Below, piece by piece: positions 1-64,000 of a stretch of DNA of 64,000 nucleotides. The DNA comes from Halobacteriales archaeon YIM A00010. Its GTDB lineage: Archaea > Halobacteriota > Halobacteria > Halobacteriales > Haloarculaceae. The stretch lies in the NCBI GenBank assembly GCA_025041175.1, contig JAKCFJ010000002.1:682001-746000 (forward strand). Reading direction: 5' to 3'. The notes under the pieces are model-generated. The model did no database searches, was not told the DNA's origin, and saw nothing but the letters and a program-made list of their open reading frames with translations. The position numbers and the translations under genes were made by a program. The stretch's first letter is position 1; every line of letters starts with the position of its first letter.

Positions 1-684
1 GGTGGGTGAAACTCCACCAAGCTGGCCGTGTACGGGGTTTCGCGCCACTCCAATGAGTCGACGTTCCCCATCGGACAGGCCGGCAGACAGCGACGGTTGG
101 AACGCTCGAGCGTGCGTGTCATTGATACCAGATCTCCGGAGATGGCACTGACCCAGCTGCGGGGACTCCACAGGAAACCGAGCAAGCAGGACGTCCAGGA
201 CCCACCCCCGCAACGGCGCCCGGTCGGAACAGTCGCTGACAGTCGGTTCTGGCGAAACGCCAGCGATGCATCTCTGCAATCTGGATGCCAGCTACCATCA
301 CAACTAGATATTCAACTGCGAGTATATTAGGTCTTGCTTCCTCCTAGGGAAGTTCTCTATCTCAATGAAATCTCGATACCTTCAAACACGCTATTTCCCC
401 CGAATACATACCCGAATATACAAAGATATGATAACACTAGAAAAGAGAGAGTAAACAGTCACTCGTACGCATCAACGATCAGGGCGGGATACTCACTCGA
501 ACGAGGATGGCGAATTCGGTGGGCGTTCGGTCATTTCACGTCCATCCCCACAACTTCCATGTTCACATACCTGAACCCTGAGAACACCAGGTCTGTTGAG
601 ATCGTAATCGAGTTGAGTCAGCCCACTCAACGTACGATCGATACAAAAAGAATATAATATGATATTTTCTAATCTTAGACAAGT
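1..684. other. Left edge, no supported gene
   Basis: I see no recognisable gene in the first 684 bases. Open frames on both strands are short and have no convincing domain. An A+T-rich stretch at about 645-672 holds TATA-like sequence and precedes the PadR gene at 685, so it is probably the promoter of that gene. Confidence 0.5.
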
Positions 685-960
685 ATGCATGATTTGACCG
701 GATTCCAACGGGACCTGCTGTACGTGATCGCTGGCAGCGATGACCCCCACGGCCTGGCGATCAAAGACGAACTCGACGACTACTACAAGACAGAAGTCCA
801 CCACGGGCGGTTGTACCCGAACCTCGACACGCTCGTGGAGAAAGGGTTGGTCGAGAAGGGCAAACAGGACCGTCGGACGAACTACTACACGCTCACGCGT
901 CGTGGAGACCGCGAGATCGACGCCCGCGACGACTGGGAAGCTCAATACGTTACCGAGTGA
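685..960 (+). CDS. PadR family transcriptional regulator
   Basis: A 91-residue winged-helix protein of the PadR type. It starts MHDLTGFQRDLLYVIAG and contains the PadR-like segment GRLYPNLDTLVEKGLVEKG, followed by the wing (DRRTNYYTLTRRG). PadR proteins bind DNA as dimers and usually repress nearby genes in response to small molecules; the target here is unknown. A second copy lies at 49893-50192 and differs at few positions over the first 88 residues. This copy is shorter at the C terminus. A TATA-like stretch about 25-35 nt before the ATG fits a leaderless transcript. The family call is secure, the role is not. Confidence 0.9.
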   Translation: MHDLTGFQRDLLYVIAGSDDPHGLAIKDELDDYYKTEVHHGRLYPNLDTLVEKGLVEKGKQDRRTNYYTLTRRGDREIDARDDWEAQYVTE

Positions 961-1055
961 CGTCTGCTCGGCCGATGTGATCGCTGTTCGGGGTATAAAC
1001 TATTCGAGACGTATCTTTTCATGTGGGCCAATATGGTAGACGTGGAGGACGTCGC

Positions 1056-1652
1056 TTAGACTCCATCTGGCCGTCCATAGTCAGCCAAGAACGGATCGTT
1101 ATCGATCACGACGAAGTTCTCCGCCCGAAGCTCTTGGAGATTGAGCGGCAGCATCGCCAGCTCCGCCCTCGCACGTTCCAAGAGTGCACGGCCCTCCTCT
1201 TTTGGTCGGTCTGTGAGTGGTTCGCCGTATGGCATAATCAGCCATCGGAATCGCCGTCGATGATGATCGGGCACCGGAAGCAGCGGCCAGTCACCGGAGA
1301 CACCATGGCGATGCCAGAGTACCGCTTCACGTTTATTTTGGACGAACCCAGCGGAAAACAGATCGTCGCCGAACCGAGCCATTTTCACGACGAAGTTTGC
1401 CAGTGACGACTCGGCGGGAAACCGAAGCACACAGCGCGCGACACCGATGCCAACGAGCTCAAACCCGTCCTCAAGTAAGGGAGCAAGTATCGATCGTTCA
1501 CGTTCATGAATCGTCGCTCGTTTCTCACTATCGGGTGATTGACCATCGCGCACAGTCTCCGGATCAAGGCGGTCAGCACAGTAACAGAGATCAGTCGCAA
1601 CGCGAGTGAGCCGTTGTCGTTCGTCATCCGTGAGTAATTGGTTGGTGGTCAT
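1056..1652 (-). CDS. Haloarchaeal hypothetical, kinase-like
   Basis: A 198-residue acidic soluble protein with no signal peptide or membrane segment. I do not recognise a named family. Two features recall protein kinases: VVKMARFG near residue 90, like a beta-3 lysine strand, and ENFVVIDNDPFLADYGRP near the C terminus, where N and DYG sit like the catalytic-loop Asn and the DFG motif. The HRD aspartate is not obvious, so an active kinase cannot be claimed. It stands alone, with the PadR gene upstream on the opposite strand. The gene looks real from its length, acidic composition and start. Confidence 0.65.
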   Translation of the reverse strand: MTTNQLLTDDERQRLTRVATDLCYCADRLDPETVRDGQSPDSEKRATIHERERSILAPLLEDGFELVGIGVARCVLRFPAESSLANFVVKMARFGDDLFSAGFVQNKREAVLWHRHGVSGDWPLLPVPDHHRRRFRWLIMPYGEPLTDRPKEEGRALLERARAELAMLPLNLQELRAENFVVIDNDPFLADYGRPDGV

Positions 1653-1966
1653 ATTCTATACTCAAAGAGACATCCGATAAATCATTCCACCATCGTCTCC
1701 GACCTTCAGCAACCTTCAGCCCGATCTCGATACCACAGAGGGACGTGGAGCGGCCGTCGAACAGTATGCACGAACCGCGTTCGAGGAGATCGTTGGAACG
1801 TGATGTTTCTCGGTGCCGACTCGCTTGGCGAGGTAGACGTCCAGTGAGGGTGTCCTAGAATAGCTCTCATACCCTCTTTTCGATCCTCCGATGAGTAGTA
1901 TGTTCATAGAACCGATATATTGTTCTATCTAAAAGCTTAATTCACCGGAAGTCGAACGAGAACACC
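1653..1966. other. Intergenic, no supported gene
   Basis: No intact gene is visible. An open frame of about 30 codons on the plus strand (about 1701-1802) has haloarchaeal-like acidic composition and could be the tail of a lost gene, but it matches nothing I know. An A+T-rich segment at 1909-1942 lies just before the small membrane protein at 1967 and may hold its promoter. Confidence 0.4.
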
Positions 1967-2137
1967 GTGTCTGCCGAAGGAGATGACCAAATAGACCCGA
2001 CTAAGATGGCTATGGGGATTGCGCTCGCACCGCCAATAGGATTTGCTGTTGGGCTCGCAATAGACAATATCGGGATTGGGCTTACGATTGGTATGATTCT
2101 CGGTATGGCTCTCGGTATCGCTTGGGGACTAACGTAG
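1967..2137 (+). CDS. Small glycine-zipper membrane protein
   Basis: A 56-residue protein starting at GTG. A short acidic head (residues 2-13, SAEGDDQIDPTK) is followed by one long hydrophobic region rich in small residues, with G/A-xxx-G spacing (MGIALAPPIGFAVG, then IGIGLTIGMILGMALG) and ending in WGLT. This is typical of very small haloarchaeal membrane proteins, likely one hairpin of two helices. It has no ATG before the hydrophobic part, and GTG at 1967 is the natural start. TATA-like sequence lies about 30 nt upstream. No function can be assigned. Confidence 0.6.
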   Translation: MSAEGDDQIDPTKMAMGIALAPPIGFAVGLAIDNIGIGLTIGMILGMALGIAWGLT

Positions 2138-2272
2138 CTATCCACCACGCGCGAACTTGTACAGTGGACGTTACAGTCGCAGACCTCCTTATCGGACGAG
2201 TCGGTGTATGTCACTCTGGATTGAATCACCGTGTGAATCGTTCTATGACACCCTCGTCCAGTAGCAGATCGG

Positions 2273-2455
2273 TCATCGCTTTTGCTCGTTGTAGCGGTGG
2301 CTCCACAGCGTCCCTGCATATGACCATAGGACAACAGCCATCAGTTGGAATCCCATCCCGATCGCGCCTGCCGTGCGGAGACCCAGACCCAACGAGACGG
2401 CCCCAGCAACGACGAGACCACCGAGCTGCGGATTGGTACCAGAGAGGGTTGGCAT
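2273..2455 (-). CDS. Small two-helix membrane protein
   Basis: A 60-residue protein starting MPTLSGTNPQLGG, with two hydrophobic segments (residues 10-28 and 32-50) and a basic C terminus (HRYNEQKR). The start is set by overlap with the gene upstream, whose stop codon shares a base with this ATG at 2455; that arrangement implies translational coupling. A longer frame upstream of this start lies inside the neighbour and has no membrane character. The function is unknown. It is probably an operon partner of the acidic protein at 2455-2811. Confidence 0.55.
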   Translation of the reverse strand: MPTLSGTNPQLGGLVVAGAVSLGLGLRTAGAIGMGFQLMAVVLWSYAGTLWSHRYNEQKR

Positions 2456-2811
2456 CACTCGGTCTCCGGTTCGTCTCCAAACCACGCCGCAAGCGCGTCC
2501 GTATCCGGAAAGACGTAGTGATTGTACTGGCTTGTCACCCCTCTGGTGTCCGGAAATTGATCGCGCCTGATTGTTACGTACCAATGGGGATCACCGAGCC
2601 TGACCGGCTCTCCAGTCGGACTGTTAACCGCATCGCCGGCATGTTGGCCGTGCTTGAAGCGCCGGGAGATCGAGGCAATCGTCCACTCTGAATCGTGATC
2701 CGGTGGTGTCCGACCACGATAGGGATCGATATCCGACCAGTCGACCCTATCTCCTCCTGATCGTTGGTGGCCGTTCTCTTCGGGGGAAGTGTCTGTCTCG
2801 TCCGGGGCCAT
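2455..2811 (-). CDS. Acidic hypothetical protein
   Basis: A 118-residue soluble acidic protein (start MAPDETDTSPEENG, end WFGDEPETE). The first 40 residues are low complexity and likely disordered. The second half has a mixed alpha/beta character with many aromatic residues (WYVTIRRDQF, NHYVFPDTDALAAWFG). No family is recognised. It overlaps the start of the small membrane protein at 2273-2455 by one base, so the two are one transcription unit. The HNH gene lies 91 bp upstream on the same strand and may be part of the same operon. Confidence 0.65.
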   Translation of the reverse strand: MAPDETDTSPEENGHQRSGGDRVDWSDIDPYRGRTPPDHDSEWTIASISRRFKHGQHAGDAVNSPTGEPVRLGDPHWYVTIRRDQFPDTRGVTSQYNHYVFPDTDALAAWFGDEPETE

Positions 2812-2902
2812 CTTCTACCCATCTCTGATGGTGGCCATCCCCATAGATTCGTGAGTTCAGACGAAGAGACCCCATACTCGCTCATTCCGTCGGTTTCAGG
2901 TA

Positions 2903-3544
2903 TCACCGCTGATGCCACCAGGCGGCTGCAAGGATGGCTGGCAGCCACGCACTCACCAGCAGCGCACTCGCGCTCTCACCACCGATCTGATCGATCGATA
3001 CCCCCTGCATGATCGCGAGCCCAGCTGTACCCGCAACTGTGTATAGGGCCGCAATCTGTACGGGACGGAGAACGATCCCAGCAGTGAGCACGAGCAGATA
3101 CCCAAGGCCAACGAGCCACAGCGGTGAGCCGACCGACTGCGTGAGGAGCACGTAGATCCCAGCTCCGTGAATCGGAAGGGTCACGATCCCACCAACAACT
3201 GAGTAAACGAATTGCTGGAGGCGCTCCCACAGCCCTGGTTCGGGCTCGTAGCCATCCCGGCCTTCTCGAATATCGTGGTCGTGCCGATCGTTGTGGCAGT
3301 CAATACAGAGCAATTCTAGATTATCAAGCCGGTTGGAGCCGTCGTCGGACAGATGCGTGATGTGGTGGACATCCTGCATTTTACCCTCACCGGCCTCAAT
3401 CCCGTAGTCCTGGCAGGTATAGTGGTCGCGCCGCTTGATAGCCTCTTTGCGGGCCTCCCAATCCGGTGGATAGCGACCCTCATACCCATCTTGCTCGTCG
3501 TAGGCCGGATTGATCCCACGAGCGTCAACTGAACTCGAGCTCAT
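2903..3544 (-). CDS. HNH domain protein with membrane tail
   Basis: A 213-residue protein with an N-terminal HNH nuclease domain (residues 29-92) and a C-terminal membrane region of about four helices (about 108-210). The HNH core is visible as HHITHL at 60-65, N75 and C80/C83 (LLCIDCHND). HNH enzymes cut nucleic acid with one metal ion, and the cysteines bind a structural zinc. One of the four zinc ligands is missing: the first pair reads CQDY (C44, Y47) where CxxC is expected, a change that needs one base. The tail would hold the nuclease at the membrane. A 133-bp A+T-rich gap separates it from the divergent GIY-YIG gene. The domain call is firm; activity is in doubt. Confidence 0.85.
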   Translation of the reverse strand: MSSSSVDARGINPAYDEQDGYEGRYPPDWEARKEAIKRRDHYTCQDYGIEAGEGKMQDVHHITHLSDDGSNRLDNLELLCIDCHNDRHDHDIREGRDGYEPEPGLWERLQQFVYSVVGGIVTLPIHGAGIYVLLTQSVGSPLWLVGLGYLLVLTAGIVLRPVQIAALYTVAGTAGLAIMQGVSIDQIGGESASALLVSAWLPAILAAAWWHQR

Positions 3545-3677
3545 CGTCGTTCACACTCCACATTATATATTCAATTTAATATAAAAGTTACTAGTTACGT
3601 ATTGTGCTCTCACGGAACAGGACACTCACCCAAACAATTATACATACATCTAATTAACATATGAAATAAGGAGTGTA

Positions 3678-4214
3678 ATGCAGTACACGAAGAGCGGATC
3701 ACCGGTCACACCGTCGAGACGGCGATCGACCCTGAGCGAGCAGATCGAACGGGAGGTCCTTCCATCGCTACCGGGGGATTCGTGGTGGGAAACCACTGAA
3801 GTGGTGCCCTTTGCAGAGGACACGAGTATCCCCACGATCGTCGCGGCGTGTCTCCCGTTTTGTGATGGAGCACCCCGCAGCGATGCTGTCTACGTCTTAG
3901 AGTGTCGGCCAAATCAGCATCCTCAAGCAACGGCTGCTCGGTTTTTCGAGCGTGTCGATCAGCCGTGGCTCACAGAAACGGCTGGCGCACAGCGGTTGAT
4001 CTACGTTGGTGTGACGGCGAATCTGCTTCGTCGGCTCGATGAACATCTGAATCATCCTGGCGGGACAGGAGCGCACTTCACCACTGTCTATCCGCCCCTC
4101 CGTATTCTCGACGTATCGTGGTATTCCTCCTATGCGGAGGCCACAAGGGCCGAACAGCTCACCGCACACCTCCTCCGGGAACGATACCCTGATGATTATA
4201 TCTATCAGGCGTGA
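3678..4214 (+). CDS. GIY-YIG domain protein
   Basis: A 178-residue protein whose C-terminal two thirds fit the GIY-YIG nuclease fold. The first strand is AVYVLEC (70-76) and the second is LIYVGVT (107-113). The conserved arginine is in NLLRRLDEH (R118 or R119) and the metal-binding glutamate is in ATRAEQL (E159). GIY-YIG enzymes make DNA cuts in repair, restriction and homing. The residues before 65 have no known domain. It is divergent from the HNH gene and followed by a DNA-binding-like protein, so it sits in a small group of nuclease genes. The substrate is unknown. Confidence 0.8.
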   Translation: MQYTKSGSPVTPSRRRSTLSEQIEREVLPSLPGDSWWETTEVVPFAEDTSIPTIVAACLPFCDGAPRSDAVYVLECRPNQHPQATAARFFERVDQPWLTETAGAQRLIYVGVTANLLRRLDEHLNHPGGTGAHFTTVYPPLRILDVSWYSSYAEATRAEQLTAHLLRERYPDDYIYQA

Positions 4215-4326
4215 CAAAGACCCCCGTTTCATCCCAAGCGTTCACTTATATACCTCCCTCCCCCCAGATTTCATCCCAGATTGGCTGTGACAACATATAT
4301 GTAGTATTGTATTTATAATACCACAT

Positions 4327-4986
4327 ATGAGTGGTCACAACATCACACCCAGAGATCGTGTCTGGGCAGCGATTTTCAAGCAACAGGGACGGTTCCAGAT
4401 TGCTAATGTCCGTGCAAGAATCACGAGCAGCGAGCGACCAAATGATGAGACCATCCGTCGGGTGCTCCGAGCTGGGACAGAGCTTGGAGTGATCGACCAT
4501 CAACCCGACTCACCGTACTACCGGGTTAGAGCCCGGCAGATGGATGATGGAGAGGCGAGGCCAGCAAGGGGTGGGAGACAATCCGTGTACTCTCTCATAG
4601 ATGCTCTCAACCTCGAAGATGACGAATCGTACTTTGACCCAAAGGGGGCAGACGATCTTCCCCTGATCCCTGCCGAGAGAATGGACGAACTCATCTTCGA
4701 AGAGGGAGATGAGAAGATCGACATTGAGGACATCATCAGCGAGGTACGAACTGCACAGCTCGCACAGAGTGGACAGCTCGACAACCAGGTGATCGAAGAG
4801 CATGTTCGGACGAGGGTCCGGACGTTCGAGGCCGAGGCGGGAACCTTTGAATGGGACGCCCAAGTCGAGAAGCTCGTTGATGAGGTCGTAGATATGGTCG
4901 AGCCGAGTGACCCCCATCAGCAGTCGAGGATCGCTGAGTGGATCCGGTCGAGAGCAAGGGAAGAGGTGAACAGTGATGGTACGTGA
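4327..4986 (+). CDS. Winged-helix-like hypothetical protein
   Basis: A 219-residue acidic protein. Residues 8-70 look like a winged helix (ITPRDRVWAAIFKQQGRFQ, then a recognition-helix-like segment with RPNDETIRRVLRAGTELGVI). The rest is acidic and helical, with possible coiled coil around 125-200. It is likely a DNA-binding protein, but no named family is recognised. An A+T-rich promoter with TATA-like sequence (about 4300-4320) lies just upstream and fits a leaderless start. It shares orientation with the GIY-YIG gene 112 bp upstream. Confidence 0.65.
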   Translation: MSGHNITPRDRVWAAIFKQQGRFQIANVRARITSSERPNDETIRRVLRAGTELGVIDHQPDSPYYRVRARQMDDGEARPARGGRQSVYSLIDALNLEDDESYFDPKGADDLPLIPAERMDELIFEEGDEKIDIEDIISEVRTAQLAQSGQLDNQVIEEHVRTRVRTFEAEAGTFEWDAQVEKLVDEVVDMVEPSDPHQQSRIAEWIRSRAREEVNSDGT

Positions 4987-5026
4987 GCCACCAGCTAGCC
5001 GCGCAGGTGTCTCAAAGACCCACCAT

Positions 5027-5476
5027 TCATAGGAGAGCCGAAACACAGCTAACCAGATCCACCACTAGAAACGCGAAGAGTCGTTCCGCCGCGACAACGA
5101 GTATGGCCGCTATAACTGGAAAGAATGATCTTTTCATCTCCTTCCGGCCCTCCAATATCTTCGCCGAATGTCCGCTTTTGCTCTTTCGCCACCCATTGAC
5201 AAACCGAAATATCCCAATGCCGGTCAAGTATAGCACACCTAGTCCCCATACAGCGATGGCCGCTGGCGCAACCCAGCGGTTACAAAGTCCAGCTTCCAGC
5301 AACTCGCTACTCGATTGAGCGACGGCTAGCGGGGTGACCACGCTGCTACCCACAATCCCCGACAACAGACGGCAGTTCTCCCAGTCTCTTGGTTCTTCAT
5401 CGGTGTCGATGGCTGCTTGCGCCATATCATACGTAGAGGTTACACTAGTATTCGACTTGGGATTAGGATTATTCAT
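5027..5476 (-). CDS. Membrane protein, possibly secreted
   Basis: A 149-residue protein. After a polar head there is a signal-like segment (about 38-53, LLSGIVGSSVVTPLAVAQ), then two membrane helices (about 68-92 and 118-145) separated by a basic loop (GWRKSKSGHSAK to RKEMKR). This order resembles TrbC/VirB2-type pilin subunits of conjugation systems, but I see no conserved motif that proves it and no conjugation ATPase nearby. It is otherwise an unassigned haloarchaeal membrane protein. It lies 71 bp downstream of another minus-strand gene (5548-6138). Confidence 0.55.
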   Translation of the reverse strand: MNNPNPKSNTSVTSTYDMAQAAIDTDEEPRDWENCRLLSGIVGSSVVTPLAVAQSSSELLEAGLCNRWVAPAAIAVWGLGVLYLTGIGIFRFVNGWRKSKSGHSAKILEGRKEMKRSFFPVIAAILVVAAERLFAFLVVDLVSCVSALL

Positions 5477-5547
5477 ATTAAAGGTATTGGTTAAATATGC
5501 TGAATAGATGGAGATGATGTGACAGCTGTTAGGATGGAGTCTCAGGA

Positions 5548-6138
5548 TTACCCTTCGATAGCAACTGACGTGACGATGCCCACCAAGGGATGATGTCCAC
5601 CAGTGAATAGGCTGATGTCACCATGCTCGTCGGGCTTGACCCGCATGGTCTGGCCGTCCTCTCGGACGAACTTGATGACTGGGACATCATCGTAAGTGAT
5701 CCTCGCGCTACGAACTTCTCCGGTCTTCGTGTTCGTCCCATTGCCGTTCTTTTGGACGTATTCGACGTCGATGTTCGCGCCTTCTTCGACATGCTCAACC
5801 GCTTCAGACAGAGTGCTACCGTCAGTTTCCGTCGCGACGGTCATATCATACTCGTCGGCGACCGCTGCGAGATGCTCAAGGCCGTCGACATCGACGATCC
5901 ACACACTCCGCTGCTTGTCAAATGTATAGTTGGTAGTGTCCCGGATAAGATGCGACCTGATCCCATTGTCGCTCTCACCCACACCCACCATGAGGCCGTA
6001 CGTATCGCCCGCGAGGACGGCCCGATCGTCATCGTCGTCGTTGACAAACGTCTCTTCGACCCAAACGTCGATATTAGGACGGTTTTCAGGGTATTCAACC
6101 GTCGTTCGCTCGGATTCGTGGGAACTCATTTTCGACAT
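5548..6138 (-). CDS. Acidic haloarchaeal hypothetical protein
   Basis: A 196-residue very acidic soluble protein. It contains VEETFVNDDDDDRAVLAGDTYG near the N terminus (the span is given only in part) and a C-terminal beta-rich part (ITYDDVPVIKFVREDG, then HGDISLFTGG). No signal peptide, membrane helix or recognised domain is present. Short near-repeats of 20 bp lie just upstream (6184-6223) and may regulate it. It precedes the membrane protein at 5027-5476 and may share a transcript with it. The gene looks real from composition and length, but its function is unknown. Confidence 0.6.
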   Translation of the reverse strand: MSKMSSHESERTTVEYPENRPNIDVWVEETFVNDDDDDRAVLAGDTYGLMVGVGESDNGIRSHLIRDTTNYTFDKQRSVWIVDVDGLEHLAAVADEYDMTVATETDGSTLSEAVEHVEEGANIDVEYVQKNGNGTNTKTGEVRSARITYDDVPVIKFVREDGQTMRVKPDEHGDISLFTGGHHPLVGIVTSVAIEG

Positions 6139-6183
6139 TTGACCTCTACATCTAACAAATACGGGATAATATATTAATTTTTT

Positions 6184-6223
6184 GGTTAGTTCAACTTAGT
6201 TTAGGTTAGTTCCACTAAGCTCA
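6184..6223. repeat. Two 20-bp direct repeats
   Basis: Two tandem 20-bp units start with GGTTAGTTC and share about 14-15 of 20 bases. A third, weaker unit starts GGTAAGG at 6224. They lie 46 bp upstream of the start of the gene at 5548-6138. Iteron-like repeats of this kind can bind a regulator or replication protein. No Rep gene is seen nearby, so a role in regulation is the simpler reading. Confidence 0.4.
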
Positions 6224-6578
6224 GGTAAGGCCAGCTATACGCGAAATACTACAGGTGAGTTAACACTCGCACATTGGCTAATACCAGATATTTTTGGCAT
6301 CCCACTGGATCACACGTAATCAAGCGCATGCCTCCGACGTTAGGCGGAGGTTGAGCGACCACAGAATGACACAATCCACCACCGACGCTCAGTCTGGGGT
6401 CTCCTCACGGACACGCTTCTCTCCTTCGAGGAGTACCCCCTTCCACGTCAGTCCACGGTGTTTCTTCAACTCTTTCAATCGCTCTCCCTGTCGTCAGACA
6501 TCACCCTCATTCGACACAATATTAGTGCATATCTTCATAACATATATGCCAGTTCCACCGTAGGACAAACCATAACAC
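6224..6578. other. Intergenic with one hairpin
   Basis: No supported gene. A hairpin with a 6-bp stem, CCTCCG pairing with CGGAGG, lies at 6331-6350. An A+T-rich stretch at about 6518-6548 precedes the Mrr-like gene and is a likely promoter. Confidence 0.4.
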
Positions 6579-7925
6579 ATGACGCTTCTTGATGACCTGT
6601 CCGGGCTGGAGTTTGAAACAAAGATGACAACAGCGTTCGAAAAATACGATGGCTATCACAACGTTCGCCAAACACCGAAAACCGGCGATGAAGGCCGCGA
6701 CATCCTCATGCGAGAGACGGTCAATGGACACGAGCGCGCCGTGGTTGTTGAATGCAAACACAAAGATCAAGTCGGGCGGCCAACCGTGCAAAAATTGCAT
6801 TCTGCTATCCTGAGCTATGAGTATTCGGGACCGATCCGTGGCATGCTCGTCACATCAGGACGGTTCAGCCCCCAGGCAAGAGAGCATGTTGAGCACCTCC
6901 ACAGAAACGTCGACGGGACGGAAATCGAGTTAGTCGATGGGGCCCGACTCGAAACGGTCGCGGCTGAGATTGGGATGGATCTGCGGAACGGCAAGTTCGA
7001 GCTCATCTGCAACCACACGCTGTCCCCTGTCGATCCTGCCGGAGATATCGAAACACCGATCGGCGAGCAGTTCGATGCCATTGCTAATATCGACGCGCAC
7101 GATCGCCCGGTCAGTGAGTCAATGATCCGATTTCAGCCAGTCGTCTCGATCCAGGCACAGACAGACTCAGTGTGCAAAACCCCATCCGGCAGGAAACTCC
7201 GCCATGTCACTGAGCGGGACGAGTTTCTGCTTGACGGCACGCAGATACCGCCCGCTAGCGTCGAGGACGAGCGGCATGACTTTCTCACGAGCGAATCCCC
7301 TCAGACGGTGGCACTCACGGAGTGGGAAGATACGAACACGGTCGATGCCACCACAGTCGGGCGGTTCGCGCAGGCCGAAAACGAATATGAAGAGTGGATC
7401 ACTGAGCAGCTCCAATCGAAACACGCTAAAACCGAATCGTATACCGGGGACAACAACGTCGACTATACAGAAGATTGTGTGCCTGACAGTTCGGATATCT
7501 CGATAACACTCACGCCCATGTACGTACCCCGCGTCCGCTCACAGATTCAATTACAGGAGCATGACTATACGATCGAATACGATGCCGCTGGGGCGAGGCA
7601 ACACATGGTTGAGAACGAGCTGGCCCGCTGCGTACATTGCGGCTGGTCGTGGCTCAAACTCACCTACTGCGAGAACTGCGGGGCAATTGTCTGTCGCCGA
7701 CATGCAAAAACAGAACACCACACAGGGGAGCCGATTTGTACCGGCTGTGCGGTCACAGCGCGATTCGGGCTCCGCAAGCGCTATTTCTATGATGAGGCAA
7801 ACTGTGTCGAATTCCAGACGGAGTACGACGAAATGTCTCCTGCGCGGAAAATGCTAGAAAATTGGCCGTGGCTTGCAAGTGCGACGCTCGTGCTCATTGG
7901 CTTCCTGGTGGTTCTGCTCATGTGA
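6579..7925 (+). CDS. Mrr-like endonuclease with zinc and membrane tail
   Basis: A 448-residue protein with an Mrr-type PD-(D/E)xK nuclease domain at residues 1-125. The catalytic signature is visible: GDEGRD at 36-41 and ECK at 58-60. Mrr enzymes cut DNA that carries foreign modification or structure. Residues 150-340 are an acidic region with no known domain. A zinc-binding region follows at about 350-392 (CVHCGW, CENCG, CRRH, CTGC), and one C-terminal membrane helix (428-448) ends the protein. The nuclease is therefore probably tethered to the membrane, like the HNH protein at 2903-3544. An IS-like end sequence begins at its stop codon, so insertion has occurred directly downstream. Confidence 0.8.
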   Translation: MTLLDDLSGLEFETKMTTAFEKYDGYHNVRQTPKTGDEGRDILMRETVNGHERAVVVECKHKDQVGRPTVQKLHSAILSYEYSGPIRGMLVTSGRFSPQAREHVEHLHRNVDGTEIELVDGARLETVAAEIGMDLRNGKFELICNHTLSPVDPAGDIETPIGEQFDAIANIDAHDRPVSESMIRFQPVVSIQAQTDSVCKTPSGRKLRHVTERDEFLLDGTQIPPASVEDERHDFLTSESPQTVALTEWEDTNTVDATTVGRFAQAENEYEEWITEQLQSKHAKTESYTGDNNVDYTEDCVPDSSDISITLTPMYVPRVRSQIQLQEHDYTIEYDAAGARQHMVENELARCVHCGWSWLKLTYCENCGAIVCRRHAKTEHHTGEPICTGCAVTARFGLRKRYFYDEANCVEFQTEYDEMSPARKMLENWPWLASATLVLIGFLVVLLM

Positions 7926-7972
7926 ACTACCCCGCCCTACTTCGGCGCTTTACGCCTTCGTTGAGGACGGAG
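7922..7972 (+). repeat. IS200/IS605-like end sequence
   Basis: The sequence GTGAACTACCCCGCCCTAC, then a small hairpin, then TTGAGGACGG, occurs here and again at 56152-56209. In haloarchaea such sequences are found at the ends of tnpB-type (IS1341/IS605) elements and their non-autonomous relatives. No tnpB is present. The copy starts exactly at the stop codon of the Mrr-like gene and is followed by a truncated beta-CASP gene, which suggests a past insertion and deletion. The assignment to IS200/IS605 is from memory of the family. Confidence 0.45.
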
Positions 7973-8036
7973 ATTCTTGTTTCTGCGACAGGACTTTGGC
8001 ATCCATCGCAAATCAATCACCGTTCCCCGTAACTGA

Positions 8037-8477
8037 GTCGGACGTATTGACGGCTTCAGTGCCCACGCTGCTCGGCAAGGATTGCTCCACTTCGTTCGTG
8101 AAGTTGATCCTGGCAATATTCATCTGATTCACGACGAGGCTGAAACAATCAAAACGTTCCGGAACTACCTTCAGGAAAACACCACGAGCAGGGTCTCACC
8201 AGCCACGAAAGACGTGACTGTCCCGATCGATTGGACCACTGCCAACGATGGCCTTGCATCGGACAACCGGATGTCGACGGCGGAGGACAACGCGACAGCA
8301 GATGCCACTGGAGAAACAACTGAGACGCTCCAAGCACTGCTTGCTGACGATGAGAACGGTCAGGCGCAGCTCAGCACTGGCGAGAGCATTGTCTTCACAG
8401 AGGACGAAGAAGCACGAATTCGAACGCTTGTTCGAGAGGAACTAGCCCAACTTGCTCTCGAAGGACTCTCTGAGTGA
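8037..8477 (+). pseudogene. C-terminal fragment of beta-CASP metallo-hydrolase
   Basis: The frame opens with GFSAHAARQGLLHFVREVDP, the C-terminal part of a metallo-beta-lactamase/beta-CASP ribonuclease (the SAHA histidine motif), followed by IHLIHDEAETIKTFRNYL. Family members usually read VHGE where this has IHDE. The N-terminal metallo-beta-lactamase core with its HxHxDH motif is absent, so the protein cannot be active. The remaining 90 residues are acidic (FTEDEEARIRTLVREELAQ at the end). The break coincides with the IS-like end at 7922-7972. It is a remnant. Confidence 0.6.
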
Positions 8478-8914
8478 CTGTTTGCTATGTCAACTTTCGC
8501 GGTAGCGCAGCTCTGAATAGTAGTGTATTTCACACAGCGAAAGGAGCCGAATGCTCATCGCTGCCAGGATTGTGAGCCCGCGATCGTGGTTTGCCGTCGA
8601 AAGACCATATATCATATGTCGCTATATACTTTGCCGATTGACTGCTGGACCCTACTTCGGAGGATGGATCTCTGTAAACGGCTTTTACTCACGCCGGTCG
8701 AAATGGAATTTGCAATATCATGCCACGAGATGATGTCTATCGGTATGCTACTTGATCTGCGATACTGTGGCAAGACTCCCTGAGTGTCCCTGATGAACGC
8801 GCGATCTCCTCTGTTTGCCGATCAACAAGAGATGCAAGCGTCTTCTCTCCTGCTTACAGAGTGGTCCACAATCGATGCAAAAAATTGCTTTTCACGCTAA
8901 ATGCGGGACCTAAC
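8478..8914. other. Intergenic, no supported gene
   Basis: 437 bases with no gene that I can support. Short open frames have unusual composition for this genome and no domain. It lies between a truncated gene and the 3-prime end of merB and is probably debris. Confidence 0.4.
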
Positions 8915-9490
8915 TCATCGGGGAGCGTGGTGAGATGGATGGGTGACGAGCGCCTGAGCAAGAGCGAAGGCGGTGTCAAACGACAGCGGCATCGATACCA
9001 CGTCGGTCGTCTCTGCCGTCCAGTGATCGTATTCCGCTTGGGAGCGGAACGCATTCACGTAGGGACAGAACTGCTGATATGCACAGCACGGGTCAAGGCC
9101 GTTGGATTGTGGCCGGTCCCTCGTTCTGGCGACGCCAAAGGACATCACGGCGTCAGCTGGATCCACCGCAATGCTCTGGGGTGAGCCGTTGATGTTGACC
9201 ACACTGTCGCTCACAGGACTCTCAGACCGAATCTCGAAGCTGCCTGTCTCCACTAAGAAGGGCAACAGCAGCGCGTCTAACGTACAGTGGACGTGGTAGC
9301 TCTCGTCGTCAATATGCACTTCATGCCGGGATGTTCCTGAGACACAGAGCTCTTCGACGCTACTCCCAAGCTCCGTTGGGACGGCAGCAGCGAATGCTGC
9401 AAGTGTCGTTGGTTCAGTGGTGAGGGCAAACATCTTCGCTAGTTCAGCTTGCAATTCCTCCGGAATCGGTGTCGTATCAAGTGCTGTCAT
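8915..9490 (-). CDS. merB: Organomercurial lyase MerB
   Basis: A 191-residue protein of the alkylmercury lyase family. MerB cleaves the carbon-mercury bond with two cysteines and an aspartate. The expected residues are present: HCTLDALLLPF gives C69 and D72 (C96 and D99 in the R831b enzyme), and CAYQQFCPYVNAFRS gives the second catalytic cysteine, C142. An extra CC pair sits at 135-136. ATG at 9490 is the natural start; the longer frame upstream lies in the remains of merA. In an intact locus the released Hg(II) would pass to MerA, but merA is reduced to a fragment 13 bp upstream. Confidence 0.82.
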   Translation of the reverse strand: MTALDTTPIPEELQAELAKMFALTTEPTTLAAFAAAVPTELGSSVEELCVSGTSRHEVHIDDESYHVHCTLDALLLPFLVETGSFEIRSESPVSDSVVNINGSPQSIAVDPADAVMSFGVARTRDRPQSNGLDPCCAYQQFCPYVNAFRSQAEYDHWTAETTDVVSMPLSFDTAFALAQALVTHPSHHAPR

Positions 9491-9503
9491 TGTACTATGG
9501 TGG

Positions 9504-9617
9504 TTATGAGGGCCGGGAGACATCATCCGCTGCGGCCATGATGACCTCGGGGAGCGCGGCGAACGCGGCTGCCCCGCCGCCCAGAATCACAAGATCGTAC
9601 TCCATTGTAGTACTCAT
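9504..9617 (-). pseudogene. merA: merA 5-prime fragment (mercuric reductase)
   Basis: A 37-codon frame starts MSTTMEYDLVILGGGAAAFA, which is the N-terminal FAD-binding strand and GxGxxA loop of mercuric reductase. After residue 21 the match ends and a stop follows. About 430 residues, including the redox-active cysteine pair, are missing. It lies directly upstream of merB on the same strand and begins in the shared divergent promoter, so it marks where merA used to be. The identification rests on about 20 residues plus context; another FAD-dependent disulfide reductase is possible. Confidence 0.6.
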
Positions 9618-9623
9618 TTCAAT

Positions 9624-9727
9624 ATCTGTTTTGGTATTAGATCATATGACCCTTTCGGCTTCTCAGAGATGCCGAAGAAAATAGCACTGAGAGACCGAAA
9701 TCCCTTTAGCAAAATACCACAATAGAT
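9624..9727. promoter_or_regulatory. Divergent mer promoter with paired inverted motif
   Basis: The motif ATCTGTTTTGGTAT at 9624-9637 is mirrored by ATACCACAATAGAT at 9714-9727 (12 of 14 positions match as an inverted pair). Each copy lies 6 nt from a start codon, the merA fragment on the left and the ArsR gene on the right. With leaderless transcripts this places the motif over both transcription starts, a good position for an ArsR-type repressor to act on both genes. Confidence 0.45.
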
Positions 9728-9733
9728 GTTGTA

Positions 9734-10153
9734 ATGAGTACGCGCCTTCTCCAATCGAATGAGGACGTCAACGACGCACGCGCAACCATCTTCCGTGCGC
9801 TCGGTGATCCAAACCGTCTGCGTATCTTCCAGACGCTCGCCGAGGCAGGCGAGCCGTTGAACGTGACCACGATCTGTGACCGGACGGAGCTCGAAGCGAA
9901 TCTCGTCTCCCATCACCTCCAGTGTTTGAAAAATTGCCAGCTCGTCGATTCCGAACGCGACGGCCGCCAGAAATTCTACGAAGTGAGCCGGTCTGAGGCC
10001 GTCGAGATGGTCGCACTGGCGGATGAGTGTATCCGCCAGAATATCGAGAGCATCCTCGGCTGTGACATCGTGACGCAGTCCGGTGACATTACCAGAATCG
10101 AAGATTCTGGTCAGCAGCCAGAACCGGACGGTTCTAGCGACAATGACGACTAA
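9734..10153 (+). CDS. ArsR family regulator of the mer locus
   Basis: A 139-residue ArsR-type winged helix (FRALGDPNRLRIFQTLAEAGEP, given in part; recognition helix around NLVSHHLQCLKNC; wing RDGRQKFYEV). It has cysteines at C48 (TTICDR), in LQCLKNC, DECIRQN and GCDIV that could bind metal. ArsR repressors leave DNA when they bind metal. It is divergent from merA'-merB and overlaps the small CysCys membrane protein downstream, so mercury is the likely inducer. This is inferred from neighbours; there is no MerR-type regulator here. Confidence 0.82.
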   Translation: MSTRLLQSNEDVNDARATIFRALGDPNRLRIFQTLAEAGEPLNVTTICDRTELEANLVSHHLQCLKNCQLVDSERDGRQKFYEVSRSEAVEMVALADECIRQNIESILGCDIVTQSGDITRIEDSGQQPEPDGSSDNDD

Positions 10154-10358
10154 CACTGACGAGCACGAGCGGACATCGCTGCTGACTGCCGCCGGGGTTG
10201 GCGGCGCAGTCGCCTGTTGTCCGGCACTCGAACTCCTCGGCGGTGCCGCAGTACTTGGTGGACTCACAGCCACAATCGGCGTCTCGATGGGAGTTACCTA
10301 TGTGACTGTCATCGGTGTTGGTGGCATTCTCGCGGCACTGCTCGCCAGTGGAGACTAG
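10143..10358 (+). CDS. Small CysCys membrane protein, MerF/MerT-like
   Basis: A 71-residue protein with two membrane helices (about 14-40 and 44-68). A CCPALELLGG motif places vicinal cysteines (C25, C26) in the first helix, as in the MerT/MerF/MerC mercury importers, which pass Hg(II) across the membrane through such a pair. ATG at 10143 overlaps the end of the ArsR gene by 11 bp, so translation is coupled. A longer upstream frame lies inside arsR and is unlikely. It is too short to be a classic MerT; MerF-like is the best description. Confidence 0.6.
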   Translation: MTTNTDEHERTSLLTAAGVGGAVACCPALELLGGAAVLGGLTATIGVSMGVTYVTVIGVGGILAALLASGD

Positions 10359-10574
10359 CAGAGTAAGGGATAACACATGACTGGAGTCGAGTGTCCGGTC
10401 TATAGTCCTGGATATGGTAGCCGGTGCTGTCCACGACCCCGCTTGGACAGGCCATCGAGGAGTCGACGTTGAAGAGATACGATCCCTCTACTGGCTTGCC
10501 ACCCCACGATGACGAGTTGGCCTGAGCTGATTAGCCCTCCCTCAAAATGAAGGTCCATATTCTCACGAAGTGCC

Positions 10575-12185
10575 GTGATGGATGACGTGGGCCCTCTTGA
10601 GCCAGTGTTCGACGACGTTCACGAACGGCTTGAAACAGCACCGACGCTTGTCGACCTCGTTCGACACATGAATGTTGACCCGGTACTCTGCGATGTAGAT
10701 ACCAAGCGTTTTGAGGAGTTAGAGTACGACGCAGAGCCACTCGTTCGTGCATTGTTCTGCCGGGAGCTCGCTGGGCTTTCGTGGGCTGCCCTCTACGAAT
10801 TTCTCTCGACCGACGCACGAGCCATCCAGATCGGCTTCGATCCCGAGGCGTTTGGCCCGTATAACACGGCTCCAACGCGACAAACACTCACCACCGCGTG
10901 GGATCTGGAGCTGTCGGACGATGGGAAACGAGCCATTCTTACCGTGAGTGAGCGTCTCGTTGCTATCGCCCACGAAAATGAGGTGGCACTCGATCTCCGC
11001 CTGCCGCGCCACGTCGAAGAGAATGACTCCGATCTGCGAGAACGACACGGTGGGGAGTTCTCGGACGAGCAGATCCGTCAGACGGTTCGCCTTGCCCGTG
11101 AGACCATCTTCGGTGCGTTTGACGCCGGGAGAGCAGCTAATACCACGTATCCGGAGAGTCGTTTCGACGAATTTCAGGCGTTCATGGCCCTCTGTCGGTG
11201 TGGGACGCCACAGGGCCAGGCTCGGATGGAGACCTTCTTCGGGGAGGACTACCCCCCTCACGGTGATACCCACCTCCGGACGGTCAAGAAATACACGTCT
11301 GCGATGATTCAGGCAGGGTTCGATCGGTCGATTGAGAACCTTCTGGCAGCGGTGAATCACCTCCAGATCTTCCAACCGCCCGTCACTGTTGCGATCGATA
11401 TTACCACCTGGCCCTACCATGCTGAAGAGGATCTCCCCAGTGAGGTCAGTGGGACCGACGAATCGGGAGAGATGGCCTACAAATTCGCGACGCTCTCGCT
11501 GGTTGGCAAGAGCATGCCGATCGTCCTTGCCGTTGAGCCGGTGATTGAGAGCTCAGCGTGGGACGAGAACTTCCCCCATCAGTATCATCGAACAGTCCGA
11601 CGGCTCGTGCGACGAGCCCAAGAATTCGTGTCGATCGATTTCGTCCTTGCCGACCGTGGGTTTGAATCATTGCAGGTCTACCAAACCCTGGATAACCTGG
11701 ATGTCACCTATCTCTTCCCCAAGGTTGAACGAGAGCCCGAGAACACGTACATCGACCGGATGGAGCAGGAGGGAACAGAGGTGGCTGTCGAACAGGCGAC
11801 GGTGAAAGCGAGAAATGGGAGCCATGAGTGTCGAGTACTGTTCGTCTCAGGACAAAACGGTGACATACAGCCGTTCATTACGAACGAACAGATTGACGAT
11901 CCCGAACACGCACAGCGGTGGGTGAAGCGCTACGTCTCCCGCTGGTGGATCGAAGCCGAATACCGCTCGATCAAACAGGAGTTCCTCGCACGAACATCCT
12001 CCAAAGATCATACCCTGCGATTCTACTACTTCGTGTTCGGTATCCTCATGTACAACGTCTGGCGGCTCACGGATGTCCTGCTGAAAGCGACAGTCTCACG
12101 GGAGTTGACGACCGCTCCGCCAGTCCTCACTGCTGGAGAACTCGCTGATTGGATTGCAATCCATCTCCAGCTCGGGCCTGGCTAG
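10575..12185 (+). CDS. IS4-superfamily (ISH3/ISH6-like) DDE transposase
   Basis: A 536-residue transposase-like protein. The RNase H-fold acidic residues are visible: VAIDITTWPYH (first D), VLADRGFESLQVY (second D) and a C-terminal WWIEAEYRSIKQEFL that fits the YREK-type glutamate of IS4 relatives. The C-terminal helix FGILMYNVWRLTDVLL is common in haloarchaeal IS4-like transposases. The protein is longer than typical ISH3 enzymes (about 390 residues). I could not find terminal inverted repeats or a target duplication on either side, so the element may be partial, or the gene may be an immobile relative. The start could also be one codon later. Confidence 0.7.
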   Translation: MMDDVGPLEPVFDDVHERLETAPTLVDLVRHMNVDPVLCDVDTKRFEELEYDAEPLVRALFCRELAGLSWAALYEFLSTDARAIQIGFDPEAFGPYNTAPTRQTLTTAWDLELSDDGKRAILTVSERLVAIAHENEVALDLRLPRHVEENDSDLRERHGGEFSDEQIRQTVRLARETIFGAFDAGRAANTTYPESRFDEFQAFMALCRCGTPQGQARMETFFGEDYPPHGDTHLRTVKKYTSAMIQAGFDRSIENLLAAVNHLQIFQPPVTVAIDITTWPYHAEEDLPSEVSGTDESGEMAYKFATLSLVGKSMPIVLAVEPVIESSAWDENFPHQYHRTVRRLVRRAQEFVSIDFVLADRGFESLQVYQTLDNLDVTYLFPKVEREPENTYIDRMEQEGTEVAVEQATVKARNGSHECRVLFVSGQNGDIQPFITNEQIDDPEHAQRWVKRYVSRWWIEAEYRSIKQEFLARTSSKDHTLRFYYFVFGILMYNVWRLTDVLLKATVSRELTTAPPVLTAGELADWIAIHLQLGPG

Positions 12186-12431
12186 GAGACCACTCTCCCC
12201 GTTGGGAAAGCGGTAAATAGAGCGACAGCTCTCTCTAACTATCACCAATATGGACGACTGACATCGGAGACTACTCGTGTACCAACGCCATTGCTGATGC
12301 GTACATCTTGTCTACTTTATCTCAACGATAGAAATGAGAACAGAAGTTGCTGTGGCACTATTCGCGTTTACACTCCGAAGTTAGGGCTGGATGAAATGTT
12401 CGCCGTCGACGGCACAGAAGCGGAGTTTCTG

Positions 12432-12891
12432 CCTTATGTAACACCAGGGCCTTTATGGAGCAAGAGATGTTACATAAGGTTGAAGATGACGAGCGAAAAC
12501 ACGCCGACTGCGCCCGTATCACTACCGAAGTATCTCCGCGAAGGACTCCCGAAACAGGACGTGTCGACACTCGAAGACGCTCAGGCCTACATCGAGGAGT
12601 TGATCGAGTTCCAGCAGCGACCGGTCGACCCCGACGATCTCCCTGACGGAGCCGAACCCGTCGAGGACGAAGACAGCGATGGGAAAGGAACCGTTGTGAA
12701 GGAAAAAGTCACCTGTGGAGACGACAGCTGTCACTGCTCGAAAAACGGCGAGAAGCACGGTCCCTACAAATACCGCTACTACCGCGATGAATCAGGCACA
12801 CTCACCTCGGAGTACCTCGGCAAAGCATGATTTCCTTTTGTGCCGTGTGTAATATCTCGTGGGGGATAGCCAGCCACTTTGTTACATAAGG
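12432..12891. repeat. DUF6788 cassette bounded by inverted repeats
   Basis: The 11-mer CCTTATGTAAC at 12432-12442 recurs inverted as GTTACATAAGG at 12469-12479 and at 12881-12891. The outer pair encloses the whole DUF6788 gene. The inner pair, 26 nt apart, ends 6 nt before its start codon and can form a hairpin or a two-site operator. This could be a tiny mobile cassette or an autoregulatory arrangement. No target duplication is apparent. Confidence 0.5.
12486..12830 (+). CDS. DUF6788 family protein
   Basis: A 114-residue acidic protein. The C-terminal part carries the family signature: CGDDSCHCSKNGEKHGPY followed by KYRYYRDESGTLTSEYLGK. The cysteines and histidines suggest a small metal-binding site. 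The first half holds a helix (LEDAQAYIEELIEFQQR) and an acidic linker. ATG at 12486 fits the inverted repeats just upstream; the frame extends further but the extra 65 residues do not look haloarchaeal. DUF6788 proteins have no proven function. Three copies of the sequence GTTACATAAGG or its complement flank it. Confidence 0.7.
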   Translation: MTSENTPTAPVSLPKYLREGLPKQDVSTLEDAQAYIEELIEFQQRPVDPDDLPDGAEPVEDEDSDGKGTVVKEKVTCGDDSCHCSKNGEKHGPYKYRYYRDESGTLTSEYLGKA

Positions 12892-13520
12892 CCAGATCCA
12901 CCATCGCTCCGTGCCGATCGGGGCGGAACCCTACCCCCTTCGGGTGTGCAGAAGGAGTTCCTTTTGCACATACCGTGCAAAGCCCTGTTTTTCATAGGAA
13001 TAGAGGAGAATAGAATCCTTCGCATACTGCCCTCACTCTGATGAAGGTCCGATCCCACATCTACTCATGGACGATAAACTAGACGTCATTTTAGAATCGC
13101 TCCATGCAGAAGGGTACGACTCGATCACCCGGGTATATCGAGGCCAGTGGCAAGGTAGTCCTCCCATGGACGTACCGACGTGAACTCCGGAAGGCTGGCG
13201 ACGATTGCTCCTACGATATACTGCGGTAGTGATCCAGAGTTAATCCCTCCTGAGCTACGGGCAACGGTTGAGAATCCACCAATAATATGCCAGAAATAGT
13301 ATATCAAGTCGAATCACACGAAAGTATGCAAAGATAGAGTCCATCCCTACTGCCGTGCGAGCGCGGACATAGTATTATCAGTTTGGTGGAACATTTCTTG
13401 TCGCCACAGTCTACAACGTCGAACAAGCCGTCAAGCAATGAAATCCGCTTCCATCTGCGGATTCAGTAAAGCTCTGAGAAGGGAAGTCCAGCCAGTTTCA
13501 GGCTTGAGAATAGAGAGTAG
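12892..13520. other. Intergenic with palindrome and a 38-codon frame
   Basis: No intact gene. A near-perfect 26-bp palindrome lies at 12945-12970, with arms beginning TGTGCA and ending TGCACA. A 38-codon frame at 13067-13183 (MDDKLDVILESLHAEGYDSI at the start) has normal acidic composition and may be the head of a lost gene. The rest shows nothing. Confidence 0.4.
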
Positions 13521-16333
13521 CTACACTTCGAAGTCGTATTTTTGTTCCCGTTTGATAAACGCGTCCCTACCACCCTCCAGAATTTCGGCAACGTGGGTGC
13601 GAATATCCGAATTTTCGAGCGCACCTGATTCGAAAAAGATTTTGTTGTCCTTATACCTGGCTACGATCACCTGTTCGGCATCGGTGTTGACAACGAGATT
13701 CGCGTTGTGCGTCGCGATTATGACTTGTCGGTCAGTTTTTGCCTTCCGGAAGGCATCTTTGAGCGTATCGTAGATGAACCGGTTGTCAAGATTCTCTTCG
13801 GGCTGATCAATGATGAGCGGCTTATCGTCCTCAGCGAGAAGTATCTTGAGCAGGACAGTCCCCTTCTGTCCCAGTGAGAGCCGATTCATTGGCGTCTCAT
13901 CAAGGAGGATCCGTTCGTCGAGTTTGATGTAGTTCCCGAAGACTCGCTGTTCGTATTCCGCCTGCGAGGACCCGTTCGTGAGCTGCTCGCTGTAGCATAG
14001 TGTTTCTTCAATATAATCTTCTGCTAAGTGTTGAACTCGTTCGGGATTCTCGATCGCCTCTTCAAGACGGTTGACACCGGGCGTGAGATCTTCGAAGTTT
14101 ACACTCCGGCCATCAAGCAGATTGAATAGTTCCGACTGCACGCCATCTGCAAGTTTCAGCTGCGCTCTGAACTGGACATCTTCGAGGATGGCCGACTTCC
14201 CCTCTTGAAAGTGGGAGATCATCGTTGAGTACACGTCTCGAAGCCGGTCACAGCGTCGGAGGTAGTCAATGAACTGCTTGATCCGCTTCTTTCGCAGATC
14301 CGAAATCTTATCTTGTGTTTCTTTCAACTCTTTACGGTGGTCTTCAACACTATCTCGCTTGTCCTCCAGCTGCCGAAGGTCTTTCCGGAGTGACGAGAGC
14401 TTGCCGCTTACATTCTGCAGGCCATCAAGCTCTCTCTGCAAATCGTTCTTACTCTCTTTCAATTCCTCAATCCGTGAGGTAACGCGGCTGATGATATTCT
14501 CGAGTTCTGCTTCGAGGCTCTCACGATCGATGTGAGCCATAGAGATGTCTAACCCGAGTTCGTTCGCCTTTGTCGAGACTTTGCTCGTATGGTTATTGTA
14601 TTTCTCGATCGAGTCGAGGAGTTTACGCTGTGTCTGGAGGGTATCGCGCATGGAACCCGCGATCTCAAGCTGCTCTTCTATCTCTTCGAGGTCGGATTCG
14701 AGCTCATCAACTGCCTCCTCGTGAATTTCGCTCGCGTGCTTCTCGCGGAACTTTTCAATTTCTTGCTTCTTGTCAGCGATATTCCCCTTGACTGCATCGA
14801 GTTCGTGAAACACATCCCGAAGTCGATCATCGATTGTCTCTGGATTATGCTGATGTAGTTGATTAGTGAGCTGTTGTAGCTCTCTGACAATCTTGTCTAT
14901 CTCGGCCTGTGTCCCCTCGAATCGGTCTAGCAAGTCCGGGTCGTTGGACTGGGTCGACTCCTTGATTAAGTCCAGAACTTTCTTATGCATCAGGGCATCA
15001 TCCCGGCAGAACCCCGCGATTTTCCCCTGTGGAAGGTACTCGATTCGAGACCGGGTAATGGTCTCATCGTCGAGCATAGACTTCTCGAAGGATTTGACTT
15101 CATCGCCGGTAAATGTGAGCTGTGTCATCACTGAAGACGCCCCGTCTGATTTTTGCGTCCGTTCAATGAACGAGTTCGAATCAGCGTTGACATCCTCCAT
15201 CGGAATATGCTGATTTTCGAAACAGTTCGCGATTAAATCCAGTAGTGCCGTTTTCCCAGCCCCTTTGCCACCAATTACGGTGATAAGGTTCGAGTTCAGC
15301 GGAAGCTGTGTCTCAGCAATCTCCAACGTATTGTTGATTTTCCCGTCGTGAATGCTCAGCTCGTCGGGCGTGTGAATGGAAATCCGACGCTGGGGACTTT
15401 TGGGACCGATACCAATCCGCGTCTCGGGTTCGTACTTGATCTGTTTGAGGCCTTCCCACGTGGTGTCGGCCTTGATCCAGCAATATCGGTCTTTGTCAGG
15501 GTGACAGAAATCGTCGAACGAGTGTGTGTCCGACCCGCGGATCCCCGGGACGCGCGCGCCAAAGCGTTCGGCGAACGATTCCGGCGTAAAGCCACCTTCC
15601 CGGCCGAGGAACCAGTTTCGATCGCTATTTTTCTGTACAAAAACAGCGTCTGCTTGGGTCAGCAGTTTACTCCGTTCCGAACCGGACCGCGACCCCCACT
15701 GGAGATCGTCCCAGCCTCCCTTCGTGACGAGGACAGTCATCGCCTTTCCGCGAAGCCGCTTGCGCTCCAATGCTTCCTGGATGTCATTCCACTTGACAGT
15801 GATGAGCTTACAGCCTGCAACATACGGATCGTCTTCGTCGACAGAATTCGCGAATCGATCAGAGTTGCCAAGCTCCGTAATGCTCTCTCGCGTTAGGGCG
15901 ATATCTTCACCGACAGGGTCTGTAGCATCATTTGGGAGATAAATTCGTCTTGGATTTGTGTGGGAGACAGATCATCACTGAACAGCACATGCACCTCAAT
16001 TGGCTTTCCATTCCCATCGTGCCGGCTCGTGATAAAGTTGTTAATCCGTAGCTCGATATTCGGAATAACAAGATCAAGGTTGTCGAGCCGTCCGTTCTCC
16101 TCTATCTCCCGCCGAATCCGCTTGTAACCCTCGATGGAGAAATAGTCGGTAATGGCGACACAAGAGATATCATCCAGCGCTTCTAGCTCGTCAAGATACC
16201 GGTCCCAGATGGCATCTTCATGAGCTTCTTCCGCGTGGATGTCTCGGTCAAGCCCAAATCCCTCGTGAAATGATGCCGGTGAGTGGACGTGCAGATCCCA
16301 CTTGTTCCATGTAGATCCCCGTGGCGATGTCAT
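13521..16333 (-). pseudogene. TrlF-type PHP-ATPase, one frameshift
   Basis: Two frames together encode about 937 residues. The first (16333-15893) is a PHP phosphoesterase-like domain (WDLHVHSP near residue 12, with D and H metal ligands). The second, open from about 15950 down to 13521, completes it and adds an SMC-like ATPase: Walker A GGKGAGKTALL, a long coiled coil, signature LSLGQKGT, Walker B PLIIDQPEENLD and H-loop IIATHN. This PHP plus ATPase order is that of the TrlF family, often found among defence genes. Restoring one T in the run at 15941-15943 joins the frames smoothly (IQDEF then YLPNDATDPVGEDIAL). It may be a sequencing error rather than decay. Confidence 0.72.
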
Positions 16334-16800
16334 GATAATACTATTATCGATAGCGGGAATATAAATTTTTACTTATTTGAATCGTCCGTGCTACTTTCGG
16401 TCTAAGTTAACACGGCTCGCCAGTTCTTTCGGAATAACATCTACACAAAAAAGTGATGTGGAACGGCCAGTCATCCGATTGATCTCCTGTAGATTATCAG
16501 AGAGCCTGTGAGGGATCATTGATAGGGAGTTGCTGCAGTTCGGTTGCTCGCTCAGCGATGTCTTCGTTAGAAGTAGCTATTATTCGAAGGATTGTGATTG
16601 AATTGATGGAAAACGTGTGTCGACACTCTAATGAGAGATATATACTCTGTATCTGGGCTTCAATGACCTCTCCCGTTCCAAACCCTATTACCCTGTCAGT
16701 AGGGACATGTCTGCTGACAGGGTGAGAGAACCATGAGTATTACATAGCCGAGTAGAGCTAGCTCAGAATGGTGGGTTTCTGAGACACCCCTAGAGGATTG
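16334..16800. other. Intergenic, no supported gene
   Basis: 467 bases without a supported gene. It begins with the A+T-rich promoter region of the PHP-ATPase gene (about 16335-16380) and ends at the palindromic repeat at 16801. Short frames show no domain. Confidence 0.4.
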
Positions 16801-16902
16801 AGGTCGGCTAGGTATATTTCCATGCATATTTGGATTCGAAATCTATACTGGACGTCTAAATTTCGTAGGTGGATATGCATGACGAATCTACCTAGCCGAC
16901 TT
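16801..16902. mobile_element. Palindromic MITE-like repeat, copy A
   Basis: A 102-bp imperfect palindrome. The left end AGGTCGGCTAGGTATATTTC followed by CATGCATAT mirrors the right end, which reads AAGTCGGCTAGGTAGATTCG then TCATGCATAT on the other strand. Four more copies of 100-103 bp lie at 25918, 27539, 44251 and 46085. It encodes nothing. It marks the point where the TolB-like reading frame downstream is cut off. Confidence 0.7.
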
Positions 16903-17598
16903 CTGGTGAAACTGGACCTAAGGGCGGTCGGATCTGTCTGTGGTCACTAACTGACGGAGCAGTTCAGGCAATGTCGCCGTGGTACAAGAGTGGACTACAG
17001 TATAAGATATCGTGGTATCCGCAGGGGCAACGGGTTTACTACTACGTAGAAGATAAGCATGGCCCCGATATTTATGCGCTCACACCGAGTGGTGACGTCA
17101 CTACGATTGTCGCTGATGATGCTTACCACTATCTCGCAGACCTTCACCCATCCGGTGAGTGGCTCCTCTACAGTTCGTCAGCTACGGATCATCTCCAAAA
17201 AAAGACCGTCAGCACCGACACAGCAGAGGCGTGGGGACCTTCTGATTTCTCCGACCCATCCATTGTCGCTCGTTTCGATCATACTGGTGAGCGGATTCTC
17301 ATCATGCGAAATCCGACAGACAACCTTCAGAATCAGGATTTGTTTATCCATGCAAGCGATGGTACTAAGCAGAGGAGAGTGTCAGGATACTGGAGACCGT
17401 TCGTTCAGGACTGGATGGCATCCAGAGGGTGATCGGATTTTTGTGACATCCAATATAGAAAAACGACCAGGGATCTTCGATCTCCGGACAAATGAGGTCC
17501 ATTGGTTCGGTGAACAGGGATCTCGTGAACCTACCGAGACGAAGATGAACGGTGGAACAGCGCAAGAACTCCATCGATTGCTACCCAACACCTGTTGA
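16903..17598 (+). pseudogene. TolB/PD40 beta-propeller remnant
   Basis: Fragments of a WD40-like TolB propeller: ICLWSLTDGAVQAM, ISWYPQGQRVYYYVEDKHG, LHPSGEWLLYSS and, in a second frame, WHPEGDRIFVTSNI. The frame is already open at the edge of repeat copy A, so the gene lost its 5-prime part there. Near 17415 an extra four bases (TGG ATGG before CATCC) throw the frame off. Without them DWHPEGDR would follow directly. TolB-like propellers bind peptides or act as scaffold domains. This one is clearly dead. Confidence 0.65.
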
Positions 17599-17682
17599 GG
17601 ATATTCGTCGCCACTCAAATGAAGAAAATAGAAACTCATCTTTCGACAGATTAATATTTCGATGTAATAATAATAAAACACT

Positions 17683-18399
17683 ATGGACGAAGCGACACGC
17701 AGCCCGGTCTCTTCGGGTCCGGAGACAGTTCACGACCGGAAAGCGTTCGCTGAGAGACTCATGGATCTCAAACGCCGGGGGTGTTGTGTACTCGTCACTG
17801 GCCAGGTAAATGAACGGACACGTGCTGCCCAATCCCGCCGGCTGTTTGGCCAGAGTGACACCGCCCGACAGCGCGTGCTGACGCTCACTGATGCAACATC
17901 TGCGTCTGCAGCCCGATATCTCCCTCAGGGGATTACACCAACACACTCAACTGTAACGACACTCGATTATACCGAACAGGTGCGTATTACCACTGACACC
18001 GTCGATCCCACATCACAATCAACGTCAGACACCACCTCAGATGATGCAGCGTCGATGGGCGAGCTTGGCTCACTCCTCTACGATCCAATCAGTGATACCC
18101 TCCGAACTGACACAGTACATCCAGGTGAGCTTCGCCTCGGGATCGCGACGCTCCATATTCTTCTCGACACTGATGGACTCTCAGCAACGCGGGCGTTCGT
18201 CCGCGCGATCCGAGCCGATATACTGGACACACACGGGATGGGACATTTCCATCTCCCTGGCTCGCTCGATTCTGAGACGATCGCTGCGCTGTGGCCACTG
18301 GTTGACATCCACATCAAGCTTCGGCAGTCCGACTGTGGTTCCGAGCATCGCTGGCACCTACTTGAAACGGGCCAGACAACCAGCTGGATCCGGTTGTGA
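17683..18399 (+). CDS. DUF7504-like RecA-fold protein, CHAT partner
   Basis: A 238-residue protein resembling the haloarchaeal DUF7504 group, a degenerate RecA/KaiC-like fold. The first strand and loop read CCVLVTGQVNERTRAAQSRRL, where a Walker A would be GxxxxGKT, so it probably does not bind ATP in the usual way (motif shown in part only). Later parts alternate strands and helices (ELRLGIATLHILLD, MGHFHLPGSL, VDIHIKLRQ). Its stop overlaps the GTG start of the CHAT gene by 4 bp, so the two proteins are made together. In haloarchaea I recall this family beside CHAT proteins; the role is unknown. Confidence 0.65.
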   Translation: MDEATRSPVSSGPETVHDRKAFAERLMDLKRRGCCVLVTGQVNERTRAAQSRRLFGQSDTARQRVLTLTDATSASAARYLPQGITPTHSTVTTLDYTEQVRITTDTVDPTSQSTSDTTSDDAASMGELGSLLYDPISDTLRTDTVHPGELRLGIATLHILLDTDGLSATRAFVRAIRADILDTHGMGHFHLPGSLDSETIAALWPLVDIHIKLRQSDCGSEHRWHLLETGQTTSWIRL

Positions 18400-20597
18400 C
18401 AATGGGTACCACTTCCCTTACTAACACCGTCCACATCGATACACACCCGACGGCGCACCCACCGACTCTCGATTTGGTCGACGATATCGAGGGAATCCGC
18501 GTGCGGTTCTCGACCGACCGGAAACCAAATCCGACACGCTGTTCAACTGTCCCCTTTCGCTTCCCTGTCGATACAGCATACGAACTCTCTCCACTCGTTC
18601 TCTGGACCAACAAGATTAATCCAGTTATCGTTCGAGGCTCAGATGGAGATGTCCATACCGAAATCACGTCCCACGAGGCTGTGGATCTTCCGCATGGACA
18701 ATATACTGCAGATGTGAGTTCACTTGGGCTAAAAATCTATCTTCGAGTTCATGGTGAAATGCGCATTGTACCGGATACAGACCATGGGCGAATGCTCGAC
18801 TGTTCGACCGCTGAGTCAGTCCAACTCGGGCTGCGTTCATTCCATGAGTCCCCGACGGCGACGGTGACGACGACCGACAGTCCCCACGATATCATGCGAG
18901 CGGTGTCGTGTCTCGGTTCGGCACTCAAAACCACCTCCTGTGAGCGATCGTTTCCGACACTCCGGGGGCATCCACCCCTAATCGAGCGGGGCGATCGATT
19001 TCATGCTCCCTCGGGACTCGAACGGACTGCCGAGACAGCGAGCCTCCGCATTGAGGTTCCACCGACGCTCGAATCGATCTATCCGGTCGCTCCGCTTGCG
19101 TATTATTTGAACGCTGTCGTTCAGCCTGGCGAGGAGTCCCGTCTCGTCGGAAATGGTGATACGTACCGCCTCGATCAGGGCGATGGCATCGAAGCGGGGA
19201 TTGCCCAGCTGCTCAAGCACGTTTTCACGCTCGATTGCATTACGCGAACCGAAGGGTTCTATCCGATTACGCTCGGTGAGCGCACGACGCTCGAAAACCG
19301 CCTTTCTGAGACCTCTACTGAGGTCGATTTCGCCGCGTTGTACGACTATTCTCTCGCCGAGCGAGTACAACGATACCTCTCGATTCCGTTCGGTCTCGTC
19401 GAGGATCTCGTGCCCCGCTGGCCGCTCACCGCCGATGTTCGTCCGGTGGCGAAACACCTGTCGTATCTTCCGTTTGTCGTCGCAAGTATTGGCACGGTAC
19501 GATGTCTCCCAACGACGTGTTCCTGGTCACCTCCCGTGGATCCGCCGGAGATCGAGGCGTTTTATCGAAACGAGGACCACAGGACAACGCACGGCGAATT
19601 CATCCGCGGGAGAGATTTTGCGCCGAGAACCCCATCGGGGGGGTCGATACGATCTCCAGAAGACAGCTTTGATCGCGCGCTGTCGCCGGACATCCATAGC
19701 CCCCCTGATTCAGACAGCATCGCCCAGCTCTGGCTTGCTGAGGGCTATCCGATTCAAGGGGCAAAACCGTCGCTCACAGCATACCAACGCCGGTTTGATG
19801 CGATCACAGCCGAGACGTACGAGGTGGCAGTGATCAGTAACGACGTACGAATGGCAGCTGAATCGGACGTGGCTGATCTGTATGAAAACCAGGAGCAGAT
19901 GGGATTTGACGTAACCATACACGAGCAACTCTCGTGTGAGGACCTTCGGGACGTCTTTGCTGAGGAGTACGACCTTGTCCATTACGTGGGCCACGTTGAC
20001 GCCGACGGGCTCCAATGTAGCGACGGCTGGTTGGACGCAAACACACTTGAGACAGTCAACACACGAATGTTCGTCCTCAATGGCTGTCGCTCCTACGAGC
20101 AGGGCCAGACGTTGGTTGACAACGGCGCGATCAGCGGGTTGTGTACGCTCACGAACGTCGGAAACACGCCAGCCACTCAGATTGGCCGCACAGTGGCACA
20201 GCTACTCAATGGAGGGTTTAGCCTCAGTGGTGTCCTCGACATCATCGGGGAGGATTTTCTGACTGGCCAGCAGTATATGATCGTGGGCGATCCCAGTATG
20301 GCGATTGTCCAACGACATGATGACACGTCCGTCCTCGCCGAGATCACGCCGACATCGGAAGAAGAGCAATACCTCGTTGACATCTATGGCTATCCGACGA
20401 TCCGGTCCCCGATTGGAATGCTCTATGCACCGGAGATAGACGATAAAGAGACGTATTTTCTCAATAGTGGTCACATGACGACCGTCACTGCTTCTCGAGC
20501 CGAAGTCAGAGATTATTTACGCCACGATCGATTCCCCGTTCGGATTGACGGGACGTTTACGTGGAGTAACGCGGCCTCCCTCGATGGAATTGACTGA
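18396..20597 (+). CDS. CHAT domain protease-like protein
   Basis: A 733-residue protein with a C-terminal CHAT (caspase-HetF) domain. The catalytic pair is visible: histidine H533 in VHYVGHVDADG and cysteine C564 in VLNGCRSYEQG, followed by the CHAT-like stretch GLCTLTNV and GQQYMIVGDPSMAIVQ. CHAT enzymes cleave proteins and act in cell death or defence, for example in Craspase and gasdermin systems. The long N-terminal region (1-480) is beta-rich and haloarchaea-specific and may sense a signal. Start is GTG at 18396 overlapping the partner, or ATG at 18402. No gasdermin-like target is seen nearby. Confidence 0.8.
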   Translation: MTMGTTSLTNTVHIDTHPTAHPPTLDLVDDIEGIRVRFSTDRKPNPTRCSTVPFRFPVDTAYELSPLVLWTNKINPVIVRGSDGDVHTEITSHEAVDLPHGQYTADVSSLGLKIYLRVHGEMRIVPDTDHGRMLDCSTAESVQLGLRSFHESPTATVTTTDSPHDIMRAVSCLGSALKTTSCERSFPTLRGHPPLIERGDRFHAPSGLERTAETASLRIEVPPTLESIYPVAPLAYYLNAVVQPGEESRLVGNGDTYRLDQGDGIEAGIAQLLKHVFTLDCITRTEGFYPITLGERTTLENRLSETSTEVDFAALYDYSLAERVQRYLSIPFGLVEDLVPRWPLTADVRPVAKHLSYLPFVVASIGTVRCLPTTCSWSPPVDPPEIEAFYRNEDHRTTHGEFIRGRDFAPRTPSGGSIRSPEDSFDRALSPDIHSPPDSDSIAQLWLAEGYPIQGAKPSLTAYQRRFDAITAETYEVAVISNDVRMAAESDVADLYENQEQMGFDVTIHEQLSCEDLRDVFAEEYDLVHYVGHVDADGLQCSDGWLDANTLETVNTRMFVLNGCRSYEQGQTLVDNGAISGLCTLTNVGNTPATQIGRTVAQLLNGGFSLSGVLDIIGEDFLTGQQYMIVGDPSMAIVQRHDDTSVLAEITPTSEEEQYLVDIYGYPTIRSPIGMLYAPEIDDKETYFLNSGHMTTVTASRAEVRDYLRHDRFPVRIDGTFTWSNAASLDGID

Positions 20598-21300
20598 TAC
20601 GGTACAATTTCACGGACCAGCAATAGTCTTCTCACCAGCAGCCACGACACCACTTTGTGAGAGCAACAAGAGGATCGTCAAGACTGTCGCCGTCAGTTTT
20701 GGGTGCTGTGCTAGATACGCTGCGATTGTGCCATCGGACATGACAGTTCTACATATGAGCTATATGACAAAATATTTATCTAATCATTTTCAATACGAAA
20801 CTCAAGATTAGAAGGGCCACGAAGTAGGTTTCTACTGAGGGTCGATTAACTGGTAATAGCTACTCACTCCGGCTATACATACTCGTGGGTGGAAAGTAGT
20901 GTCTCTCATGACGTTGGCAATTTAGAGGACTGAGACACTCTCCGCAGTCATTTATGAAGAGTGGTAAGACGTGAGGCATGGCGGATAGCCACGTCTCGGA
21001 GAAACCACGATGAGTTCTACATTATGTGAACTGATAAAAGCTTCAGACGATCACGAGTGCGTCCACGTCGGACACGTCAGAGCTAATCTACTCACGACGA
21101 GGTTTCGAATTCGTGGGTTGAGATCGATCCACTGCCGTGTCGTCACACCGTTGTGAAGATCAACAACGGGACGATCACCTGCATACGATGTGGGGAGTCG
21201 AGGCAGCGTTGAGTAGCGGTCTTTTTTGCTGTCGCAGTGCATGTCGTTCGGCTGGAACACTGAACCGTCTACAGAGATGCAAGGTGAGTATCTCGGAGTC
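20598..21300. other. Intergenic with one weak short frame
   Basis: About 700 bases without a supported gene. A 48-codon frame at 21010-21156 (MSSTLCELIKASDDHECVHV at the start) could be a small protein but nothing supports it. The sequence is mixed in composition and probably debris between the CHAT gene and the repeat at 21301. Confidence 0.35.
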
Positions 21301-21357
21301 GCGCAAATCGCTCCGCAATTTGCTGGATACAGGAAATCGAAAATTTCCTTTGACTTG
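21301..21357. repeat. Hairpin repeat shared with 56214-56270
   Basis: The sequence GCGCAAATCGCTCCGC, then ATTTGCTGGATAC and GGAAATC with a mirrored ATTTCC, occurs here and at 56214-56270 with few differences. It folds into two stacked hairpins (AAATCGCTCCGCAATTT and GGAAATCGAAAATTTCC). At 56 kb the same unit is the start of a longer string of hairpins, so this is a truncated copy of that element. Confidence 0.5.
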
Positions 21358-21438
21358 ATCCCGGAGCAGTTCACCTGATGGAACCACTTGTGTCATACAC
21401 ATTTTTCTTTGATTGTCCGATAGAGATGAACCGATCGC

Positions 21439-21930
21439 ATGTCCGATAGCGAATCTCCATCGGAGGACAGTGAGACAGAGGGATCGTCTCTGTTAGGACC
21501 CGCAGGGGCCAGTCTCCGATGGGTGGGACGCACTGTGATCGGTGGGAACTTCATACTCGTCGGTGGACTCAAGGCTCAATCTCTGCAAGATGGACGACAA
21601 GATATCCTCACAGCGACTCTCGTCTCTATTGGGCTGCTTGGTCCCATCTGGATTATACTCGGGGGACTACATCTGATCGGAGTGAGGCAGAACGTGCTAT
21701 GCAGCAACGGCGAAATAAAAGTACTTCTGGTTCCAATCGCGGGACTGCTCGAACTCCTCGTGTTTGCATTCATCCTCAAAGGGCTGCTTCGATTGATGAT
21801 CGCTCTCTCTCAGGCTGACGAGAAATTGGCCAACCCACTCCTCTCGATGGTTGCAGCAATCATACCCTTAGTAATCGGCTCATTTTTCGAGGTTGGGAAT
21901 GATAGTCTTCTCAGTTGTCTCTATCCATGA
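21439..21930 (+). CDS. Haloarchaeal membrane protein
   Basis: A 163-residue protein with an acidic, serine-rich head (residues 1-17) and four predicted membrane helices (about 30-46, 58-80, 92-120 and 132-150). The segments are hydrophobic with normal haloarchaeal sequence (LLGPIWIILGGLHLIGV, LLVPIAGLLELLVFAFIL). No catalytic motif or named family is seen. A TATA-like stretch just upstream (about 21404) supports a leaderless start at 21439. It stands alone between two regions of debris. Confidence 0.65.
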   Translation: MSDSESPSEDSETEGSSLLGPAGASLRWVGRTVIGGNFILVGGLKAQSLQDGRQDILTATLVSIGLLGPIWIILGGLHLIGVRQNVLCSNGEIKVLLVPIAGLLELLVFAFILKGLLRLMIALSQADEKLANPLLSMVAAIIPLVIGSFFEVGNDSLLSCLYP

Positions 21931-22021
21931 GCGATCGGTATCTTCGACGTTGTTGTGATGGATTGATCAGTATATAGCGATACACCAGAGCCTACAGAAG
22001 GCGTGCGTAGGTGGAGATAGT

Positions 22022-22156
22022 TCACTTGATGCGAACAACAACCGTCCCACCGACGATATCGCCCACACGTTGGTTGCCGTCTGTGAAGAGCATGACCACG
22101 AGTCCAAGTAGGTAGTTCGCGATGCCATCAATGACTCGGAATACGTTCCTGAACAC
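22022..22156 (-). pseudogene. RDD family protein, C-terminal fragment
   Basis: The minus strand reads NVFRVIDGIANYLLGLVVML then FTDGNQRVGDIVGGTVVVRIK and a stop. This is the conserved end of an RDD-family membrane protein (the R-x-GD motif and final strand). Nothing upstream of residue F in this frame continues the family, so only the last 44 residues remain. It is a remnant. Confidence 0.6.
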
Positions 22157-22329
22157 TGGTGATGAGAATGAACAGGATGATCCGTCTCTGTGTACCACGA
22201 CAATGGCCAGGGTGCTGGGCTATCTCATCGTGCTCAGACTCGTTACGCTCTGTCGGCATCACAATCGGTGGATCTGAAATGCCTGACAGCACCCGAACAG
22301 TCTCGGTGCTGGCCCCCGTTCGATGTTGT

Positions 22330-22551
22330 ATGCGGAATAAACAGACGCCGCTCGGGCCGATCGAAGAAGACGCATTCGAGCGATTACGCGCCGACTACGA
22401 GCCGGTCGACGACCACTTCTCGCGGGAGGTTGCTGTCGACATGCTCGGAGAGATCGATCTCGAACCCTCCGCTGCGCACACCGTGCTTGATCGGTTGCTG
22501 TCGAAGGGCTATCTCTACGCCGTCGACGACGAACTTCGTATTACCGGCTAG
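22330..22551 (+). CDS. Small winged-helix-like protein
   Basis: A 73-residue acidic protein starting MRNKQTPLGPIEEDAFERL. The pattern of helices (AFERLRADYEPVDDHFSREVA, then SAAHTVLDRLLSKGYLYAVDDELRITG) looks like a helix-turn-helix with a short wing, shown here in part. Similar small proteins are common in haloarchaea. The frame is open further upstream but those residues are cysteine- and serine-rich and do not look coding. No partner gene is evident. Confidence 0.5.
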   Translation: MRNKQTPLGPIEEDAFERLRADYEPVDDHFSREVAVDMLGEIDLEPSAAHTVLDRLLSKGYLYAVDDELRITG

Positions 22552-22748
22552 CATCGCAAGCTAGAGCCACTCTGAACCACCACTTCTTCGAAGCCTCGCG
22601 TCGGCTCTACAATCTCGGAGACAGCGTGGTTCGAACACCGAGCGGCATCCACAACCCAGTTCTTGGGCACGTCGGTCAGCTGGGGATGATCGATGACACG
22701 GATGGCCTCGGCAAGCACCCCGTCATCGAGTGAGAGCTCCTTCGGACG
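22548..22748 (-). pseudogene. Unassigned C-terminal gene fragment
   Basis: About 66 codons with acidic haloarchaeal composition (LSLDDGVLAEAIRVIDHPQL, WVVDAARCSNHAVSEIVEP) end at a stop. The frame upstream of 22748 changes to arginine- and proline-rich nonsense, so only the C-terminal end of a gene seems to be left. I do not recognise the family. It overlaps the tail of the small winged-helix gene by a few bases. Confidence 0.35.
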
Positions 22749-23240
22749 CTGGTGATAATCGCAGGCCACTCTCGGCGGGGCTGCTCCTCTCACGACCCCT
22801 GTACGAGTTCGTTTCCGACCGGGCCGGCGCGGCGGACCGAGGTCGTAGCGCTGAACGGCCGCTCCAGATCGGCGGCGATCGCCGACCGGACCGTCAGGTG
22901 TCGCTCGCTGCGTTGCAAATCGATCGGCTGGGAGAGCGATCCGCGCCGGCGATGGGCTGTCTCCCCTGTTCGTCCAGCGAGAAGTACTGGGCCTGCCCGA
23001 GCGACTCAAGGGAGTAGCGACCAACTAGTATGTAGGGGCATAGTATACAATGACACCACCCTGGGATGCGGTAAGCTTCGTCGTCGCCTCGAGGTATCGC
23101 ACAGCAGTACTGAGCCGCCTGATGAGCGGGCCGGCGAACCCCATCGATGATTGCTGATGGTGCTGAGATCGTCATCGCTCACGTCTCACGAGCATTAGGC
23201 GGGTTGCGCGAGTACGCACCGGCTTCGTTTATGGGACCGC
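22749..23240. other. Gene debris, nothing intact
   Basis: About 490 bases of GC-rich sequence between two gene fragments. Short stretches look once-coding in several frames on the minus strand, but no frame is continuous and no domain is recognisable. Confidence 0.4.
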
Positions 23241-23476
23241 AGAGGGATGTCGCGAATTCGCCCTGATTGCTCTTGAGCGCGGCGTCCTCGACCGGGCAGA
23301 TGAGCACCTTCAGAAAAGCCTCGAGATTTACCGCGACACCGAGGAGAAGACCGGGGAAGGATCGGTACAGTGTCATCTCGGCACACTCGCTCGCAAGCGA
23401 GGCAATCTCACTGCCGCCGAAGATCACCTTACGGCCTCGCTGACGCTCTGTCGCGATGGTGACGGGCGTCACAGGC
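23241..23476 (+). pseudogene. TPR protein fragment
   Basis: The plus-strand frame reads two tetratricopeptide units: LIALERGVLDRADEHLQKSL then CHLGTLARKRGNLTAAEDHL and TASLTLCRDGDGRH. These have the 40-residue spacing and consensus of the TPR protein on the minus strand at 24515-25963. After about 23476 the frame becomes arginine-rich and meaningless. It is a small remnant of a related gene. Confidence 0.5.
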
Positions 23477-23809
23477 GACGACGCTCGTCGAACGTGGTGA
23501 GCTCTCTCTTGTGCAGGATGATCATCAATGTACGCGCGCACCGGTTCAGGCGGCTCTGCATCTACCATCCCACGTACGCGCTTCCAGCGCGAAAATCCCC
23601 CATCGCCCGGTTCGGACGATCCAGGAGCTGCTGATCGATGAGCATCTGATGCAACCCCTTGATCGCAGGTGAGAACGTGAGGATCGGGACATCGTCGCCT
23701 TCAGTCGTGGCTCTGCTGCTGAATAGCAGCACCGGACACTACCCAGACACTGGCTGACGCAATACCTCTCGTGTTCACTGACGTGGCCGGTACATCTTTG
23801 CTACCAGGA

Positions 23810-24292
23810 ATGGTAGTAGACGGAATGACACGCTGGCGCCCCGTCGGCATCGGCGCTCTCGTTGGACTGGGGATCGACACTGTCGTGAGCATCATCTTTT
23901 TCGGTGGAACACTACTCAACATTAGTGAGATCTACTTCGTCTTCCATTACGTTTCCTGGGTCTGGACCATCGTCGCCGGGCTCGCTGGGGGCGTCGTCAC
24001 TGGCTATCTTTCCACCAGCGGCGTCAGGAGCGGCTGCTGGCACGGCCTCCTTGCGGGCGCGATTGGCGGCCTCTGTATCGGCATCGTTACCATAGCGATC
24101 ACAGTGGTGTTGTCCAGACCGTCCGTGGGGGACCTCCGTAGCATGATCGATCTCATTGTCATTGGTGCGTACTTCCTCCTCATCGCCACTCATTGCCTCG
24201 TCACCGCCATTCCAAGCGCCATTGCCGGAGGGATCGGAGCGACCGTTCACGGCTCAGGTGGGTTCAGGGGCCTCCCTGGGATTGGTCAGTAG
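23810..24292 (+). CDS. Haloarchaeal membrane protein, DUF5518-like
   Basis: A 160-residue protein with four glycine-rich membrane helices (about 10-32, 40-62, 70-96 and 112-145). Phrases such as VWTIVAGLAGGVVTGYL and GCWHGLLAGAIGGLCIGIV resemble the DUF5518 family of haloarchaeal membrane proteins, with repeated small-residue motifs. ATG at 23810 or 23825 is the likely start; the region before it is polar and not conserved. The function is unknown. It lies alone between the TPR fragment and the TPR gene. Confidence 0.55.
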   Translation: MVVDGMTRWRPVGIGALVGLGIDTVVSIIFFGGTLLNISEIYFVFHYVSWVWTIVAGLAGGVVTGYLSTSGVRSGCWHGLLAGAIGGLCIGIVTIAITVVLSRPSVGDLRSMIDLIVIGAYFLLIATHCLVTAIPSAIAGGIGATVHGSGGFRGLPGIGQ

Positions 24293-24514
24293 AATCCGGC
24301 AAGGAAGCGGAAGTGGGGGACGTGCCTGACAACGCCTTCCGGACGCAGAAGACGAGGAGGGAGGAGATGAGGCAGCATCCGAACGTGCGCTCGGTGAGAC
24401 GATCGAGAAGTATCATCATTGCAGACAGGTGAAATGACAGGTCATCATCCGATTGTGTGTTTGTCTATTAACACCAATTCATCCCGAGTCACAGTGCTGT
24501 CACTACCGATGACG

Positions 24515-25963
24515 TCACCCCTCCGTAGCGACCAACTCTGCCTGACGCTTCTTGAATTCCTCACACTCCATCTCATTCTCGGTCCGATCGGCAAATTCGA
24601 TGGCCTGTTCGCACCACTCGATCGCTCTTGCCTCGGCACCACGTTGATTGCAGATATCGATCAACTTGTGGAATATATTGAACATATCCCCAATAATCGC
24701 GTTAGAATGGAGAATGACAAATGCCTCCTCAACGTATGACTCGGCAATCTTTGGGGAACCACATTCTCTGACAATTTCCGCGAGATTGCTAAGACTCTGT
24801 GCTTCGCCCCGACGATCACCAACTTTCCGATAGAGAGCAAGCGACTGTACGTAGTATCTCTCGGCTGGTATGAGATTTCCATACATGAAGAGCACGTTGC
24901 CAAGATTGATGAGACACTCCGCTTCACCCTGGCAGTCACCAACTTCCCGACAGAGCCTCAGCGATTCCTTGTAGTATAACTCGGCACTCGGAAGGTTTCC
25001 ACGCTGAAAGAGAACGTTGCCGAAGCTGTTGAGGCACTTCGCTTCGCCCTGACGATCGCCAACCTTCCCATAGAGGCCAAGCGACTGCATGTGATACGTC
25101 TCAGCTGTCCCCAGATCACCGCTCATTCGTGCGATATTTCCAAGGCCATGCAGACTGTCTGCTTTGCCCTGGCGGTTATTCATCTCTCGTCTGATGATGA
25201 GTGACTTCTCATAGTACGATCTGGCATTCGGAAGGTTTCCACGCATGACAGCGATGTTCGCGAGGCTGGTGAGACTTGCAGCCTCACCTTTGCGATCACC
25301 AATCTCTCGAGAGAGGGCAAGCGATTCGTCGTAGTACTCCTCGGCGGTCTCCAAGCCATCACGCTTTCGTGCGACATTCCCACGGTTATTGAGACTCCTC
25401 GCTTCACCCTGGCGGTCACCAACTTCCCGACAGAGCCTCAGCGATGCCTTGTAGTATAACTCGGCACGCGGAAGGTTTCCACGCTGAAAAAGAACGTTGC
25501 CGAGGCTGTTGAGACACTCTGCTTGGCCCTGACGATCGCCAGCCTCCTGAGTAAGGGCGAGCGCCTCCTCATAATACTCAGCGGCTGCCTTCAAGCTCTC
25601 ACGCTTTCGTGCGACGTTTCCAAGACCCTGGAGACTCGCAGCTTCACCCCGCTGGCTACCGATCTCCCGAGCGAGAGCGAGCGACTCCTCATAACACTCG
25701 ACAGCTATCTCCAAGTTATCACGCTTTCGTGCGACGACTCCAAGGCTATGGCGTACCACGGCCCGCCGTTTGTTTGGCTCAGCGAATTCGTACTCCTCTG
25801 TATCAATCAGTCGGCCAGCCTGTTCGAACTCCGCCTTTGCTGCGGTTAATGCTCCTCGCTCGAAGTGGATTCGTCCACGAATGATGAACCACCGGTGCTG
25901 TGCATCCACGGGAGCTGAAGTCAGGCAGGTGGTTTTCTCATGCACGATGGGAATCGGAATCAA
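24515..25963 (-). CDS. TPR repeat protein, 5-prime end lost
   Basis: A 482-residue protein made almost wholly of tetratricopeptide repeats with a 40-residue period, of the kinesin-light-chain type (for example LGNVARKRESLKAAAEYYEE and LGNVLFQRGNLPSAELYYKE). About nine units run from residue 70 to 440. TPR arrays bind partner proteins. The first 16 codons, including the only in-frame start (TTG at 25963), lie inside palindromic repeat copy B, so the natural N terminus has been lost. Relatives usually carry an N-terminal ATPase (STAND-type) domain; a fragment of one lies at 34351-34811. Two units 480 bp apart are nearly identical in DNA. It may not be expressed. Confidence 0.65.
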   Translation of the reverse strand: MIPIPIVHEKTTCLTSAPVDAQHRWFIIRGRIHFERGALTAAKAEFEQAGRLIDTEEYEFAEPNKRRAVVRHSLGVVARKRDNLEIAVECYEESLALAREIGSQRGEAASLQGLGNVARKRESLKAAAEYYEEALALTQEAGDRQGQAECLNSLGNVLFQRGNLPRAELYYKASLRLCREVGDRQGEARSLNNRGNVARKRDGLETAEEYYDESLALSREIGDRKGEAASLTSLANIAVMRGNLPNARSYYEKSLIIRREMNNRQGKADSLHGLGNIARMSGDLGTAETYHMQSLGLYGKVGDRQGEAKCLNSFGNVLFQRGNLPSAELYYKESLRLCREVGDCQGEAECLINLGNVLFMYGNLIPAERYYVQSLALYRKVGDRRGEAQSLSNLAEIVRECGSPKIAESYVEEAFVILHSNAIIGDMFNIFHKLIDICNQRGAEARAIEWCEQAIEFADRTENEMECEEFKKRQAELVATEG

Positions 25964-26018
25964 TTGATGGTCTAAATTTCACATGGGTCTATGCATGACG
26001 GATCGACCTAGCCGAGTT
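25918..26018. mobile_element. Palindromic MITE-like repeat, copy B
   Basis: A 101-bp copy of the palindromic family (ends AAGTCAGGCAGGTGGTTTTC and, on the other strand, AACTCGGCTAGGTCGATCCG). It lies exactly between two minus-strand frames. It supplies the apparent start of the TPR gene and the stop codon of the lipoprotein gene, so it inserted at, or replaced, both gene ends. Confidence 0.7.
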
Positions 26019-26502
26019 CAGTCTGTTGGAAACTCGAACCGGAAGTACCGCCTTCGGTTGAGGAGGGTGATTCACTAGAGCAACCACTTTCCTTGTGAGT
26101 TAGCAAAAATGTTAATTTTTCCCCACTCTCTTCAATAAATACCATTCCCCGAACATACCCTTCATCATATAGCTCATGGAGAGTCGTCACTCTCTCTTGG
26201 TGGTCATCCATAGATGCACGAATCTCAACCCGTCCAGGGCTCTCAGCACGAGGGATATCGAGGATCTGACCACCCATTACGTTTCCTTCTCGTGGCTCAA
26301 CGTGGTATTTCTGTGAATGAACCGTCTCACCGTCATAGAGAATCGTTACCATCACATCATGATGCTGTTTACTATTATTATCTACTGACAATCGTGTGAG
26401 GATGACGCCCTCGGGTTTTTCCTCAAGAAGTGGTCCTGAGAGGCACCCTATCATCGGTATCCATCCACCAACAATGACACGAAGCATCGATCGCCGATTC
26501 AT
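26008..26502 (-). CDS. Tat lipoprotein, haloarchaeal
   Basis: A 164-residue protein with a twin-arginine-like head (MNRRSMLRVIVGGW) and a lipobox around MIGCLSG, so it should be exported and anchored by a lipid on C20. The mature part is beta-rich with an Ig-like pattern (VDNNSKQHHDVMVTILYDGE, then VHSQKYHVEPREGN), as in many haloarchaeal cell-surface lipoproteins. The last four residues and the stop come from repeat copy B, so the native C terminus may be lost. The function is unknown. Confidence 0.7.
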   Translation of the reverse strand: MNRRSMLRVIVGGWIPMIGCLSGPLLEEKPEGVILTRLSVDNNSKQHHDVMVTILYDGETVHSQKYHVEPREGNVMGGQILDIPRAESPGRVEIRASMDDHQERVTTLHELYDEGYVRGMVFIEESGEKLTFLLTHKESGCSSESPSSTEGGTSGSSFQQTELG

Positions 26503-26540
26503 ATAATTATTTCACACTCAATGATGAAAAATTTCGTAGG

Positions 26541-27146
26541 TCATGTCACTCCTGCCTCTTCGAAGGCTTCGTTTACAACCTCTGGTGTGGGCGCATTGAG
26601 GTAGGGTTCAATGGCTTGAAAAGAGTCCCAGCCGCCGACTTGCATGACCACCCGGGGATTCATCTGGCGATCGACTAAGAGGCGCTGGGCGAACCGTCGA
26701 CGAAGATCGTGCGACGAGACATGTCGATAGTCGTCATCGCCGGTCTCTTCGGCCGCTCGCTCTGCGGTTCGCTTGACGACCGCCCGTACGCCTCGATCGG
26801 AGAGGTCAACCAGCGGCTCATCGGGAGCAATGGTCTCAGCCGTCGTGAATCGGTGGATGTCGCGCTCGACGTCGGGTGGCAAATAGGCATCCCGAGGCTT
26901 CCCGCCCGAGCCGGTGGTGTCTTTTCCCTTGGGTACGCGCAACCGGTAGTGATCGCCGTCGGTGGTCCGTTTCACGTGTTTCGGGCATATCTGTGGGATC
27001 TCGAACGCTCGCAGCCCAACATACCCCCCGAGTTGCAGAATGAGATCATCGCGATGGCTGGCGGCTGCTCGACGGAGTTGCTCTACTTCCGCGTCGGTCA
27101 TCCAGACGTTGTACTCGTCTGGCTTCGCCGTGGCTTCCAGTCGCAT
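26541..27146 (-). CDS. Tyrosine recombinase, catalytic domain only
   Basis: A 201-residue phage-integrase/XerCD-type protein. The catalytic residues are visible: R46 in GLRAFEI, K73 or K75 in RVPKGKDT, H146 and R149 in SSHDLRRRFA, W173 in GGWDSF (in place of His) and Y182 in IEPYLN. The usual N-terminal core-binding domain is missing or reduced, as in several short haloarchaeal integrases. ATG at 27146 gives the cleanest start. Such enzymes integrate or resolve plasmids and islands. No tRNA or clear att site is seen beside it. A 11-bp inverted repeat lies at 27501-27539. Confidence 0.8.
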   Translation of the reverse strand: MRLEATAKPDEYNVWMTDAEVEQLRRAAASHRDDLILQLGGYVGLRAFEIPQICPKHVKRTTDGDHYRLRVPKGKDTTGSGGKPRDAYLPPDVERDIHRFTTAETIAPDEPLVDLSDRGVRAVVKRTAERAAEETGDDDYRHVSSHDLRRRFAQRLLVDRQMNPRVVMQVGGWDSFQAIEPYLNAPTPEVVNEAFEEAGVT

Positions 27147-27538
27147 GTCGATTACCATAACAAGTATCAACATAGTTCTATCGGTCGGACAGGAAATGGT
27201 GGTGGTTTGCCCCGTGATCGGGGCGGTTTAGGGGGTGGTTGGTGGTATTCGTTGCCGACTTGTGTAATAAACCGGCACTCTTACCACTCATCGGCTGGTT
27301 GGTTAGTGAACAAATCAACAGGGTTGATTATCTCGAACTAAGGGCTCAGCAGTTGATCTGCAAAGTATATAGCGAGATGTGGTATACTGTGCTTCGCTCT
27401 GCTCCCTACGACGATTAACACCGACTTAGTATCGGCCACGATGAAACTGCGGCTGAGATTTCCCATTCTCAGTACCTCACAAAGCCAGTTAGTTAGAACG
27501 TCTGCTTGCTGAAGGTGTGCCTACGACCCAGCAAGCAG
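27147..27538. other. Intergenic upstream of the recombinase
   Basis: 392 bases with no supported gene. The recombinase promoter should lie in 27147-27200. The inverted repeat TCTGCTTGCTG / CAGCAAGCAGA at 27501-27511 and 27529-27539 directly abuts repeat copy C. It may be a recombination or terminator-like site. Confidence 0.4.
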
Positions 27539-27641
27539 AAGTCGGCTAGGTGGATTTCTAATGCACAAACGATCTTGAAATCTATTTCGACAGTCTATGT
27601 TTCGCGAGCAGCTGTGCATGATAAATCCACCTAGCCAATCT
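27539..27641. mobile_element. Palindromic MITE-like repeat, copy C
   Basis: A 103-bp member of the palindromic family. Left end AAGTCGGCTAGGTGGATTTC, right end on the other strand AGATTGGCTAGGTGGATTTA followed by TCATGCACA. It lies between the tyrosine recombinase and the DUF7521-like gene pair and disrupts no gene that I can see. Confidence 0.7.
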
Positions 27642-27697
27642 CTGATGTATTACGAACCTGCCTTGTCGATTTCTGTCAATAAGGTCGATACACTAGC

Positions 27698-28036
27698 TCA
27701 TTGTCTGATGCTGAGCGAGTAGAGGATACAACCGAGTCCTCCGATCTCGATAAGACGAGTTGTGATCGGCAGCCAGTATGTATAGACATACGGCCCGAAG
27801 CCAAAGCGCTGGCCGACGAAAGTGATCAGGAGTGAGAGGGCAAACGGGACGACGGTAATGAATCCGAGTCCGAGCGCGAGAAATAGCATCCGCCGACTCT
27901 GATTGCGTCGGTATCCCCTATACGCCTGAAATGCGATGAACAAACCTAACATCATCGCACCAAGCGTGACCGCTAAGAGGATCAGATAGCCGACATACTC
28001 CTGTCTGGGATCGAGTTGGAGCGGATATCGGATCAT
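27698..28036 (-). CDS. DUF7521-like membrane protein
   Basis: A 112-residue protein with three predicted helices (about 15-37, 48-72 and 88-110) and a basic loop (YRGYRRNQSRRM). The pattern matches the haloarchaeal DUF7521 group as I recall it, which is regularly encoded right after a small HTH protein. Its ATG overlaps the stop of that HTH gene (TAATG at 28036), so the two form one unit. A membrane sensor or signalling role is likely but unproven. Confidence 0.65.
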   Translation of the reverse strand: MIRYPLQLDPRQEYVGYLILLAVTLGAMMLGLFIAFQAYRGYRRNQSRRMLFLALGLGFITVVPFALSLLITFVGQRFGFGPYVYTYWLPITTRLIEIGGLGCILYSLSIRQ

Positions 28037-28383
28037 TACAGTCCCTCCCACATGTCAGTAAAGCGGTCTGCGATGTCATCCGGTGGTTTCTCTTCGACGG
28101 TAACCGCTAGTTCTCCGTCGTTGAGGTCGACAGTGAGTTGGTCCAGCCGCGCTTTGAATACTGTATAGTGGTGTCCGTCGTCGGCGAGTTTCGTCCCTTC
28201 TTCGATGAGACCACAGTCGACAAGACGCTCTGCTCGTCGGTAGACCGTGGGAAGAGACGCATCACATTCCTCGCTGAGTGTTTTCGCGGACATCGGTTGT
28301 GTACTCGTTGCAGTGAGGATCGTCCGAGCGTATTCATCATCGAGGAGTGCAAACACCTCGTTCGTCGGACAGTCCTCACTCAC
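28036..28383 (-). CDS. Winged-helix regulator (ArsR-like)
   Basis: A 115-residue HTH protein. The helix-turn-helix core is EVFALLDDEYARTILTATST then MSAKTLSEECDASLPTVYRR, followed by a wing with DGHHYTVFKARLDQL. It has the pattern of the small haloarchaeal ArsR-like regulators encoded before DUF7521 membrane proteins. No metal-binding cysteine cluster is present. It and the downstream membrane gene probably act together, with the membrane protein modulating the regulator. Confidence 0.8.
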   Translation of the reverse strand: MSEDCPTNEVFALLDDEYARTILTATSTQPMSAKTLSEECDASLPTVYRRAERLVDCGLIEEGTKLADDGHHYTVFKARLDQLTVDLNDGELAVTVEEKPPDDIADRFTDMWEGL

Positions 28384-28613
28384 GTTTCCTAATGGATCGA
28401 GAGGAGGTTAAAAGACCCATGCGATTTTCTGGGCCAGAAAACGCGCTCCATAACTGAGTTCTGCCAGCGAATTGTTTGCCTACCTCACTAATCCACGGCT
28501 GATCACCGTTCTATCCGCACAGTTGCTATCCATATCAAGCATTAGTCCACTGTGAATTGATTGTACTTATCGATACCAGACGGACTAAATGTGGCCTCCA
28601 CGATATCGACGCT

Positions 28614-29498
28614 ATGAGTCTCCGCGTTCGTAGTGCGCTCGCTGATGGGATCTCCCGTGCGTTTCGCCGCAACGGCTGGATCTTGATCGGTACCTATTTT
28701 CTCATCAGTCTGCTTCAGGGAGGACTCGTCTTGATGGTCTCAACGACTACACTCCCGCTGGATAGTTTCGCTGCGCCAGCGGCAGGTGGACAGATGCCGA
28801 GCCCTGGGACTCAGCTTCCACCGCTTATTTCGTTGCAGGCTGCTCTGATTGCGTCGTTCACGGGCGGATTTCTGACATTCCCTGTATTGGTCGTGGCGAG
28901 TCGTGCGCTTGTGAGCCAGTTTACAGACCACATACCCGAGGAGTTTGTTTTTCATCGTCTCGGCCGGGCATCGGTCAATAGTTTTCTGGGAAGTTGGATC
29001 GTTTCGATTGTGGTGAGCGTACTCACGATCGGCCTATTCACGCTCGCTGGTTGGGGACTATTTGCGGCGGCTGATCAATCAACCCTGCTCTATCTGATCA
29101 GTACGTGGCCGGGACGGGCACTACTCGTCGGTGCCTGTCTCGTTCTCCTCATCCCCGGAGCATTTCTTGGAGTGAATCTGATTTTCGTTGGACAGGAGGT
29201 GGCTGTTCGAGACAAGAACGTGATCGGAGCAATTGTTGGAAGCTGGCGACTGACTCGGCGCAGTCGACTACGCCTGCTTGCGCTTGCGCTCGTTTTGTTC
29301 ATTCCTCAGATGATTATTTCGGTCATCCTATCTGAGCTCTTCCCACCAATTCCTGCTCAGATTCTCGTGATTGTCGAGAGTGCGATTGTTCAGATTGTGA
29401 TGCTAGCGATCATGGCGCGTGCGTACGTGCAACTGTACGATGGAACGGAACTCAGTCCAGCTTATCTTAGTAAGACGGCAGATGCTCAACGGAGGTAG
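28614..29498 (+). CDS. Haloarchaeal membrane protein, DUF7847-like
   Basis: A 294-residue protein with about six membrane helices. It begins MSLRVRSALADGISRAFRRN, which is typical of a haloarchaeal family (DUF7847-like) with a conserved amphipathic head, then helices at about 20-45, 75-100, 120-150, 165-190, 215-235 and 245-275. The ATG at 28614 fits this start; 19 more residues are possible from 28557 but are not conserved-looking. The function is unknown. A hairpin at 29537-29584 after its stop may end the transcript. Confidence 0.6.
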   Translation: MSLRVRSALADGISRAFRRNGWILIGTYFLISLLQGGLVLMVSTTTLPLDSFAAPAAGGQMPSPGTQLPPLISLQAALIASFTGGFLTFPVLVVASRALVSQFTDHIPEEFVFHRLGRASVNSFLGSWIVSIVVSVLTIGLFTLAGWGLFAAADQSTLLYLISTWPGRALLVGACLVLLIPGAFLGVNLIFVGQEVAVRDKNVIGAIVGSWRLTRRSRLRLLALALVLFIPQMIISVILSELFPPIPAQILVIVESAIVQIVMLAIMARAYVQLYDGTELSPAYLSKTADAQRR

Positions 29499-29536
29499 AA
29501 CCAGGGAGATGCCAAGTGCGATGCTACGCAACGAGT

Positions 29537-29584
29537 CCCGGTACTGAGCACCCGCTTGTGCAAGACGGGGTACTCAGTATCGGG
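29537..29584 (+). terminator. Long hairpin after DUF7847-like gene
   Basis: A stem of about 17 bp pairs CCCGGTACTGAGCACCC (29537-29553) with GGGGTACTCAGTATCGGG (29567-29584), with two mismatches and a 13-nt loop. It lies 39 bp after a stop codon. A T-run does not follow directly, so it may be a terminator or an mRNA-stabilising structure. Confidence 0.4.
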
Positions 29585-29780
29585 ATAGGATGCATATTAG
29601 CAACTCCGCCATTTTTCTGAGCCTGAAAACCGGATATGCTTTTTATGCTTACCCGAGTCGTTCCCTCGATCGTATGCCCCATAAGAGACCAAGAGCACCG
29701 AACTGATTCTCACGACGACCGCCGATGCCGACATGGACTAGACAGCGGTGATACAGACGGCCACCAAACCGAAAATCGAT

Positions 29781-29894
29781 ATGATACGAGTGGAATGCAC
29801 CACGTCGGAGACGGTAACCGGTGACCTAGCCGATCTTGACAGCCACGTCGAGACGGTTCAGTCGTGGTGGGTTCGGTATCGAAGACCCAGCTAA
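29781..29894 (+). CDS. Possible small ORF before ABC operon
   Basis: A 37-codon frame starts at ATG and ends 3 nt before the ATG of the ABC permease (start MIRVECTTSETVTGDLADLD, end VQSWWVRYRRPS). The composition is plausible for a haloarchaeal small protein, and the close spacing suggests co-translation. No family is recognised. It could also be a leader peptide or chance. Confidence 0.35.
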   Translation: MIRVECTTSETVTGDLADLDSHVETVQSWWVRYRRPS

Positions 29895-29897
29895 CAG

Positions 29898-31538
29898 ATG
29901 ATGATTCCAGGATGGCTCCGCCACAGTCTGCAGATCGCACGAACCGAGGCCACACGGAGCCGACGGCAGCTCGGGCGCTCGTCAACCATTCAGGCGCTCA
30001 TCGCCGTTGTCGTCATCCTGCTCGCAGTCGGTAGTGGTATCAGTGCATACACCTTCGGAACGATGATTCGAGACGGGCAGGCAACGTTTCCGCTCGAAAC
30101 GCTCCACCTTGTCGCAGCGGGTGGATTTCTCGCGTTGCTCGTCGGATTCGTCCAGCAAACGTCGAACCTCACCGAGCGCATTGACACCGATCACCTCCTG
30201 ACGACAGTGTCGGCCCACACAGTCGTGCTCGGCGTGGTGGTGGCTGTTCCCCGACGGACTGTCATCCGAATCGGTCCCACTGCGGTCAGTGTGGCCGTCG
30301 GCTTCGCCGTTGGAACGGGATCGCCGGTGATTGCCCTCACCATTCTCGTCGCCGTCGCTAGCCTATTCACACTCACGGCACTGATCGGGGTCTGTCTCAG
30401 TTTCGCCATCAAACTCGTCACGACTCGGTCACCGCGCTTCCGTCGCTACAAGAACGTCTTCGTCGTGCTGGCGTTTGTACTCGCGTTCACGGGGTGGATC
30501 GCGGCGAGCGCGGACCTGGTGTCGATCGATCTGGTTGTAAGATGGGTCACCATGGTACCGACGGCGTGGTTCGTCGATCTCGGATTACTCGGAATGGCGG
30601 GAAGCGACACGAACGTACTTCGCAGTGTGGGTGCGCTCGCCCTGTTCGTTGTCGGAATCCCGGTATTGACTGCCCTGACGGCTGGGTTCGCTGAGCGCGT
30701 GTGGATGACTGAGCCAGTCAGCGCGAAAAGTCTCCATCGCTCGCGGTCACTCGTCGGTGAAGGATTCGCTGAACGACTGTTCGCTGGTCGCGTTTCACGA
30801 CCCATGCTGACGATCGCACGAAAACGCTGGCTCCAGGAACGCCGCGTGCCCCGTGCCATCATGATGCCGGGCTATCTCTTCGTCTTCCTGCTCGGAGTGT
30901 TCTTCCCGATTCTCGCGGCTGGTGAAGTACCGGGCATCTCACTGGTCGTCCTCGTTTCGATCTGTGCGGCTGCAACTGGACTCGCCTTCGGACTGGCTCC
31001 CATCGAGACCGAGTACTCGTCGCTGCCCATGACGCTCACATCGGTTACAGGTGAGCAGTTCGTTCGCGGAACCATACTCGCTGGCGTCGCTATCGGCGCG
31101 CCGATCACAGTGGTCGTAACGCTCTTGCTCGCAGTGGGGAGTCCGCTTGGCGTCCTCGAAATAGTGCTGATCGCGTTCGTCGGCGTTGTGCTCTGTATCT
31201 GTAGTATGACACTCGCCGCTGCAATCGGGATGCGCGTCTCGTATCGTGGCCTCCTGCCGGCTCCGCTTCCGTTTACCAGCGCGATAATTCACGCCGAGAT
31301 CGGGACAGCGGGGTTCATCAAAATGGGCGAGATGCTGGGACTGTTGGGACTCGTCTGCCTCCCGGCGATGGGTGGCTATCTCCTCGTTTTCCTCGGCCTA
31401 GGGGCAGGGGCGGTGGCTGTGCCGATTGCACTCGTTCGAATCGGCTCGCTCGGCCTGACGGCCGTCCTCGCCGTCGGCGTCTCGATCCTTACGCATCGGC
31501 GGGCAGTGCACCGCTTCGATCGGTACACGCTGTCGTGA
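29898..31538 (+). CDS. ABC transporter permease
   Basis: A 546-residue membrane protein with about 12 helices. It is homologous to the permease at 32391-34187: both contain a conserved middle segment (here RVSRPMLTIARKRWLQERR) between two blocks of helices. This is the haloarchaeal ABC-2-like permease family. The order permease, ATPase, permease, with gaps of a few bases, shows one operon and a heterodimeric transporter. The substrate cannot be read from sequence. Its position 5 kb from the halocin-like gene makes peptide export or immunity a possible role, but this is only inference. Confidence 0.75.
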   Translation: MMIPGWLRHSLQIARTEATRSRRQLGRSSTIQALIAVVVILLAVGSGISAYTFGTMIRDGQATFPLETLHLVAAGGFLALLVGFVQQTSNLTERIDTDHLLTTVSAHTVVLGVVVAVPRRTVIRIGPTAVSVAVGFAVGTGSPVIALTILVAVASLFTLTALIGVCLSFAIKLVTTRSPRFRRYKNVFVVLAFVLAFTGWIAASADLVSIDLVVRWVTMVPTAWFVDLGLLGMAGSDTNVLRSVGALALFVVGIPVLTALTAGFAERVWMTEPVSAKSLHRSRSLVGEGFAERLFAGRVSRPMLTIARKRWLQERRVPRAIMMPGYLFVFLLGVFFPILAAGEVPGISLVVLVSICAAATGLAFGLAPIETEYSSLPMTLTSVTGEQFVRGTILAGVAIGAPITVVVTLLLAVGSPLGVLEIVLIAFVGVVLCICSMTLAAAIGMRVSYRGLLPAPLPFTSAIIHAEIGTAGFIKMGEMLGLLGLVCLPAMGGYLLVFLGLGAGAVAVPIALVRIGSLGLTAVLAVGVSILTHRRAVHRFDRYTLS

Positions 31539-31542
31539 TCAC

Positions 31543-32394
31543 GTGAACGAACGCAACACAATGAAACGAACGCAACAAGCGATGATCTCCAATACGACAC
31601 AACCAATGAACGACTCATTCTCGATCAGTACGGACGCACTCACGAAACAGTACGGTAGCACAACCGCCGTCAACGACCTCAATCTCGCAATCCCGAGTGG
31701 CGCGATCTATGGTTTCCTCGGACCGAACGGCGCTGGCAAGACCACCACGATACGGATGCTCACGACTCTGATAACGCCGACCAGCGGCACGGCACATATC
31801 GTGGGCGAGTCGATCACCGACCGGCAGGCGGTGGTTCCACACATCGGCTATCTCCCCGAGGAGCCGCCGCTGTACGACGAACTCACTGCCCGTGAGCAGC
31901 TCGAATATCACGGCGGCCTCCGCGACATGAACCCGTCAGAGATCGAGGAACGAATCGGTTCGCTCCTTGACCGCTTCGACCTGACCGCCGACGCCGACAA
32001 TCGGATATCGACGTACTCGAAGGGGATGAAGCAGAAAGCCGGGTTGATCCAGGCGTTGATGCACCAACCCAACGTGGTGGTCCTCGACGAGCCGACATCG
32101 GGACTCGACCCGCGGGCTGCACGCACGGTCCGAGAGACCATTGCCGAACTCGCCGCCGGCGACACTACCGTGTTCCTCTCGACACACATCCTGCCAGTCG
32201 TCGAGGAACTCGCGACAGAGGTCGGCATCCTCTACGAGGGAGAGTTGGTCGCCGAAGGTCCGCCCGACGCGCTGAAAGAACGCATGGAGACCGGCGAAGA
32301 AGGCACTCTTGAAGACATCTTCCTCGATGTCACTACTGACGAGGCCTACGGTGAACGTACGACTGAACCCGAACGTACGGGTCAACCGGAGTGA
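31543..32394 (+). CDS. ABC transporter ATP-binding protein
   Basis: A 283-residue ATPase with Walker A (GPNGAGKTTT), Q-loop region (GYLPEEPPLYDELT), signature (YSKGMKQKAGLIQ), Walker B (VVVLDEPTSGLDP) and H-loop (LSTHIL). It is of the drug- and peptide-export type (CcmA/DrrA-like). It powers the two permeases that flank it. The exact start is uncertain: GTG at 31543, or ATG at 31582 or 31606, the last just before the conserved fold begins. A direct repeat GAACGAACGCAACA occurs at the start. The stop overlaps the next gene. Confidence 0.85.
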   Translation: MNERNTMKRTQQAMISNTTQPMNDSFSISTDALTKQYGSTTAVNDLNLAIPSGAIYGFLGPNGAGKTTTIRMLTTLITPTSGTAHIVGESITDRQAVVPHIGYLPEEPPLYDELTAREQLEYHGGLRDMNPSEIEERIGSLLDRFDLTADADNRISTYSKGMKQKAGLIQALMHQPNVVVLDEPTSGLDPRAARTVRETIAELAAGDTTVFLSTHILPVVEELATEVGILYEGELVAEGPPDALKERMETGEEGTLEDIFLDVTTDEAYGERTTEPERTGQPE

Positions 32395-34187
32395 ACCGAT
32401 CGATGTCACGAATCTTTCCCTCATTGACTCACGTACGCCTGATCGCTCGGACGGAACTCCGACGTAAACGGCGCGCGCTTGGCGAACGCTCGGGCTGGCA
32501 ACTTGCTATTTTGGCCTTTGCAGGGCTGTTTTTCGTTCTCCCGATCGCAGCGGTGACGTTCGGCGCGCACGCGCTCGGTGAAGGGCTACGAACCGGTTCG
32601 ATTGATTTTCCACTGGATCTTCTTCGCGCCGGCGTCAGCATCGTCGTGCTATTCGTCGCGTTCATGGCGGGCTCGCGGACCGTACAAACCAGCGGTACTA
32701 TCGACCGTTCTGCAGGGATTCTGACGGCTGTCCCGCATCGCGATGTAGTCGCAGGTCTTCTTCTCACCGAGTGTGTTCTGTTTTTCGGGATCGCAACCCT
32801 GCCGACGCTCGCTATCGCCGTTGCATTCGCAATAGGGGCGAGCACGCCGGTGAGTGTCGTGCCGATTGTCGTGGCGGCGTTCGCTCTTATCATCGCCGGG
32901 CTCGCTCTCGGCTACACCGTCGGACTCGTGGTGAAACTCGCGTTCGCCCGGTCGTCGTTCCTCGCTAGATACAAGAGTATCATCGGTATGCTCGTGTTCG
33001 TCGCGTATTTCGCTGTTATCTACTCCAACTCGCTCAATTCAGCGCTCGCACCGGTGATCGGTGTGCTCGAAGCCTCACCGATCGGCTGGCTCATCGATTT
33101 CGGTCTCATGGGTGCACCCAGCGTCGGCGTTGATATCCTCCGCGCCACAGGTGGAATCGGGACGGTCATGATCGCCGTTCCAGTGCTCGTTGGACTTTCG
33201 ACTGTGCTCGCCGAGCGGCTCTGGTACGCTGATCCAGTCCAGCCAAGCGGCGATGACGGTGATGGAACGTCGACGAACGTAAGTAAATCGTCCGTGCGAG
33301 GGACAAGCGCTGGCGGAGAGGGAACCGCAACTACGAGTAAAACGTCCCCGCTCTCGGAACGGGTGTTCGGCGGCGTAGTGTCATGGCCGGTGTTGCGAAT
33401 CGCCCAGAAGAATTGGCTGCGGGCACGTCGTGCGCCGCTGAAACTCTGGTACGCGGCCTATCCACTCCTGCTCGTCGGCTTCCAGATCGGGCCACTCCTC
33501 AACGCTGGCCAAGTCCCGAAGTGGCTGGTGCTGTATATCGCAGTCTGCGGAGCGTGGGCGACCGGCGCGGCGTTCGCGCTCAACCCACTCGGCGATGAAG
33601 GTGCGGTGTTGCCGCTGACACTCACGTCGGGCGTGTCCGGACAAACGTATCTCGCTGGAATGGTTCTCTCGGGGGTCACACCGGGAGTCCCGATCACCGT
33701 CGTGGCGACTGTCGGGCTTGGAGTACTAAGTCCACTCAGTGCGGTCGAGATCGCCGCCCTTGCCGCACTGGGTACAATACTATGTGCTGGTGCGAGCGTT
33801 CTCGCGGCAGGAATCGGAACGCTCTACCCGAAGTTCGAGGAATCGCGAATCACGCGCAATCGGAAAGCAGTGAGGCCAAGCATCGTGGCATTTCTGATCT
33901 ACACGATCGGGCTGCTCGCCATCGGGATACCAGGTGTCGTAGCCCAAGTGCCGGTAGTTCTCCGTGTGCTGGGAGGGCTTGGGACGGCACTACTGAGCGG
34001 GCTTCCGGACGTGATTGCTCAAGCACCAAGACTACTGACTGACCTCGCTGGAGTGATCGAAACGACGCCAAGCGCCCCAGTCATCGGGACAGGAGTGACA
34101 GCACTCCTTGCAGTTGGCGTGGCCGTACTTGCTGCTCGGCGCGTTATTCAGGCGTTTGAGGGATATACGATCAATCCAGGGATGTAG
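32391..34187 (+). CDS. ABC transporter permease
   Basis: A 598-residue membrane protein with about 12 helices, similar in plan to the permease at 29898-31538 (segment VSWPVLRIAQKNWLRARRAP matches the other copy). A polar, serine- and glycine-rich linker at about residues 285-325 joins two halves. GTG at 32391 overlaps the ATPase stop; ATG at 32403 (MSRIFPSLTHVRL) is an alternative. With the ATPase it should form an ABC-2-type exporter. No substrate-binding protein is encoded, which fits export rather than import. Confidence 0.75.
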   Translation: MNRSMSRIFPSLTHVRLIARTELRRKRRALGERSGWQLAILAFAGLFFVLPIAAVTFGAHALGEGLRTGSIDFPLDLLRAGVSIVVLFVAFMAGSRTVQTSGTIDRSAGILTAVPHRDVVAGLLLTECVLFFGIATLPTLAIAVAFAIGASTPVSVVPIVVAAFALIIAGLALGYTVGLVVKLAFARSSFLARYKSIIGMLVFVAYFAVIYSNSLNSALAPVIGVLEASPIGWLIDFGLMGAPSVGVDILRATGGIGTVMIAVPVLVGLSTVLAERLWYADPVQPSGDDGDGTSTNVSKSSVRGTSAGGEGTATTSKTSPLSERVFGGVVSWPVLRIAQKNWLRARRAPLKLWYAAYPLLLVGFQIGPLLNAGQVPKWLVLYIAVCGAWATGAAFALNPLGDEGAVLPLTLTSGVSGQTYLAGMVLSGVTPGVPITVVATVGLGVLSPLSAVEIAALAALGTILCAGASVLAAGIGTLYPKFEESRITRNRKAVRPSIVAFLIYTIGLLAIGIPGVVAQVPVVLRVLGGLGTALLSGLPDVIAQAPRLLTDLAGVIETTPSAPVIGTGVTALLAVGVAVLAARRVIQAFEGYTINPGM

Positions 34188-34350
34188 TACTGAATTGCCC
34201 GTTTCATACGTATCTGCCCGCCTTGACGGCCCCGAGGGATCGATCGGGACGAATTACCTATCGTCAGGTAGACATGAACGCTGCAATACTAGGTCGAAGA
34301 CACAGCTGGCGCTGTCACTGAGAAAACGGGCAATGACGACTACCTACAGG

Positions 34351-34811
34351 TCACCTCTCACGATCTCCAGTGCTGTTGAGCCAATTACTTGCTGTCGAGG
34401 TAGGTGTCACTCCGCACATCGTGATGGCGCTCGGTAGCTGGTCAAGCTGTGACCCGATCGAGCTCCCCTCGCGGCACCAACCGAGGAGAAATGCGACATC
34501 TCCGGTCTGTTCGAACTCCATGAGCACCTCGAAAATCGCACTGGCGTCCCCACTCGGCGCGTCCTCAACGACAACTAGTAGCTCCTCGTCGGCAGCGCGG
34601 ATCACGTCAATGAGTGTGCCAGGTTCGTCGAACGACATGGTCGTGGCACTGCTCCGAATACAGCACTGTGCCCCAATTGATATCGGCGTGCCACTGACAG
34701 GCGACTTGCTTGCAGACGGTACTTTTCCCAGTGCAACTCTCCCCGAGCACTACTAGATTCTCGCCCGCAACGAGCTGCTCGTACACTCCCTCGGCGATAA
34801 CCGAGCGCTAT
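34351..34811 (-). pseudogene. STAND-type ATPase fragment
   Basis: A P-loop domain remnant. One frame carries VYEQLVAGENLVVLGESCTG followed by KSTVCKQVACQWHADINWGT, with Walker A GESCTGKST. The next frame continues with MSFDEPGTLIDVIRAADEEL and LVVVEDAPSGDASAIFEVLM, which holds a Walker B-like VVVEDA and a sensor-like LLGWCREG. Removing one T (in TGTATT) would join them. The 5-prime side is closed by a stop and the helical C-terminal part is missing. It resembles the N-terminal ATPase of haloarchaeal ATPase-TPR proteins. Confidence 0.5.
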
Positions 34812-34967
34812 CGGTGATGGATCTGCTCTTGTCAACTGAAAATCTGGTACTTTCTAATCTGTATTATTGAGGGATAACAGAATAGATCCAAATACCTTTA
34901 ATTTATATTAATTAATAATAGAATAAAAAGAAATTGTTATATTATGTGATTTCATAGCTATAGGTGA

Positions 34968-35840
34968 ATGAATTCATTAGACTTTCCCAATAATACCCTT
35001 CAAGCTGATAGTAGCAAGAGTGATACGACGACTCTCAGTACGACGCTAGCTGAGATCAACTACCTCGCACGCTCGCATAATCGCTTTCGAATTCTCGAAC
35101 TGATCTGTGCGTCGTCCTGTAGCCAAGATGATCTCCAAAAACAACTCGATATTCATCGGACGACACTCCGGAAGAATCTCCGCGGATTGGAAAAGAGAAG
35201 TTGGATCGAGAACATCCCAACAAATAACGTCTATCGTGTGTTACCCGCGGGCCAGATTGTGCTTCAGAGTCTCCGTACGACGCTAGCTAATTTTCAAACC
35301 GCAGATTGTCTTGGCGACTTCCTCGCGCTATTCCCTAAAGAACTCCCGATACAGATGCAGACGCTTTGTGCCTGTAACGTAACACACTGTGAGACTCAGA
35401 ACCCCTATGCACCGATGCAACGATCTCTTACGCTGGTCAAAGAAGCAGAAATCATTCGTGCCTTTACGCCGGTATTTAATCCAATCTACGTTGAGACGTT
35501 TGAACATCCGATTTCCGACGACCATGCGTTCGAGATCATCGTATCACAGGATGTCTTTGAAACAATACAGTCTGACCACACTTCAACACTCGAAGCGGCT
35601 CTGCAAGCGGAATCCGTACAGTTATTCGTCTCAGATGACGTTCCACGATTCGGGATAGCACTACTCGACGATATCGCTGTCATCGCGGTCTATGACCGTG
35701 ACATGAGAGTCCATTCACTGCTGGAAGCAGACATCGGGCAGCAACAAGTGATAGAGTGGGCTAAACAACAGTATGACAGACTGAAGAAGACAGCCGATAA
35801 ATATGAGAAACTAGGTGAGAAAGATGTTACACCTCGATAG
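34968..35840 (+). CDS. HTH transcriptional regulator
   Basis: A 290-residue regulator with an N-terminal winged helix (residues 28-100: LAEINYLARSHNRFRILELI, then SQDDLQKQLDIHRTTLRKNL) and a C-terminal ligand-binding-like domain (FTPVFNPIYVETFEHPISDD, and ALLDDIAVIAVYDRDMRVHS near the end). The plan is common in haloarchaeal TrmB/ArsR-like regulators. Cysteines cluster in QTLCACNVTHCETQ. The upstream region is strongly A+T-rich (34860-34960), with TATA-like sequence. It converges with the gene at 35827-36669 and overlaps its 3-prime end by 14 bp. A link to the halocin-like gene is possible. Confidence 0.75.
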   Translation: MNSLDFPNNTLQADSSKSDTTTLSTTLAEINYLARSHNRFRILELICASSCSQDDLQKQLDIHRTTLRKNLRGLEKRSWIENIPTNNVYRVLPAGQIVLQSLRTTLANFQTADCLGDFLALFPKELPIQMQTLCACNVTHCETQNPYAPMQRSLTLVKEAEIIRAFTPVFNPIYVETFEHPISDDHAFEIIVSQDVFETIQSDHTSTLEAALQAESVQLFVSDDVPRFGIALLDDIAVIAVYDRDMRVHSLLEADIGQQQVIEWAKQQYDRLKKTADKYEKLGEKDVTPR

Positions 35841-36669
35841 ACGAGGATTGGCCTGGCTGATTGTTCGATTCAACAGATAACAGTTCCTCCGTCCACTCAA
35901 TTTCGAACAATGCCGAGTCACACTGTTGGCACGCTGAGAGAAGCACATCATACGATCGACAGCACGATTCAACGGACTCTTGTTCGATACGGATCGGTTC
36001 GTCACACTGCGGACACGTTTCAACGAAGATTCGCAGGCTTGCTAACATGCGAGCACGCTCCGCAGGGCCCATAGCCGACCAATCAGGAGATCGTTCTTTG
36101 AGCGTGTCCGCCGCGGCGATATCCGCGATGCGTGCTGCTAGAGAGGGCCACTGTCCGACCGCCTCGTCATTGGTACTAGCGAGGAGAGCTTCGCCGTAAT
36201 CCTCGAATGATATCCGCTCGGAGTGTGCGTCGAGAACATCCCGTAGATTCTCCTCAGTGAGGTTGTCTTGTTCACGCATGGTACGAACCTGCTGACGCCA
36301 ATCGGAGCGGAAGTCGTCAGTGAGACAGAGGTCCGTGCCGTTCTCACAAAGGAATACTACACCTGCATCGAGGAGCACTTGTTCTGTATTGATATTGATA
36401 ACTTCACTGGTCGGTGCTGGTTCTTTCTCGAACCAGCGCAATACTCGATCCGGGAGGTACCGTTTTGTGAGTGTCGGGGTTCCTGGAACGAGATATCCAC
36501 GCAGGTAGATGATGAGAAGGGAGACAAAGAATGCGACCCCGCCGAGTACCGTTGATGCGACGGTGAGGAGAATGCTTGCGATGCCGGCGATAGCGATATT
36601 CACGAAAGTACACGGGAGACAGCGGTTCTTCCCGGTATACTTTGGTTGGCGAAGGGACGACAAAGACAT
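35827..36669 (-). CDS. Membrane and zinc-ribbon protein near halocin
   Basis: A 280-residue protein. The N-terminal region has two membrane helices (about 22-45 and 45-65: FVNIAIAGIASILLTVASTV, VAFFVSLLIIYLRGYL), then a basic segment. The middle (100-210) is acidic and helical. A zinc-ribbon-like end follows with CPQCDEPI, ESCCRSY and CQQCDS (about 215-255). It is divergent from the halocin C8-like gene and shares a promoter with an inverted repeat. Accessory, immunity or processing roles are possible; no motif of a known peptidase is seen. Confidence 0.6.
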   Translation of the reverse strand: MSLSSLRQPKYTGKNRCLPCTFVNIAIAGIASILLTVASTVLGGVAFFVSLLIIYLRGYLVPGTPTLTKRYLPDRVLRWFEKEPAPTSEVININTEQVLLDAGVVFLCENGTDLCLTDDFRSDWRQQVRTMREQDNLTEENLRDVLDAHSERISFEDYGEALLASTNDEAVGQWPSLAARIADIAAADTLKERSPDWSAMGPAERARMLASLRIFVETCPQCDEPIRIEQESVESCCRSYDVLLSACQQCDSALFEIEWTEELLSVESNNQPGQSSSIEV

Positions 36670-36727
36670 TATCGGTTGATGGAGGGGAGTTGTGTTCAGT
36701 GTAGTGGACGCTCACTGTTCATGTTTT

Positions 36728-36756
36728 ACTCAATGAGCGAGGTATGCTCATTGAGT
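36728..36756. promoter_or_regulatory. Perfect 11-bp inverted repeat operator
   Basis: ACTCAATGAGC at 36728-36738 and GCTCATTGAGT at 36746-36756 form a perfect inverted repeat with a 7-nt spacer. It lies in the 113-bp gap between the divergent membrane protein gene and the halocin-like gene. A TATA-like GAATATAAG follows at about 36769-36777, 21-29 nt before ATG 36798. It is a good candidate operator for a dimeric regulator controlling both genes. Confidence 0.55.
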
Positions 36757-36797
36757 GCCAAGTACTTTGAATATAAGATAGCATGTATTGGGAATGT

Positions 36798-37670
36798 ATG
36801 GTTGAGAAATCTAATCGTGAGAGAAGAACATCAGAGGAGAATAGTATTGGCTTGAATCGACGTCGTTTTGTTAAAGCACTTGGAACTGTAAGTAGCGCAA
36901 CAGCATTCGGCACATTGGGCTCGGCTAGCGCTATGGGAATGTCTAGTCGGGAGAAGCCAGATATAAAGAATGTGACTAAAGGTTCATCTGGGGGCCGGGT
37001 GAAAAAAGCGCGTAGCAATTCGAAGTATGATCAGCTTGAAACCCACCTTCGACAGTCAGAGAACCTTCGAATTGTTGAGGACGATATTGAGGTATATGCC
37101 CGTGACGATGTAGATGGCTCAGGTAGTAGATATGTCGTGTCTTTTCCGATGACTAGCACTACTAATGAAGATACTACTCAGTCTGGGATTGGAGTTACAT
37201 TGCGTCATGGTCTGGTTCAGTCAGTATCAGCTACAAAGGTAGTGGAAATTGATGGAAAGACGCGCGAATTGCATAATTACAAGGTTAAAAATGGGGAAAT
37301 ACAAGAGGAAACTGCAACAATTAATATAGGCGAGATGAAGATTGAGCGCAGTTCGATATCTCAGGAAGAGTTATCCACTAGAGCTTCATTCGGGTGTGAT
37401 GCATGCTTTGCCGCTGGAAATCTCATATGTGCCGTCAGCTGTGGGGCTCCAATCTCGGTTATTTGTTCGGTTGCGGGAATTAGTACAGTAGGTGGAGGTG
37501 TCGCATGTGCTACTTTTGCCACACTCTTTTGTGGAGCAATAATATTCCTCAATGAACACTCATCAGCTGGAGCCGCTTGTGCGCATGATGCGGGTATTGA
37601 ATGCGCCTGTCGAAGGATAGGTGCTGGTAACTGTATTGATAATTCAGACTTTCCTGCTGACTGCACCTAA
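36798..37670 (+). CDS. Halocin C8-like precursor with Tat signal
   Basis: A 290-residue precursor. It has a twin-arginine signal (LNRRRFVKALGTVSSATAFG then a small-residue cleavage region), a middle domain of about 130 residues like the immunity part of ProC8, and a C-terminal cysteine-rich peptide of about 95 residues starting ASFGCDACFAAGN. The first seven cysteines have spacing C-x2-C-x7-C-x3-C-x7-C-x13-C-x7-C, the same spacing as halocin C8 as I recall it. Halocins are archaeal antimicrobial peptides; ProC8 is exported by Tat and cut into immunity protein and toxin. Start ATG 36798 is favoured by a TATA-like element 21-29 nt upstream. Base composition is clearly more A+T-rich than the neighbours. 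Confidence 0.82.
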   Translation: MVEKSNRERRTSEENSIGLNRRRFVKALGTVSSATAFGTLGSASAMGMSSREKPDIKNVTKGSSGGRVKKARSNSKYDQLETHLRQSENLRIVEDDIEVYARDDVDGSGSRYVVSFPMTSTTNEDTTQSGIGVTLRHGLVQSVSATKVVEIDGKTRELHNYKVKNGEIQEETATINIGEMKIERSSISQEELSTRASFGCDACFAAGNLICAVSCGAPISVICSVAGISTVGGGVACATFATLFCGAIIFLNEHSSAGAACAHDAGIECACRRIGAGNCIDNSDFPADCT

Positions 37671-37690
37671 TTTGAAAAGATCTATATGAG

Positions 37691-38436
37691 GGCACTGTCT
37701 AGTTTAGCACCGCTTCGATCGGTGTGTTTCCATCGAGAGCTTGATGGGGTCGCTGGCGGTTGTAGTATTGTACGAACTGTTCAAGCCACTCACGGACGCT
37801 TGCCTGACTGCCCACCCAGGACGTATGGAAGCGGTCGAGTCGCATTGTGAGGGTGTGAAACCATTTTTCGATCAGGTTTCGCTCAGTATAATCGACCTGA
37901 CCGCTCAGCCCTAATCGAGAGAGGGCAGTCCGATAGCCGAATTGATCGACAAGAAAGACTGTGTCTGAGAGATCGTACTTCTGCCGGAGTTGGTGCAGAA
38001 ATGTAGCCGCCGGATCGGTGCCATGGTGACCAAACAACGCGACATCAAGGATCAGCTTTGTTTCTATGTCTATTGCAGCGTATACCCAAGACCATTCGCC
38101 GTTAATCTTGACAGCAGTCTCGTCAACAGCGACCCTTGTCGGCTTCGCCGACGGCGAGTCGCGTCCGCTGTCAGCGAGCCGATGCACCCAGTTCCAGACC
38201 GCACCGTGAGAGCGTTCAACGCCTAATTCAGCGAGAATTGTTGTTGTCTCTCTCAGTGAACAGCCGGTCAGATGAAGGCGGACGGCGAACGCCCTGACGG
38301 GCGTTGCCGTCCGCTCATTCTCCCAAGACTCTTCTAAATCCACGTCATAGCTTTCAGTGAGCAGGTCTGCAAGCATCTTTGGACAAGAAACTTAACGACC
38401 TGCTCACTTCTCAAACTCACTCATCTAGACAGTGCC
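37691..38436 (-). mobile_element. IS6-family insertion sequence, complete
   Basis: A 746-bp element with terminal inverted repeats GGCACTGTCTAG at 37691-37702 and its complement at 38425-38436. It is flanked by an exact 8-bp target duplication, TATATGAG, at 37683-37690 and 38437-38444. Size, single transposase gene and 8-bp duplication all fit IS6. The intact duplication indicates recent insertion, about 20 bp after the stop codon of the halocin-like gene. Confidence 0.88.
37699..38376 (-). CDS. IS6-family transposase
   Basis: A 225-residue DDE transposase. The catalytic acids are in RVAVDETAVKINGEW (first D), TVFLVDQFGYRTAL (second D) and the segment ERNLIEKWFHTLTMR (E). An N-terminal HTH (SLRETTTILAELGVERSHGA) precedes them. 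The C-terminal YYNRQRPHQALDGNTPIEA is typical of IS6 and related families. It fills almost the whole element and has no frameshift, so it may be active. It acts by replicative transposition to form cointegrates. Confidence 0.9.
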   Translation of the reverse strand: MLADLLTESYDVDLEESWENERTATPVRAFAVRLHLTGCSLRETTTILAELGVERSHGAVWNWVHRLADSGRDSPSAKPTRVAVDETAVKINGEWSWVYAAIDIETKLILDVALFGHHGTDPAATFLHQLRQKYDLSDTVFLVDQFGYRTALSRLGLSGQVDYTERNLIEKWFHTLTMRLDRFHTSWVGSQASVREWLEQFVQYYNRQRPHQALDGNTPIEAVLN

Positions 38437-38559
38437 TATATGAGAATAATGTAAGCAATGGATGGGATGGCTTGACTGCCTTCGTGGATCTACTGAGAGC
38501 TATCTAACCTTCCAATAAAAGGCAAGATTTATACCGTATTATCATCTTTTTATAGATAT

Positions 38560-38787
38560 ATGGTAATAGGAAAATTATTAAAAATCCGTGGTAGTCAGTT
38601 CAATGATTTATCTTTTTTACATTATTCGTTGGTTGTTGGAGTGATATCTTTTATTACATGGTTTTTGACACAAAGTGCTTTATCTATTTATTTTGGCGAG
38701 TATGATTTCTGGAAAGTCTTTTTTGCGGCACTTCTCTCAGGACTCGCTTTTGGAATCATTTTCCCCATTGTATTATATGATAGATAA
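38560..38787 (+). CDS. Small A+T-rich membrane protein
   Basis: A 75-residue protein with two hydrophobic helices (about 20-45 and 50-72: YSLVVGVISFITWFLTQSAL, FFAALLSGLAFGIIFPIVLY). The codons are much more A+T-rich than the usual genes here, like the halocin-like gene 0.9 kb upstream. The two may have arrived together, and a role in immunity or export is conceivable but unsupported. TATA-like sequence (38520-38555) precedes the ATG. Confidence 0.5.
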   Translation: MVIGKLLKIRGSQFNDLSFLHYSLVVGVISFITWFLTQSALSIYFGEYDFWKVFFAALLSGLAFGIIFPIVLYDR

Positions 38788-39236
38788 AAATGCTATTCAG
38801 TGGATGATTGTTGATAGCATGTAGCTGTGGTTCTTGGATCGTAGCGACCAATTTCACAGCATTACTACCTTCATCGAGTCAATGACATTCTCCTCGCTCC
38901 GGTGGTGAATGTCATCACGATACGGGGTGGTCAGAAGTAATAGTTTCTCGCCAGTCTGGCGAAAAGGAAATTACTTTATCTGTAATTTGGAGGTGACAGG
39001 AGCGTTTGGTACGCAGTAGCGCTTCTTTATTCCGATGATCTGATCTACTGTAACGTTCACTTCGACAGCTCACCGGTTTAGAGGCTCATCTGAGAATCAG
39101 TTTGAAATTCTGTTAATTCAATATATTATTTTAGTGTATTAACTATTATTGAGTGCCGACATCAAGATGACTGAATCACCAGGTTATCACCCGTTATTAA
39201 TAGAGCACTATCACAGGATATCCATATATATTGGTA
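38788..39236. other. Intergenic, A+T-rich, no supported gene
   Basis: 449 bases with no gene. It lies between the small membrane protein and the 3-prime end of the helicase gene. Two A+T-rich stretches (about 39105-39145 and 39220-39240) are present. No repeat or structure stands out. Confidence 0.4.
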
Positions 39237-42038
39237 TTATTTATCTATAATATCCCGAAGTTTTTCAATATCCACGATTCCGATCTTAGAGAGTAGTTGC
39301 TTATACTCGTCGCGGGACACCTCTCCGTTCATCGCTCTAGAGATGAGGATGGCAAAAGAGGTGGCTGGCATGACCAATACATTGTTTTTAATTGCACTAT
39401 CCTCTGTCCCTTCACTGAACGACGGAGTTCCAACCGTTAGCTTAACTGTTGCATTAGGTGCTTTCGTTGCAACAGCAACAGCATCCTTTGCACTGACCTG
39501 GTTATCGAAATTTTTCTTCGACTTGCACTCCACAGCAATTCTCAGGGTGTCACCTGATTCAGTCGTGACATAGGTACCATTAGGCTGTTTTATTTTAACC
39601 CAACACTCTGGTTCTTCGGTTCTACCCCCCTCATCCGCACGGTCAAGGTATAGAGTATCAACTTGTTCAAGCAGATTTACACAAGTGTTCTCGAAAACAT
39701 TGGTATGGGAGTCTAATAGCGTACTAAAAGTAGATTCAGAAAGACCGCGTTCTGCGACATCAAGTAATGTTTGCTCAACTTTCAACTTTCTACCTTCATA
39801 CACATGATTGACAGCACCCCTTTTGATACGTACTGCTTCACGCGTCGACATATTCTCCATAATCTCTGAAGTTTCCATCATAGCCAACTCATTAATAGTC
39901 TCAACCCCGACTTTCCCTCGGAGAGCGCGTATGTCCTGACGGCTGGACGCAATACCGGCTTTTGCAAATTTGAGTCCTTCCTCATCTAATCCATAATATA
40001 GTTGGTCAGCCAGTTGTTCGATCTCCTCACCCATTTCATCGAACACATTCGAGTCAGATGCTTCAAGGATTCGCACAACTGTACGGAGTACTCGGGTCAA
40101 TTCTGGGGCCAATCGTTCGTACACATCAGCCGGCGTCCGAGATTCGATTACGGAATATTTTTCGAAGGCTTTCTCGAGACTCATTCCATTCAACCATTCT
40201 GTTACCACCGACGCGGTTGTGTAAACAGTAGCAATATCGCTGTCGGATAAGTGCTGAAGGTTGTATTTACGGCTAAGCTTGCTAGTCCGCAGATTAGTCT
40301 GCGCGGACTTATGCCACAGCCGCATATAACTAAGCTCCGGGGTACCACAGGTCACCGCAAGAAGTGCCTTCTTGTCGAGTGATTCACTCAAATCAGTTGA
40401 AGCCAAGAAATTCCGAATCTGATAGACAGTTTCTGGTTGAACAAGCTCTTTAGAGGTAGCTTCGCCTAAGTCGGTCAATTGAAGCCCACCATCTGTTTGT
40501 TCAACCATATCGTATTCCTCTAACGTCGCCGCTATGCGAGTCACTACACTTTCAACCTTATTTTCGGTTAGGTTACGATCAAACCCGAAGAGAGAGGCAT
40601 CCAGGAACGAATATATCTGCTCGGATGTTCGATACTCTCTCACGACATCCAACATTATATCGAAATCGTCAGAGACCACAATCTCGGAAGAAATTGGTTC
40701 GAGGTTTCCATCGATGTATGTGTTTTTGTATCTGTGTTCCTCAGAGAAATCTTCAGCGAAGAGGACAGCTTCTCCCTGTCGTGAGCTGTAATCAGGTCGT
40801 CCTGCCCGCCCAGCGAGGTTTTTATATTGTGATGTTTTCATATCTTCACCTTCGAATGAACTTCCATAACGAGGGTGTTGAATGTAAATTCTATCAGCAG
40901 GTAGATTGATACCTGCCCCTAGATTACTGGTTGATGCGAGAACACGGATTGTACCTTCCTTGAACCCTTGTTCGATCACCGAACGAACCTCTGTGTCAAG
41001 CCCCGCGTGATAAAATGCCGTCCCCCATCTGACGCACCTTTGAAGTGACCTTATGTTATCTCCAACACGTCGTGCAGCAGTTTCAATTTCATCCCGAAGT
41101 TTGTCTGCAGCTGGTTCATCCACCCCGAAATCGTAGGATTTGGGATGACTATTGATGAAGTTCGCAATATCTTCTGCAGTTGATTTTGCCTCCGATCTTA
41201 TCGGAGCAAATACCATTGCTTGCCGGGGTTTCCCGGAGGATGCCGGATCCCGTATATATTCGGCAACGGCGTTGTCACGTAGATCTTCCAGTAGCTCCGT
41301 GTCACTGGATTCCGAGTCGGCCTCGTTCCCATTGTGATAAAAGGTGATTTCACCTGAGCGGGTAGCGTATATACCTTCATACAGAGGGGTTGGTCGCCAG
41401 CCACGACAATCAACATGGTTTCCGTTAATCCAGTCTGCAATCTCGTCGCCGTTAGCGGCAGTTGCACTCAAGCCGACTATTTTGATGTCCTCATAATCGT
41501 GCAGGAGTTTCGTAATGGTGATCTCGAGTCCCGGGCCTCGCTGGGGATCATTTAAATTCTGGAATTCGTCGACGATAACGGAGGCGACCGCCTTGTCAAC
41601 AATTTCTGGATAATTTCGGAGATAGTAGCTGAACTTCTCGTATGTAAATACCACTATATCGCTACTAAATAACTCCGTCGGAGGAGTGATGTCACCACCT
41701 ATTGAATTATCTACATCCAGCCCAAACTGATCTGACAGTCCTTCTTGGAACTCGGATTGCTTCTCGTCCGCGAGTGGTTTAAAGGGGACCAGAAAGACAC
41801 CGCATCCACCGACCGTGAGATTGCGGTAGAGCATAACAAACTCCGCAAGCATTGTTTTACCTGTTCCTGCCTCTGAAACAACCAAGAAATTTTCGCCATC
41901 CAAAATTCCAGCTTCTATTGCCTTCTCTTGGGGATCCCACAAGGAATCGATCCCCCTCTCTGAAGAGAGATGTTCAGCGTACTCTAATGGAATACCTGCT
42001 TCCTCAAGTGGTGTAAGCCCCACAGGGTAATCAGACAT
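39237..42038 (-). CDS. Ski2/Hel308-like helicase with nuclease-like tail
   Basis: A 933-residue protein. The superfamily II helicase motifs are clear: Walker A SEAGTGKTML (near 55-64), DEFQ in VIVDEFQNLND (near 137), motif III-like LSATAANG, motif IV-V region STSNLGAGINLPAD and motif VI QYKNLAGRAGRP. Winged-helix and helical domains follow. The C-terminal 150 residues contain LRIAVECKSKKNFDNQ, where E837-C-K839 looks like the ExK of PD-(D/E)xK nucleases, with D831 a possible partner. The fusion of a Ski2-like helicase with a restriction-like nuclease suggests DNA or RNA defence. It stands alone and its GC is low for this genome. Confidence 0.75.
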   Translation of the reverse strand: MSDYPVGLTPLEEAGIPLEYAEHLSSERGIDSLWDPQEKAIEAGILDGENFLVVSEAGTGKTMLAEFVMLYRNLTVGGCGVFLVPFKPLADEKQSEFQEGLSDQFGLDVDNSIGGDITPPTELFSSDIVVFTYEKFSYYLRNYPEIVDKAVASVIVDEFQNLNDPQRGPGLEITITKLLHDYEDIKIVGLSATAANGDEIADWINGNHVDCRGWRPTPLYEGIYATRSGEITFYHNGNEADSESSDTELLEDLRDNAVAEYIRDPASSGKPRQAMVFAPIRSEAKSTAEDIANFINSHPKSYDFGVDEPAADKLRDEIETAARRVGDNIRSLQRCVRWGTAFYHAGLDTEVRSVIEQGFKEGTIRVLASTSNLGAGINLPADRIYIQHPRYGSSFEGEDMKTSQYKNLAGRAGRPDYSSRQGEAVLFAEDFSEEHRYKNTYIDGNLEPISSEIVVSDDFDIMLDVVREYRTSEQIYSFLDASLFGFDRNLTENKVESVVTRIAATLEEYDMVEQTDGGLQLTDLGEATSKELVQPETVYQIRNFLASTDLSESLDKKALLAVTCGTPELSYMRLWHKSAQTNLRTSKLSRKYNLQHLSDSDIATVYTTASVVTEWLNGMSLEKAFEKYSVIESRTPADVYERLAPELTRVLRTVVRILEASDSNVFDEMGEEIEQLADQLYYGLDEEGLKFAKAGIASSRQDIRALRGKVGVETINELAMMETSEIMENMSTREAVRIKRGAVNHVYEGRKLKVEQTLLDVAERGLSESTFSTLLDSHTNVFENTCVNLLEQVDTLYLDRADEGGRTEEPECWVKIKQPNGTYVTTESGDTLRIAVECKSKKNFDNQVSAKDAVAVATKAPNATVKLTVGTPSFSEGTEDSAIKNNVLVMPATSFAILISRAMNGEVSRDEYKQLLSKIGIVDIEKLRDIIDK

Positions 42039-42472
42039 TGTCCATAATATTGAGAAACTGTGATTTCAATCTGGTGGTCTGTCTGGATAAATCAGAGTAT
42101 GAAGTTAACTTCTAATTCAATTCTATCGTATCTTAACCATATTAAATGTGATTGTAGCAAGGATCAAGAGTTACAGACGGACCTTAGTGGGGTCAAAGCA
42201 TATTCCAGCCTCCCGAAGTTTGCTCCCAGTGTTTCGCAGTTCCCACGGAATCAAACAGTTTCCAGTGAGTAACGCTCGCGGAGCCGATCGGTGCTCGAAT
42301 AGGGTCTTTTTTGAAACAGTGGCCGCTGTCTCTATGCACAGAGAGCACGATAAGTGTGATAGATGAGTCGCTAGTGGAGCCAGTAGGAGAGGGAATCGGT
42401 GTGTCTCGCCGTCCTATGTGGACGTTCCATTTCGACGCCAGTGTGTGCGCCCGGTCGCTATCGGTCCTAGTG
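42039..42472. other. Intergenic, no supported gene
   Basis: 434 bases without a supported gene, between the helicase start and the serine recombinase stop. The A+T-rich part next to 42039 is the likely helicase promoter. Nothing else stands out. Confidence 0.4.
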
Positions 42473-43210
42473 TTACTGTTCGATAGGATCAAGTGCAGTA
42501 GCCACCCGCTCATCGTCAGCGTCAGCGCCGAGATACCACTGGCGACGATCGTCGTCCTTGTGGATACTCATGAGCGTCGTGCGTGCAAGGTTGGGCACGT
42601 CACGGGCAACACTGCGATATGATTCATCGTTGTCGACGCGTTCGATCGCTCGGCGTACATCGAGATAGCCGACCTCGCCAGTGTCCCGATCAGGATCAAG
42701 GAGGACTTGGAGATAGCCATCTTCGTCGCGCTCGAAGCCTTTCGGGACACTACCGAGCCATTTGCCCTGGTCTTGGGCGCGGGCTACGCCCGCTTCGACG
42801 CGTTTGATGAGGCGACGTCGTTCCTCTTCAGCAACCGCCGCCGAGATGTCGGCAATCAGCTTCCCGGTTCCGTCGGGACGAACCTCCTCGACCCAGCCGT
42901 CGGTGATCGCCACGGTCGTCCCAGCATCTTCGCATGTCTCGAAAAAGCGTTGGTAGATGCTGCCAAGACGAGCCAGCCGGGAGATCTCCCACACCACCAC
43001 GTACTCGTACTGGCCGGTCTCGATCGCGTCGATCAGCTTCCGGAATTGCTCGCGACCGGGATCGGACCCGGAGTGACCGAGGTCGGCGTAGTGATCGACA
43101 GCCGCGGCGTCAACGTCGCGGTCGTCGAGCCACTCGTCGATCGCAGTGCGTTGGTGTTCGGTTTCTTGGGTGTCGGTCGAGGCGCGGATATAGGTGGCAT
43201 AGTGGACCAT
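42473..43210 (-). CDS. Serine recombinase (resolvase family)
   Basis: A 245-residue serine recombinase. Catalytic serine S11 lies in HYATYIRASTDTQETEHQ, and the arginines follow in the usual pattern (EISRLARLG for the R motif near residue 85). The tail of about 100 residues contains an HTH (DVRRAIERVDNDESYRSVAR, then NLARTTLMSIHKD). Such enzymes invert, resolve or integrate DNA. ATG at 43210 is the natural start, although the frame runs on upstream into an unrelated transposase fragment. No tnpB partner is present, so this is not an intact IS607. Confidence 0.85.
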   Translation of the reverse strand: MVHYATYIRASTDTQETEHQRTAIDEWLDDRDVDAAAVDHYADLGHSGSDPGREQFRKLIDAIETGQYEYVVVWEISRLARLGSIYQRFFETCEDAGTTVAITDGWVEEVRPDGTGKLIADISAAVAEEERRRLIKRVEAGVARAQDQGKWLGSVPKGFERDEDGYLQVLLDPDRDTGEVGYLDVRRAIERVDNDESYRSVARDVPNLARTTLMSIHKDDDRRQWYLGADADDERVATALDPIEQ

Positions 43211-43799
43211 TTCGGGACGACTTACTGACCGGGTGCCAATCATATAAAGAACGGTGGTTACTGACAGTCTGTCAGCAGTCATGTGATTGTCGACAGGGCT
43301 ATCGAGGAAAACCGGAGCAGAAAGGGGGGTCTCTGAAACACTTATCGGGGGCGCGATATCCACTCTCCTGTCAGCACACTCCCGTACGGTATCACGTAGT
43401 TCCACACTGAACCGTTCGTACCACGCGCGCCAGAACGTCGATTGATTCGGAAGCGTTTCGAAGCCGAGCCTCCCGCGGAGCGAGGGATGCGCTCGGAGGT
43501 GGTCGTAGAGCGCGGTTTCGTCCCAGCCGTTGATTTTCTCGATGATGAACGCCCGGATCAGGATCGCCATCGGATACGGACCCGAGTACGGAGCTAATGC
43601 ATTGTGGGGCGAACGTACACTGGTCGATCGGCAGGGCACAGACCAGCGTCTCAATATCGGCATAATCTGTGGCGTGCTCGCACCGCAATTGCGCGATGGT
43701 CGTGACAGCCGCGACGAAGTCGTCCAGATTCACCGGGTCGAATTGCTTCCAGATCCAGACACAGGCGAACAACAGTTTTCCTCTAGTCGGTATTCGCAA
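43211..43799 (-). pseudogene. Transposase N-terminal fragment, frameshifted
   Basis: Two frames carry the start of a haloarchaeal IS transposase: FDPVNLDDFVAAVTTIAQLR in the first, then YPMAILIRAFIIEKINGWDE, LRAHPSLRGRLGFETLPNQS and TFWRAWYERFSVELRDTV in the second. A single lost C near 43610 (in a run after TTCGCC) would restore the join APHNALAPYSG. The DDE catalytic part is missing, so the element was cut when the serine recombinase gene arrived. The family is not certain. Confidence 0.5.
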
Positions 43800-43885
43800 G
43801 TCTACTGTCTCGATCCCACGGGCAATATCGTCGACTCATCGCTCGACACGACCTGTCTAATGACGCTAAGCGTCCGTTCGGAAGT

Positions 43886-44188
43886 GTGAATTTTCGTCAG
43901 GTGAGTGAAATCGGCTTACCAGTTCCAGATGTGAGACACGCTGTTGAGGTTATCAAAGAAAACGTAGGCATATCCCCACGAGATAGTCGTGTTTCGGAAA
44001 TCTCCGATGATGCGCCATTCGCAGCTGTTGGAAATGATCATGGAGTATTCATTATTGTGAACGAGGGTCGAGGGTGGTTCCCTACCCGAAATCAGACAGA
44101 AAAAGTGTACCCTAGAACTGTTAGAGTCTCTGAAGTAGCCAGTGAGTATACGTTTCCAAACCTTCCGTATCATATTCTTCCCTCGTAA
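43886..44188 (+). CDS. VOC family protein (glyoxalase-like)
   Basis: A 100-residue protein starting at GTG. It has VOC-fold signatures: EIGLPVPDVRHAVEVIKENV, FAAVGNDHGVFIIVNEGRGW and the C-terminal YTFPNLPYHI. This group is common in haloarchaea and shorter than classic glyoxalase I. It may lack its native first residues, since upstream sequence is transposase debris. The metal ligands of true glyoxalase I cannot be assigned, so no reaction is proposed. Palindromic repeat copy E begins 62 bp downstream. Confidence 0.6.
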   Translation: MNFRQVSEIGLPVPDVRHAVEVIKENVGISPRDSRVSEISDDAPFAAVGNDHGVFIIVNEGRGWFPTRNQTEKVYPRTVRVSEVASEYTFPNLPYHILPS

Positions 44189-44250
44189 AGCAAACACCAA
44201 TCCTGTTAGGACAAGAATATCAGCTGTACACCATCGAAATACAACTACTG

Positions 44251-44350
44251 AAGCCAGGCAGGTGGATTTCTCATGCACGTCGGAGGAAGAAACCAACCTC
44301 GGCAAACTAAATCTCAGCCCGTTGCGTATGGTCAATATTCCTAGTCGAGA
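44251..44350. mobile_element. Palindromic MITE-like repeat, copy E (decayed)
   Basis: The left end AAGCCAGGCAGGTGGATTTC followed by TCATGCACG is well kept. The right end is degraded (TTGCGTATGGTCAATATTCC then TAGTCGAG) but lies at the expected distance of about 100 bp. It is the most diverged of the five copies. It lies between a VOC gene and the MarR operon. Confidence 0.55.
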
Positions 44351-44435
44351 TCGGGTGAAAATGGATTGGTTCGTAGAAACCTTGACGAGCGGTTGAATAT
44401 GGCAATCTCGGCTGACATTGGCTCCGCTGGCCAGA

Positions 44436-44451
44436 ACGTGTATATACACGT
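44436..44451. promoter_or_regulatory. MarR operator over a TATA box
   Basis: ACGTGTATATACACGT is a perfect 16-bp palindrome. It contains TATATA centred 25 nt before GTG 44468, so it covers the promoter of a leaderless marR transcript. It is a good candidate for autorepression by the MarR protein. Confidence 0.55.
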
Positions 44452-44467
44452 ATTGTGTAGTATCACT

Positions 44468-44851
44468 GTGGACCTCTCCGCCACCAAGGACTGCCACTGT
44501 CTCGCCGCTCGCCGCCGCGCCAGGGAGATAACGCGGCGCTACGACGAGAAGCTTCGCCCGCACGGACTCCAGTCGACGCAGTTCTCCGTCCTCGCCGTGC
44601 TCGGTGTCAACGGCCCGACGCCGCTCGGAGAGCTCGCCGACATCCTCGGCCTAGAGCGAACGTCGCTCACGAGGAGTGCCAACCGGCTCGAGGACGAAGG
44701 GTGGGTGACTGACGCAGAATCGGACGACGCCAGGGTGCGTCGGTTAAAGCTGACCGCGGCGGGCCGCGAGAAAGTCGAGAGCGCGTATCCCGCGTGGAAG
44801 GAGGCCCAGGACCAAGTGGACGAGCAGATGGACCAACTGGCTGTGGAGTGA
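44468..44851 (+). CDS. MarR family transcriptional regulator
   Basis: A 128-residue MarR-type winged helix starting at GTG. The fold is visible: CLAARRRAREITRRYDEKLR (first helix), HGLQSTQFSVLAVLG, TPLGELADILGLERTSLTRS (recognition helix) and wing DDARVRRLKLTAAG. An early CHC motif may sense redox or metal. The start is chosen because the upstream open frame runs through a palindromic operator and a TATA-like box. It heads an operon with a DUF899 gene and a VOC gene, so it probably controls an antioxidant or electrophile response. Confidence 0.85.
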   Translation: MDLSATKDCHCLAARRRAREITRRYDEKLRPHGLQSTQFSVLAVLGVNGPTPLGELADILGLERTSLTRSANRLEDEGWVTDAESDDARVRRLKLTAAGREKVESAYPAWKEAQDQVDEQMDQLAVE

Positions 44852-44873
44852 CGCCACGACAGGAGATACAACC

Positions 44874-45644
44874 ATGACACAACCCGAAATCGACCTTCCG
44901 GCGGTCGCATCACGAGACGAATGGCGAGCGGCCCGCATCGAACTCCTCGAAAAGGAAAAGGAGTTTACCCGCAAGCGAGACGAACTCAACGCCGAGCGCC
45001 GCCGACTGCCGATGGTCGAGATCGACGAGGAATACGTCTTCGATGGGCCGGACGGCGAGGTGAGCCTGCTCGACTTGTTCGACGGCCGTCGCCAGCTCAT
45101 CGTCTACCACTTCATGTTCGACCCAGACTGGGAAGAGGGCTGTCCCAGTTGCTCGGCCTGGACCGACGAGATCGCGAGAGGGCACCTCAACCACCTGCAC
45201 TCCCGCGGTACCTCCCTGGCATTGGTCTCACGCGCTCCGTGGGAGACGATCGAGCCGTTCAAGGAGCGGATGGACTGGACCGTCCCCTGGTACTCCTCGT
45301 TCGGCAGCGATTTCAACTACGACTTCCACGTCACCATGGACGAGAGCGTCACACCCATCGAGCACAACTACGAGGACGCGGAGACGCTCGAACGGAAGGG
45401 GATAGACCAGCTAGAGGGCGAACTGCCCGGGATCAGCGTCTTCCTGCGGGACGACGACGTGGTCTACCACACCTACTCGACGTACGCTCGAGGGATGGAA
45501 CAGGTCGGTGGATCGAACTACTTCCTCGACCTGACCGCGCTCGGTCGTCAGGAGGAGTGGGAGGAGCCGACGGGGCGTGTCACCGGCCTCGATGCACAGG
45601 CAGGGAGTGACGGCATTCAGTACCCGGACGAGTACGACGAGTGA
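44874..45644 (+). CDS. DUF899 family thioredoxin-like protein
   Basis: A 256-residue protein of the DUF899 group. The thioredoxin-like part has EEGCPSCSAWTDEIARGHL (a CxxC pair), then LALVSRAPWETIEPFKERM and the strand DFNYDFHVTMDESV. The N terminus is helical with many charges (ELLEKEKEFTRKRDELNAER). A ribosome binding site (GGAGA) lies about 9 nt before ATG 44874. It is in an operon with marR and a VOC gene. DUF899 proteins are often annotated as thioredoxin-family proteins of unknown substrate. A role in thiol or aldehyde detoxification is inference. Confidence 0.8.
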   Translation: MTQPEIDLPAVASRDEWRAARIELLEKEKEFTRKRDELNAERRRLPMVEIDEEYVFDGPDGEVSLLDLFDGRRQLIVYHFMFDPDWEEGCPSCSAWTDEIARGHLNHLHSRGTSLALVSRAPWETIEPFKERMDWTVPWYSSFGSDFNYDFHVTMDESVTPIEHNYEDAETLERKGIDQLEGELPGISVFLRDDDVVYHTYSTYARGMEQVGGSNYFLDLTALGRQEEWEEPTGRVTGLDAQAGSDGIQYPDEYDE

Positions 45645-45648
45645 AAGC

Positions 45649-46059
45649 ATGAGTGAGCACATCCACACACCCGTCGTCATCAGCCTCCCGATCGAGGACC
45701 GCCAGACATCGTTCACCTTCTACCGCGATGGCCTCGACTTCGACCCCATCGGCGAACCAGCGGAAGACGGCATCCCGGAGCCGCTGCAGTTCGCCCTCAA
45801 CGACGGTGTTCGCCTCATGCTCGTCCCAACCGGTGGCTTCGACTGGGTCATCGGCGATCACGAGGTTTCGGGGTACGGGCAGAGCGAATGTATCCTCGAC
45901 CTGAGTACAGAAACTGATGCGGCTGTCGATGAGGTAGTCGAACGTGCGCACCAAGCTGACGCGGAGATCGTCACCGAGCCCGGACAGCAACCCTGGGGCT
46001 ACGCGGGTGCGTTTGCTGATCCCGACGGTCATATCTGGCAGGTTGTGGTGGAATCGTAG
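45649..46059 (+). CDS. VOC family protein (glyoxalase-like)
   Basis: A 136-residue protein with two beta-alpha-beta-beta-beta halves of the VOC fold: ISLPIEDRQTSFTFYRDGLD in the first, and AFADPDGHIWQVVVES at the end of the second. The DPDG-x-W signature is typical of the glyoxalase/bleomycin-resistance superfamily. It follows the DUF899 gene by 4 bp in the marR operon. A substrate cannot be assigned. ATG at 45649 gives the conserved start. Confidence 0.85.
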   Translation: MSEHIHTPVVISLPIEDRQTSFTFYRDGLDFDPIGEPAEDGIPEPLQFALNDGVRLMLVPTGGFDWVIGDHEVSGYGQSECILDLSTETDAAVDEVVERAHQADAEIVTEPGQQPWGYAGAFADPDGHIWQVVVES

Positions 46060-46084
46060 CCGCTATCCATTTGACTACGTACTG

Positions 46085-46187
46085 AGGTCGGCTAGGTAGT
46101 TTTGTCATGCATCGCCAGCTGGGAAATATAAACTACCGATATAGATTTCAAGCTCTACCGTGCATGAGCAAACTACCTGCCTGACTT
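46085..46187. mobile_element. Palindromic MITE-like repeat, copy D
   Basis: A 103-bp copy with left end AGGTCGGCTAGGTAGTTTTG and right end, on the other strand, AAGTCAGGCAGGTAGTTTGC followed by TCATGCACG. The middle also folds back on itself. It lies 25 bp after the stop of the VOC gene and disrupts no gene. Confidence 0.7.
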
Positions 46188-46232
46188 TAGCGCTTATCGT
46201 CACCACTGAGTAGCCTTCCGGAAGTATACGCC

Positions 46233-46448
46233 TCAATTGAGTCCGGTTACAGTAAGAATTTCTGTAAACGACTCAGCTACAGTCGAGAACCACCTATCGT
46301 CACACTCCTGGCAGTCGTATATCAGACGCTGAGGTGCGTTCACCCGAAACGTGAGAGACCAGCTGTTGATCTCACACATCGATAATGGCCACTGGTGTTC
46401 ACAATACGGAGTGGGGTTCTCGATTCGTACAACCTCGTGGAGTAACAT
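46233..46448 (-). CDS. Small Cys-rich protein, possibly zinc-binding
   Basis: A 71-residue protein with two cysteine pairs spaced like a zinc ribbon (YCEHQWPLSMCEIN and DCQECDDRWFSTVAE). Small proteins of this kind are common in haloarchaea. The composition and Cys spacing make it plausible, but no family is recognised. It lies between repeat copy D and the HTH-10 gene. Confidence 0.4.
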   Translation of the reverse strand: MLLHEVVRIENPTPYCEHQWPLSMCEINSWSLTFRVNAPQRLIYDCQECDDRWFSTVAESFTEILTVTGLN

Positions 46449-46499
46449 TACCGAGTGGATTTGCGAGCTTTGACAGCGGTCGCCGAGGTCGAAACATGG

Positions 46500-47153
46500 T
46501 TATCCAGCGAGGAAAGCGAACGCGCAGGCTTCGATCTTTCGCATGTGCTCACTGACTGTGCTCGCATCGATCCCGGCGCGCTCGGCAATCTCCCCGTGAG
46601 TAGCACGTCGCGGGTTCTCGTAGTAGCCGAGTTCCATCGCGATATCCAAGATCTCCTGTTGGCGCTCGGTCAACGCTGCCCGGAAATCGTTCCTGTCTGG
46701 GGAGTACACACCGATCCGGTCGACCGTGGCGTCTACCTCCTCGGGGATCGCTGCGAGCGCTTGCTGTAACATCTTGTTGGTCTCACCGACCATGGTCGCA
46801 CGGGCTGTGTCCTCGCGAATGAATTCGAACGACTCGAAGAACACCTCGTGTCTGCGAAGGAGGAGGATGATCTCACGGATCGGGTCAGGCGGCCAACTGT
46901 GTATGTATGCGAGTACGGCACCGTCTCCCTCGCTCGAAACACTGTAGTCGATCATCGCCGAGTTTTGATCCATCAGTCGGCGAAGGCGCTCGGGATCGTC
47001 ATGAAACCGAGCTACTGCGACCATTGTTCCGTCATCCAGCAAGTTGAAGTGAAGGATCGATCTTCGAGTGAGGGCGGATTCAGGGGCGGACAGTTCGTGG
47101 AGAGTCGGGTGAAATCCGCCTGTTCGAGTGAGAGTAACGGTTACGGATCTCAT
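46500..47153 (-). CDS. HTH-10 (Bat-type) transcriptional regulator
   Basis: A 217-residue protein with the haloarchaeal Bat-like plan: a sensor-like beta region (1-150) and a C-terminal HTH-10 domain, with LTERQQEILDIAMELGYYEN, RRATHGEIAERAGIDASTVS and EHMRKIEACAF. These regulators act on nearby or distant genes in response to cell state. The divergent oxidoreductase gene at 47276 is a likely target, because the two share a 122-bp promoter region. ATG at 47153 fits. Confidence 0.85.
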   Translation of the reverse strand: MRSVTVTLTRTGGFHPTLHELSAPESALTRRSILHFNLLDDGTMVAVARFHDDPERLRRLMDQNSAMIDYSVSSEGDGAVLAYIHSWPPDPIREIILLLRRHEVFFESFEFIREDTARATMVGETNKMLQQALAAIPEEVDATVDRIGVYSPDRNDFRAALTERQQEILDIAMELGYYENPRRATHGEIAERAGIDASTVSEHMRKIEACAFAFLAG

Positions 47154-47275
47154 GAGTCATCGTGCGTTGGCTCCCGATTCATCAGGAGCAAGGTAGCCCT
47201 GCGTACGATGTGGTGGCTTAAATAACCCCATCGTTGGGGCGATTTCCTCACCTCGACCAGACGCGTAGGTCCGGT

Positions 47276-48298
47276 ATGAAATCACAGATGAATGCAGTCC
47301 GGGTTCACGAGTTAGGTAGTCCAGCGACGCTTCGGTACGAGGAGACAGCGACACCCCAGCCAGCCGACGATGAGGTACGTGTCCGGATTCACGCGGCCGG
47401 CGTCAACCCCGCCGAGTGTGGGTTCCGCGAAGGCATCTCCATCGACGTACCGTTGATTCCCGAATTCATTACCCAGTATTCGAAGTATCTCCTCGCTCGT
47501 TTCGGCCCACTTAGTCTCGACTTTCCATGGATTCCCGGATGGGATGTCGCCGGCATCATCGATGAGGTCGGGACCGACGTGAGCGAGTTCGTCCCCGGGG
47601 ACGAGGTCTACGGGATGACGCCGTTCCCTGGTGATGGCGGCGCGTATGCGGAAGCGGTCACGGTTCCCCCTGCGCAACTCAGACCCAAACCAGTATCACT
47701 CTCGTTCGAGGAGGCTGCTGGCGTCCCGATGGCGGGAGGGACCGCGTGGCGGTCGCTACAAATGACGGGTCTGGAGTCGGATCAACGCGTACTGGTTCAT
47801 GCTGCGGCGGGGGGTGTGGGTCACTTCGCAGTCCAGTTCGCAAAGCAGCGGGGTGCCCACGTCATCGGAACCGCCTCGGGATCGAACGAGGCGTACCTCC
47901 GCGATCTGGGTGTCGACGAATTCGTCAACTATCGTGAGGAGCGCTTCGAGGAGGTCATCGAGCCGGTCGATGTGGTGATCGATCTGATCGGTGGCGACAC
48001 CTTCGACCGCTCGCTCGACGTCCTAAAGCGGGGAGGCGTCATCGACAATTTCCCGCTTGACGCTTCTCGGAAACAGAAGCGAGCAGCGGAGAAGCGCAAC
48101 ATCCGCGTCATACAGGCGGATTCCGGCGACCCAGCGTGGTTGGAAGACATCACTGAACTCATCGATGACGGTACTGTCACACCGACGCTCGACACGGTGT
48201 TCCCGCTTGCCGACGCACGGGCGGCACAGGAACTGAGTGAGGACGGTCACGCCCGGGGAAAAATCATCCTCAAGATGCGCGAAGGAGTGGGGAATTGA
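47276..48298 (+). CDS. Zinc-independent quinone oxidoreductase-like MDR protein
   Basis: A 340-residue medium-chain dehydrogenase of the quinone oxidoreductase (zeta-crystallin) group. It has a GroES-like N-terminal part (VRIHAAGVNPAECGFR, PWIPGWDVAGIIDEVGTDV, GDEVYGM) and a Rossmann domain with the NADPH-binding motif AAAGGVGHFAVQFAKQRGAH. Catalytic zinc ligands are absent. It reduces quinones or enones with NADPH, as in detoxification. It is divergent from an HTH-10 gene and directly followed by an NAD(P)-binding gene, so both likely serve one stress response. ATG 47276 is chosen over an upstream start because MKSQMNAVRVHELG is conserved in type. Confidence 0.85.
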   Translation: MKSQMNAVRVHELGSPATLRYEETATPQPADDEVRVRIHAAGVNPAECGFREGISIDVPLIPEFITQYSKYLLARFGPLSLDFPWIPGWDVAGIIDEVGTDVSEFVPGDEVYGMTPFPGDGGAYAEAVTVPPAQLRPKPVSLSFEEAAGVPMAGGTAWRSLQMTGLESDQRVLVHAAAGGVGHFAVQFAKQRGAHVIGTASGSNEAYLRDLGVDEFVNYREERFEEVIEPVDVVIDLIGGDTFDRSLDVLKRGGVIDNFPLDASRKQKRAAEKRNIRVIQADSGDPAWLEDITELIDDGTVTPTLDTVFPLADARAAQELSEDGHARGKIILKMREGVGN

Positions 48299-48299
48299 A

Positions 48300-48937
48300 A
48301 TGGAAGTAGTCGTGTTCGGGGCGACAGGGAGAGTTGGCCGTCACGTCGTCGATAACGCTCTGTTAGCGGAACACGAAATACGAGCGTTCGTTCGCAGTCC
48401 GGAAAAAGTGGAGCAGGTCCACCTCGACAACAGTCATTTATCTGTCATACAGGGTGATGTACTCGATACGGAAGCCGTCGAACGTGCCGTTCAGGGAGCG
48501 GATGCCGTACTCAGTGCGCTTGGTTCCGCGGAAGGCTCTCCTGACGACGTAGCATTTCGCGGTGGAGAGAACATCCTCGCTGCGATGCGGGCTCACGACG
48601 TTCCACGGCTCGTGATGCTCGGCGGCAGAGTTCTCTCTCATCCCACGACCCGTTCTCAGTTTCAGGATGGGTTCTCTCATCTGCGGCGGAACTCGTCGCG
48701 AGTGACCTCATTCACGGCGGAGAGCGATTCATGAGAACACTGATCGAGAGTGATCTCGAATGGATTATGATCAGACCACCATTTCTACGGAGTGGCCCCC
48801 GCACCCGTGACTATCGAACAGGATACTTCCGTCTCAGCGCCCTGTCAAATGTCTCGCGAGCCAACGTAGCGGCGTTCATGGTTCAAGCAGCAGAAACGGA
48901 CAGATGGGTTGGTGAAGCACCAATGATTGCCAACTGA
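48300..48937 (+). pseudogene. NmrA-like NAD(P)-binding protein, frameshifted
   Basis: Two frames make one protein of about 212 residues. The first starts MEVVVFGATGRVGRHVVDNA with the GxxGxxG nucleotide-binding motif and runs through DAVLSALGSAEG. Near 48640 the frame shifts and continues SVSGWVLSSAAELVASDLIH, then RFMRTLIESDLEWIMIRPPF to the end. One lost C in a run after CTCTCAT would restore it. It belongs to the NmrA/SDR-like group and follows the quinone oxidoreductase with a 1-bp gap. It may be intact in the organism if the frameshift is an error. Confidence 0.65.
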
Positions 48938-49273
48938 GCGAAATACCGTAACTCACCGCGATACAATCACTGAGTCGGCCTTCTCCAGAGATTGTAGTCA
49001 AGGGATCCAGATATATTAAACAATTAATGTTTGTAACGTCCGCATGCACCGCCTGACTCGCGAGAGCCCACGATGATTCGATGGCACAAATTGGACTAAT
49101 AGAGCGTCTAGGAAGTCCGTCATTGGTCTTTAGTTAAGCGACGAATTGCATGACTGCGGCTGTGCTTTGAGCAGTCATCGTAGCGTTGGAGATCACCTGG
49201 GCCAACTTGCGGACCGCCAGCATGCTGGAGCGTAACAGAAAGCAGTTATCATCACAGACGACAGTATGTTAGC
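48938..49273. other. Intergenic, possible transposase debris
   Basis: 336 bases without a supported gene. A minus-strand frame of about 29 codons (MLAVRKLAQVISNATMTAQS at its start) might be a remnant. An A+T-rich stretch lies at 49010-49035. Nothing else stands out. Confidence 0.35.
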
Positions 49274-49639
49274 ATGAATCCGCGGTACTTGCTTCGGATC
49301 GAAGGAATCACTGTTTTCGCAGCGGCGACTACCACGTACTATCTCCTCGATGGACCACTCTGGTTCTACTTGCTCTTGTTCTTCGCTCCCGATCTCGGCA
49401 TGGTCGGGTACGTCTCAAATCCACGCGTCGGCAGCTGGACATACAACGTCGTACACACCTACGTGCTCCCGCTCACGTTATTGGGTATCGGTCTATGGCA
49501 AACGCTGTCACTGGTGACGCTCGTCGGGGCGATTTGGATAGCGCACATCGGTTTCGACCGCACGCTCGGCTACGGTCTGAAATACCAGTCCGCATTCGGC
49601 GACACCCATCTCAGCCACGAGGCATTGGACTTTAGCTAA
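49274..49639 (+). CDS. DUF4260 family membrane protein
   Basis: A 121-residue membrane protein with about four helices. It has the DUF4260 pattern: LRIEGITVFAAATTTYYLLD, then FAPDLGMVGYVSNPRVGSW, WTYNVVHTYVLPLTLLGIGL and a C-terminal IGFDRTLGYGLKYQ. It is a small integral membrane protein of unknown function. TATA-like sequence is not obvious close to the ATG. It overlaps by four bases a minus-strand gene fragment at its 3-prime end. Confidence 0.8.
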   Translation: MNPRYLLRIEGITVFAAATTTYYLLDGPLWFYLLLFFAPDLGMVGYVSNPRVGSWTYNVVHTYVLPLTLLGIGLWQTLSLVTLVGAIWIAHIGFDRTLGYGLKYQSAFGDTHLSHEALDFS

Positions 49640-49818
49640 GCCTCTATTGTCTGTTGAGTGGCGATAGCCAGCCGCTCGTGGAGAATCAAGCGTTCCTGAT
49701 GAATCTTCTGTGCTTCGTGGCACAGAAACTTCAGTAAGTCAGGGGGCGAGTAGCCCAGATACGCTCTGAGCCGGTCGAGAACACACAGCCGATCCAAACG
49801 ATCGACGATAGCAATCGG
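49636..49818 (-). pseudogene. Unassigned short open frame
   Basis: About 60 codons on the minus strand read as a helical segment (VLDRLRAYLGYSPPDLLKFL then CHEAQKIHQERLILHERLAI) ending at a stop. There is no ATG or GTG in a good place and a stop closes the 5-prime side, so it is probably the tail of a lost gene. The family is not recognised. Confidence 0.3.
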
Positions 49819-49892
49819 TCAGCTGACTGCTTCTGTGTCGACTGCCCCATCCACAAGGGATATGCAACGATATATTCTAGTCTCAGAGAGGA

Positions 49893-50192
49893 ATGCACGA
49901 TTTGACTGGTTTTCAACGCGATCTGTTGTATGTGATCGCGGGCAATGACGAGCCACACGGGCTGGCGATCAGAGACGTCCTCGACGACTACTACGAAACG
50001 GAGATCTCCGCCGGTCGGCTGTATCCGAACCTCGACGCGCTGGTCGAGAAAGGACTGGTCGAGAAGGGCACACAGGACCGCCGGACGAACTACTACACGC
50101 TCACGCGGCGTGGCCAGCGCGAGATCGACGCCCGCACCGAGTGGGAAGCCCAGTACATCGATCGGGACGAAATCCCCGCGGCGGAAGCGTAG
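49893..50192 (+). CDS. PadR family transcriptional regulator
   Basis: A 99-residue PadR protein (start MHDLTGFQRDLLYVIAGNDE; core GRLYPNLDALVEKGLVEKG). It is nearly the same as the protein at 685-960 and carries an extra C-terminal tail (DRDEIPAAEA). The upstream A+T-rich region (49862-49884) and the start context are alike in both copies, so they are duplicates with promoters. No obvious partner gene lies downstream. Confidence 0.9.
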   Translation: MHDLTGFQRDLLYVIAGNDEPHGLAIRDVLDDYYETEISAGRLYPNLDALVEKGLVEKGTQDRRTNYYTLTRRGQREIDARTEWEAQYIDRDEIPAAEA

Positions 50193-51421
50193 TGGTCTCT
50201 TCGCCGTCCGACGGTTTTACAGATCGATAACGGAGTGAGGGATGGCCACCGCGTCTTACCAAGGGTAAGTGGTCGGTGGTCAGTTGGGATGTTGACATAT
50301 GATTGTTGTATCCATCCTCGTCCACTATCTGGTTTTCACTCGGAACGCGGAGCGTTGGCTGGCGCTCCCACTCGCTAGAAGTCAAGTGTGACGATCCCCA
50401 CATCATCCGACGGTTTCATCCATGGGTGAGATTCACACTCTGGATCGCCCGCCTCGAACGCCCGACAAGAATATCGATAAGTCGCTCAGAACGTGAAAGA
50501 AGCTGATATGGAGCTGGAACGTGATGAGATCTATACGATTGTCTGGACGGAGTTGGGTGGTGTTCAAACTCGCCGGAATATCACGGATGCTCGCTCCCGC
50601 ATACTCCTGGAAGGAGAACCCGAACGTGCCGAGTTCCCGGTGAGTGCGACAGACAGGCAGGACGAGCCTGCACCCAGTTGGATCTCGGTGCTGGGCCACG
50701 ATCGCCCGGACAGCCAGCCGGCACCGACGGTGGGTCCTACTGGGTGCCACCCCACGTTTCCGATGAAACCCGCATGCCGACACGGGTACCCACCGCAACA
50801 CAGTGGTGAGGTGCCGGAACATGCACTCCCGTAGCTGCCTCGGGAGCAACACACACCGAGTTTCACGAGACGACCGACAGCCAGCTGGGGAACCCTCTGT
50901 TGCACAGAGGGGTGTTCTATATGCACTGGTGAGGGTGCAGTCCGACAACTACGAGGCCGACCGATCGATAATAAGGGACCGTGGCATTATCTGCGACCGA
51001 AACCTCTGGCTGGCCCACACGATAACCAGAGTACCACCGGGCTCCTGTCTGGTACTCCGAGTCGCCACCGAACGTACACCACTAACGGCACCGGTAGCCA
51101 GGAGCCACCGTTACCGGCCGCACCGTCGACGAGCCAGGCCACCCACAGGCAGCACCAGTTACCCAGATACCAACCGCCGACTGCCCGACAGTACACTGAT
51201 CGTATGGGACAGCGACGGCCCCTTACGGCGGTCAACGGCCCCCTTTCAGCCGACCGCAGACACGTGGCCGAGCTCGGCGATCAGCGTGTCCACTGCCCCG
51301 ATCGGTGCGCCGTCAGCAAGCCTGGTCACTCACCAACTCGTCTCAATACACCACTCACACGTCACCAGTGTCAGCAGAAGGTTTCATTCGGTATGTTCTT
51401 GATTCTGGGCGCTTGATCCGA
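50193..51421. other. 1.2 kb without a supported gene
   Basis: No gene that I can support. A plus-strand frame at 50509-50834 (start MELERDEIYTIVWTELGGVQ) has an acidic beginning but turns into proline- and histidine-rich sequence, so at most its first 40 codons were once coding. From about 50950 to 51350 the plus strand is unusually rich in ACC and CCA steps. The section has no recognisable domain on either strand. It probably holds old debris. Confidence 0.4.
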
Positions 51422-52211
51422 TTACCAGCCGATCTCCCAGCCACCAGTCGGACGGAGGTTCTGCCCAGTCAGCCACCGTCCGGCGTCACTGACGAGGAAT
51501 GCGACCACATCCGCGATGTCAGTCGCCTGCCCCGGCGACCGAGCGGCGTCTGGTCGACCATCCGCTCGACCGTTTCATCGGACATGATGAGTCCGTCGGT
51601 GTCTGTGACACCGGGCGAGACCGTATTGACTCGAACGTCACGTTCACCGAGTTCCTCCGCGAGCGCCGTTACCAGTTGCTCGCCAGCCGCCTTGCTGCCA
51701 GCATAGGGACCAATGCCCGCATCGCCCCGCACCGTTCCCACCGTCGAGAGATCGACGATCCGCCCGCCGTCAGTGATGCGGTTCGCTGCCTCCCGGAGGA
51801 CGAAGAACGTTCCCTTTGCGTTCACATCGAATACCCGATCGAACTCCGCGTCAGTGAACTCTGCAATTGGTCCGCAGACGGACGTGCCAGCCGCGTTGAC
51901 GACAATATCCACGGGCCCAAACGCAGCTTCGGCCTCGTCAAAGAGTTGCTCGACGTCGCCTGGCTCGCTGATATCTCCTTGTACGGCAGCGCATCGCCAC
52001 CAGTAACGTCGATCGCGTCAACGACATCGCTCGCTGCGGCGTCGTTGGTCACGTAGTTGATGACAACTGACGCTCCCTCGGTCGCAAGACGTTCGGCGAT
52101 CGCCCGGCCGATACCGCGTGACGACCCAGTCACGATTACAACGTCTTTCTCGAGTGTATTCGTCACCTGTACGTCGTCCGTTGGAGCCTCTTCGTCAATA
52201 CATGCGTTCAT
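51422..52211 (-). pseudogene. SDR oxidoreductase, two frameshifts
   Basis: Three frames join into one short-chain dehydrogenase of about 263 residues. The start is MNACIDEEAPTDDVQVTNTL, then VVIVTGSSRGIGRAIAERLA (the TGxxxGIG motif). After a lost G near 51990 it continues QGDISEPGDVEQLFDEAEAA, VDIVVNAAGTS, IVDLSTVGTV and the catalytic YAGSKAA. After a lost C near 51535 it ends ATDIADVVAFLVSDAGRWLT then GWEIGW. It is encoded 40 bp after arsM on the same strand. The two single-base losses may be sequencing errors. The substrate is unknown. Confidence 0.72.
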
Positions 52212-52251
52212 ACGCGTTTTCTCCATTGATCGTGTCCCGAGTCCGAGATCG

Positions 52252-53112
52252 TTACTCGGGCTTTCGTCCTTCGATCGTCGCCGAGACGATGTACTCTTCG
52301 AGGTCATGATCCGCCGACCACTCTCGGATGAACTCGTGGCTGTCGTCCTTCGGATCGACCGTCACTTCCTCGAATCCAGCCTCGCCAAGCAATGATTCGA
52401 GATCGCTGATCGATGCCGCCCCAGCGACACAGCCCGAGACGCTTTCTGGATCCGCACGAAGCTCCTCGGGGATCTCTGCGGTCATGACGACATCGGAAAT
52501 CGCAAGCCGCCCACCAGGACGGAGCACGCGATACGCCTCAGTGAAGACCTGCGATTTGTCCGGCGAGAGATTGATGACGCAGTTGGAGATAATCACGTCA
52601 ATCGTTTCGTCGGCGATGGGAAGATGCTCGATTTCTCCGAGTCGGAACTCGACGTTTGCTGCGTCGTTTTTCTCGATATTCTCCCGCGCCCGTTCAACCA
52701 TCTCCGGCGTCATATCGACGCCGATCACGTGACCCTCTGGACCAATCTCCTGCGCCGCGAGAAAACAGTCAAATCCACCGCCAGACCCGAGATCAAGCAC
52801 GGTATGACCGTGTTCGAGACTCGCAATAGCGGTTGGATTCCCGCAGCCCAGTCCCATATCCGCTCCCTCAGTAACGGCGTCAATGTCATCTGTGGTGTAG
52901 CCGAGTTGCTCGGAGTCCGATGCGATCGCATCACTATCGTCACAGCAGCTACTGGATGTCGTCGCGCTAGACTGTGGTTCACAACAGCCGCTTTCGCTTT
53001 CCGCTTGTGCGATCGCCGAATACCGATTCCGGACCGCATCGCGCTGTTCGCGTTCGGAGAGCCCTGTTCTCGACGAGGACTGATCCTGGGACGAGGGGGT
53101 ATTGTCGCTCAT
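52252..53112 (-). CDS. arsM: Arsenite methyltransferase ArsM
   Basis: A 286-residue SAM-dependent methyltransferase. The SAM motif is VLDLGSGGGFDCFLAAQEIG. ArsM cysteines are visible in SNCVINLSPDKSQVF and SGCVAGAASIS, with further CC pairs in the N-terminal region (SGCCEPQS, SSCCDD). ArsM methylates As(III) to volatile or less retained forms. Its start overlaps the stop of the arsR gene (ATGA at 53112), so the two are one unit. The last 25 residues (DLEEYIVSATIEGRKPE) are typical of the haloarchaeal enzyme. Confidence 0.9.
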   Translation of the reverse strand: MSDNTPSSQDQSSSRTGLSEREQRDAVRNRYSAIAQAESESGCCEPQSSATTSSSCCDDSDAIASDSEQLGYTTDDIDAVTEGADMGLGCGNPTAIASLEHGHTVLDLGSGGGFDCFLAAQEIGPEGHVIGVDMTPEMVERARENIEKNDAANVEFRLGEIEHLPIADETIDVIISNCVINLSPDKSQVFTEAYRVLRPGGRLAISDVVMTAEIPEELRADPESVSGCVAGAASISDLESLLGEAGFEEVTVDPKDDSHEFIREWSADHDLEEYIVSATIEGRKPE

Positions 53113-53477
53113 TATCGGTCACGCTCCTGGTGTGCATCGATTCGGTCAATCAATTCCTCAGCGATCGGAGTCGCTTGGTAGTATCGCCAGCGCCCCTGCT
53201 TGCGGCGCTCGACCAACCCAACCGCAAAGAGTCGGGAGAGGGCATGGCTGATCGCGCTCTGACTAACTTCCAGTGGTGGGGCGAGATCACAGGCACAAAC
53301 TTCGCCATCAGCCGCGACGAGGAGCCGGACGGCCCCGTATCGCGTCGTGTTCGCAAGCGCTGCAAAGATCTCAACCTCGTCGTCAAGTTCTTCGATCGAA
53401 ATCTCTGGAACGGTCGGACAGCACGCTTGCGATTGGATCTGCGAAGACGATGGGTGGGGGTCGCTCTGGCCTTCCAT
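53112..53477 (-). CDS. arsR: ArsR family arsenic repressor
   Basis: A 121-residue ArsR-type regulator. The metal site is suggested by EVCACDLAPPLEVSQS (CxC in the DNA-recognition region, as in ArsR) and a CCPT near the N terminus. The HTH is SQSAISHALSRLFAVGLVER and the wing KQGRWRYYQATP. It is in one operon with arsM and the SDR gene, and divergent from a second ArsR gene. It should release DNA on binding As(III). A direct repeat, CCATATGAA, lies over its start. Confidence 0.88.
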   Translation of the reverse strand: MEGQSDPHPSSSQIQSQACCPTVPEISIEELDDEVEIFAALANTTRYGAVRLLVAADGEVCACDLAPPLEVSQSAISHALSRLFAVGLVERRKQGRWRYYQATPIAEELIDRIDAHQERDR

Positions 53478-53498
53478 ATGAACATTCTACCATATGAA
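53474..53498. promoter_or_regulatory. 9-bp direct repeat at arsR start
   Basis: CCATATGAA occurs at 53474-53482 and 53490-53498, with a 16-bp period. The first copy contains the arsR start codon on the minus strand. A second feature of the same gap is the palindrome TCAATTATTGA at 53549-53559. These are candidate binding sites for one or both ArsR proteins in the 191-bp divergent promoter. Confidence 0.35.
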
Positions 53499-53668
53499 GA
53501 TACACTCATATAACGGTATCGGATGAGCCCAATGTATTCAAAAATCATTCAATTATTGAGATAGGAGCCATTCATAAATACACTTATACTCGCCAATGAA
53601 GCGGGTGAAGACAGATATCTAGGTGGAAATCGAAACAATTACTTGAGATTCTATTCAACTGATATTCA

Positions 53669-54067
53669 ATGACCCAATCGAAAGCGCGACTGCAACGCTA
53701 TCTCGATGACAAACTTGAGACGTGTCGAAGTGAGGATGTCGATCGCCGACTGGATGAGCTGAGCACCCTTGAAGCCGCACTCGGGACGGAACAGGTGGCC
53801 ACCGAGATCGAGGTGCTCTCAGCACTCGCTAACGAGACCCGGTACACTCTCGTGCGTGTTCTCGTGGCCGCTGGCGAAGAACTGTGCGTCTGTGAACTGA
53901 ACGCTGTCGTCGACGTAACCGAAAGTGGGCTCAGCCATGCTCTTTCGCAACTCGTTGATGCAGGCCTGGTCGACGGCCGAAAAGACGGCCGGTGGAAGAA
54001 ATATTGTGCGACGAACCGAGCGATCACCGTTGTCACCGTGCTCGAAGGGAGCGTGAGCGATGAGTAA
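53669..54067 (+). CDS. arsR: ArsR family regulator, second copy
   Basis: A 132-residue ArsR-type regulator with the metal-site pair ELCVCELNAVVDVTESGLSH, HTH SGLSHALSQLVDAGLVDGRK and wing DGRWKKYCATNRA. A helical N-terminal extension (KARLQRYLDDKLETCRSED) precedes the fold. Its stop overlaps the start of acr3 by 8 bp. It therefore heads the arsR-acr3-arsC operon, while the first ArsR heads arsR-arsM. Two ArsR copies facing each other give separate control of efflux and methylation. Confidence 0.88.
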   Translation: MTQSKARLQRYLDDKLETCRSEDVDRRLDELSTLEAALGTEQVATEIEVLSALANETRYTLVRVLVAAGEELCVCELNAVVDVTESGLSHALSQLVDAGLVDGRKDGRWKKYCATNRAITVVTVLEGSVSDE

Positions 54068-55222
54068 CGCTGCCCACGATCATGGCCCGAACTGCGATTG
54101 TGAGAGCTGTGGGGATCCGCGCTCGATGGATTTCCTCGACAAGTATCTCACCGTCTGGATCTTCAGTGCGATGGCCATCGGCGTCGGCCTCGGGTATGTC
54201 GCACCATCAGTAACCCAACCGATTCAGGATCTCCACCTCGTGGAGATCGGGCTCGTACTGATGATGTATCCCCGCTGGCGAAGGCGGACTACTCACAGCT
54301 CCGTGCCGTCTTTAGCAACTGGCGGGTGCTCGGATTGAGCCTCATCCAGAACTGGCTGATCGGGCCGACGCTGATGTTCGGACTGGCAGTCGCCTTCTTC
54401 AGCGGGCTCGTTCCCGGTCTTCCGGCGCGCCCCGAGTATTTCCTCGGACTGGTGTTCATCGGGATGGCCCGGTGTATCGCGATGGTGCTGGTTTGGAACG
54501 AACTCGCAGACGGTTCGACCGAATACGTAACCGGACTGGTCGCGTTCAACAGCCTCTTTCAGATCATCACCTACGGCGTCTACGTCTGGTTCTTCGGGCT
54601 GTTCCTCCCGCCATTGCTGGGCATGGATTCGCTCGTCGCCGGGATTACCACCTTCGATATCACGCCGATGCAGGTGTTCGAGGCGATCGTCGTCTTCCTC
54701 GGCATTCCCTTTGCGGGCGGCTTCCTCACTCGGTATGTCGGGACGCGAGCCAAAAGCGAAGAGTGGTACGATGAGGAATTCATTCCAAAAATCGATCCCC
54801 TGACGCTGGTGGCCTTGCTGTTCACCGTGATCGTGATGTTCGCCACCCAAGGTGGCAACATCGTCGCCGCGCCGGCGGACGTCCTGTTGATCGCGGTGCC
54901 GCTGACGATCTACTTCGTGGTGATGTTCCTCGTCAGCTTCGGGATGGGCCGCGGTATCGGGGCCGATTACTCGACAACGACCGCGATCGGCTTCACGGCG
55001 GCGAGCAACAACTTCGAGCTGGCCATCGCTGTCGCGGTTGCGGTGTTCGGCGTCGGCTCCGGCGTCGCCTTTGCGACTGTCATCGGCCCGCTGATCGAGG
55101 TACCGGTCTTGCTCGCGTTAGTCAACGTCGCGCTGTACTTCCAACGAACGGTCGACTGGGGCGATACCGAGTCGGGATCCGTAGCCACGTCGACGCCAGA
55201 ACCGACCACTGACGACGACTAA
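54060..55222 (+). pseudogene. acr3: Arsenite efflux transporter ACR3, one frameshift
   Basis: An ACR3-type (BASS superfamily) transporter of about 387 residues with ten helices. The N-terminal 70 residues include a cysteine-rich head ([20 protein letters not shown]). The signature [18 protein letters not shown] holds the essential cysteine. The frame breaks near 54270: the DNA has four Cs in TATCCCCGCTGG where five would read [16 protein letters not shown] and join the next frame. ACR3 exports As(III) driven by the membrane potential. With the neighbours intact, a sequencing error is likely. Confidence 0.85.
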
Positions 55223-55238
55223 CCACAACACGAGACCG

Positions 55239-55685
55239 ATGACGACAACCAATCCGACTAAATCGATTCGTCTCGCGTTCATGTGCGTCCAGAACGCTGG
55301 GCGCTCACAGATGGCCACGGCGTTCGCCGAACGCGAACGCGACCGTCGAGACCTCGACGACCGCATCGACATCCTGACCGGCGGTACCCATCCGGCTGAC
55401 CACGTCCACGAGGAAGTGATCGACGTGATGGCCGACGCAGGCTTCGATCTCTCCGATCGAACCCCGAGAGAGATCACGATCGATGGGCTCCAGTCGTGCG
55501 ACTACGTTGCAACGATGGGCTGTTCGACGCTCGACGTGGGAGCGGTCGAGACCGATGTGGACGTGCGCGACTGGGCGCTGGACGATCCAGCTGGCCAGGA
55601 ACCGGAGCACGTCCGTGAGATCCGTGAGACGATCGAGGAGCGCGTCACAGCGTTGTTCGATGAGATCGAAGCAGAATCACGGTAA
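55239..55685 (+). CDS. arsC: Arsenate reductase, LMW phosphatase type
   Basis: A 148-residue low-molecular-weight phosphatase-like protein. The P-loop CVQNAGRS has nucleophile C16 and R22 in the C-x5-R pattern, and the general acid lies in WALDDPAG. A further cysteine is in ATMGCSTLDV. ArsC of this type reduces arsenate to arsenite, which ACR3 then exports. It follows acr3 by 16 bp in the same operon. A plain protein tyrosine phosphatase is less likely in this setting. Confidence 0.85.
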   Translation: MTTTNPTKSIRLAFMCVQNAGRSQMATAFAERERDRRDLDDRIDILTGGTHPADHVHEEVIDVMADAGFDLSDRTPREITIDGLQSCDYVATMGCSTLDVGAVETDVDVRDWALDDPAGQEPEHVREIRETIEERVTALFDEIEAESR

Positions 55686-55693
55686 CGTGCTCG

Positions 55694-55996
55694 ATGGTAC
55701 CGCAGGGGCCAGTGATGAGTGGTCGGCCCGCAGAGCAGGTGCATGCGACACCTCCTGATAGGGACTGTCGTGATTCCGTCCCGCTGTGGCGAAACAGAAC
55801 GGTTCGTGAAACCCCCGAGCAGTCATCAGTCAACGACCGTGTCGAACATACTCATAACAGTCCCTATGAGCACTCACCGGCCCGCTGGGCGGTGGTGTTC
55901 GCGGGTGCGTGGCTCGTCGGCTGGGTCGCAGTGCTGAGCTATCGGGGGACGATAGTTACCTGGAAATGGATCGGGTCGCCTGACGATCCTTCGTAG
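55694..55996 (+). CDS. Possible small membrane protein after arsC
   Basis: A 100-codon frame 8 bp after arsC. The last 40 residues contain one clear membrane helix (WAVVFAGAWLVGWVAVLSYR) followed by GTIVTWKWIGSPDDPS. The first 55 residues are polar and less convincing. It could be an added operon member or an open frame with a chance helix. No family is recognised. Confidence 0.35.
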   Translation: MVPQGPVMSGRPAEQVHATPPDRDCRDSVPLWRNRTVRETPEQSSVNDRVEHTHNSPYEHSPARWAVVFAGAWLVGWVAVLSYRGTIVTWKWIGSPDDPS

Positions 55997-56151
55997 TCCA
56001 ATAATCACAACGACGTTGCCACGGACGGGCAGTTCGACAGTGGTAACCCCCAGCCGAGCGGGACCTACAAGCACACGTGTCCAGATTTCACAGGTGGCTG
56101 TGCATTAGAAATCGTATCTGCTCATCATCAGTTTCGACCGCATAGAAGGTC

Positions 56152-56690
56152 GTGAACTACCCCGCCCTACCGCGCTCGGGGCTACTCGTCCCTCGCTTGT
56201 TGAGGACGGGGTTGCGCAAATCGCTCCGCGATTTGCTGGATACGGGAAATCTTCGATTTGCCTTGACTTCCTGTATCCACGTCAGAACTTGCATCCACGA
56301 TGGACACAGCGTCCACAAGAGCGAAGCTCTTGTGCGGCCCATCAGAACGCCGTTGGCGTTCTGAGGACGGTTCCAGACTCCGCAGGCGATTTCCCTTTAC
56401 GGGTGGTTCGGAGTGTCCCACTCCTACCGGATCGACACTCGGACCACGCATCCGGCGCACGCTTCTTGTCGTCGTTCGAAAGACGCGCTGCGTCTTTCGT
56501 GATGACGAAACGGCTTTGCCGTTTCGAACCACGTTTGAACGACGGACGCGATGTGGTGAGCATCTTACTACCGCGTTTGAACGACTGGATAGTAAGTCTG
56601 CCGAATTGGACGGAAACAACCAAAGACGGGCACTGTATCCCCTCCCTACTCGACGGCTTCGCCGTCTCCTTGAGGAAGGGGGCTTAGCGC
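56152..56690. repeat. String of hairpins, IS605-derived element
   Basis: A block of about 540 bp made of stacked hairpins and no gene. It starts with GTGAACTACCCCGCCCTAC as at 7922. Then come GCAAATCGCTCCGCGATTTGC, shown here only in part, and a stem GGATAC to GTATCC; next CAGAACGCC to GGCGTTCTG, GAAAGACGC to GCGTCTTTC, GAAACGG to CCGTTTC, GACGGC to GCCGTC and GGGGGC to GCGCCC. This resembles the palindrome-associated transposable elements described in Haloquadratum, non-autonomous relatives of tnpB elements. No transposase is present. Confidence 0.6.
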
Positions 56691-56787
56691 CCTGTAATTC
56701 AGCTAATTGCGTATTTCTCTATAATCACTATCATCACCTATTCTGTCCTGTCAGCAGATAGTGGTTACTGACAGGCCAAGACCAGTG

Positions 56788-57207
56788 CTAGAATCGAGTC
56801 GCGGTCGCAGATGCGATCTCGATTTCAATCAGCGATTCCGGGGGATCATCGCTGAGCGCTTGCCGCTGGTAGTCGGGCCATGTGTCCTCATCAGGACCAA
56901 GATACTTCGGAAACACATCCCGTGCCGCCTCGTTGATACGCGCAGTCTCATCATACACTGTTGTCGTTCCTAGCAGGGTCGCCATCCACTCTGCGGTTCC
57001 GTCAGTGTGTTTCTCGATCGAGACGGCGACCTGCGGATTCTGCTGAATATTTGCGAGTTTCTTCCCGGTGGTGAGGATGGAAAGCACTCCATCGTCGTAG
57101 GCATACCAGACGGGAGCAACGTGTGGCCGACCGTCGACCGAGGTGGCGAGGTGGGCCATGAGCGTGGCATCCGTGATTAATTCTTCAACGTCAGATGGAA
57201 CTCCCAT
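56788..57207 (-). CDS. Pyridoxamine 5-phosphate oxidase family protein
   Basis: A 139-residue flavin-binding split-barrel protein. The pattern is TDATLMAHLATSVDGRPHVA, PVWYAYDDGVLSILTTGKKL, NPQVAVSIEK and a C-terminal GTTTVYDETARINEAARDVF. This group uses FMN, F420 or heme and often acts in general redox or detoxification. The cofactor cannot be told from the sequence. It stands alone; the A+T-rich region upstream (57290-57410) also holds the promoter of the divergent ABC transporter. Confidence 0.85.
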   Translation of the reverse strand: MGVPSDVEELITDATLMAHLATSVDGRPHVAPVWYAYDDGVLSILTTGKKLANIQQNPQVAVSIEKHTDGTAEWMATLLGTTTVYDETARINEAARDVFPKYLGPDEDTWPDYQRQALSDDPPESLIEIEIASATATRF

Positions 57208-57418
57208 ACACCGACTTCAGTCGCTATCGGTAAAGCTTGATGGGCCGGAGACGACTGAACCGTTCCGCACCTGATACGCATGTACCAGCGTATAATCACA
57301 TTATTTTCCGCTTACCGAGATGTCTGATGCGTCTATATCGAAGCAGATCGTGTAATCAAACAAACTTAAATAGCCAACTATAAATATTTCGTTCTGCAAT
57401 ATTGATTTGATTAGACAT

Positions 57419-58336
57419 ATGGCCACTATCGAGCTAACCAACGTGACGAAGCGTTACGGCGACACCATGGCGCTCTCCGATCTCGATCTCACCGTCAGGA
57501 AGGGAACCATCTACGGCTTTCTCGGCCCGAATGGGGCGGGGAAATCGACGACGATCAATCTCCTGTTGGACTTCGCGCGACCGACCGCCGGGAGCGTCCG
57601 CGTGTTCGGTCACGATCCACAAGACGAGAGCCGTACGATCCGCAAACGGACCGGCATCCTCCCCGAGGGGTTCGACCTCTACGATCGGCTCACCGGCCGC
57701 CAACACCTCGACTTCGCCATCGAGTCGAAAGGGGTAGACGACGATCCCGAGGCGATCTTGGAGCGAGTCGGCATCGCTGAGGCGGCCGATCGCAAGGTCG
57801 GCGGGTACTCGAAGGGGATGGCCCAGCGGCTCGCGCTCGGTGCGGCACTGATCGGCGAGCCGGAGCTGCTGATTCTGGACGAACCCTCGACCGGACTCGA
57901 CCCGGCTGGAGCGCGGGACATGCGCACAATCATCCGCGAGGAGCGCGATCGCGGCGCGACGATCTTCTTTTCCAGCCATATCCTCGGCCAGGTCGATGCG
58001 GTCTGTGACCGAGTCGGCATCCTTCGCGATGGAGCCCTCGTCGCTGAGGACACGGTCGAGGGGCTACGCGAGGCCACCTCGGCGAAAACGACGCTTCGCG
58101 TGACCGTCGATCAGGTGCCCGAAAACGCGTCCGAGCAACTGCTGACATACGCGGGCGTCTCGGAGGTGGCCATCGAGGACACGACGCTCGTCGTGTCGTG
58201 TGAGAGCGACGTGAAAACGACCGTGCTCGACACGCTCGAAACCGAGGGGGCAACCGTACAGGATTTCACCACCGAGGAATCCTCGCTGGAGGAGCTGTTC
58301 ATGGCCTACACCGAGGGCACGGAGGTGCGCACATGA
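57419..58336 (+). CDS. ABC transporter ATP-binding protein
   Basis: A 305-residue ATPase of the CcmA/NatA export type: Walker A GPNGAGKSTTI, Q-loop region ILPEGFDLYDRLT, signature GGYSKGMAQRLALG, Walker B LLILDEPSTGLDP and H-loop FSSHILG. A C-terminal domain (VSEVAIEDTTLVVSCESD) is typical of this group. ATG at 57419 is preferred over an upstream TTG or ATT start because the conserved fold begins right after. TATA-like CTATAAATAT lies about 38 nt upstream. It overlaps the permease gene by 4 bp. The exported substrate is unknown. Confidence 0.9.
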   Translation: MATIELTNVTKRYGDTMALSDLDLTVRKGTIYGFLGPNGAGKSTTINLLLDFARPTAGSVRVFGHDPQDESRTIRKRTGILPEGFDLYDRLTGRQHLDFAIESKGVDDDPEAILERVGIAEAADRKVGGYSKGMAQRLALGAALIGEPELLILDEPSTGLDPAGARDMRTIIREERDRGATIFFSSHILGQVDAVCDRVGILRDGALVAEDTVEGLREATSAKTTLRVTVDQVPENASEQLLTYAGVSEVAIEDTTLVVSCESDVKTTVLDTLETEGATVQDFTTEESSLEELFMAYTEGTEVRT

Positions 58337-59175
58337 GCGTGATAGCCATCGCGAAAAAAGACTTTCGCGACGCGATGCGCTCGTGGGTACTGATCGCGCT
58401 CATCGTCCTCTTTGCGCTGTTCACCGTTGGCGGGGCATACATCTCTACGCAGATCGCCGGGCTCCTCGGTGACGCCGGCGACCAGCCCCTCGACATCCTC
58501 TTTGCGCTGCAGACACCAGCGAGCTTTCTCATCCCGATTATCGGGTTGATGGTCGGCTACAAGGCGATCGCTGGCGAACGCGAGAGCGGCAGTCTGAAGT
58601 TCCTGCTCGGACTGCCCCATTCCCGACGAGACGTCGTTCTTGGCAAGGTACTCGGCCGGACAGGTGTCGTCACGGTCGCGATCGTGATCGGCTTCGCTGT
58701 CGGTATCGTCGCCATTTTCGGGTTCACCGGCTCGTTCTCACTGGTCGAGTATCTCGCGTTCACGCTGGTGACGCTCCTGCTCGGGCTGACGTTCGTCAGT
58801 ATCGCCGTCGGCATCTCCGCAGCGACGGGATCGACCACCCGCGCGGCCGTCGGTATTGTGAGCCTGATCGGTCTGTTCTGGTTGCTCTGGGGCTTTATCG
58901 GCCAGTTGTTACTCTACCTGATCACCGGATCGATCGTTCCCGAACCGCCCATGCCGGACTGGTACCTCCTGTATTCGGTTATTCCACCCGGAGGCGGCTA
59001 CGGACTCGCCGCGGATGCGGTGCTTCCCACCGACGGCCAGTTCGGCGTCGGGATGTTGGCCGGCGATGATGTGCCGTTCTTCGCCGAACCCTGGTTCGGC
59101 TTCGTCATTCTCGCCGTCTGGATCATTGTTCCGCTGGCACTCGGCTATTGGCGGTTCAGTCGGGTGGACCTGTAA
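58333..59175 (+). CDS. ABC-2 type transporter permease
   Basis: A 280-residue permease with six helices and the ABC-2 plan: AKKDFRDAMRSWVLIALIVL at the start, KAIAGERESGSLKFLLGLPH in the cytoplasmic loop (a NosY/CcmB-like feature) and a final helix FVILAVWIIVPLALGYW. The ATPase gene overlaps its start, so the pair make a half-transporter unit. The loop with GLPHSRRDVVLGK matches the EA-like interface with the ATPase. NosY-like copper or heme-related export and drug export are both possible; no neighbour decides it. Confidence 0.88.
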   Translation: MSVIAIAKKDFRDAMRSWVLIALIVLFALFTVGGAYISTQIAGLLGDAGDQPLDILFALQTPASFLIPIIGLMVGYKAIAGERESGSLKFLLGLPHSRRDVVLGKVLGRTGVVTVAIVIGFAVGIVAIFGFTGSFSLVEYLAFTLVTLLLGLTFVSIAVGISAATGSTTRAAVGIVSLIGLFWLLWGFIGQLLLYLITGSIVPEPPMPDWYLLYSVIPPGGGYGLAADAVLPTDGQFGVGMLAGDDVPFFAEPWFGFVILAVWIIVPLALGYWRFSRVDL

Positions 59176-59547
59176 CTCGGTCGTGATCCCGTTGTAGTGA
59201 TATTGGCGTCTCTTTCCGTTGGTTTGATTGGACAGGTGATACAGAATCATGGCCCAACAAGTGATTCAAAACCAACAAATTTCCACTGTTTGGAAAACAG
59301 TTCGGGTAATCACTGGCGGTATCCCTCACCGACACCCACGGAGCTGACGCCGGCGTTAGCCGCGCCCGCAGCGACAGATTATGGATGATACACTTCCGCG
59401 TTACGGTGATACTGGCCTATCTTACGGTCAGTTTGCTAAAGCGATGACGGGTGTGCATCAGCACTGTCAGTGCGAGTTGTGCTTCGACCCCGTATCTTCC
59501 GACGAAGAGCTAAAGAGGATTGTCCTCTGGACAGTGTGCCGGTCAGC
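59176..59547. other. Intergenic between ABC permease and katG
   Basis: 372 bases with no supported gene. A plus-strand frame from 59381 (start MDDTLPRYGDTGLSYGQFAK) contains cysteine and histidine pairs (HQHCQCELCFDPV) but soon runs into the katG complement and changes character. It may be the head of a lost gene. Confidence 0.4.
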
Positions 59548-62100
<2,553 letters not shown>

Positions 62101-63438
62101 ATGCGTGTGATTGTCATCGGGGCTGGCCAGGTCGGGACGAACATCGCGGCCAGCCTTGCGTCGACCCATGATGTGATCGTCATCGATATCGACGAGGATC
62201 GCACCGAGCAGTTAGCCTACGAACTCGATGTGCTGACGTTGACGGGCGATGGAACCGACATCGACGTGCTCCGAGAAGCCGATATCGGCGAGGTCGACAT
62301 GGTCATCGCCAGCACCGATACCGATGCGGTGAATCTGGTCGCATGTGGCACTGCCAAGACCGCGGGCGACCCCTTTACCATCGCCCGCGTGAAGAGCCAC
62401 CGATACCTCCGTGCATGGGAGGATGCTGAGGACGCCTACGGTGTTGACTTTATGGCATGTTCGGATCTCCGGACCGCGGAAAACATCGTCCAGGTGATCG
62501 GGCTACCAGCGGCAGTCGACGTCGACCCGTTCGCTGGTGGTCTCGTCCAGATGGCTGAGTTCGAGATACCGTCCGATAGTCCGATAGCGAATCAAGTGGT
62601 TTCTGAGGCCGATCAGTTCGATTCACTCACGTTCGCTGCTATCTTTCGGGAAGACCACTTCGAACTTCCACAGGGGAATACTCACATTCAGGCCGGTGAC
62701 AGCGTGGTCGTCATTGGCAGTCCAGAAAGCGTCCAGGGATTTGCACCGTCCGTCGTACCGACCCAGACGCCGGATCGAGCCGACGAATTGGTCGTGGTCG
62801 GTGGCAGCAAAATCGGCTATCACACTGCGCGGCTGCTCGAGGAGCGGAATCTGCAGCCCAAGCTCATCGAGCAGGACACCACCCGCGCTCGCGAACTCGC
62901 CGAAGCGCTGCCGAACACGCTCGTAATGGAGCACGACGCTACCGACGTAGAGTTCCTCGCCCACGAGCACATCGACGATGCGGACGCGGTCATTGCTGCG
63001 CTCGACAGCGACGAGAAAAACCTCCTCCTCTCACTGCTCGCCAAACGGATCGGCGTTGACCGAATCATTGCGGTCGTCGATACTGGCGAGTACGTCGATC
63101 TGTTCGAAGAAATTGGTATCGATGTCGCCATTAATCCACGGCTCGTGATGGCCGAGGAGATCACCCGCTTCACGCGGGAGAGTGTCGCCGAGAACATCAC
63201 TGTCCTCGAGGAAGACTTAGCCGAAGTGCTGGAACTAGAGCTCAGTGAGAACAGCCCGTTGGTCGACCGTCCGATCCGCGAACTCGTTGGAGATCTCCCC
63301 GACAGCACTGTCATCGGGGCGATCACCCGTGACCACACGTTCATCACTCCACGGGGTGACACCACCCTCAAACCGGGCGACCACGTTGTCGTGTTCGTCG
63401 AGACCGAGTTCGCCGACGATATCACTGCGATGGCGTGA
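62101..63438 (+). CDS. trkA: Trk potassium uptake regulatory protein TrkA
   Basis: A 445-residue TrkA with two RCK (Rossmann) domains. The first starts MRVIVIGAGQVGTNIAASLA (NAD-binding GxGxxG) with acidic VIDIDED; the second has VVVGGSKIGYHTARLLEERN. Each is followed by a small TrkA-C domain (FEIPSDSPIANQVV and LELSENSPLVDRPIRELVGD). TrkA binds NAD/ATP and gates the TrkH channel, which is encoded 103 bp downstream. Haloarchaea accumulate molar potassium, so this is a core function. The start is leaderless or nearly so. Confidence 0.96.
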   Translation: MRVIVIGAGQVGTNIAASLASTHDVIVIDIDEDRTEQLAYELDVLTLTGDGTDIDVLREADIGEVDMVIASTDTDAVNLVACGTAKTAGDPFTIARVKSHRYLRAWEDAEDAYGVDFMACSDLRTAENIVQVIGLPAAVDVDPFAGGLVQMAEFEIPSDSPIANQVVSEADQFDSLTFAAIFREDHFELPQGNTHIQAGDSVVVIGSPESVQGFAPSVVPTQTPDRADELVVVGGSKIGYHTARLLEERNLQPKLIEQDTTRARELAEALPNTLVMEHDATDVEFLAHEHIDDADAVIAALDSDEKNLLLSLLAKRIGVDRIIAVVDTGEYVDLFEEIGIDVAINPRLVMAEEITRFTRESVAENITVLEEDLAEVLELELSENSPLVDRPIRELVGDLPDSTVIGAITRDHTFITPRGDTTLKPGDHVVVFVETEFADDITAMA

Positions 63439-63541
63439 CGACCCGTATCCCCTGCAGTCGGCCATGATGAGAACGTATTAGTAGAAACCGCCAGATTGTG
63501 GAACCAATGGATACGACTACACGTGTTTCTATGACTGCACA

Positions 63542-64000
63542 ATGACTGTCCGGATCCGGGTTGCCTGGCGGGTCAGCCTCGGACTCACAGGGACGGTTCT
63601 TTCCTACCTTGCGGTCCCACTGGTGTTTCCGTTGGCGGTGGCGATCTACTATGGAGAGCCGGTTGAGCCCTTTCTCGTGGCCATCGCAGCCACGCTTGTG
63701 CTCGCCGTTGGAATGAACGCCGTCTCGGCCGACGGCGATCTGGGCGTCCGCGAGGCGTTTCTTGCGGTCTCACTGATCTGGCTGCTCGTTGCGATCATCG
63801 GTGCCATTCCCTTCCTCGTGGCCGGAACCGGGACGACTGCCCATCTAGTGAACGCGCTGTTCGAGTCGATGAGCGGCATCACGACAACGGGAGCGACTGT
63901 CATGGTAGACTTCGATGCCCACCCACGGTCGATCATGATGTGGCGTCAAGTCATCCAGTGGCTTGGAGGGCTGGGGATTCTGATCCTCGCGACGGCCATC
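63542..64000 (+). CDS. trkH: Trk potassium channel TrkH, partial at edge
   Basis: The first 153 residues of TrkH; the gene runs off the right edge. It starts MTVRIRVAWRVSLGLTGTVL, with hydrophobic helices and the first selectivity-filter segment SMSGITTTGATVM. The helix after it ends WLGGLGILILATAI at the boundary. TrkH forms the potassium-conducting pore and TrkA gates it. It is 103 bp after trkA in the same direction, an operon arrangement. The remaining filters and C terminus lie outside the window. Confidence 0.95.
   Translation, partial: MTVRIRVAWRVSLGLTGTVLSYLAVPLVFPLAVAIYYGEPVEPFLVAIAATLVLAVGMNAVSADGDLGVREAFLAVSLIWLLVAIIGAIPFLVAGTGTTAHLVNALFESMSGITTTGATVMVDFDAHPRSIMMWRQVIQWLGGLGILILATAI

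Follow-up and report, generated by a model that had tools for sequence, protein, structure and literature searches.

A haloarchaeal gene pair encoding a predicted caspase-like protease and a KaiC-fold DUF7504 partner without a Walker A motif

The caspase-like fold with a His/Cys dyad is found in the CHAT proteins of type III CRISPR systems, TPR-CHAT (Csx29 of Craspase) and SAVED-CHAT, in which the protease is controlled by an associated sensor. The same fold is present in separase and in the gingipains (Peptidase C25), which are secreted bacterial proteases. A RecA-type fold is common to KaiC, FlaH, and Elp4-6. A caspase-like activity has also been reported in haloarchaea (Bidle 2010; PMC3615174) and has no accepted gene: extracts of H. 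volcanii contain a dominant zVAD-FMK-sensitive, caspase-4-like activity of an unidentified protein, and archaeal genomes are said to lack clear caspase homologues (PMC3615174). Here, we describe a haloarchaeal gene pair that joins a predicted protease of this fold to a KaiC-like protein.

The window, which is the whole stretch of 64,000 nucleotides analysed from Halobacteriales archaeon YIM A00010, lies on a 1.02 Mb contig, one of 7 contigs in a genome totalling 5.97 Mb. Two genes follow each other on its forward strand. Gene 1 (17683..18399) encodes a DUF7504 protein of 238 amino acids, a putative regulatory partner with a RecA/KaiC-like fold and no Walker A, and gene 2 (18396..20597) encodes a protein of 733 amino acids with a caspase-like protease fold of the clan CD type. 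Direct reading of the sequence places the stop codon of gene 1 and the GTG start of gene 2 within a shared 4-bp GTGA (18396..18399, forward strand); an alternative ATG start at 18402, two codons in, would replace the overlap with a 2-bp gap. An earlier note on this DNA had given both open reading frames, and they are present at these positions; the 4-bp overlap that it described is true for the GTG start, and its numbering of H533 and C564, counted from the GTG, is correct. Just upstream of the pair, two overlapping open reading frames in different frames (16971-17598, forward strand) resemble the end of a beta-propeller (PD40-like) protein and are probably a frame-shifted remnant. On the reverse strand, a Ppl-like phage-defence gene (13521-16333), comprising a PHP-like N-terminal piece and an SMC-like ATPase, is split into open reading frames at 15893-16333 and 13521-15770, the larger of which matches PADLOC Ppl with an E-value of 2.1e-27. 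A repetitive TPR protein of 482 amino acids (24515-25963, reverse strand; PADLOC 'TPR', E 5e-71) is situated near a phage-integrase-type recombinase (26541-27173), and a transposase (10575-12185, forward strand) matches DDE_Tnp_1 at E 1.5e-4, slightly short of the cut-off.

The AlphaFold2 model of the protease, built from an alignment of 77 natural homologues, has a mean pLDDT of 88.9 and a pTM of 0.89. Residues ~340-640 superpose on caspase-like proteases in Foldseek and VIA-align comparisons, with the highest score for gingipain RgpB (Z 20.0 over 242 residues, 2.9 Å), followed by SAVED-CHAT (17.2), separase (16.8), and DdvA (16.7), and with lower scores for the TPR-CHAT of Craspase (13.9), legumain (12.5), and caspase-3 (11.9); the Z scores of 11.6-20 to gingipain, separase, legumain, and caspase chains place the model in the clan CD fold. 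The predicted dyad is also positioned as in clan CD, with the conserved His and Cys at the ends of neighbouring core strands. H533 (19992..19994, forward strand) stands just after core strand 527-531, and C564 (20085..20087, forward strand), in the motif FVLNGCRS, just after the next strand, 558-562. Both residues are invariant in 58/58 homologues and kept in 139 of the 140 of a wider set. Since a nearby histidine, H529, is replaced by Gln in three of the four most distant homologues, H533 is favoured as the catalytic His. The structure prediction by which the earlier note could have been refuted gives a caspase-like fold around H533 and C564, and the His/Cys pair that it had read is the conserved one. 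One distant homologue (L204:8040-10100) has both catalytic positions changed, His to Arg and Cys to Asp, and is, judged by its sequence, a natural pseudo-enzyme.

The catalytic domain is only one part of the protein. In the model, residues ~8-160 (18396..18875) form a β-rich N-terminal region with no match in Pfam, NCBIfam, or PADLOC. Further along, the alignments reveal a signature, RSFPTLRGHPP (residues 184-194; 18945..18977), in which R184, S185, P187, R190, H192, P193, and P194 are nearly invariant; R284 and W342, also outside the catalytic domain, are near-invariant as well, so that the N-terminal half seems to serve a separate, conserved function. The earlier description of this region as unlike known CHAT effectors agrees with the lack of family matches and with its conservation within the family. 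Residues ~225-372 (19068..19511) form an α/β region ahead of the active domain, and several separase and Craspase alignments begin at residues 225-228; by its placement, it would correspond to the pseudo-protease half known from separase and TPR-CHAT. Because the fold comparison barely covered the N-terminal 225 residues, the lack of an assigned fold there is no sign of a new one. A linker of low model confidence follows (residues ~373-439; 19512..19712; pLDDT under 50 at 395-428), then the caspase-fold domain (residues ~440-640; 19713..20315), outlined by gingipain, SAVED-CHAT, separase, and caspase alignments within model residues 340-639, and finally a C-terminal region that is β-rich in the model (residues ~641-733; 20316..20594); all of these lie on the forward strand. 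The linker (~375-435) evolves fastest, with a dN of 0.38-0.66 versus 0.12-0.27 in the protease domain (NG86). Over the whole gene, dN/dS is ~0.17-0.19 (NG86, window gene against five relatives), and the protease gene is under purifying selection.

The CHAT domain proposed in the earlier note is upheld as a caspase-like fold in the model but not as a family match, since Pfam CHAT (PF12770) reaches an E-value of 0.011 and 15.7 bits, under its 24-bit gathering cut-off. Among 20 members of the protease family, 11 match Pfam CHAT at E up to 1 (best 0.0011) and one matches Pfam C25 weakly (0.0014). NCBIfam and PADLOC gave no match to the 733-residue protein, neither protein of the pair matches a component model of PADLOC-DB 2.0 at E up to 10, and PDB sequence searches with the protease or its profile returned nothing usable. 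Pfam and PADLOC found no TPR or SAVED sensor domain in the protease, and a scan of the long open reading frame at L090 (1278 amino acids) found no fused domain.

The upstream protein belongs to Pfam DUF7504 (PF24336; E 8.5e-40, 137.5 bits, above the 27-bit gathering cut-off). Its AlphaFold2 model, built from 60 natural sequences (pLDDT 88.4, pTM 0.84), matches KaiC (Z 16.5), Rad51 (15.6), Elp456 (15.2), and FlaH (15.1) over nearly the full length, and the Z scores of 14.6-16.5 assign it to the RecA fold. None of 100 DUF7504 proteins contains a Walker A P-loop, so conventional ATP binding is not expected of the protein. The earlier note had called the upstream protein RecA/KaiC-like without a Walker A; the model supplies the fold and the family-wide count the missing motif. 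All 41 related genomes of ≥90% completeness encode DUF7504, each in several copies. At six loci (L210, L213, L217, L218, L220, and L223), a DUF7504 subgroup without linkage to the protease recurs next to a dpsA-like ferritin gene and the gene for a conserved ~200-residue protein. Our literature search, in which subscription papers were thinly covered, gave no mention of DUF7504 and nothing that joins haloarchaea with CHAT domains, so a prior description is possible.

A tree of 140 proteins of the protease family, rooted on four outsiders, contains a 21-member core clade located beside tbsP/glyA (support 0.997) and a 115-member clade in which linkage to DUF7504 is common (support 0.675 only). 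The state labels on the tree rest on an older DUF7504 profile, a BLAST cluster contaminated with REC-HalX regulators and PAS/GAF kinases, and the clade structure is independent of it; the counts of DUF7504 given here use a profile made from 64 upstream partners. With this profile, DUF7504 was found within 1.3 kb at 84 of 136 distinct haloarchaeal homologues, upstream on the same strand at 65 and downstream at 16, whereas none lies nearby for 34 of the 136 or for the 18 recognised core copies. The larger clade has 84/115 members linked to DUF7504, mostly directly upstream. In the 'downstream' clade, a search of the coding strand found no conserved small gene between the protease and DUF7504. 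The core copy adjoins tbsP, a YcaO protein gene, and glyA in several families (L055, L094, L103, L104, and L108), and this conserved chromosomal neighbourhood may hint at its function.

Over the 64 upstream pairs, evolutionary distances among the proteases correlate with those among their partners (0.86). When the partners were swapped within each genome, the correlation was 0.54 ± 0.04 and none of 2000 trials reached 0.86, which argues that the pair is inherited as a unit; physical linkage alone could explain this co-inheritance. The 'two-gene system' of the earlier note is supported by these counts and by this covariation beyond within-genome shuffles. On a plasmid of Halocatena salina (L209:5325-8163), the protease open reading frame is intact, no DUF7504 frame was recognised in the upstream gap, and the partner seems, from the sequence, to have been lost. 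Together with the homologues lacking DUF7504, this open protease gene argues that the partner is not strictly required.

The protease family occurs in most haloarchaea. A GTDB scan returned 488 relatives, and the 80 matches listed are all from haloarchaeal records or archaeal MAGs. The family is present in 48 of 59 related genomes (window genome counted) and, in a phylum-wide sample, in 32/197 genomes, of which 28 belong to the window's order and the remaining four to a single other family; these four outsider genomes carry a single protease gene in a conserved setting, with no DUF7504 match. Each of the 15 Haloferax genomes searched contains a single protease copy, with DUF7504 directly upstream. 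The window genome holds, besides the window copy, four near-full-length paralogues of 59-68% identity, a further copy of 38% identity, and a core-type copy of 33%, as well as decayed copies; the protease/DUF7504 cassette recurs there as six pairs, two of them decayed. Two decayed copies in this genome consist of a DUF7504 gene followed by an 87-residue protease remnant (L057:8517-9499) and by a truncated protease open reading frame (L054:7831-9675). In plasmid records, the usual annotation of the protease is 'hypothetical protein'; 'caspase family protein' and 'CHAT domain-containing protein' occur once each.

REC/HalX-type regulators lie within 1.3 kb of 22 of the 84 DUF7504-linked loci versus one of the 52 others, and multi-domain PAS/GAF kinases and HTH_10 regulators recur near the protease loci. 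Shared ancestry of the loci in a few clades might account for the HalX association, and the surroundings of the window pair yielded no REC/HalX-type or similar regulator. A downstream neighbour in Haloferax, considered as a second DUF7504, turned out to be a REC-HalX regulator. Among 106 sampled neighbours of DUF7504-linked loci, aminotransferases, DUF7344, universal stress protein, IMPDH, and TrmB are the most frequent Pfam families. These families and the recurrence of HalX regulators and kinases point to signalling more than to defence.

The reading that we prefer, to which we give about an even chance of being right, is a regulated limited-proteolysis module with a signalling or stress role, in which a caspase-like protease is switched by a P-loop-less KaiC-like partner. 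It builds on features obtained by computation, namely the folds, dyad conservation, pairing, co-inheritance, purifying selection, and absence of Walker A. We infer that the downstream protein would be a cytosolic cysteine protease acting through His533 and Cys564 on a presumed cellular substrate, and that it would carry its own N-terminal region and a separase-pseudo-protease-like region ahead of the active domain. The DUF7504 protein would be a KaiC/RecA-fold adaptor, co-produced from the same transcript, which may bind the protease and hold or release its activity on a cellular signal, either direction of control being conceivable. The putative signal would probably arrive through two-component regulators of the haloarchaea (REC-HalX, PAS/GAF kinases), and the role would be stress or state control rather than that of a dedicated antiviral killer. 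The breadth of the DUF7504 family, with several copies per genome and other neighbours such as dpsA, counts against the module.

The antiviral killer itself is the strongest of the alternatives, and we consider it unlikely. DUF7504 would sense infection and unleash the protease, which would kill or arrest the cell like the CHAT proteases of type III CRISPR; CHAT-fold effectors do act in defence, as in Craspase (PMC10028731). In the window genome, multiple copies of the pair are spread across replicons, some of them decayed, as is typical of conflict genes evolving by birth and death, and ~1.3 kb separates the window pair from the split Ppl-like defence gene. However, PADLOC at 1e-15 matched only about five of 106 sampled neighbours of DUF7504-linked loci (IetA, TRIP13-type AAA, TPR, subtilase, HerA, and mad8, some rows possibly being one protein), with one clear defence gene, and the commonest neighbour families are metabolic, regulatory, and stress-related. 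Around the core loci, one of 106 neighbours matches at the same threshold, and none of the sampled neighbours matched a CRISPR component in PADLOC. These tallies give the idea of a defence island no support. Moreover, no relative of the protease was found in 50,697 phage records or in the viral contigs searched, and each of the 15 Haloferax genomes has a single copy; on these grounds, the defence or cell-death role suggested in the earlier note is not supported.

The family could instead be the source of the haloarchaeal caspase-like (LEVDase/IETDase) activity, in a housekeeping or stress role, which we judge improbable. Neither the Peptidase_C14 nor the Pfam CHAT model has a match in the 15 Haloferax genomes or the H. 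volcanii control, while all 15 carry one family member, which makes the family a testable candidate for the orphan activity. Nevertheless, Sulfolobus, Pyrococcus, and Methanosarcina were reported to show this activity as well (PMC3615174), and outside the window's order, the family appears in only one family of the phylum in the 197-genome sample. The activity was measured in H. volcanii, a species not identified among the 15 Haloferax genomes. A later study reportedly tied the haloarchaeal activity to the thermosome, the proteasome, and Cdc48b, which also speaks against this explanation. We consider rather improbable, too, the farther-reaching picture of an ancient archaeal caspase-fold family hidden from Pfam, with a KaiC-like on/off switch, that would explain at least part of the orphan activity and serve its own limited-proteolysis, possibly cell-death, pathway. 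A caspase-fold scaffold that binds ligands or partners with no proteolytic role is very improbable: the L204 homologue has lost both His and Cys and some prokaryotic caspase homologues are presumed pseudo-enzymes (PMC6426788), but 139 of 140 homologues keep both residues even though identity to the window protein falls to 26-40%.

The regulated-protease reading matters because it concerns a widespread haloarchaeal caspase-fold family, mostly annotated 'hypothetical protein', and pairing with a P-loop-less KaiC-fold protein would be a new way to control such a protease. With one copy per genome and its neighbour, Haloferax offers a tractable model genus. Compared with TPR-CHAT and SAVED-CHAT (Z 13.9 and 17.2), the haloarchaeal protein has the same caspase-like fold and His/Cys dyad, but it lacks a TPR or SAVED domain, its Pfam CHAT score is under the cut-off, and its partner is a KaiC-fold protein instead of those sensors. 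Separase shares the fold, and alignments to it (Z 16.8) reach into the region before the active domain; however, the haloarchaeal protease is archaeal and much shorter, has no known securin-like partner, and shows an identity of 10-16%. The gingipains are the closest match in fold (Z 20), with an identity of 10%. As for the haloarchaeal caspase-like activity, it comes from the same organism group, in which 15/15 Haloferax genomes carry a candidate caspase-fold protein, and the family is a candidate only. The DUF7504 protein has the RecA-type fold in common with KaiC, FlaH, and Elp4-6 over nearly its whole length (Z 15-16.5) but differs from them in being a single domain with no Walker A (0/100).
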